Origin: Gemmatimonadota bacterium
GTDB taxonomy: Bacteria > Gemmatimonadota > Gemmatimonadetes > Palauibacterales > Palauibacteraceae
Reading direction: 5' to 3'
DNA: 33,221 bases
NCBI GenBank assembly: GCA_027295155.1
Contig: JAPULH010000074.1
Coordinates: 1 to 33,221 of the forward strand
Shown: in pieces, positions 1 to 33,221 of the stretch
Position numbering within the stretch: the first letter of the stretch is position 1
How the letters are laid out: each line of letters opens with the position of its first letter
Made by a program: the position numbers and the translations under genes
The notes under the pieces: model-generated
The model's database searches: none
What the model was told of the DNA's origin: nothing
What the model saw: only the letters and a program-made list of their open reading frames with translations

Positions 1-105
1 GTGTGTCGGGAGTACGCCTGCGACCGGCCGGTCACGGATCCGGATGCCCTGGAGGAGAGCTTACGTGAAGAAGAGCGCGGAGGAGAGCAAGATGAAAACG
101 AGTAA
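1..105 (+). CDS. C-terminal fragment of a DUF255/YyaL-like thioredoxin-domain protein (truncated by window edge)
   Basis: Frame 1 reads VCREYACDRPVTDPDALEESLREEERGGEQDENE* and stops at 103-105. The 'VCxxxxCxxPVTDPxAL' ending resembles the C-terminus of YyaL/SSP411-type proteins. It overlaps the start of the next CDS. Confidence 0.6.
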   Translation: MCREYACDRPVTDPDALEESLREEERGGEQDENE

Positions 106-2296
106 CCTGTTTCGGGGCGGCCGAGCGCCAGCCCGGATCGCCGGCCCACGCCTGGCCGTACGCCTGATTCTGGCCGGTCTGCTGGTCCCGGCCGGTCTGG
201 CTGGCGTCGCGTTCCCGCTGACCGCGCAGGAGCGGGCTTATCCCGAGACGCGGAAGGGGGACGTCGTGGACGACTACCACGGCACGATGGTAGCCGACCC
301 GTACCGTTGGCTGGAGGACACGGACTCCGAGGAGACCAAGGAGTGGGTGGAGGCGGAGAACGCCATCACGTTCGCGTACCTCGAAGCGATCCCCCAGCAC
401 GAGCGGATTCGAAGGCGTCTCACGGAGCTTTGGGATTACGAGCGATACGGGGTCCCGTTCCGGGAGGCGGACCTCTACTTCTACTTCAAGAACGACGGTC
501 TCCAGAACCAGTCCGTCCTGTACGTTCGGGAGGGCCTGGCAGGCGAGGCCCGCGTGCTCCTCGATCCCAACACGCTGTCGGAGGATGGCACGGTCGCGCT
601 CACGACCCTCTCCGTGACCGAAGACGGCGAATACCTCGGTTACGGCACCGCGGCCGGCGGCTCGGATTGGCGCGAGTTTCACGTGCGGCGCGTGTCCGAC
701 GGGCGGGAGCTTGCCGACCGGATTCGCTGGGTGAAGTTCTCGGGGCTCAGCTGGACCAGGGACGGCGAAGGCTTCTTCTATTCACGGTACCCGGCCGCGA
801 GCACCGCGGACAGCCTCCTGGGACAGAACCGGGACCAGAAGGTGTACTACCACCGCGTCGGCATGGCCCAGGAGGAGGACGCCCTTATCTACGAGCGTCC
901 CGACCAGCCCGAATGGGGCTTCGGCGTGCGGGTGACCGAGGACGGGCGCTACGCCGTAATGAACGTTTCGCACGGCACGGACGAGCGGAACCGCGTCTAC
1001 TACCAGGACCTGGGGCAGAGCGGCGAACCTCGCCTCGGCGGGGAGGTCGTTCGCCTGCTCGACGACTTCGACGCGTCGTACGACTTCGTCGGCAGCGACG
1101 GCAGCACCTTCTTCTTCGTGACCAACCTCGAAGCGCCCCGGCAGCGGCTGATCGCCATCGACATCGAGCGGCCGGATCGCGCGAACTGGCGGGAGGTGGT
1201 GGCGGAGCAAGACGACGTTCTCCAGAGCGCTCGGATCATCGCCGGACGCCTCGTCATGCGATACCTGCATGATGCTCACAGCCGCGTTCGAATCCACCGG
1301 ATGGACGGTACGCTGGAGACGGAACTGGAGCTCCCGGCTCTCGGCACCGTAAGCGGCCTCAGCGGGAAGGCGGACGGAACGGAGATGTTCTACGCCTTTA
1401 CCTCCTACCTGTATCCGACCACCGTTTTCCGGCACGATTTCGAGACCGGTGAAACCGCGGTGTTCCGGGCGCCGGAGGTGGACTTCGACCCGAGCCGCTA
1501 CATCACCAGGCAGGTCTTCTTCACGTCGAAGGATGGCACGCGGGTGCCGATGTTCATCACCCACCGCCGAGGCGTGGAGCGTACGGGCGGGAACCCCACG
1601 CTTCTCTATGCCTACGGCGGTTTCAACATCTCCCTGACGCCGAGTTTCTCGATCTCCAACCTCGTCTGGCTGGAGATGGGCGGCATCTACGCGGTGGCCA
1701 ACCTGCGGGGTGGCGGCGAGTACGGTGAGGAGTGGCACGCGGCGGGGATGAAGGGGAGCAAGCAGAACGTGTTCGACGACTTCGTCTCGGCCGCGAAGTA
1801 CCTGATCGACGAGGGTTACACGTCTAAAGAGAAGCTGGCGATCGCCGGGGGTTCCAACGGTGGGCTCCTGGTGGGGGCGGCGATCACCCAGCGGCCGGAT
1901 CTGTTCGGGGCGGCCCTACCGGCGGTGGGCGTGATGGACATGCTGCGCTTCCAGAGGTTCACCATCGGCTGGGCCTGGGTCTCTGACTACGGTTCCTCCG
2001 ACGAGCCCGAGGGATTCGACTACCTCTACGCCTACTCACCGTATCACAACCTGGAGCCGGGCACGTGCTACCCGCCGACGCTGGTGACGACGGCGGATCA
2101 TGACGACCGCGTCGTGCCCGGGCACTCCTTTAAGTTCGCCGCCCGCCTGCAGGAGGTTCAGGCGTGCGACCATCCGGTGCTCATCAGGATCGAGACGAAG
2201 GCGGGGCACGGCGCTGGCAAGCCGACGAGCAAGCGGATCGCCGAGGCGGCTGACCGGTGGGCCTTTCTGGTGAAGACGCTGGGTATCGGGATGTAG
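92..2296 (+). CDS. Prolyl oligopeptidase family serine peptidase (S9A), secreted
   Basis: ORF 44..2296; the likely start is ATG at 92 (MKTSNLF...), followed by a hydrophobic signal segment. Contains YPETRKGDVVDDYHGTMVADPYRWLED, the GGSNGGLL nucleophile motif, and C-terminal DHDDRV and GHGAGKPT catalytic Asp/His regions. Confidence 0.93.
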   Translation: MKTSNLFRGGRAPARIAGPRLAVRLILAGLLVPAGLAGVAFPLTAQERAYPETRKGDVVDDYHGTMVADPYRWLEDTDSEETKEWVEAENAITFAYLEAIPQHERIRRRLTELWDYERYGVPFREADLYFYFKNDGLQNQSVLYVREGLAGEARVLLDPNTLSEDGTVALTTLSVTEDGEYLGYGTAAGGSDWREFHVRRVSDGRELADRIRWVKFSGLSWTRDGEGFFYSRYPAASTADSLLGQNRDQKVYYHRVGMAQEEDALIYERPDQPEWGFGVRVTEDGRYAVMNVSHGTDERNRVYYQDLGQSGEPRLGGEVVRLLDDFDASYDFVGSDGSTFFFVTNLEAPRQRLIAIDIERPDRANWREVVAEQDDVLQSARIIAGRLVMRYLHDAHSRVRIHRMDGTLETELELPALGTVSGLSGKADGTEMFYAFTSYLYPTTVFRHDFETGETAVFRAPEVDFDPSRYITRQVFFTSKDGTRVPMFITHRRGVERTGGNPTLLYAYGGFNISLTPSFSISNLVWLEMGGIYAVANLRGGGEYGEEWHAAGMKGSKQNVFDDFVSAAKYLIDEGYTSKEKLAIAGGSNGGLLVGAAITQRPDLFGAALPAVGVMDMLRFQRFTIGWAWVSDYGSSDEPEGFDYLYAYSPYHNLEPGTCYPPTLVTTADHDDRVVPGHSFKFAARLQEVQACDHPVLIRIETKAGHGAGKPTSKRIAEAADRWAFLVKTLGIGM

Positions 2297-2302
2297 GAGC
2301 CC

Positions 2303-2359
2303 AGCAGGTCGCTGAAGAACCCATGCGCGCGACCCGCCGGGGTTATTCAGCGACCTGCT
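2303..2359. repeat. Inverted repeat between convergent genes (possible bidirectional terminator or repeat element)
   Basis: AGCAGGTCGCTGAAGAACCC (2303-2322) and GGGTTATTCAGCGACCTGCT (2340-2359) are complementary at 19/20 positions with a 17-nt loop. The right arm contains most of the stop codon of the minus-strand gene. Confidence 0.85.
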
Positions 2360-3653
2360 ACATCGTGCCGGACTCCCCTACGTAGTAGATGCGCCAGATC
2401 CGGCCGCCCTTGTCATCGGCGATGTACAGCGATCCGTCCGGTCCCTGGGCGAGTCCCGAGGGCCTGTGCGCGGCGTCGCGGGGGCTCTTCTCTCCCCCGG
2501 CGAACCCGTCGGCAAAGAGCTCGAAGCTGCCGGTCGGTCGGCCGTCAGCGAACGGGAGAAACACCACGTTGTAGCCGTCCTGGGGCAACGGTGCCCGGTT
2601 CCAGGAGCCGTGGAACGCGATGAACGCGCCGCCGCGGTAGCGCTCGGGGAAGCCTGATCCGGTGTAGAACAGGAGCGCATTCGGCGCCCAGTGCGCCGGA
2701 AACGTGAAGACGGGCTCCGTCTTGTCCGCGCACCGTCCGACCTCCTCGCCATCGCCCCCGTACTCCGGCGCCAGCACCAGGTGGCCCACCTCGGGGTCGT
2801 GATAGCAGTAGGGCCATCCAAAGTCGGCGCCGCGCTCGATCCTCACCAGCTCCTCCGACGGCTTGTGCGCGCCTGCCTCCTCGGTGAAGAGGGCCGGCCA
2901 GTTCTGGTGGAGCTGATCGCGGCCATGCTGCACCCCGTAGAGGTCGCCGGACGGATGGATCGCGAGGGCGAACGTGTTGCGAAGGCCGGTCGCGTAACGC
3001 TCGCCGTCAGCCTGTGTCTGTCCCGTCACCTGTACGTCGAAGCGCCAGATCCCGCCCCGGTTCTCCAGCTGGGGGCACGGATCCTGGCCGGGCGAGCCCT
3101 CGACGCGGTCCTCCTCCTGGCACGTGTTGGAGGGCGCGCCGATGTTGACGAACAGGTGGCCCTCATCGTCGATCAGGGCCGTCTTGGCCGTGTGCGACCG
3201 TTCCGACGGCAGCCCGGACACGATCGTGTCCGGCGGGCTGGCCGGCTGGAGACTTCCCGGCTCGTACGGATAGCGGAGCACGGCGTCGTTCGGCGCGAAG
3301 TAGAGGTGCTCGCCCCACAGGGAGATGCCCGTCCCGCCCGTGTCGCCGAACCGCTCCTCCCGGTCCGCCCGGCCGTCGCCATCCGTGTCACGGAGCGCGA
3401 GGACGCCTCCCGCAGCAGCGCTGTCGCGGCTCGTTCGCGTGGCCACGAAGATATCGCCGTTCGGCGCCACGACGAGGTGGCGGGCCTGTCCGACCGAGTC
3501 GGCCACCACATGGGCGCAGAAGCCCGGCGGCAGCGTGAGGCCGCCGTTGTCGGGGTCGCACGGGGGGCCGTCCTGTGCGAAGACGTCGCCGGGGCACGGC
3601 GACAGGAGAGCGATAGTGGCCAGCACGGCCAGCGAGAAATGATGCACGCGCAT
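2358..3653 (-). CDS. Secreted PQQ-dependent sugar dehydrogenase / sorbosone dehydrogenase-like beta-propeller protein
   Basis: ORF 2358..3782; the likely start is MRVHHFSLAVLATIALLSPC (3653), a signal peptide. Contains LPPGFCAHVVADSVGQARHLVVAPNGDIFVATR, TGLRNTFALAIHPSGDLYGVQHGRDQL, and AFHGSWNR...GYNVVFLPF. Confidence 0.85.
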   Translation of the reverse strand: MRVHHFSLAVLATIALLSPCPGDVFAQDGPPCDPDNGGLTLPPGFCAHVVADSVGQARHLVVAPNGDIFVATRTSRDSAAAGGVLALRDTDGDGRADREERFGDTGGTGISLWGEHLYFAPNDAVLRYPYEPGSLQPASPPDTIVSGLPSERSHTAKTALIDDEGHLFVNIGAPSNTCQEEDRVEGSPGQDPCPQLENRGGIWRFDVQVTGQTQADGERYATGLRNTFALAIHPSGDLYGVQHGRDQLHQNWPALFTEEAGAHKPSEELVRIERGADFGWPYCYHDPEVGHLVLAPEYGGDGEEVGRCADKTEPVFTFPAHWAPNALLFYTGSGFPERYRGGAFIAFHGSWNRAPLPQDGYNVVFLPFADGRPTGSFELFADGFAGGEKSPRDAAHRPSGLAQGPDGSLYIADDKGGRIWRIYYVGESGTM

Positions 3654-3848
3654 GTTCAACTCCTTCGTGGCAGTCGGGTCGCGTAATATCGAGGCGGCCC
3701 TCCGGCCGGTCCAGTGCCTGCTATCGCGGAGGGGGTTCGGCGGTCTCACGACCGCTGGACGGCTGGCTGAGGGTGAACCCACAAATTACGTTGCGCGACG
3801 AGATGGCCAAGCACGACGAGTTGTCAAACGCGACGAGATAGCAGACCG

Positions 3849-6509
3849 GTGAGAATGGCAGGCGAAACGAAACGAAGCACAGCGATGAGTCGCTGGATCC
3901 TGCTCGCGGCCGTCCTGCTGCTCTTCCTGCCCAGAGGCCGCGCGGCCGCGCAGGTGCCCACGCCCGAATCGGTGATCGGATGGAAGCCGGGCGCCGATTA
4001 CAAGCTCGCGGACTACGGACAGATTCGCGCCTACTTCGAGGCGCTCGACGCGGCTTCCGACCGCATCAGGGTGGTGACCATCGGAGAGTCAGCGGAGGGT
4101 AGGCCGCTGCTTCTCGCGATCATCTCCAGTGAGGCCAACATGCTGGCGCTGGACCGCTACCGGGAGATCTCCCGGCGGCTGGCGGCTGGCACTCCGAGCG
4201 CTGTGGAGGCCCGCGTCCTCGCCCAGGAGGGCAGGGTCGTCGTGTGGATCGACGGCGGGCTGCACGCTACGGAGGTGGCCGGATCGCAATTCTCCCCGGC
4301 CTTCGCCTACAGGATGGTCGCCGGCGAGGAACCGGAGATCCGTCGCATCCGCGAGGAGGTAATCCTTCTGCTGATGCCGGTCATGAACCCGGACGGCCTC
4401 GAGGTGGTGACCGAGTGGTATCGACGGAACGTCGGCACCCCGTTCGAGACCGTCCAACTGCCGGTTCTCTACCACAAGTACGCCGGGCACGACAACAATC
4501 GCGACTGGTTCATGATGCTGCAGCCGGAAACCCGCGCCGTGGCCCGTCAGCTGTGGGAGGAGTGGTATCCGCAGATCGTCCTCAACCATCATCAGACGAG
4601 CAGCTCGGTCTTCCCGGCTCGCCTGTTCATTCCGCCCTTCGCCGATCCGGTCAACCCGCGTATCCCGCCGCTGGTCATCTCGGGAGTCAACGTGATCGGC
4701 ACGGCGATGCAGCACCGCTTCGCCCGGGAGCGCAAGCCCGGCGTCGTCTCGCGCATGCAGTTCACGCAATGGTGGAACGGCGGCATGCGCACGGCGCCGT
4801 ACTTCCACAACCAGATCGGCATACTCACCGAGGGAGCCCTCTACCGGTATGCCACTCCGAAGTATCACGAGCCGGACTCGCTACCGAAGGCTTTCCGAAA
4901 CGGTCTGGCCGCGGATCGTCCGAGCGTGTGGTATCCGGACCCTTGGCGCGGTGGGTGGTGGAGGCTGGGCGACACCGTCGAGTATTTCGTCACCGCTTCG
5001 CTCGGCCTGCTCGAGGCAGCCGCCGACATGCGCGAGGCGTGGCTTTACGACGCCTTTCTTCTGGGGAGCAGGGCGATCGAGGCGGGCCGGGCGGAGCCGT
5101 TCGCCTATCTCGTGCCGCTGGATCGCCAGCACGATCCCGGCGAAGCGCTCGAGATGCTTCGTGCTCTCCGGCTCGGAGGGATTCAGATCCACCGGGCGAC
5201 GAGGGGTTTCGCTGCCGGCGATGAGGAGTACTCCGAGGGCACGTACGTGCTCTTCGCCGCTCAGCCGTATCGCGCTCACCTGCTGGACCTCATGGAGCCG
5301 CAGGTCTATCCGGACCGGTGGCGCTATCCAGGCGGTCCGCCCGCCACGCCGTACGACCTGACAGGGTGGACGCTTCCGCTCCAGATGGGAATCGACATCG
5401 CCCGCCTGGATGATCCGGTGGACCTCCCCGTCGAAGAGGTGAGAGGCCTGCCCGCGCCGCCGGGCGAGGTCGTGGGGGAGAGCGAGGCGTACCTCCTGTC
5501 GCCCGAGGCGAACCAGGCCTATCGGGCGGTGAACCGGCTGTTGTCGGAGGGGCACCGGGTCGGCCGTCTCACCGGAGAACGGATGGAGCGCGGACGTGTG
5601 CTCCCGCCGGGGACCTTCGTCATCTGGTCGGACGCGGCGAGCGTCCGGTCCATGGCCGACGAGCTGGGCCTCACGTTCGTGGCTGCGACCGGGGAGATCG
5701 ACGCCGCCGTGATCCGCGAGCCATCGGTCGGCCTCTACAGGAGCTGGGTGCCCAGCATGGACGAGGGTTGGACTCGCTGGGTCCTGGAGCGGTACGGCTT
5801 CTCGTACACCAGCCTCCGCGACCAGGAGATCCGCGGGACCGATCTAAAGGCGTTTGACGTGATCGTCATTCCCCATCAAGCGCCCGAGGACGTGCTGCAC
5901 GGGCATCTGTCCGGGACGATGCCGGATGGGTACACGGGCGGAATGGGGCTGGAGGGAGCGTACCGGCTGAAACGGTGGGTCGAGGACGGCGGCACGCTGG
6001 TCGCGCTGGACGGCGCAGCGGACTTCGCGATCGAGCAATTCGGGCTTCCCCTCCGCGACCCCGTGAAAGACCTGCCGAGCGACTCGCTCTTCGTGCCTGG
6101 TAGCCTGATCCGCCTGGAGACGGATCCGCTGGATCCGATCGCGTACGGACTTCCCGAGGAGACGGCGGCTTTCTTCGTGCGAAGCCGGGCGTTCGAGATC
6201 GTGCCGCTGGCTGGCCGGGACGGGGAGGGAGAGCGGGCCGGGGAAGTAGAGCGTGAGGAGGTGGACGTGGTGGCCCGCTACGCGCCCTCGGATCTGCTGC
6301 TCAGCGGCTGGGAACTGGGAGCGGATCGCCACTTGGGAGGCCGGGCTGCGGTGGTGCGCATCGCTCTCGGAGAGGGCCGGATCGTGCTGATAGGCTTTCG
6401 CAGCCACTTCCGCGGGCAGCCCCGGGCGACGTTCAAGCTTCTCTTCAACTCGCTCCTGGCGTCCACGATGAAGGACCTGCCGGGCGGTAGCATGGTCGGG
6501 ACGGAGTAG
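3849..6509 (+). CDS. M14 family zinc carboxypeptidase, secreted
   Basis: Signal peptide (MSRWILLAAVLLLFLPRGRAAAQ), zinc-site motif GGLHATEVAGSQ (HxxE), MPVMNPDGLE, and LNHHQTSSS. Start codon uncertain (3849 to 3885). Confidence 0.88.
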   Translation: MRMAGETKRSTAMSRWILLAAVLLLFLPRGRAAAQVPTPESVIGWKPGADYKLADYGQIRAYFEALDAASDRIRVVTIGESAEGRPLLLAIISSEANMLALDRYREISRRLAAGTPSAVEARVLAQEGRVVVWIDGGLHATEVAGSQFSPAFAYRMVAGEEPEIRRIREEVILLLMPVMNPDGLEVVTEWYRRNVGTPFETVQLPVLYHKYAGHDNNRDWFMMLQPETRAVARQLWEEWYPQIVLNHHQTSSSVFPARLFIPPFADPVNPRIPPLVISGVNVIGTAMQHRFARERKPGVVSRMQFTQWWNGGMRTAPYFHNQIGILTEGALYRYATPKYHEPDSLPKAFRNGLAADRPSVWYPDPWRGGWWRLGDTVEYFVTASLGLLEAAADMREAWLYDAFLLGSRAIEAGRAEPFAYLVPLDRQHDPGEALEMLRALRLGGIQIHRATRGFAAGDEEYSEGTYVLFAAQPYRAHLLDLMEPQVYPDRWRYPGGPPATPYDLTGWTLPLQMGIDIARLDDPVDLPVEEVRGLPAPPGEVVGESEAYLLSPEANQAYRAVNRLLSEGHRVGRLTGERMERGRVLPPGTFVIWSDAASVRSMADELGLTFVAATGEIDAAVIREPSVGLYRSWVPSMDEGWTRWVLERYGFSYTSLRDQEIRGTDLKAFDVIVIPHQAPEDVLHGHLSGTMPDGYTGGMGLEGAYRLKRWVEDGGTLVALDGAADFAIEQFGLPLRDPVKDLPSDSLFVPGSLIRLETDPLDPIAYGLPEETAAFFVRSRAFEIVPLAGRDGEGERAGEVEREEVDVVARYAPSDLLLSGWELGADRHLGGRAAVVRIALGEGRIVLIGFRSHFRGQPRATFKLLFNSLLASTMKDLPGGSMVGTE

Positions 6510-6559
6510 CCGCTGCCCGAGCTTCTCGGCGTGCGATTCATGGCAATCGAGCCGCCCAG

Positions 6560-6588
6560 TTGACCGGTCCAACACCGTCCTTTATTCT
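6560..6588 (+). promoter_or_regulatory. Putative sigma-70-type promoter for prs
   Basis: TTGACC (6560-6565), 17-nt spacer, TATTCT (6583-6588), about 85 nt upstream of the prs ATG. Confidence 0.5.
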
Positions 6589-6673
6589 CACAGGCTGAAT
6601 AATATCGGGTCGGACTCGAGCATAACGGGTCCTGGGCCCGACCGGGCCGGGCGTCAGCACACAAACAGGGAGC

Positions 6674-7630
6674 ATGTCGGAACTTTCGGCTACGGAGAAT
6701 CCGCTCATGCTGCTCTCGGGTACGGCAAACCCGGAGCTCGCTGAGCGGATCGCGGCGCATCTGGATCGGCCGCTGTGCGATGTGACGATCGATCGGTTCG
6801 CGGATGGGGAGATCTTCGTCCGGATCAACGACAACGTGCGCGGACGCGACGTCTTTCTGATCCAGCCGACGAACGCGCCCGCCGCCAACATCGTGGAGTT
6901 GCTGATCCTGATCGACGCGGCGAAGCGAGCCTCTGCGGCCCGAGTGACGGCGGTCATACCGTACTACGGCTACGGCCGGCAGGATCGCAAGGACCAGCCG
7001 CGCGTCTCGATCGCGGCGAAACTGATGGCGAATCTCATCACGTCCGCCGGCGCCGACCGAGTGTTGAGCATCGACTTTCACCAGCACCAGATTCAGGGGT
7101 TCTTCGATATCCCGGTTGATCACCTTTACGCCGCGCCCGTGTTCATGGAGCGATACCAAGAGCTGGAGGGCGATGTGGTGGTCGTCGCCACCGATGTGGG
7201 GGCGGCAAAGATGACACGCGGGTACGCCAAGCGGCTCGGCGTCGACATGGCGATCATTGACAAGAGACGTTCCGGCCCCAACGTCGCGGAGGTCGTGAAC
7301 GTCGTCGGCGAGGTCGCCGGCAAGCGGTGCCTGATCACCGACGACATGATCGACACCGCGGGAACGATGGTCGGTGCCGTGAGGGCCCTATGGGAGCGTG
7401 GGGCGAAAGAGGTCTACTGCCTGGCGACGCACGCGCTCTTGTCGGGTCCGGCGATCGAAGGCCTCAACTCGGTGGACATCGCGGAGATCACGGTCACGGA
7501 TACGATTCGGGTGTCCGGCAAGGCTCGGGAAGGCTTGCCGAACCTGAAGGTCCTGTCTGTGGCCAACCTGTTGGCCCAGGCGATCGAGAATACGCACTAC
7601 AACCGGTCGGTCAGCTCGCTGTTCGTTTGA
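6674..7630 (+). CDS. prs: Ribose-phosphate pyrophosphokinase
   Basis: MLLSGTANPELAERIAAHL, PYYGYGRQDRKDQPR, and the PRPP loop DDMIDTAGTMVGA; full length (318 aa). Confidence 0.97.
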   Translation: MSELSATENPLMLLSGTANPELAERIAAHLDRPLCDVTIDRFADGEIFVRINDNVRGRDVFLIQPTNAPAANIVELLILIDAAKRASAARVTAVIPYYGYGRQDRKDQPRVSIAAKLMANLITSAGADRVLSIDFHQHQIQGFFDIPVDHLYAAPVFMERYQELEGDVVVVATDVGAAKMTRGYAKRLGVDMAIIDKRRSGPNVAEVVNVVGEVAGKRCLITDDMIDTAGTMVGAVRALWERGAKEVYCLATHALLSGPAIEGLNSVDIAEITVTDTIRVSGKAREGLPNLKVLSVANLLAQAIENTHYNRSVSSLFV

Positions 7631-7657
7631 GCGCGCCATGGGGAATAGAGGATCAAG

Positions 7658-8341
7658 ATGACGCAGCAGGTGCAGACGAGCCTGAAGGCTCGAACGAGAG
7701 ACGATAACGGAAAGAGCTCCGCTCGAGGGTTTCGCCGCCAGGGCTTGATTCCGGCGGTCATGTACGGCCGAGGGTTCGATTCGGAGAGCTTGCTGGTGGA
7801 GGAGCACGAGCTGTCGCTCCTCCTCGGCAGGATCAGTGCGGAGAACACCCTGATCGACCTCGCTGTGGAAGGTGGTCCAGCCAGGAAGGTGCTGATCCGC
7901 GCGCTCCAGCGGCATCCGTGGAAGTCGTCCATCCTTCATGTCGACTTCTTCCGCATCAACGTCGACGAGGAGATCAAGGTCTCCGTCCCCGTGTATGCGG
8001 AGGGCGAGGCCGTGGGGGTCAAGATCGATGGGGGCATCCTCCAGCAGCACCGCCACGAGATCCAGGTCTCGTGCCTGCCGACGGAGATCCCCGGGCACTT
8101 CGTTGTGGACGTCTCGGATCTCCGGATCGGCGACTCTGTCTACGTTGCCGACATCGACGTGGGCGAGACCACGATGATCGATGATCCGGAGGCCATCGTC
8201 TGTACGGTCATCCCGCCGACCGTCCTGGTGGTCGAAGAGGCAGAAGAGGAGGAGGAAGAAGAGGGACTCGAGCCGGAGGTCATCGGAGAGGCCGAGGCCA
8301 CCGGCGAGGAGGGAGCCGAATCCGCGGCCGAAGGCTCCTAG
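7658..8341 (+). CDS. rplY: 50S ribosomal protein L25/Ctc
   Basis: L25 N-terminus (LKARTRDDNGKSSARGFRRQGLIPAVMYG), C-terminal TL5/Ctc domain (VSVPVYAEGEAVGVK..GG.L), and an acidic tail. Located between prs and pth. Confidence 0.95.
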   Translation: MTQQVQTSLKARTRDDNGKSSARGFRRQGLIPAVMYGRGFDSESLLVEEHELSLLLGRISAENTLIDLAVEGGPARKVLIRALQRHPWKSSILHVDFFRINVDEEIKVSVPVYAEGEAVGVKIDGGILQQHRHEIQVSCLPTEIPGHFVVDVSDLRIGDSVYVADIDVGETTMIDDPEAIVCTVIPPTVLVVEEAEEEEEEEGLEPEVIGEAEATGEEGAESAAEGS

Positions 8342-8368
8342 CTCGCCCGCTCCTCACCGAATCCCCGC

Positions 8369-8947
8369 TTGAAGACCCTTCTCGCTCTGGGCAACCCCGG
8401 GGCCCGCTACCGGGACACACGACACAACGTCGGTTGGTGGCTGGCCGACCGGCTCTGCGTCGCCTGGTCTCTTCCCGCCTTTCGGGCCGCGCGGCTCGCG
8501 GCGGCCACCGCGGGCCGCGTCGGCGACTCGCCGGTTCGCGTCGTAAAGCCGTTGACCTACGTGAACCGTAGCGGACGGGTCGTGGAGAAGCTCCGGTCGG
8601 AAGGCCTCCATTTCCCCCATCTCCTGGTGTTGGTGGACGACGTGTCTCTTCCGCCGGGCACCTTCCGGCTACGCGCGCGGGGCTCGGCCGGAGGACACAA
8701 CGGGCTGCTCTCCATAGAGGGAACGCTCGGAACGCGCGAGTACGCACGGCTACGGATCGGTGTCGGCCGGCCGCACGATTCACGAATCGACCTCGCCGAG
8801 TGGGTGCTCGCGCCGATGAGCGATGCGGAGGAGGAGCAGCTGCTTCTCGCCTTCGGCGACATGGTGTCGGCGGTCGAATGCTGGATGGCCGAGGGAATCG
8901 AGACGGCCATGAATCGGTTCAACCGGATCGCGGCCCCGGTCGGATAG
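8369..8947 (+). CDS. pth: Peptidyl-tRNA hydrolase
   Basis: LLALGNPGARYRDTRHNVGWWLADRL, KPLTYVNRSG, and LVLVDDVSLPPGTFRLRARGSAGGHNGL. TTG start. Confidence 0.95.
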   Translation: MKTLLALGNPGARYRDTRHNVGWWLADRLCVAWSLPAFRAARLAAATAGRVGDSPVRVVKPLTYVNRSGRVVEKLRSEGLHFPHLLVLVDDVSLPPGTFRLRARGSAGGHNGLLSIEGTLGTREYARLRIGVGRPHDSRIDLAEWVLAPMSDAEEEQLLLAFGDMVSAVECWMAEGIETAMNRFNRIAAPVG

Positions 8948-8995
8948 GTCGCAGGATGGTGACACGGTTGCCGACGTTCGAAAGGAGAACGCTAC

Positions 8996-11122
8996 GTGGT
9001 TGAATACAGCGACTGGGCGCTCGGATTGGGGCTGATCGGCCTGTTCTTCGCGTGGGCTCTCTTTGCCTACGTCCGTCAGCAGCCAGCCGGTACGGAGAAG
9101 ATGCGCGAGCTGGCCGATCTGATCTCTTCGGGAGCGATGGCGTTCCTGAAGCGCGAGTACTCCGTGCTCATCCCCTTCGTGATGCTGGTGGGCACGCTTC
9201 TCTACGTGGTGATCGGACCGCGGACGGCGGCGGCCTACGTTTTCGGCGCGGCCTGTTCGCTCCTTGGGGGCTTTTTCGGCATGTGGGCGGCAACCCGTGC
9301 GAACGTCCGCACCGCGGAGGCGGCCCGCACCGAAGGTCGGGGGAAGGCTCTTCGCGTGGCGTTCAGCGGTGGTGCGGTGATGGGTCTATCGGTGGCGAGC
9401 CTCGGCCTGGTCGGTCTCGGGGCGGTGTTCCTCATCTTCCCGCCAGCGGCGACCGGCTTCGCGTCGTTCGCGGAGGTCATCAGCGGCTTCGCCATGGGCG
9501 CTTCGTCGGTGGCTCTGTTTGCGCGTGTGGGCGGCGGCATCTACACGAAGGCGGCCGACGTGGGGGCCGACCTGGTCGGGAAGGTCGAGGCGGGGATCCC
9601 GGAAGACGATCCGCGGAACCCGGCGACGATCGCGGACAACGTGGGCGACAACGTGGGCGACGTGGCCGGCATGGGCGCGGACATCTTCGAGTCGTACGTG
9701 GGGTCGGTGGTCGCGACGGTCGTGATCGGTGCCACGAGCCCCCTCATCCTTGGCAGCCAGCGTCTCGCCTCCGTCTCCCTCCCGGTTCTCCTCGTCATGT
9801 CGGGCCTGCTGGCCAGCGTCGTCGGCGTGCTGGCGATGCGCATGCTCGAGCGCACCAACCCGGCGGCGGCCCTGCGAAACACCACGTTCATCGCGGCCGC
9901 AATCTTCTGGGTGCTGGCCTGGTTCGTCACGGTGAGCCTGGATGTGTTCGCGGGCTCGGAAGGCACGTACTGGACCCTGCTGGACGGGCGGGCGGGCCCG
10001 TTCTGGGCGATGCTGTTCGGCTCGCTGGTGGGGATCCTCATTGGCATTTCGACCGAGTTCTACACGGCAGGCCCTCCAATGCGGGCGATCTCCGACGCCT
10101 CCCAGACCGGATCCGCCACCAACATCATCCGGGGTCTGGCAGTAGGGATGGAGTCCACTGCGATCCCGCTTCTCCTCATCTGTGCTGCGATCTATCTGGC
10201 GTTTCAGTTCGCCGGCCTGTACGGCATCGGCATCGCGGCCGTCGGCATGCTGGCCACCGTCGGCGTCACGATGGCGGTCGACGCGTACGGGCCTGTTGCC
10301 GACAACGCGGGCGGCATCAGCGAGATGGCTGGCCTCGGGCCGGAGGTGCGTGCGATCACCGACGAGCTGGACGCCCTCGGCAACACGACGGCGGCGATCG
10401 GCAAGGGCTTCGCGATCGGCTCGGCCGCGCTCACGGCACTGGCGCTGTACTCCGCGTACGCCAACACCGTCGGCCTCCAGGCGACAGGGATCAACCTGCT
10501 CAAGCCGCTCGTTGTAATCGGCCTGTTGATCGGAGGTGGGACGCCGTTCTTCATCGCTGCCCTCACGCTGACGGCCGTCGGCAGGGCCGCGGCGGGGATG
10601 GTCGAGGAGGTACGCAGACAATTCCGCGAGATCCCCGGCCTCATGGAGGGCACCGCAAAGCCGGATTCGGCCCGCTGCGTGGATATCTCGACTCGTGCCG
10701 CGCTCCGGGAGATGATCCTGCCCGGCCTCACCGCGATCTTCGTGCCGATCGTCGTGGGGTACTTCCTCGGTCCCGAGGCGCTGGGCGGCCTCCTGGCCGG
10801 CGCCACGGTCACCGGTGTCCTGTTAGCCCTCTTCATGGCGAACGCGGGTGGTGCGTGGGACAACGCGAAGAAGTACATCGAGGCGGGCGCGCATGGCGGA
10901 AAGGGGTCCGAGCCGCACAAGGCGGCCGTCGTCGGTGACACCGTCGGAGATCCGTTCAAGGACACGGCGGGCCCGTCCATGAACATCGTGATCAAGTTGA
11001 TCAGCGTCGTCGCGCTGGTTCTCGCGCCCTGGTTCGCGCGAGTTCACGCTTCGGCGGGCGCCCTTCCGGAGCCGGGTGGCGCGCTCGGTTGGCTGATCGA
11101 TGCGCTCCACATGCTCGTCTGA
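8996..11122 (+). CDS. hppA: Membrane-bound ion-translocating pyrophosphatase
   Basis: [71 protein letters not shown], and [12 protein letters not shown]...[17 protein letters not shown]; multiple hydrophobic segments. GTG start with upstream AAAGGAG. Confidence 0.97.
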
Positions 11123-11158
11123 TCCTGTACCGGGACGGGCTGGTCCGCCTCCCGAACC

Positions 11159-11187
11159 TTGAAGGAGAGCGGGTATTCGGATAGCTT
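11159..11187 (+). promoter_or_regulatory. Putative sigma-70-type promoter for the rpsF operon
   Basis: TTGAAG (11159-11164), 17-nt spacer, TAGCTT (11182-11187). Confidence 0.4.
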
Positions 11188-11238
11188 GCGCCGATCTGTT
11201 GGGGGGTCCCGGCGGACCCGACAGCTAGCGAAGAGCCA

Positions 11239-11291
11239 CTCCTCCTGCTCCGGCGAGCGTCCGGAGCCGAACGAGACCGAAGGAGAGACCC
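11239..11291 (+). promoter_or_regulatory. Putative rpsF leader (S6:S18-type autoregulatory RNA candidate)
   Basis: Perfect hairpin GCTCCGG-cgagcgt-CCGGAGC (11247-11253/11261-11267). It lies inside an outer CTCCT (11239-11243)/AGGAG (11281-11285) pairing that covers the Shine-Dalgarno, and the 3' bulge CGAACGAGACCGA contains ACCGA. Confidence 0.4.
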
Positions 11292-11831
11292 ATGCACGAA
11301 TACGAGATCGTCTACATCTTCCGCTCCTCTCTCACCTCCGAAGAGATCGACGGAAAACTCGAGCGCTTCCACGCGCTCCTCACCGAGCAGACGGGCCAGA
11401 TCTCGGCGGTCGAGCACTGGGGAAAGCGGCAGCTGGCGTATCCGATCGGCAAGGAGCGGAACGGGCACTACGTCGTCGCCCAGTTCGAGGTGGAGCCGGC
11501 GTCCCTCCCAGAGTTCGAGCGACTCCTCAAGCTCGACGAAGACCTGCTCCGCTACCTCATTGTGCTTTCCGAGGGCGAGCTGCCTCTGCCGCCCTCCATG
11601 CGCACCGACATGCGCACCGAAACAGCAAGAGGGGAGCGTCCGCCTGAGTCCGGGCCCGACGGTGGCGGCGAGCCGGAAGCCGAGGTCAAGTCCGAGCCGG
11701 AAACCGAGTCCGAGCCGGAAACCGAGCCCGAGGCGGAAACCGAGCCCGAGGCTGAGTCCGAACCCGAGCCGGAAACGGAGCCCGAGCCGGAGCCTGAAAC
11801 CGAGCCCGAGCCCGAGGAAGAGAAGGACTGA
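11292..11831 (+). CDS. rpsF: 30S ribosomal protein S6 with long acidic Glu/Pro C-terminal extension
   Basis: [66 protein letters not shown] is canonical S6. It is followed by a roughly 55-60 aa E/P-rich tail. Confidence 0.96.
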
Positions 11832-11832
11832 G

Positions 11833-12051
11833 ATGGCTATGCTGAAGAAGGTCTGCAAGCTCTGTGAGCGCAGTATCCGGCAGGTGAACTACAAGGACGA
11901 GCACCTGCTGAGCCGCTTCGTCACCGATAGAGGGAAGATCCTTCCCCGGCGGGCGACGGGCTCCTGCGCTCGGCACCAACGCCAGATTGCGACGGCGATC
12001 AAGCGTGCTCGTTACCTGGCGCTATTACCCTACATCCGGGACTATCAGTGA
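11833..12051 (+). CDS. rpsR: 30S ribosomal protein S18 (zinc-ligand-containing form)
   Basis: [68 protein letters not shown]. The CxxC and CxxH residues are retained. Confidence 0.95.
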
Positions 12052-12106
12052 GAGGCTCCTGAAGAAGTACTAGCAGCCTGTTGATCATGGAGCCCGAGGC
12101 ACCCGG

Positions 12107-13066
12107 ATGACGGATCCGCGCCCGACGGTGTTGAACGGTGAGCCACGTGGCGGGTGGAGGCTCGCCCGCGTGGGAGCGCTGTTGGCGGCGACCCTGCTGC
12201 TCTCGCCCGTCAACCCGCTCCTGCTGGTCGCTCTGCCGCTGGCGGTCATCTTGGTGGCGTTTCGGCCCGGCCGTGTCCTCTCCACGCTCCTGGCTGGCGT
12301 ACTGGTGTGGCTGGCTTTCGCGTCTGACGGGCGATCGACGCCCCTCTGGTATGGAGAGCGGGCCTGGGCTCTTATGGTGGGAGGCGGTTTCGTCCTCTCG
12401 ACGCTCGTGTGGCCCAAGGTGCGTCTTGCGGTGCGATCGATCGCCGCGGTGGCGGCCGCGTTTGCGGCGTTGGGCCTCTTAGGGCTGCTTCGCCCGGGCT
12501 CGGTCGCCGAGCTGGACTGGTGGATGGCCTCGGAGCTCCGCTGGACCTCCCACGTCATCATGGGCTGGCTGACGGGCGCAGAGCCCGACAGCTTTCTCGG
12601 GACCATGGCGACGACGCTCGGCGACATGGTCGAGCTTCAGATCGCACTCTATCCAGCCCTTCTGGCGCTCGCGACGCTGGCTGCCCTGGGCGTGGCGTGG
12701 TTCATAGCGCTTCGGCTGATGGGCGCCGAAGGAGCCGTTGGGCCGCTTCGCGAGTTCGGCTTCAGCGACTACCTCATATGGGTGCTCATCGGAGGCCTGG
12801 CCCTCTTCCTGTTGCCGACCGGTGAGCTCGCATCCCGAATCGGCGGAAACGCCCTGACGTTCATGGGCGGCCTATACGTGCTTCGCGGGGCGGCGATTCT
12901 CGCCTGGTTCATTCCCGCGGTGGCGTTCCCCGTGTGGTCCGCGCTCCTCTTGGCGTTAGCCGCTCTTCTCCTCTACCCGGTCACGGTGGGGCTGGCGCTG
13001 ATCCTGGGCATCAGCGATACATGGCTCGATCTGCGCGCCCGGTTCAGTGGATCGGAACGGACGTAG
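12107..13066 (+). CDS. DUF2232 (YybS-like) polytopic membrane protein
   Basis: About eight hydrophobic segments; located between rpsR and rplI, a common position for DUF2232 genes. Confidence 0.7.
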   Translation: MTDPRPTVLNGEPRGGWRLARVGALLAATLLLSPVNPLLLVALPLAVILVAFRPGRVLSTLLAGVLVWLAFASDGRSTPLWYGERAWALMVGGGFVLSTLVWPKVRLAVRSIAAVAAAFAALGLLGLLRPGSVAELDWWMASELRWTSHVIMGWLTGAEPDSFLGTMATTLGDMVELQIALYPALLALATLAALGVAWFIALRLMGAEGAVGPLREFGFSDYLIWVLIGGLALFLLPTGELASRIGGNALTFMGGLYVLRGAAILAWFIPAVAFPVWSALLLALAALLLYPVTVGLALILGISDTWLDLRARFSGSERT

Positions 13067-13102
13067 GATAGTAGGTAGACATCTGAAACGAACGGTGTTG
13101 CA

Positions 13103-13552
13103 ATGACGCGCTTGATACTCAGGAAGGACATCGACAACCTCGGTCAAGTCGGCGACGTCGTCGATGTGAAGCCGGGATATGCCCGCAACTACCTGATTCC
13201 ACAAGGATTTGCCTATAGCGCCTCCGAGAGCAGCGCACGGCGTCTCCAGCAGGAGCGGCAGCAAGCCGTGTTGGGCGTCGAGCGCGAGCGGGAGAAGGCG
13301 GAAGAGGCCGCGCTCCGGCTCGGGGGGCGGTCGGTGACGTTCAAGATGCGGGCGGGCGAAGAGGGTCGCCTCTTCGGCTCGGTGACGAACGCGGACATAG
13401 CGGAGCAGCTGGCGGCCGAGGGTCTCGAAATCGACCGCCGGGACATCGTGCTGGAGGAGCCGATCAAGGAGCTCGGCGTTTACCGCGTGCCGGTTCGTCT
13501 TCATGCTGACGTGCGCCCCGAGCTCACGGTGTGGGTCGTCGCGGAGGACTGA
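13103..13552 (+). CDS. rplI: 50S ribosomal protein L9
   Basis: MTRLILRKDIDNLGQVGDVVDVKPGYARNYLIPQGFA is the canonical L9 N-terminus, and the C-terminal domain is present. Confidence 0.97.
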   Translation: MTRLILRKDIDNLGQVGDVVDVKPGYARNYLIPQGFAYSASESSARRLQQERQQAVLGVEREREKAEEAALRLGGRSVTFKMRAGEEGRLFGSVTNADIAEQLAAEGLEIDRRDIVLEEPIKELGVYRVPVRLHADVRPELTVWVVAED

Positions 13553-13956
13553 CGGTCTCCGCGTCGTCGCCGTTTCTTGACCGGCTCGCCGGATTGGTAG
13601 GTCAGGCGGTCGGTGTCCCGGCCGAGCTGGAAGGCGTCGTGGCGGCGGCGTTAGAGCGCAACGCGCGGAACGGTGTGGTTCTCGATCTTCGTGGGCTCTC
13701 GGATGCTACCGACTACTTCGTCATTGTTTCCGGCGACTCGGACGTGCACACGAGAGCTATAGCGGACAACGTCCTGGAGAGGACCAGGGAGCGCGGTATC
13801 CGTGCGGCCGGCGTCGAGGGCCGCGATACGGGTCGGTGGATCCTGATCGACTTCATCAACGTGGTAGTCCACATCTTCCTCCCGCAGGCCAGGGAGTACT
13901 ACCGCCTCGGGCGCCTGTGGGGCGACGCGCCCCGGGCGACGTTGGACGACCTCTGA
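13531..13956 (+). CDS. rsfS: Ribosome silencing factor RsfS
   Basis: VVLDLRGLSDATDYFVIVSGDSDVHTRAIADNV...GRDTGRWILIDFINVVVHIFLPQAREYYRLGRLWGDAP. Exact start uncertain; the GTG at 13531 overlaps rplI. Confidence 0.93.
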   Translation: MGRRGGLTVSASSPFLDRLAGLVGQAVGVPAELEGVVAAALERNARNGVVLDLRGLSDATDYFVIVSGDSDVHTRAIADNVLERTRERGIRAAGVEGRDTGRWILIDFINVVVHIFLPQAREYYRLGRLWGDAPRATLDDL

Positions 13957-13979
13957 GGGCCGTGGCACAGCGCCGCGGT

Positions 13980-15512
13980 ATGGTCCGGCTGGCGCTGATC
14001 CTTGCGGCGCCGCTCTGTTTCCTTGCCGGTTGCGGCCGCTCGGACGATGACTCGGGTGGTGGGTCCGGGCCGTCGCCCGCTCGGCTGGTCGTCGGCAGCT
14101 GGCTCGAGGAGACGGGACTGCTCGTGCTCCCCCGCCGCGGCGGGAGGGCCGAGGTGCGGGCCGTGGCGGATCCCGAGCGTGTGGTATGGACAGGCGCCCG
14201 GCGGCTCCCCACGCCGGAGAGCGTGCACCCGTTCGACGCTCGCTCGATCGTCGTTCTGACCCCCGGCGGTGAGGCCTATCGCTATGTCCCCTCCGACGAC
14301 GTCTCGGAGGCTCTCGGCCGCGTCGGGACGGACCTCGAATGGAGCGCGTTCGGCGGCTCCGGGACCTTCTGGAACCGGGACGCCATCGTGGTCGTGCATG
14401 AGGGTGGTGTGCGAAGCTACGAGCCGGCCCGGCCCGTCATGTGGGCGTCACCGGCTTCCGAGGGCACCGTCGTCGCGCTCGTGGCCGGCGAGGATGGCCC
14501 GTTGCTCTGGCTGTTGGAGTCGGAGGAGGAGCCGATCGCTCTGCGCCCGCTGGCGGTCATGCCGCCGGGCCTCGTGACAGGTTGGGGCCGAAGCGCGCTG
14601 TTCCGATCGTCCGACGGTCGGGAGATCATCTCGGTTCAACTTCCAGAGCTCGAGGTCGAGCGACGTTTCGAGTTCAGGAAGCCGGTGACGGCGTTTGCGG
14701 TCTCGGCTTCCTCCCATGAGCTGTACGTGGCCCTGGCGGGTGGCCGCGTTCTGGCGGTCGCAAGGGTCGGCAACGGGCGGCGGGAGCTGGCGCGCCTCGA
14801 GGCCGATGTGACGGAGCTTCGAGCCGGCGTCTACGGTCAGCAGCTGCTCGCGTTCGACGGGGCGGTTGCATACCGGATCTCGCTCGTCGGCGATTCTCCG
14901 GTTCGTCTCGAGGTGGATTGGAGATCCGATCTGCCGTTGGGCCTGCCGAGCGGCGACGTGCTGGCATCTCGTGGGGACACGCTCCTTCTGACGCGGTTCG
15001 TCGCAGAGGGGTCGGTGGCTCGAGTGGAGCCGATCGAAGGCCCGCCCGGCGCCTGGTGGCTTGCGGTCCAGTGGGATCCCGCAGCGCCGGTCCGGCTGGC
15101 CCGTGGGGACGCCGGGGTCCGCGAGGCGGGGGAGACGGGCGATACGGCAGGCTCCGTTGCCGTCGAATCGAATGAAACCGGACAGGAGGGCGAGTTGGCG
15201 GAGGTGGAAGTTCCGGCGGCGGATTCCCTCGGCTTCGCGTTCGCCGCGCCCGCAGCCGGCTACTACGCGGTTGCTGTCGCTTCACGCACGCCGGCTGGCG
15301 TGATCGAGCTCGTGGGCACGCTCGCGCGGAGTGGCTATCCGACGGCGATCCAGCGGCGGCGGGACGACGGTGGCCAGATGTGGTACCGGGCGCTCGTTGG
15401 ACCGTACCCGGCTCGCTTGGGGGCCGATGCGGCGGCGCGGCAGCTCCGGCGCGAGCGCAGTCTGGACGCCTGGGTCACCGAGTTGACGGCCGGAATCGAG
15501 GAGGATTTCTAG
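13980..15512 (+). CDS. Putative lipoprotein: beta-propeller-like body with C-terminal SPOR-like domain
   Basis: ATG at 13980 gives MVRLALILAAPLCFLAGCGRSDDD (LAGC lipobox). The C-terminus YYAVAVASRTPAGVIELVGTLARSGYPTAIQRRRDDGGQMWYRALVGPYPARLGADAAARQL resembles SPOR. Confidence 0.7.
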   Translation: MVRLALILAAPLCFLAGCGRSDDDSGGGSGPSPARLVVGSWLEETGLLVLPRRGGRAEVRAVADPERVVWTGARRLPTPESVHPFDARSIVVLTPGGEAYRYVPSDDVSEALGRVGTDLEWSAFGGSGTFWNRDAIVVVHEGGVRSYEPARPVMWASPASEGTVVALVAGEDGPLLWLLESEEEPIALRPLAVMPPGLVTGWGRSALFRSSDGREIISVQLPELEVERRFEFRKPVTAFAVSASSHELYVALAGGRVLAVARVGNGRRELARLEADVTELRAGVYGQQLLAFDGAVAYRISLVGDSPVRLEVDWRSDLPLGLPSGDVLASRGDTLLLTRFVAEGSVARVEPIEGPPGAWWLAVQWDPAAPVRLARGDAGVREAGETGDTAGSVAVESNETGQEGELAEVEVPAADSLGFAFAAPAAGYYAVAVASRTPAGVIELVGTLARSGYPTAIQRRRDDGGQMWYRALVGPYPARLGADAAARQLRRERSLDAWVTELTAGIEEDF

Positions 15513-15545
15513 CGGACCGCTGAAGCTTTTCGGCGATCTGCTAGC
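15510..15545 (+). repeat. Stop-anchored hairpin
   Basis: TAG-overlapping stem AGCGGACCGCTGAA (15511-15524) / TTCGGCGATCTGCT pairs at 13 of 14 positions counting G-U, with a GCTT loop. Confidence 0.65.
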
Positions 15546-15571
15546 CCAGGTGACTCTTCAGGACAGGTGAG

Positions 15572-16834
15572 TTGAGAGCGATCTCGCGGCTACCACCCGA
15601 CGCACGTATCGTCGCTCTTGTGGGCGTCGTGGGCGACGTGGGCCTCGTGGGTGATGTGGGCGTCGTGGGCGACGCGGGCCCCGTGGAGCGGACCCTCGAG
15701 ATCGCTTCCGCGGTTGCCGAGCAGCGCCGTGGCCGGACGCTGCTCGTCGGATGGGGCGAGGCGGGTCGGGCCCTCGATGCGCGTCTGGGAGCCGTCGGAG
15801 ATGAGGGGCTCACGGACGTCCTGGCGGGCCGGGCCCGGCTCACGGACGTCGCACGACGCACCCCCGATCACCGCTTCCTGTACGTGCCGACCGGACGGTC
15901 GGAGGAGCCTCTACCCCCGTCCCGCCTCCGTCAGTTGTTCGAGCGAGTCAGGATGGCCGGCGGGACGCTGCTGCTGCCGGTCGCCGAGGATCGCTCGCAG
16001 CTTCCAGCCGAGTGGTTCGATGCCGAGCTTCCGCTGCAATCCTCGAGCGAGCCCGCGCTCGTGCCGGCCCGCTGGCGGCGGCACAGGGTGGTGCAGGGGG
16101 TTCCGATCGGGCGGGTGATGCTCGCCTTGGTGATCATCGCGGGCCTCGTCGGCGGATGGTGGGTGCTCGCCCGCCTCGCGACGGACCGAGAAGCCTCGGA
16201 TGGCGTTGGGGCATACGCGACGGCAACAGCGGAGGGCGAGGCGGCAGCGGAGGGCGCCGCGGGCGCGGTCCCCAGCGATGCGGGCGCGGTCCCCAGCGAC
16301 GCGGGCACGGTCGGCGCGGACGGGGCGGTCCCCAGCGATGCCGTTGCCCCGGCGCTCGGGTACTCCGTTCTCATCGCCAGCTACACCTCCCTGGAGGAGG
16401 CCCGCCGACGAGCCGGACGGTTGGCCGTGCCCGGGCTTCTCCTCTTCGTGTCGCCCACGCCGATCGGTGGAACCCTCTACTATCGCCTGTTTGCCGGCGC
16501 GCTTGAGACCCGCCAGGCTGCCAGGGAGCTGATGCACGCGCTCGTGGAGCGCGGGGTGAAGGAGTCGGCGAGCGATTGGGATCTCCGTCCGGCGTCGCTG
16601 AGCTTCCGCGTGGCAGTTCACGAAGATTCGGCATCCGCCCGCGCAGCCCAGCGCGAACTGGCGCTCAGCGGAGTCCCGACTTACGTCCTGCCGCTGGCGG
16701 CGGCGGGCGATATCACCTATCAGATTTATGCTGGAGCGTATGAGCGCCCCGAGGCGGCTGTCGCCATGGGGTCTTTGCTCCAGCAAGCCGGACGCGACGT
16801 GGAACTGGTGTCCAGACGAGGAGGGCCGCGTTGA
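15572..16834 (+). CDS. Membrane protein with degenerate BY-kinase/ParA-like N-terminal domain, one TM helix and two C-terminal SPOR-like repeats
   Basis: RTLLVGWGE...GLTDVLAGRARLTDVARRTPDHRFLYVPTGRSEEPLPPSRLRQLFERVRMAGGTLLLPV resembles the CpsD/BY-kinase core. TM helix VMLALVIIAGLVGGWWVLARLA. SPOR-like YSVLIASYTSLEEARRRAGRL...YYRLFAGALE and FRVAVHEDSASARAAQREL...TYQIYAGAYE. Confidence 0.65.
   Translation: MRAISRLPPDARIVALVGVVGDVGLVGDVGVVGDAGPVERTLEIASAVAEQRRGRTLLVGWGEAGRALDARLGAVGDEGLTDVLAGRARLTDVARRTPDHRFLYVPTGRSEEPLPPSRLRQLFERVRMAGGTLLLPVAEDRSQLPAEWFDAELPLQSSSEPALVPARWRRHRVVQGVPIGRVMLALVIIAGLVGGWWVLARLATDREASDGVGAYATATAEGEAAAEGAAGAVPSDAGAVPSDAGTVGADGAVPSDAVAPALGYSVLIASYTSLEEARRRAGRLAVPGLLLFVSPTPIGGTLYYRLFAGALETRQAARELMHALVERGVKESASDWDLRPASLSFRVAVHEDSASARAAQRELALSGVPTYVLPLAAAGDITYQIYAGAYERPEAAVAMGSLLQQAGRDVELVSRRGGPR
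15620..15688 (+). repeat. 18-nt in-frame tandem repeat, three copies plus partial, encoding VGVVGD
   Basis: GTGGGCGTCGTGGGCGAC / GTGGGCCTCGTGGGTGAT / GTGGGCGTCGTGGGCGAC / GCGGGCCCCGTGGAG. Confidence 0.9.
16261..16341 (+). repeat. In-frame imperfect tandem repeat encoding GAVPSDA in the linker
   Basis: GCGGGCGCGGTCCCCAGCGAT-type units. Encoded protein: AAGAVPSDAGAVPSDAGTVGADGAVPSDA. Confidence 0.85.
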
Positions 16835-19800
16835 AGATCAAGACGCTCACACTGCACGGCTTCAAGTCGTTCGCCGATCCGACGAAGCTCGAGTTCCACG
16901 AAGGGATCACGGCCATCGTCGGCCCGAACGGTTGCGGCAAGTCGAACATCTCGGACGCGATCCGCTGGGTCCTCGGTGAACAGCGGCCGACGGTCATTCG
17001 AGGCAGCCGCATGGACGAGGCGATCTTCAGCGGTACCGAGCAGCGCCGACCGATCCACCGCGCCGAGGTCTCGTTTCTCCTGTCGAACGAGGACGGCAAG
17101 CTGCCCGTCCCATACACGGAGGTGGAGATCGGCCGCACCGTCTATCGTGGCGGTGAGAGCGCGTACACGCTCAACGGAGCGCCCTGCCGCCTCAAAGACA
17201 TCCTGGACCTCTGCCGCGATACGGGCCTGGGCGCTAGCGCCTACTCGATCATCGAGGCCCGCATGATCGACGCGATCCTGAGCGACCGGGCCGAGGAGAG
17301 AAGAGCGCTGTTCGAGGAGGCGGCGGAGATCGGCCGGTACAAGGACCGGCGGCGTACGGCGCTCCGCCGGCTCGAGGCGGCCACCGCGGATCTGCAGAGG
17401 CTGGACGACCTGATCGACGAGGTGGGGTCCAAGGTGCGCTCGCTGGCCAGACAGCGGGGCCGCGCCGACCGGCACGCGCGCCTCCGGGAGCGATTCCTTC
17501 AACTCGAGATCGCCGTCGCGGGCGAACGTCTCTCGGATCTCGATGGGCGCATCACCGACGCGACCCAACAGCTCGACCGCCTCCGAACGGACGCACCTGG
17601 CGAGGAGACCCAGCTTCACAAGCAGGAAGCGGAGATCGAGACGCTCCGCCTGCGAATGGTCGAAGAGGGAAGCCGGCGAAGCGGTCTGGCCGATCGGCTC
17701 GCTGCCGTGCGTGACCGACTGAACCGGCTCGAGGCGGAGGGCCTGGTGGAGACCGAGCGGGCTTCCTCCAACGTGCGTCGCATCGAGACGATCCGGGAGG
17801 AGCTCGCCGAGCTCGCGGGACGAAGCGCCTCCGTAGCTTCTGAGCTCGAGCGCTTCGGCGGCGAGGACGTTAGCGCCCGGAGCCGGCTCGAGGAGGCTCG
17901 AGGCCGCGAAACGGAGCTGCTCGAGCCCGTCCAGCTGCTCGAGGCGGCCCGCGATGCCGAGAGCTCCGCCGTGGAGGAGACCCTCGGCCGACACAACGAA
18001 GTGGTCCGGCGAATCAGCGCGCTGGAGTCCGAGTGCAACGCTGCGGAGGAGCGACACGAAGAGCGCGGGCGGGAGATGGAAAGGCTCAGGCAGCTGCTTC
18101 GATCGCTGGAGGCACGGAGAGAGGAGACGCACGCGCGGCGGGAGGTAGAGGCGGCGGAGGTGGAGGCGGCGGAGCGGAGCCGAGCGGCTCTCGAGGAGAG
18201 GCTCGACGCGGCCCGGGCGGAGGCGGCGAAGAGGCGGGACGCCTGGCGTGGCGTTCGTGATCGCGCGGCGGAGGCGGAGGGCGGGCTGTCTGCGGACCGG
18301 GCGCGGTTCTCGAACCTTGAGTCGGTGGTCGCCTCCGGGGGCGGCCGACCGGCCTGCGTGACGCGCCTTCTGGAGGCTGACCGGCTGCCGCGGGGTGTCA
18401 TCGGCCCGCTCATGGACTTCCTCGAGGCGCCTGCGGATCTCGCTCCGGCGATCGAAGCTCACCTGGGCGGCTACCTGAACGCGGTTCTGGTGGAGGACTG
18501 GAAGAGCGTCGAGGCTGTCCGGCGCTGGATGGAGCGTCACGACGAGGAGCAGGGCCTCGTCCTCCTGCCGGTTGCCCCGGGTCCGAGGACCCGGCCGGGT
18601 GCCGGCGGCCGGTCGGGTTCGCTGTGGGAACAGCTGAAGGTGACGGGGCCGGCCGAGTCCTGGCTCCGCGCCCTGCTGGGCGATGTGGAGAGGCCCGAGG
18701 CCTTCGGTCCCGGCGACGGGGCCTGGGTGCTACCGGACGGAAGCGGCCAGGACAGCCTGGGCGCCGTGCGGTTGGGGAAGCCGCTCGCAGGTCGCGGCAC
18801 GCTCGAGCTTCGGGCGGAGACGACCGCCTTGCAGGAGAAGATCGACGGCTCACAGAAGGATCTGGAGAAGTTGCGCTCCGAGCTGGCCGAGATCGAAACG
18901 GATCTCGCGAAGCGAGAAGCGGAGTTGGAGTCGATCGGCGTGGAACTCCACGAGGCCGACCGAGCCTTGCGGGAGGCCGAGGGCCGCCACCAGGCGGCCT
19001 CCGGGCTGCTCGAGAGCCTGGACCAGGAGGGCAAAGCGGTCACGGTCCGCATCGACGAGCTTGCCCTGTCCATCCAGGGGTTCGAGGGTGGGGGCGGGGA
19101 GCGCGACCGGGAGCTCGCGGCGCTGCGGGAGGAGGACGCCGCGGCCGAGGCAGCGGTGGCGGAGGGCCGGAAGCGGGCCCGGCGCGCCGCCGCCGAGCTG
19201 GATGAGGGCCGTGCGACCCTTCACGAGCTTCAGCTCGAGCTCGCGCGCCTTGGGTCGGAGGCGAAGGCAGCGGCCGAACGGACGGCAGGGATGGAAGGGC
19301 GACGGGACGAGCTCCAGGGCCAGCGCTCGCGACTCGAGAAGGAAGTGGAGGAGCGGGAGCAGCTCACGGCCTCCCTTGCCCGGAACGCGGAGCAGCGAGA
19401 GGAGGGCATGGCCTCGCTCCTTGAGGAACGAGTCGAGATCGAAGAAGTGCTCACGGCTACCGACGCGGAGCTCGCCGGGATGCGCGAGGCGGTGGAGACG
19501 GAGGAGGCGAGCGTGCGGGAAAGGCGCCGTGCGGAGCGCGAACACTCCGAGCGCCGGCACGCTCTGGAGCTCGATCTGGCGGAGCGGCGAGCACACCGCT
19601 CGAACATTCGTGAGCGGCTCGAGGCGGAGTGGGGGGAGGAGTTCGAGGAGCTTGCCGCCCGCGTGGAACCGCTGGAGGAGGGTTCCCTGGAGGATTGGGC
19701 CGAGGAGCTCGAGGAGCTTCGGACTCGCATCCGAAAGCTCGGCCCGGTCAACCCGTTGGCGGCGCAAGAGTACGAGGAGGAGAAGGAACGGCTCACCTTT

Positions 19801-20352
19801 CTCGAGGAGCAGCAGGCGGATATCGCGAAGGCGACCGAGGATCTCCAGACCTCGATCCGTAGGATCAACCGTGCCGCAGCGGAAGCGTTTCTCGAAACGT
19901 TCCAGGAGATCCGGGAGAACTTCACGCGCACGTTCTCCACGCTGTTCGAGGGAGGCGAGTGCGACCTGTGGCTGGACCCTGAGGATCCGCTCGATTCGCC
20001 GATTGAGATCTCGGCCAGCCCGCGTGGCAAGCGGACCCAGCGCATACACCTCCTCTCCGGCGGAGAAAGAGCCCTGACCGCTCTCTCACTGCTCTTCGCC
20101 ATCTACCTCGCCAAGCCCAGTCCGTTCTGCGTGATGGACGAGGTAGACGCGCCGCTTGACGAGGCGAACATCGGGCGCTTCATCCGCATGCTGGAGGAGT
20201 TCAAGAGCGACACCCAGTTCGTGGTGATCACGCACAACCCACGGACGATCGAGGCGGCCGACTGGATTTACGGCGTTACCATGCAGGAGCCGGGGGTGTC
20301 CTCGATCGTGGGCGTCCAGTTCCGCGATCTGCCTAGCGGTCAGGTCGCCTGA
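16831..20352 (+). CDS. smc: Chromosome segregation protein SMC
   Basis: Walker A GPNGCGKSNISDAIRWVLGEQ, long coiled coils flanking a hinge, ABC signature LLSGGERALTALSLLFAIY, Walker B PFCVMDEVDAPLDEANI. TTG start overlaps the upstream stop (TTGA). Confidence 0.97.
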   Translation: MKIKTLTLHGFKSFADPTKLEFHEGITAIVGPNGCGKSNISDAIRWVLGEQRPTVIRGSRMDEAIFSGTEQRRPIHRAEVSFLLSNEDGKLPVPYTEVEIGRTVYRGGESAYTLNGAPCRLKDILDLCRDTGLGASAYSIIEARMIDAILSDRAEERRALFEEAAEIGRYKDRRRTALRRLEAATADLQRLDDLIDEVGSKVRSLARQRGRADRHARLRERFLQLEIAVAGERLSDLDGRITDATQQLDRLRTDAPGEETQLHKQEAEIETLRLRMVEEGSRRSGLADRLAAVRDRLNRLEAEGLVETERASSNVRRIETIREELAELAGRSASVASELERFGGEDVSARSRLEEARGRETELLEPVQLLEAARDAESSAVEETLGRHNEVVRRISALESECNAAEERHEERGREMERLRQLLRSLEARREETHARREVEAAEVEAAERSRAALEERLDAARAEAAKRRDAWRGVRDRAAEAEGGLSADRARFSNLESVVASGGGRPACVTRLLEADRLPRGVIGPLMDFLEAPADLAPAIEAHLGGYLNAVLVEDWKSVEAVRRWMERHDEEQGLVLLPVAPGPRTRPGAGGRSGSLWEQLKVTGPAESWLRALLGDVERPEAFGPGDGAWVLPDGSGQDSLGAVRLGKPLAGRGTLELRAETTALQEKIDGSQKDLEKLRSELAEIETDLAKREAELESIGVELHEADRALREAEGRHQAASGLLESLDQEGKAVTVRIDELALSIQGFEGGGGERDRELAALREEDAAAEAAVAEGRKRARRAAAELDEGRATLHELQLELARLGSEAKAAAERTAGMEGRRDELQGQRSRLEKEVEEREQLTASLARNAEQREEGMASLLEERVEIEEVLTATDAELAGMREAVETEEASVRERRRAEREHSERRHALELDLAERRAHRSNIRERLEAEWGEEFEELAARVEPLEEGSLEDWAEELEELRTRIRKLGPVNPLAAQEYEEEKERLTFLEEQQADIAKATEDLQTSIRRINRAAAEAFLETFQEIRENFTRTFSTLFEGGECDLWLDPEDPLDSPIEISASPRGKRTQRIHLLSGGERALTALSLLFAIYLAKPSPFCVMDEVDAPLDEANIGRFIRMLEEFKSDTQFVVITHNPRTIEAADWIYGVTMQEPGVSSIVGVQFRDLPSGQVA

Positions 20353-20372
20353 CGGGCCTGCGGGGGGGGCCG

Positions 20373-21173
20373 ATGCGGCTTGTCGCGGTGGGAACCGGCA
20401 CGGTCGTGCCCGAGAGGAATCGAGGGTGTACGTGCTTCTACGTTGAGTCGGCGGGCTCTCGGCTCCTTCTCGACTGCGGGTCGGGTGCCGTTCAGGGGCT
20501 CGCCCGCTGTTCGCTGGCGTGGCAGAGCCTGACCGATCTGGTAGTCACGCACTTTCACACGGATCACGTTGGGGCCATCCCCGGCCTTCTCTTCGCACTC
20601 AAGCACGGGATGCGGCCGAGGCGCCGGGAGCCGCTGGACGTGTGGGGGCCGCGCGGCACGCGGCGCTTGTTCGCCGCGTTGGCCGAGGCGCTCGGCGAGT
20701 TCATCCTGGACCCGGGCTTCCCGCTCCGCATCCACGAGCTGTCCGTCGACGCGCCGGGGCGAACCGCGGGTGGGCTGGAGGTCGCCGTGCACGGAACTCC
20801 GCACACGGAGGAGAGTCAGGCCGTGCGGATCCGCGGCCAAGGTGCCACTGTAGCGTACACGGGCGACACCGGCCTGCCGGAAGGCACAGCGGAAGCCCTC
20901 GGTGCCTTTCTGCGAGGAGTGGACGTGCTCGTCGCAGAGTGCTCGCTGACGGATGAGGAGGTCGGTGACAACCACCTGTCGCCGGCCCGGCTGGCCGATC
21001 TGGCTTTGGAGGCCCGTCCCGGGCTCCTCTGGATCACCCATGTTTATCCGCACGTCCGAACGCGCCACGATGTGGCGGAGCTGGTGCGGTCCGCCGGCTA
21101 TGAAGGCACGCTCCGCGTCGTCGAGGACGGCGATGAGTGGGGTCGCTCGGACCGGAGCTTGATTCCCGCGTGA
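20373..21173 (+). CDS. MBL-fold metallohydrolase (ribonuclease Z-like)
   Basis: VVTHFHTDHVGAIPGLLFAL (HxHxDH), VAYTGDTGLPEG, VAECSLTDEE, WITHVYPH. Confidence 0.9.
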   Translation: MRLVAVGTGTVVPERNRGCTCFYVESAGSRLLLDCGSGAVQGLARCSLAWQSLTDLVVTHFHTDHVGAIPGLLFALKHGMRPRRREPLDVWGPRGTRRLFAALAEALGEFILDPGFPLRIHELSVDAPGRTAGGLEVAVHGTPHTEESQAVRIRGQGATVAYTGDTGLPEGTAEALGAFLRGVDVLVAECSLTDEEVGDNHLSPARLADLALEARPGLLWITHVYPHVRTRHDVAELVRSAGYEGTLRVVEDGDEWGRSDRSLIPA

Positions 21174-21276
21174 GTCGCACGGAGAGGTTTGTGCTCGGAG
21201 CCCTGCCAGGTGAAGTTACCGTATGCACGGTGCGGCGCCCGCCGGAGGCGCCGACACCCGGACGGAGTGTCGAGCG

Positions 21277-22326
21277 ATGCTGATCGTGATGAAGCACGGG
21301 GCGAGCGATGGGGAGATCGCCGGCGTCGTACGGGCCATCGAGAAGATCGGCTGCCGTGCGGAGCCGATGTCCTGGAATCAGCTGACGGCCATCGGCCTGA
21401 TAGGGAACGATGGCCGTGTCGATCCCGGCCGTCTGGGCTGCTTGCCGGGCGTCCTCCGTGTGGTCCCCGTCACGCCGCCTTACCGGCGGGTGAGCCGCGA
21501 GTGGCGCCCGGACGGGACGGTCATCGATCTGCGAAACGGCGTGCGCATCGGTGCCCGCGACTTGGTCGTCATGGCCGGCCCGTGCGCCGTGGAATCCGAA
21601 GAGCAGATCCTGGACACGGCCCGGCGAGTGCGCGCCGCGGGCGCCACGGTTCTGCGTGGTGGGGCATTCAAGCCGCGCACTTCACCGTACGCCTTTCAGG
21701 GCCTGGGCGAGGAGGGTCTGCGCTTGCTCTCCCTCGCCAGAGCGGAGACGGGGCTCGCCGTCGTCACGGAAGTGGTCGATCGCGAAAGTGTCGATTCCGT
21801 GGCGGAGCACGCGGACATCCTGCAGATCGGCGCCCGCAACATGCAGAACTACTCGCTGCTCAAGGCGGCCGGCCGGGCGGGTCGACCCGTGCTCCTCAAG
21901 CGCGGGATGGGTGCGACCGTGGAAGAGCTGCTCCTCGCCGCGGAGTATGTCCTCGTGGAGGGCGAGTCGCGGGTGATCCTGTGCGAGCGCGGCGTTCGTG
22001 GCTTCGACTCGCACGCTCGGAACCTCCTGGATCTGGCCGCCATCCCGAGCGTGAAGGAACTGTCCCATTTGCCGATCATCGTGGATCCGAGCCATGGAAC
22101 GGGAAGCCGGTCCAAGGTGCCAGCGATGGCGCGCGCTGCCGTCGCGGCGGGAGCGGACGGCGTGATGATCGAGGTGCACCCTCGGCCCGCCGAAGCCGTT
22201 TCGGACGGTGCCCAATCGCTCACGCCGGGTCAGTTCGAGACGCTCGTCGTCGAGCTGCGCGCGATCGCTCGCGCGGTCGGTCGGGACCTTGCGGATCCAG
22301 TGGTCGCCGCCGCGATCGGCGCCTGA
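21277..22326 (+). CDS. aroF: 3-deoxy-7-phosphoheptulonate synthase with N-terminal ferredoxin-like domain (type I-beta)
   Basis: [29 protein letters not shown], then [49 protein letters not shown]. Confidence 0.95.
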
Positions 22327-22332
22327 TCCGCG

Positions 22333-22725
22333 GTGCCGGACCGGCGCCGCACGGCGGCCGCTGCAGCCCGCCGCCTGGCCATGAGCGGCGAGGAGATCGC
22401 CGCCACCTACCTCCGATCTCGAGGCTTCGAGATCCTCGCTCGGAACTGGCGGACGGGCCGGCGGGAGCTGGATATCGTCGCTCGGGAGGGGGACGTGGTG
22501 GCGTTCGTGGAGGTGAAGACCCGCGCCGGCGGGCCCCAGGCACCGCTGGAGGCGATCTCTTGGGCCAAGCGACGGCAGGTTCGGCGGGCCGCCGAGTCTT
22601 GGATCCACCGCCATCCGGGGATCGGCCGCGAGTTCCGCTTCGACGCAATCGGCGTTCTCGTGAAGGCCGGCGGCACTCCGATCATCGAGCACGTGCGAGC
22701 AGCGTTCTATGCCGATGATGCTTGA
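22333..22725 (+). CDS. YraN family (UPF0102) nuclease-fold protein
   Basis: GEEIAATYLRSRGFEILARNWRTGRRELDIVAREGDVVAFVEVKTR. GTG start. Confidence 0.92.
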   Translation: MPDRRRTAAAAARRLAMSGEEIAATYLRSRGFEILARNWRTGRRELDIVAREGDVVAFVEVKTRAGGPQAPLEAISWAKRRQVRRAAESWIHRHPGIGREFRFDAIGVLVKAGGTPIIEHVRAAFYADDA

Positions 22726-22775
22726 CGTTGGCGTCTGAGATCCGCCGGCCGACGACGCCCCGTGCCGGGCTGGAG

Positions 22776-22804
22776 TTGTCTCCGAGGTTCGGCGTTTCTA
22801 CCTT
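22776..22804 (+). promoter_or_regulatory. Putative sigma-70-type promoter for the SRP RNA
   Basis: TTGTCT (22776-22781), 17-nt spacer, TACCTT (22799-22804). The predicted start falls about 7 nt downstream, at the 5' end of the SRP RNA helix. Confidence 0.55.
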
Positions 22805-22810
22805 CTCTGC

Positions 22811-22905
22811 GCCCCAGGCCCGTGGGGCGTGAGCGCGTGAATCCCGTCAGGGCCGCGAAGGCAGCAGCGGTAAGCGCGGGAGCGTCGCCACGGTTCGCCT
22901 GGGGT
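22811..22905 (+). ncRNA. ffs: Bacterial signal recognition particle RNA (4.5S-like, small type)
   Basis: Core GTGAATCCCGTCAGGGCCGCGAAGGCAGCAGCGGTAAG matches the conserved SRP RNA domain IV. Terminal helix CCCCAGGC (22812-22819)/GCCTGGGG (22897-22904) and inner CCGTGG/CCACGG pairing. Located directly upstream of dnaX. Confidence 0.93.
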
Positions 22906-22991
22906 TCGTCGTTTCGTCTCCGGCATGGTCGCGCCGAATCGTGCCTCGGATCGTCTTTCGACGGTCCGACCTCCATCGTAGCTTGGGTTCA

Positions 22992-24590
22992 ATGCACCAC
23001 ACCGCCCTTGCCAGAAAGCACCGACCGCGCCAGTTCGCCGAGCTCGTAGGCCAGCGGCACGTGGGCGCTACGCTCCGCGCCGCCGTAGAGAGCGGGCGTG
23101 TCGCACACGCGTACCTGTTCTGCGGGCCGCGTGGCGTGGGGAAGACCACGGCGGCCCGACTGCTCGCCATGGCACTGAACTGCGACGCCACGAGCGGTGG
23201 GGAGCCGTGTGGGACGTGTGCGTCGTGCCAGCGCATCTGGGCGGGCCAAGCGTCACTCGATGTTGTCGAGATCGACGCCGCGTCCCACCGCGGGGTCGAC
23301 GATGCACGCGACCTTCGGGAGCGCGCCATGTACGCACCGTCCGACGAGCACCGCTACAAGGTGTACATCGTCGACGAGGCGCACATGCTCACGCGCGAGG
23401 CGTGGAACACGCTGCTGAAGATCCTCGAGGAACCTCCGCCGCGCGTGATCTTCGTGTTCGCCACGACAGAGCCTCACCGGATTCGGCACACGGCCGCTCC
23501 GGTGCTTTCTCGCTGCCAGCGGTTCGACTTCCGACGCGTGCCGGTCGCCGAGATCGTCAGCCGACTTCGGGAAATAGTGGGTCGGGAGGAGGTCTCGGCC
23601 GAGGAAGCCGCGTTGATGTCGATCGCGCGCCGCGCGGATGGAGGTGTCCGTGATGCGCTCTCTCTTCTGGATCAGGTGCTGTCGCTCGGCGGCAAGGTCG
23701 AGGTCGTCGAGGTGCGTCGCATGCTGGGGCTGGTGGACGAGGAACGGTATCTGGAGATCCTCCGGACGATATCGAGCCGCGATCGCACGGCCGTGTTTCC
23801 GTTTGTCCGGCGACTGCTCGATGACGGCTACGATGCGTCCGAGTTCCTCCGCGGCCTGGGTGAGACGCTGCGCGCGCTCCTGATCCTACGGGCGGATCCG
23901 GAGAGCGAAGTGCTCGAGCTCTTGCCCGAGAGCCGGGCGCGATTCGCGGAGGTGGCCATCCAGTTCGAGGAGATGGACCTCCTTCGGCTTCTCATTGCGG
24001 TGACCGATTTTGAGGCTCGCGGCGGGCTCCGGAGAAGTGGGCACGAGCGTGTGCAGCTGGAGGTCCTTCTGCTTCGGCTGGTGGTGATGGATTCGACGGT
24101 CCAGCTGGAGGACTTGCTTCGCGCTGCGGGAGCGGGCGATGGGGCGCCCTCTGCGGCGAAGATGGAGTCCTCCGTCGTGCGGCAGGTCGACTCGCCGCCG
24201 CCGGACGACCGTGGGGGCCCGAACTTGCGGAAGGTGTGGAGGGAGGCGCTGGAAGGGGCGGGTGAGCTCGGCGGGCAGGCCCTCGCGCTCCGGGGCGTGC
24301 GACCCCTCCGTCTCGAGGGCCAGACGCTGTCGCTCGAGGTGCCGGCGGGACTTCGCGAGGACCTTGAGGCTTTCCTTGCCGACAGTCCGCGCTCCGGCTC
24401 GCTTCGCGACGCACTGGCCGCGAGTCTGAAGTGTGACCGCGAGGCTTTCTCGATCCGCCTCGAGGAGAGCGGGAGGTCCGGACGGCTCAACGCCCGGACC
24501 ACGAGGGAACAGCGGGTGAAGGAGATGGTCGTTGTGGATCCCGCGCTCCGCGAAGCGGTAGAAAAACTGGACCTTACGTTGAAGGAGTAG
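22992..24590 (+). CDS. dnaX: DNA polymerase III subunit gamma/tau
   Basis: LARKHRPRQFAELVGQRHV, AYLFCGPRGVGKTTAARLLA, zinc cysteines CDATSGGEPCGTCASC, VYIVDEAHMLTREAWNTLLKILEEPP. Confidence 0.96.
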   Translation: MHHTALARKHRPRQFAELVGQRHVGATLRAAVESGRVAHAYLFCGPRGVGKTTAARLLAMALNCDATSGGEPCGTCASCQRIWAGQASLDVVEIDAASHRGVDDARDLRERAMYAPSDEHRYKVYIVDEAHMLTREAWNTLLKILEEPPPRVIFVFATTEPHRIRHTAAPVLSRCQRFDFRRVPVAEIVSRLREIVGREEVSAEEAALMSIARRADGGVRDALSLLDQVLSLGGKVEVVEVRRMLGLVDEERYLEILRTISSRDRTAVFPFVRRLLDDGYDASEFLRGLGETLRALLILRADPESEVLELLPESRARFAEVAIQFEEMDLLRLLIAVTDFEARGGLRRSGHERVQLEVLLLRLVVMDSTVQLEDLLRAAGAGDGAPSAAKMESSVVRQVDSPPPDDRGGPNLRKVWREALEGAGELGGQALALRGVRPLRLEGQTLSLEVPAGLREDLEAFLADSPRSGSLRDALAASLKCDREAFSIRLEESGRSGRLNARTTREQRVKEMVVVDPALREAVEKLDLTLKE

Positions 24591-24592
24591 GT

Positions 24593-24931
24593 TTGGTGGA
24601 TCACCTTGGAAACTTGCAGCAGCTGTTTCAACTCGGTCAGCAGATGCAGTCGCGGCTCTCCGACTTGAACGATCGATTGGAGAAGGAGACCCTCTCCGCC
24701 ACGAGCGGCGGGGGCATGGTGGAGGTAAGCGCCGACGGGCGAGGGAACGTGCGCCGCGTCAAGCTCGATCCGGCCGTGGTGGATCCCTCGGACATAGAGA
24801 TGCTGGAGGATCTGATCCTCGCAGCCGTCTCCGAGGTGCAGCGACGGGCGCGCGAGACGATGGAGAAGGAGATGAAGAACGCGGCTGGCGGTCTTCCGCT
24901 CTCTAGCCTCGCGGGCCTCCTGGGCGGTTGA
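24593..24931 (+). CDS. YbaB/EbfC family nucleoid-associated protein
   Basis: GGGMVEVSADGRGNVRRVKLDPAVVDPSDIEMLEDLILAAVSEVQRRA. Located between dnaX and recR. Confidence 0.95.
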   Translation: MVDHLGNLQQLFQLGQQMQSRLSDLNDRLEKETLSATSGGGMVEVSADGRGNVRRVKLDPAVVDPSDIEMLEDLILAAVSEVQRRARETMEKEMKNAAGGLPLSSLAGLLGG

Positions 24932-24982
24932 TGACGACGCTCCTCGATGGACAAGCCGCGGGCCACGTCGGGCTGAACTCCG

Positions 24983-25570
24983 ATGCCCGCCATTGACGAG
25001 CTGATAGCGGAGTTTAGCCGGCTACCCGGCATCGGTCGAAAGACCGCTCAGCGTCTTACGTATCACCTGTTGAAGAGCTCTCCCGCCGAAGCGAGGCGAC
25101 TGGCGGGGGCGCTCGTCAGGGTGGCGACCGAGGTTCGGGCTTGCGGCCGCTGCGGCAACCTGAGCGATCGGGATCCCTGCGAGTACTGTCAAGATCCGCG
25201 GCGGAGCACCGACCAGGTGTGCGTTGTCGAGGAGGCGTCCGATATCGCCGCGATCGAGAAGTCCGGGAAGTATCGCGGTGCGTATCATGTGCTGGGTGGC
25301 CGGCTCTCGCCGCTCGATGGCGTTGGGCCGGACCAGCTGAATATCTCGCCTCTCCTGGAGCGCCTGCGGGACGGCGTCCGCGAGTTGATCATCGCGACGA
25401 ACCCGAGCGTCGAAGGGGAGGCGACCGCGACGTACCTGCATCGGATTGTCGCGCCGATCGAGAGCGTCCGGGTCACGCGGCTGGCGCGAGGCCTTCCCGT
25501 CGGCGGTGATCTCGAGTATGCCGATGGCGTGACGATCGCCGAAGCGTTCACCGGGCGGAGGGAGATGTAG
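24983..25570 (+). CDS. recR: Recombination protein RecR
   Basis: LIAEFSRLPGIGRKTAQRLTYHLL, zinc finger CGRCGNLSDRDPCEYC, Toprim region VCVVEEASDIAAIEKSGKYRGAYHVLGGRLSPLDGVGP. Confidence 0.97.
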   Translation: MPAIDELIAEFSRLPGIGRKTAQRLTYHLLKSSPAEARRLAGALVRVATEVRACGRCGNLSDRDPCEYCQDPRRSTDQVCVVEEASDIAAIEKSGKYRGAYHVLGGRLSPLDGVGPDQLNISPLLERLRDGVRELIIATNPSVEGEATATYLHRIVAPIESVRVTRLARGLPVGGDLEYADGVTIAEAFTGRREM

Positions 25571-25589
25571 AGGGTCCGCACGGCCGATC

Positions 25590-25940
25590 ATGCACCGGGA
25601 GGAAGCAGACGTGTTGGTGGTGAAGACGGAGCGGGTGTCCGCGCGCGCCCTCAAGATTGCCGGATTCGTCCTTTTCGGGGCGGTGTCGGCCGCCGTCATC
25701 GGAGTCATCCTGGCGCGCGAGCAGATGGTGCGGCATCGTCAGGATCTGTTCAGCCCGCACCCTCTCCGCCGCCTCGCCGCGCTCGGCTATCTTCGGTCCC
25801 ATCCGAACATCGACAACGTGCTGCTGCTGCGAGACTATCTGGCGTGGGAGCAGCGCCCGATGCTGCGGAAGCGGGCTACCGGCGTCCTCGGGAGCATGGA
25901 GAGACACCTCACGGAACCCGAAGCGGCGGAGGGTTCATAG
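25590..25940 (+). CDS. Small single-pass membrane protein with HEAT-like C-terminal helices (hypothetical)
   Basis: TM helix IAGFVLFGAVSAAVIGVILA, then HPLRRLAALGYLRSHPNIDNVLLLRDYLAWEQRPMLRKRATGVLGSMERHL. Located between recR and pgsA. Confidence 0.65.
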   Translation: MHREEADVLVVKTERVSARALKIAGFVLFGAVSAAVIGVILAREQMVRHRQDLFSPHPLRRLAALGYLRSHPNIDNVLLLRDYLAWEQRPMLRKRATGVLGSMERHLTEPEAAEGS

Positions 25941-25974
25941 GCATCGTTTCCACCGCACGTTGGCGGGTCGGATC

Positions 25975-26616
25975 TTGACACCACTCAATCTTCCGAACGC
26001 TATCACCTCGGTCCGGGTGGCTCTCACGCCGGTCGTGGCGATTCTTCTGCTCCAGCCCTCGCTGCGCTCCCGCCTGCTGGCCTTTCTCGTCTTCCTGCTC
26101 GCGGCCCTGTCGGATCTGTGGGATGGGCAGCTGGCGAGGCGGCGGGACGAGATCACCGACTTCGGGAAGATCGTCGATCCCGTGGCGGACAAGCTGCTGG
26201 TTCTCGCCACGCTCCTACCTCTCTACTGGATCGGTATGCAGCAGCCGGAGCTTGTTTCCATCCCGCTGTATGGGGGGCTGCCGCTCTGGGTCGTGGTGGT
26301 TCTCTTGGGGCGCGAGATCGTGATCACGACGCTCCGCTTCGCGGCTGCCCGGAAGGGGAGCGTGGTCCCGGCGTCGCTGATCGGCAAACGGAAGGCTCTC
26401 GCTCAGAACATCTTCGTCGGGTCGGCGATGCTGCTCGTCGCCCTCAGGACGGGAGCTGTGGCGAACGCCTGGTCGAGCTCGTTCTGGTATGGCTTCCAGC
26501 GCGTCAACGAATGGTTCACGACGGGGATCCTCACCGTGGCCCTGCTGCTTACCGTGGTTTCCCTCATCACCTATCTGTTCTCGTTCGGGCGGATCTTCGC
26601 TCGAGAGCAGGCGTGA
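25975..26616 (+). CDS. pgsA: CDP-diacylglycerol--glycerol-3-phosphate 3-phosphatidyltransferase
   Basis: LNLPNAITSVRVALTPV and SDLWDGQLARRRDEITDFGKIVDPVADKLLV (CDP-alcohol phosphotransferase motif); several TM helices. Start (TTG at 25960 or 25975) uncertain. Confidence 0.92.
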   Translation: MTPLNLPNAITSVRVALTPVVAILLLQPSLRSRLLAFLVFLLAALSDLWDGQLARRRDEITDFGKIVDPVADKLLVLATLLPLYWIGMQQPELVSIPLYGGLPLWVVVVLLGREIVITTLRFAAARKGSVVPASLIGKRKALAQNIFVGSAMLLVALRTGAVANAWSSSFWYGFQRVNEWFTTGILTVALLLTVVSLITYLFSFGRIFAREQA

Positions 26617-26674
26617 CCGGAGCGTGGCGCCGGGCTCCGCGAGCCGCACTCCCCGTACGGTAGTAGCTCGCTCC

Positions 26675-27370
26675 GTGCGTCTCGTACGACTGGCAGGCGT
26701 GTCGCCGGCGCAGACGTTTCGGACTCTCGAGGCGCTTGAGCTGGCCGGGGTCTCACTCGACCTCAGACCGCGTGGGTATCTCCTCGACCTTTCGCTCCGC
26801 GCTACCGCGGGGTCCGCGGCGGCTCGGGGAACCGATCCTGAACGCGCTCTGGAGGCGGTGATCACGGCCTTCGGGGACCATGTCTTCGCCGTGGGTAGAC
26901 GGACGCTGGTCGCAGTGGTCACCGAGCTTCTGCGGCGTCACGATACGACCGTGTCCACTGCGGAGAGCTGTACGGGAGGCAGGTTGGCGACGGCTCTGAC
27001 CAGCGTGCCCGGGGCTTCGGACGTGTTCTGGGGTGGTGTGGTGGCGTACGATGACGCTGCGAAGCGCGAGCTGGTCGCCGTCAGCGCTCGAACGCTTGCC
27101 GAGCACGGAGCGGTGTCGGAAGCGGTGGCCGGCGAGATGGCGCGTGGTGTGCGCCGACGCTCGGGAACAACGTGGGGAGTGGCGGTTACCGGGATCGCCG
27201 GGCCTGGCGGCGGCACCCCCGAGAAGCCCGTCGGGACCGTCTGGGTTGCCGTTTCCGGTCCTCGGGCGGTGACGGTGCGCTTCCGCTTCGGCGGGGATCG
27301 CCATGAGGTCCGCCGCCGGTCCGCGCAGGCGGCCCTCGATACGCTGCGCAGGTGCTGCCTGCCGGCTTGA
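26675..27370 (+). CDS. Short CinA: PncC (nicotinamide-nucleotide amidase) domain with residual KH-like linker and no MoCF domain
   Basis: VSTAESCTGGRLATALTSVPGASDVFWGGVVAYDDAAKRELV and VAVTGIAGPGGGTPEKPVGTVWVAV are CinA C-terminal. The upstream segment SLDLRPRGYLLDLSLRATAG...ALEAVITAFGDHVFAVGRRTL resembles the CinA inter-domain region. Confidence 0.85.
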   Translation: MRLVRLAGVSPAQTFRTLEALELAGVSLDLRPRGYLLDLSLRATAGSAAARGTDPERALEAVITAFGDHVFAVGRRTLVAVVTELLRRHDTTVSTAESCTGGRLATALTSVPGASDVFWGGVVAYDDAAKRELVAVSARTLAEHGAVSEAVAGEMARGVRRRSGTTWGVAVTGIAGPGGGTPEKPVGTVWVAVSGPRAVTVRFRFGGDRHEVRRRSAQAALDTLRRCCLPA

Positions 27371-27396
27371 CCCTGCGAGAATCGGACGGGAAGGGA

Positions 27397-28023
27397 ATGA
27401 AGGATACGAGAGACGCCGAAGGGACGCTCGAGGAAGCTGCTGCGGAGGCCGAGATCGCGGCCGAGGAAGCCGCCGCACGGGCTCACGAGCATGAGGGCCT
27501 CGTCGTGGCCGAGGAGCCGCCGAAGGCGGAGGATGGCCTCGTGCAGGAGCTGCAGGAGCTTCAGGACCGCCACCTGAGGCTGGCGGCGGAGTTCGAGAAC
27601 TACCGAAAACGGACGCGGCGCGAGCTCGCGGAGATGAGGCTCCGGGCACAGGCGGAGCTCGTCCAGTGCTTGCTCGAGGTTCTCGATGACCTGGGCCGTG
27701 TGGCCGAGGCGACGCCCGACGCGACGGTGGAGTCACTGCAGGAGGGCATCGCTCTCGTCGAGCTGAAGATGCGGAGGGAGCTCGATGACGCGGGCCTGGC
27801 CCGCATCGAGGCGGCCGGCAAGCGGTTCGACCCGAACCTCCACGAGGCCATCGTTACCCGCCCCGTCAGCGAACCCGAGGAGGATGATCTCGTGTCCCGC
27901 GTTTTCCTCGAGGGGTACACGTTCGGGCCCATCCTCGTCCGGCCAGCCCGCGTAGAGGTGAGCAAGTACGCGTCTGCGCCAGCGGAGGAGCAGCCGGGGA
28001 CGGCCGAGGGTGACGAGAGCTGA
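27397..28023 (+). CDS. grpE: Nucleotide exchange factor GrpE
   Basis: [60 protein letters not shown]. Confidence 0.95.
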
Positions 28024-29123
28024 TGGCGACGCGGACCAAGGACTACTACGACGTCCTCGGGGTGGATGAGAAGGCCGACGCCGCCGAGATCAAGAAGGCC
28101 TACCGCAAGCTCGCCAAGCAGTACCATCCGGACACGCACCCCGATGAACCGCGGGCCGCGGAACGGTTCAAGGAGATCTCCGGGGCCAACCACGTGCTCT
28201 CCGACCCGGAGCGGCGGCGGAAATACGACCAGATGCGGCGCTTCGGAGGCCTCGGCTTCGGTGGGCGGGCCGGCCCGCGCGGAGGCGGACCGGCCGGGGG
28301 ATTTCGCTTCGAGGATCTCACCGACACCGGTGGCCTCGGGGACCTTTTCAGCTCCATCTTCGACTTTGGCCGGCGCGCCACGAAGCGTCCCAGGCGGCCC
28401 AGCCGCGGACAGAACGTCGAGTACCTGGTCGAGATTCTTTTCCGGACTGCCGTTCGGGGCGGAAAGGTGGCGGTCACGGTGCCGATCGTGGAAAGCTGCG
28501 CGACCTGCGAGGGGGACGGCGTGGCTCCGGGCGGAAAGCTGACGGAGTGCTCGGAGTGCAACGGCACCGGCCGTGTGACGTTCGGTCAGGGCACGTTCTC
28601 CGTGAAGCGGCCGTGCCCTGCGTGCATGGCTCGCGGCGCGATTCCGGACCCTCCGTGCCCGACGTGTGACGGCCGCGGAGAGGTGCGTTCGAGGCGCAGA
28701 ATCAGCGTGGCCGTGCCCTCCGGCGTGGAAACGGGCTCCAAGGTCCGAATACCCGGCCAGGGTGAGCGAGGCCCGGCCGGCGGTGCACCCGGCGATCTCA
28801 TCATCAAGTTCCGGGTCAAAGAGGACCGATTCTTCAAGCGGGACGGCCTGAACCTGGTGTGCGAGGTGCCGATCAACATCGCGCAGGCCATGCTCGGCTC
28901 CAGGCTCCGCGTCCGGACAGTGGACAACAGGAAGATCGTGCTCCGGATTCCTGCCGGAACGCAAAGCGGGACCACCTTCCGCGTTCGTGGCCACGGAGTG
29001 GAGAAGGGTGGTGTGCGGGGAGACCAGCTGGTGCGCGTGCGCATCGAGGCACCGTCGGAGCTCTCGGAGCGGGGACGCGAGGCGGCGCGGGACCTCGCCG
29101 CCGCAGAAGGGCTCCGCTACTGA
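28023..29123 (+). CDS. dnaJ: Molecular chaperone DnaJ
   Basis: J domain with HPD ([18 protein letters not shown]), G/F-rich region, zinc-finger motifs [31 protein letters not shown] overlaps the grpE stop. Confidence 0.95.
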
Positions 29124-29140
29124 CCGACCGCCGCCGTGCC

Positions 29141-29170
29141 GGCCCGGCGTACTTCTTCAAGAGCCTTCTA
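29141..29170 (-). repeat. Stop-anchored repeat copy at the 3' end of mnmA
   Basis: Minus strand TAGAAGGCTCTTGAAGAAGTACGCCGGGCC; 26/30 identical to the copy at 32076-32105. Confidence 0.8.
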
Positions 29171-30271
29171 GACGATCACGCCCCCGCCGAGCACGACGTC
29201 GTCACGATACAGAACGGCGCTCTGTCCCGGAGTGATCGCGTTCTGCGGAAGCGCCAGATCTACCACGAAGCGCGCGGCCCCGGTCTCGACCAGGCGGCCC
29301 TCGACGATGGGCGCGCCGTGCCGGACCCGTACTCCGACCGTCGTCCCCGTCTCGGGAATCGGAGCCAGCCAATTGGCCCTCGCCGCCTCCACACGGGTTC
29401 TGGCGAGAGAGGAGCGCGGTCCCACGACGACCGCTCGCTCCCCGGGCCGGATCTCGATGACGAACATCGGCTCCGCGAAGCCGCCCGGCAGACCACGCCG
29501 CTGCCCCACAGTGAACCGGGCATAGCCGTCGTGCTCCCCGACCGTGCGGCCGTTCTCGAGAACGACGGGCCCCGGAGCCAGGGCCGGGTGGTCGTCGCCC
29601 AGATAGCGCCGGAGCACGCCCGCGTAATCGTTGTCCGGCACGAAGCAGATCTCATACGACTCCGCCTTGTCGGCGGTGCCCAGGTCCAGCGCTCGCGCCT
29701 GTCGCCGGACGTCCGCCTTCTCCATGTCTCCGATCGGGAGCAGGAGTCGCCCGATCACCTCCCGTGGGATTCCCCAGAGGAAGTACGTTTGATCCTTCCG
29801 GTCGTCCTCGGCGCGGCACAGCAGCGGCGTGCCGTTCTCGCGAGTCACGCGCGCGTAGTGCCCGGTCGCGAGGAAGTCACACCCGAACGCGTCGGCGCGA
29901 TGCAGCAGGTCGCGAAATTTCGTGAAGCTGTTGCAGCGCACGCACGGAATGGGAGTCCGGCCGGCCGCGTACTCGGAGACGAAGTCGTCGATCACGTCGC
30001 GGGTGAAGCTCTCCTCGACATCGAAGACGGTGTGCACGATGCCGAGGCGCGCCGCTACCGATCTCGCGTCGGCGATCCCCTCGAGCCCGCAGCACGAGCG
30101 GCTCGGGCCGGGCACGTCGCCGTAGCAGAACGTCTTCATCGTGAGGCCCACGACCCGGTATCCCGCTTCGTGGAGGAGTGCCGCCGCGAGGCTCGAATCC
30201 ACACCGCCCGACATGGCGACCAGAACGGAGGCTTCGCGGTGCCCCGGTGCGGTGGCGGTGGGCCCGTACAC
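29168..30271 (-). CDS. mnmA: tRNA-specific 2-thiouridylase MnmA
   Basis: VLVAMSGGVDSSLAAALL (PP-loop), SCCGLEGIADARSVAARLGI, PCVRCNSFTKFRDLL, FLATGHYARV, DQTYFLWGIPRE. Likely GTG start at 30271. Confidence 0.95.
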   Translation of the reverse strand: MYGPTATAPGHREASVLVAMSGGVDSSLAAALLHEAGYRVVGLTMKTFCYGDVPGPSRSCCGLEGIADARSVAARLGIVHTVFDVEESFTRDVIDDFVSEYAAGRTPIPCVRCNSFTKFRDLLHRADAFGCDFLATGHYARVTRENGTPLLCRAEDDRKDQTYFLWGIPREVIGRLLLPIGDMEKADVRRQARALDLGTADKAESYEICFVPDNDYAGVLRRYLGDDHPALAPGPVVLENGRTVGEHDGYARFTVGQRRGLPGGFAEPMFVIEIRPGERAVVVGPRSSLARTRVEAARANWLAPIPETGTTVGVRVRHGAPIVEGRLVETGAARFVVDLALPQNAITPGQSAVLYRDDVVLGGGVIV

Positions 30272-30287
30272 AGGCAGCAGCCTTCCG

Positions 30288-31454
30288 TTAGGTGTGGGCC
30301 ATGATTCGGGAACAAGCCCGGATCGTGGCATCGGCCGCCCGCTCGACATGTTCCCGAGTCGTTGTCGGCCCGAAGCTGTAACGGAGGGTGGCGTACTCGT
30401 CCGATCCGGCGATGCCCATCGCCTTGAGCACGTGAGACGCGGCGACGGAACCGCTGCTACACGCCGACCCGGCCGAGACCGCGATCCCGTCCAGATCCAG
30501 CGATACGAGAAGGGCGCCCGGATCGCAGTCGGGGATGCCTACGCTGAGGATGTTGGGAAGGCGCTCCGGGGCGTCGCTCGCGTGAACGGTCAGGCCGCGG
30601 ACTCCCTCTTTCAGGCGCTTCGTGAGTCGCTCCCGCAGCTCGTGCCACCGCGGCACCACCGTCGCGCGTTCCTTGACCGCGAGCCGCGCGGCGCGCGCGA
30701 ACCCCACCGCGCCCAGCGGATTCTGTGTGCCCGGCCACAACGCGCGCTCCTGCGTGCCGCCGTACGTCAGCGGTGCCAGATCCACTCCCTCTCGACAGTA
30801 AAGGAGACCGATGCCCACCAAACCTCCCAGTTTGTGAGCGGTCGCGGAGAGCAGGTCGGTGGGGATCCGTTGGACGGAAACGTCCAGCTTACCGAACGCC
30901 TGCACCGCATCGGTGTGGAGAAGAGCTCCGTGCCGGTGGGTCAGGCGCTCCACCTCGGCGATTGGCTGGACGGCGCCGACCTCGTTGTTCGCCCACATGA
31001 TGGATACGAGCGTCGGCCTGTCACCATCCTGCGCCAGTACGGTCTCGAGAACGTCCAGGCGGAGCGTCGCCGAAGCGTCTACCGGTATGAGTCGCACGTC
31101 GGCGCCCTCTTCCGCCGCGTGCCTCGCCGCACCCAGACCCGCCTGGTGCTCGACCTCCGAGAGGAGCACGCGCGGTTGCCGCCCGGCGTTGGCTCGAACG
31201 AAGCCCAGGACGGCGAGGTTGCTCGAGCTCGTGCCGCCGCCCGTGAAGTAGACCTCGCGCTTATGACAGCCGATGAGGCCGGCGAGCTCCGCGCGTGCCT
31301 CCTCGAGGCTGTGGTGCGCCCTCTGGCCGAAAGAGTGGGAACTGACCGGATTGAAGCAACAATCGAGCGCTTCCTCCATGGCCGTCCACACCTCCGGCCG
31401 CAGGGGAGCCGTAGCGGCGTAATCGAGGTAGATCGCCTGGCCTTCGGCGTACAC
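30288..31454 (-). CDS. Cysteine desulfurase (NifS/IscS-type, class V aminotransferase)
   Basis: IYLDYAATAPLRPEV, MWANNEVGAVQPI, ATAHKLGGLVGIGLLY (PLP lysine region), SAGSACSSGSVAASHVLKAMG (catalytic Cys loop). Start uncertain. Confidence 0.94.
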   Translation of the reverse strand: MYAEGQAIYLDYAATAPLRPEVWTAMEEALDCCFNPVSSHSFGQRAHHSLEEARAELAGLIGCHKREVYFTGGGTSSSNLAVLGFVRANAGRQPRVLLSEVEHQAGLGAARHAAEEGADVRLIPVDASATLRLDVLETVLAQDGDRPTLVSIMWANNEVGAVQPIAEVERLTHRHGALLHTDAVQAFGKLDVSVQRIPTDLLSATAHKLGGLVGIGLLYCREGVDLAPLTYGGTQERALWPGTQNPLGAVGFARAARLAVKERATVVPRWHELRERLTKRLKEGVRGLTVHASDAPERLPNILSVGIPDCDPGALLVSLDLDGIAVSAGSACSSGSVAASHVLKAMGIAGSDEYATLRYSFGPTTTREHVERAADATIRACSRIMAHT

Positions 31455-31692
31455 GTTCGTCGTCTCCGCGTTGTCCCGTGGCGCCCGGGGCCCGGGGGTT
31501 CCGGACGTACGGCCGCCGTGTCGAGGTGGTATTCGGTCCGCCACCGGGAGTTCCTGATGCGGCGCAGCGCGTCCCGACGGGTCGCGGCGGAGAGGGCCTC
31601 ATCGGGAAGGTTTCATCCGCGGACCGCTCCCTCTAGCTTGAGCGGCTGCTTCTCATATCGGTCATCGGCAACTCGCGCTCACACGGAGGATC

Positions 31693-32052
31693 ATGATCCC
31701 CCTTCCGACTTCACTGCCGCCTCTTCCGCCACAGGCCGCCCGCGTCTTTCGGGCTACCGTGCACGGCCTGGTCTTCGGGGACAGGGCTCGGCATCTCCTC
31801 AGCGTACGATCGGGAGAGCCGCTGATGCTCGTCCCGGATCCACCCGGCACGGCCCTCGATCAGGTGTGGGTCCACCTCCACCGTGGCGACGCGATCGGGC
31901 ATCTCCCGAACGAGATCGCCAGCTGGCTCGGGCCGTGGCTGCGGCGGGGTGGTCGGGCGACGGTTCGTCCGCTTCGTGTGGGAGACGACGGCGTGCCGAG
32001 CTGGAAGCGGCTCCTCGTCGAGGTCGCTTGCGATGGAGCCGGTCTCCGCTAA
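31693..32052 (+). CDS. Stand-alone HIRAN-domain-like protein
   Basis: FRATVHGLVFGDRARHLLSVRSGEPLMLVPDPPGTALDQVWVHLHRGDAIGHLPNEIASWLGPWLRRGGRATVRPLRV fits the HIRAN pattern (G-x-F-x-x-R, GexLxLvxeP, iGhlPneiaxxL). Confidence 0.6.
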   Translation: MIPLPTSLPPLPPQAARVFRATVHGLVFGDRARHLLSVRSGEPLMLVPDPPGTALDQVWVHLHRGDAIGHLPNEIASWLGPWLRRGGRATVRPLRVGDDGVPSWKRLLVEVACDGAGLR

Positions 32053-32080
32053 CGTGGCCCGGTCCCCGCTAACATGGCCC
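32041..32080 (+). repeat. 20-nt tandem duplication spanning the stop codon of the HIRAN-like gene
   Basis: GGTCTCCGCTAACGTGGCCC / GGTCCCCGCTAACATGGCCC; 18/20 identical. Confidence 0.9.
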
Positions 32081-32105
32081 GCCGTACTTCTTCAGCCGCC
32101 TTCTA
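32076..32105 (-). repeat. Stop-anchored repeat copy at the 3' end of the BshB1-like gene
   Basis: Minus strand TAGAAGGCGGCTGAAGAAGTACGGCGGGCC. Confidence 0.8.
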
Positions 32106-32846
32106 CAGCGACCTCACGGGGAGCTGCACGACGTCGTCCACCCGCACCGTCTCGTCCGTGTAGTACGGTTCCCCGTACGGCGAGCGGATCAGCGATCCGT
32201 AGTGCCGTGCCTGAGTCTCGACGAGCTCGTAGAGCGGCTGACCGGTAGGGAAGATCTCGCCCGCGGACTCCGTGGCTTCGAACTGCGAGGCGTAGCAGCG
32301 GATCGCCTCCATCTTCCGCCGGAAGTGCTCCTCCTCCAGGCGAACGACGAAGGTGGGCTTTATGGGGTCCTCCCGGTAGCTGAGTGCGTACAGCAGCTTG
32401 TGCGGCCTGTGAGCCGGCGCCTCCCGGGAGCCGTAGCGGGCCAAGCCGGCGAGGAAGCAGGCGTCGCGTCCCAGCTCGGCGGCCACCCGGTGGTCCGGGT
32501 GTCTTCCGCGGGAGAAGGGAAGGATCACGACCCTGGGGCGCAGGCGCCGGATCATGGTCGCGAGCCGCTCGCGGCTCTCCGGGCCGTTGACCACGCCCGC
32601 GTCCGGAAGGCCCGCGTTCCATCGCACCGCCAGCCCGAGCACCTCGGCGGCTCGCTCGGCCTCCTCTGCCCGCACGTCCGCCGAGCCGCGGGTACCCATC
32701 TCGCCCTCCGTGAGGTCGATCGCGCCGGTGCGGTATCCCTGCTCCACGCACCGGATGAGCGTCCCACCGCAGGTGAGCTCGACGTCGTCCCGGTGGGCGG
32801 CGATCGCCAGAACGTCGACTTTCGGTGGATCACCGGTTGGTGCCAA
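32103..32846 (-). CDS. bshB1: PIG-L/LmbE family deacetylase, BshB1-like (bacillithiol biosynthesis)
   Basis: VDVLAIAAHRDDVELTCGGTLI, DLTEGEMGTRGSADVRAEEAERAAEVLG, LPFSRGRHPDHRVAAEL, YALSYREDPIKPTFVV. Confidence 0.85.
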   Translation of the reverse strand: MAPTGDPPKVDVLAIAAHRDDVELTCGGTLIRCVEQGYRTGAIDLTEGEMGTRGSADVRAEEAERAAEVLGLAVRWNAGLPDAGVVNGPESRERLATMIRRLRPRVVILPFSRGRHPDHRVAAELGRDACFLAGLARYGSREAPAHRPHKLLYALSYREDPIKPTFVVRLEEEHFRRKMEAIRCYASQFEATESAGEIFPTGQPLYELVETQARHYGSLIRSPYGEPYYTDETVRVDDVVQLPVRSL

Positions 32847-32850
32847 CAGG

Positions 32851-33221
32851 CTACTCGTACCGGAGCGCCTCGACGGGATCGAGGCGTGCTCCCCGCGCGG
32901 CGGGATACAGGCCGAAACCGATTCCGGTGAGAGCGGAAACAGCGAGCGCCGCGGCGATGGCCCAGATAGGCGCCTCGGCGGGAACGGGGGACCAGCGGTT
33001 CAGGCCGAACACGATGCCGCCGCCGAGAACGAGTCCGAGCGCGCCGCCGAACAGCGTGAGCGTCGAGGCCTCGACGAGGAACTGCCAGAGGATGTCGCGC
33101 CGTCGCGCGCCCATGGATTTCCTGAGTCCGATCTCGCGCGTCCGTTCGGTGACGGAGATCATCATGATCCCGATCACGCCGACGCCGCCCACCATGAGGC
33201 CCACGCTGGAGAGCGCCACCA
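32851..33221 (-). CDS. MacB/FtsX-like ABC transporter permease, C-terminal part (N-terminus outside window)
   Basis: GVGVIGIMMISVTERTREIGLRKSMGARRRDILWQFLVEASTLTLFGGALGLVLG...FGLYPAARGARLDPVEALRYE. Confidence 0.93.
   Translation of the reverse strand, partial: VALSSVGLMVGGVGVIGIMMISVTERTREIGLRKSMGARRRDILWQFLVEASTLTLFGGALGLVLGGGIVFGLNRWSPVPAEAPIWAIAAALAVSALTGIGFGLYPAARGARLDPVEALRYE

Follow-up and report, generated by a model that had tools for sequence, protein, structure and literature searches.

The short repeats that lie at the stop codons of unrelated genes in the window, by which we mean the whole stretch of 33,221 nucleotides analysed here, represent either the terminal inverted repeats or other remnants of an element, and belong to a family that is spread through the bacterial class Gemmatimonadetes. 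Of the several explanations offered in a preliminary description of this DNA, our results bear out the one that sees the repeat as a scar left by a small mobile palindrome. We consider it probable that the element is a non-autonomous, MITE-like unit moved by a transposase that acts in trans on CTAG-like targets, that stop codons are sites at which its insertion is tolerated, and that the copies in the window are remnants left by deletions. This reading would provide a simple reason for finding small mobile palindromes exactly at stops: the scarce CTAG target often is a stop, and the stop is preserved.

Copies in the window, the bin and the class

As contig 195, the window belongs to a Gemmatimonadales genome bin of 1.9 Mb with a completeness of 72%. 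All five repeat sites reported in the preliminary description were recovered at the positions given there (Table 1), and Pfam upheld the identities of the genes that they end, namely mnmA, a PIG-L/BshB1-type deacetylase, ribosomal protein S18, a SPOR-domain protein and a glucose/sorbosone-dehydrogenase-type protein. Upon recomputation, the mnmA and bshB copies again agreed at 26 of 30 bases, and of the 18 core bases of the rpsR copy, 17 matched the copy at mnmA. This latter match is the one basis on which we class the rpsR copy as probably a decayed type B end. For the copy at the SPOR-domain gene, the hairpin and the CTAG on either side support membership of the family. Hence, the window contains fragments only: two solo ends, two short palindromes and one weak copy. 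It also holds a gene for bacterial small SRP RNA (22812-22907, + strand, 47.3 bits).

Table 1. Copies of the element in the window and the gene stops on which they lie
Copy	Position	Strand	Score and hairpin	Stop codon and gene
Solo end (type B)	29141..29170	-	16.6 bits vs end profile	Outer TAG 29168-29170, mnmA (Pfam tRNA_Me_trans)
Solo end (type B), then second TAG 32069-32071	32069..32105	-	26.5 bits	Outer TAG 32103-32105, PIG-L/BshB1-type gene (Pfam PIG-L)
Short palindrome, both type A ends, no interior	2302..2360	.	Ends 39.8 + 19.1 bits; hairpin -40.9 kcal/mol, z -8.05	TAG 2358-2360 (- strand), glucose/sorbosone-dehydrogenase-type gene
Short palindrome between CTAG 15509-15512 and CTAG 15541-15544	15509..15544	+	Arms weak vs end profile (6.7 + 0.7 bits); hairpin -18.5 kcal/mol, z -4.3	TAG 15510-15512, SPOR-domain gene
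Weak type B end	12049..12071	+	3.5 bits vs profile	Starts at TGA stop of rpsR

In sequence alone, the copies at rpsR and 15510 are weak and could, taken singly, reflect chance similarity or an artefact of base composition. We reject this explanation, the probability of which we regard as negligible, on the strength of copies found throughout the genome and the class. The window contains 10 matches to the pattern TGAAGAAGTACG (≤2 mismatches), where shuffles predict 0.83. The genome-wide search that the preliminary description had proposed returned copies beyond the first five: TAGMAGGYNGYTGAAGAANYMCGGYGGGYC (≤3 mismatches) is present at 40 places in the whole bin, compared to 0 for the reversed pattern. 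Many of the copies are found less than 400 bp from the end of a contig; assemblies break at repeats, and such positions are therefore expected. With a shorter end pattern, this bin has 49 matches, the sister bin G004 has 51 and G002 has 3; the congeners G001, G003 and G005 have none. The nearest named relatives of the bin are Gemmatimonadales and Gemmatimonadota bins labelled CSMAG, which we take to stand for cold-seep MAG. An exact-pattern scan of GTDB contigs returned only G004 (CSMAG_1727) and one further Gemmatimonadota bin, and the exact end pattern, being too strict, gave few matches across 43 genomes of the order. Plasmids and viral contigs yielded no match to the element.

Of 394 genomes from the class Gemmatimonadetes that were searched with a 284-base consensus, 48 contain the element; they represent 35 genera and several families. 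These homologs are often of full length with 69-79% identity, and the shortest matches are weak. Since two candidates were scored per genome, the copy numbers per class genome are lower bounds.

Anatomy and fold of the element

The repeats pair as ends that face inward. The full elements defined in this way mostly measure 277-395 bp (two are of 191-194 bp) and consist of terminal inverted repeats of about 30 bp around a conserved interior with optional hairpin-shaped inserts. The ends are of two types, CAGGTCGCTGAAGAACCCTGGCGGGTC and AAGGCTGTTGAAGAAGTACGGTGGGTC, of which the latter is resembled by the mnmA, bshB and rpsR copies. Short forms of about 35-60 bp, two of them in the window, consist of two ends only. 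No protein is annotated in the copies. Terminal inverted repeats, a short and non-coding body and tens of copies are all features that define a MITE, although MITEs do not usually have an interior that is conserved from family to family throughout a class. In the interiors of L132, L330, L332, L337 and L338 small hairpins of differing sequence are exchanged at fixed places.

Sites that are filled in this bin retain scars of 20-30 bp in the sister bin. At one of these sites (L118), the scar junction has GTCGCGTT in common with the flank, a homology that we read from the alignment. Accordingly, solo ends look like deletion remnants. One 31-bp solo end (L122:3030-3073) has CTAG on both sides, and the sister bin has an empty CTAG at this position; either a deletion ended precisely at the target duplication, or the unit that moved was itself very short. 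In both sister bins, an element end is read in frame in the N-terminus of a DsbA-like protein (KASRSLKNSSGPRYERR; L093:2894-3676 and L126:2995-3771). The ortholog in L154 can be aligned only from residue 58, and the start site may have been recruited from the element or may have been called wrongly.

In the fold of an alignment of 25 copies, the terminal repeats form a stem; the other parts are a long arm on the left, a small hairpin, and an arm on the right. Standard pairs make up 95.7% of the pair cells, both sides have changed in 54 of the 70 pairs, and the covariation score is 0.502, as compared to 0.165 for shuffles and ≤0.083 for slid controls. The terminal repeats differ strongly among genera yet remain complementary. 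G-U pairs account for 36 of 1,746 cells (2%), which is not above expectation beside 27 A-C mismatches (1.5%). An RNA would be expected to tolerate wobble pairs, and no such tolerance is seen on either strand; the covarying molecule therefore appears to be DNA. We read the three-armed structure as a DNA palindrome that selection, arm-to-arm correction or the two together may maintain. The absence of wobble among the paired changes prompts the question as to whether the transposition machinery reads the shape of DNA.

Target sites and stop codons

Among 16 pairs of ends from this genus, 5 have the complete flanking 4-mer duplicated, against 1.2 expected from shuffling (P=0.003); a duplicated target is a further trait of MITEs. 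The consensus of the target is CTAG, with variants that include CTAA, CAAG, CTTG and CCAG; of these, the non-TA targets CTTG, CCAG and CAAG are also duplicated in full. The duplications are imperfect. Flanks of the form TA/TA occur in 17 of 33 pairs overall and in 13 of 17 copies from other genera, mostly inside CTAG. In these other genera CTAG is predominant, and an outer base that differs is left uncopied, which fits a 2-bp duplication of TA; the fully copied tetranucleotides of this genus favour a 4-bp duplication. Judged by these flanks, the target may be either TA within CTAG, in the style of IS630, or a 4-bp YTAR, in the style of IS5.

Statistics on stop codons were derived from 353 kb of loci around copies by use of a purpose-written codon-usage gene caller. 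At 24 of 95 profiled ends, the outer TAG or TAA is the in-frame stop of the incoming gene. A repeat that starts exactly at a stop is thus common, and falls short of a general rule. The stops at element edges comprise 22 TAG, 2 TAA and no TGA, and TGA ends 178 of the 275 other genes.

The comparison of orthologous gene ends, also proposed in the preliminary description, revealed that presence of the element differs between bins and that the position of the stop codon mostly does not. Of 89 ortholog comparisons, 70 showed no shift in the codon at which the gene ends, and 78 a shift of two codons at most; the comparisons were made mostly against element-free genomes, with about seven involving an ortholog that has a recognisable end itself. 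Since orthologs without the element end at the same codon, the element did not create these stops, and the earlier suggestion that the repeat supplies them is mostly wrong. At the mnmA site, the sister bin G004 reads GTCTAG and the repeat is absent. Four outgroups without the repeat carry the same TAG stop at bshB, and in outgroup G005 the SPOR-domain gene has its stop, a TAA, at an unchanged codon position. At a convergent gene pair, this bin uses one shared CTAG for both stops, and G004 has an element between two copies of CTAG. These comparisons suggest that the element mostly arrived at a pre-existing stop and left a stop there. At three filled sites in G004 (L129, L130 and L132) the stop is TAA or TAG, as against TGA at the empty sites of this bin (L264, L259 and L255), and the middle bases of the duplicated target differ from those of the empty site. 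A later change of stop in one lineage is the simplest reading of these three cases.

Outside element flanks, CTAG occurs 131 times against about 1,044 predicted from base composition, which corresponds to an approximately eight-fold depletion. Stop codons make up 26 of the 65 non-genic CTAG sites (40%) and 30% of non-genic YTAR sites. Full elements lie on a stop in 6 of 17 cases in this genus and in 10 of 25 in other genera. Because this share agrees with the availability of CTAG or YTAR at stops, an extra preference for stops is unnecessary, and we dropped it together with the idea that the element prefers gene ends as such. Availability of CTAG and loss of insertions within genes are enough to account for the stop positions.

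Origin of the element and comparison with known systems

How might such an element come to rest on stop codons? We infer that a trans-acting transposase, for which the IS630 type (TA inside CTAG) and the IS5 type (4-bp YTAR) are the likeliest candidates, would insert the element at a CTAG-like site and thereby duplicate the target. In this GC-rich genome CTAG is scarce, and gene stops form about 40% of its non-genic remainder. Insertion at a stop would keep a stop at the old position and leave the end of the gene product intact, such that the insertion would be tolerated; tolerance may in this way have shaped the distribution. Later deletions would produce solo ends and short hairpins like those in the window. 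A search that covered the three DDE transposase families PF13751, PF01609 and PF13546 found none of them, and hence no autonomous partner with the same ends among these families, in bins that are incomplete. PF01609 (DDE_Tnp_1) is absent from G000, G004, G002 and G016. Transposase genes are often lost from genome bins. The genes beside class copies are diverse, with 103 Pfam families, and no transposase is among the 25 most frequent of these.

Short palindromes at gene ends are also reminiscent of REP sequences, and GTAG REPs often give flanking ORFs their TAG stop (PMC3733652). If the repeats were GTAG-tagged palindromes of this type, moved by a RAYT (an IS200/IS605-like tyrosine transposase), their TAG would be the stop of the upstream gene; GTAG is indeed found at 8 of the 24 edge stops. 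We consider this explanation improbable. Y1_Tnp (PF01797) is absent from G000 and G004, which contain the most copies, and from G002, and the single Y1_Tnp genes of G016, G018 and G020 are not flanked by element ends. Moreover, the same inverted repeat at both ends, the target duplication and the length of about 280 bp for full elements all speak against a REP. Strong folding, covariation and position at gene ends would also suit a structured RNA or a transcription terminator that is selected at gene 3' ends and does not move. This appears to us quite improbable, given the rarity of G-U pairs described above, the majority of full elements that lie off stops, and sites that differ between sister bins. 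No Rfam covariance model matched over the element at E≤1.

The divergence of terminal repeats that nevertheless stay complementary, together with the failure to find a known transposase, could point to a mobile element of hairpin DNA that is recognised by its fold, in the manner of an integron attC site or of a single-stranded substrate, by an undescribed enzyme. We judge this very improbable, as target duplications suit ordinary DDE chemistry and arm-to-arm correction could generate such paired changes even if shape is not recognised at all. The broader proposal, that a class-wide element is recognised by its three-armed fold instead of its end sequence, is moved by an undescribed enzyme and uses stops as safe landing sites, is conceivable, though we think it unlikely. 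We therefore favor the MITE-like element that is mobilized in trans, and compare it with documented systems on this premise.

IS5 duplicates a Py-T-A-Pu tetranucleotide, which is mostly CTAG, with CTAA and CAAG also known (PMC5493358). The target tetranucleotides of the Gemmatimonadetes element are of the same kind; in contrast to an IS5 system, PF01609 is missing from the four bins named above. IS630-type elements duplicate a target TA, and a 1991 title cited in PMC2170065 reports a preference of IS630 for TA in CTAG. The Gemmatimonadetes element resembles MITEs of this type in its inverted terminal repeats, its short and protein-free body and, for most copies of other genera, its TA/TA flanks. 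Unlike these MITEs, it duplicates non-TA targets in this genus and has an interior that is conserved across the class. With GTAG REPs it shares short palindromes at gene ends, and differs in the ends, duplication and length discussed above, as well as in the lack of a RAYT in its richest genomes. According to the accessible passages on Coxiella, QMITE1 and QMITE2 are MITE families that overlap gene 3' ends by a few bases, and QMITE2 holds a GTAG REP within 150-190 bp bounded by repeats of 7-11 nt and variable sequence (PMC5896051). These QMITE passages do not report a CTAG target, in contrast to the target of the Gemmatimonadetes element. Repeats of 90 and 150 bp have been reported from Gemmatimonadota, in a paper whose accessible text does not include their sequences (PMC11237797). 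In light of the reports on IS5, IS630 and GTAG REPs, the phenomenon has precedents. We found no description of the element itself in the open-access literature, and what appears to be new is the family, its class-wide three-armed palindrome, and the evidence from orthologs that the stop came first.
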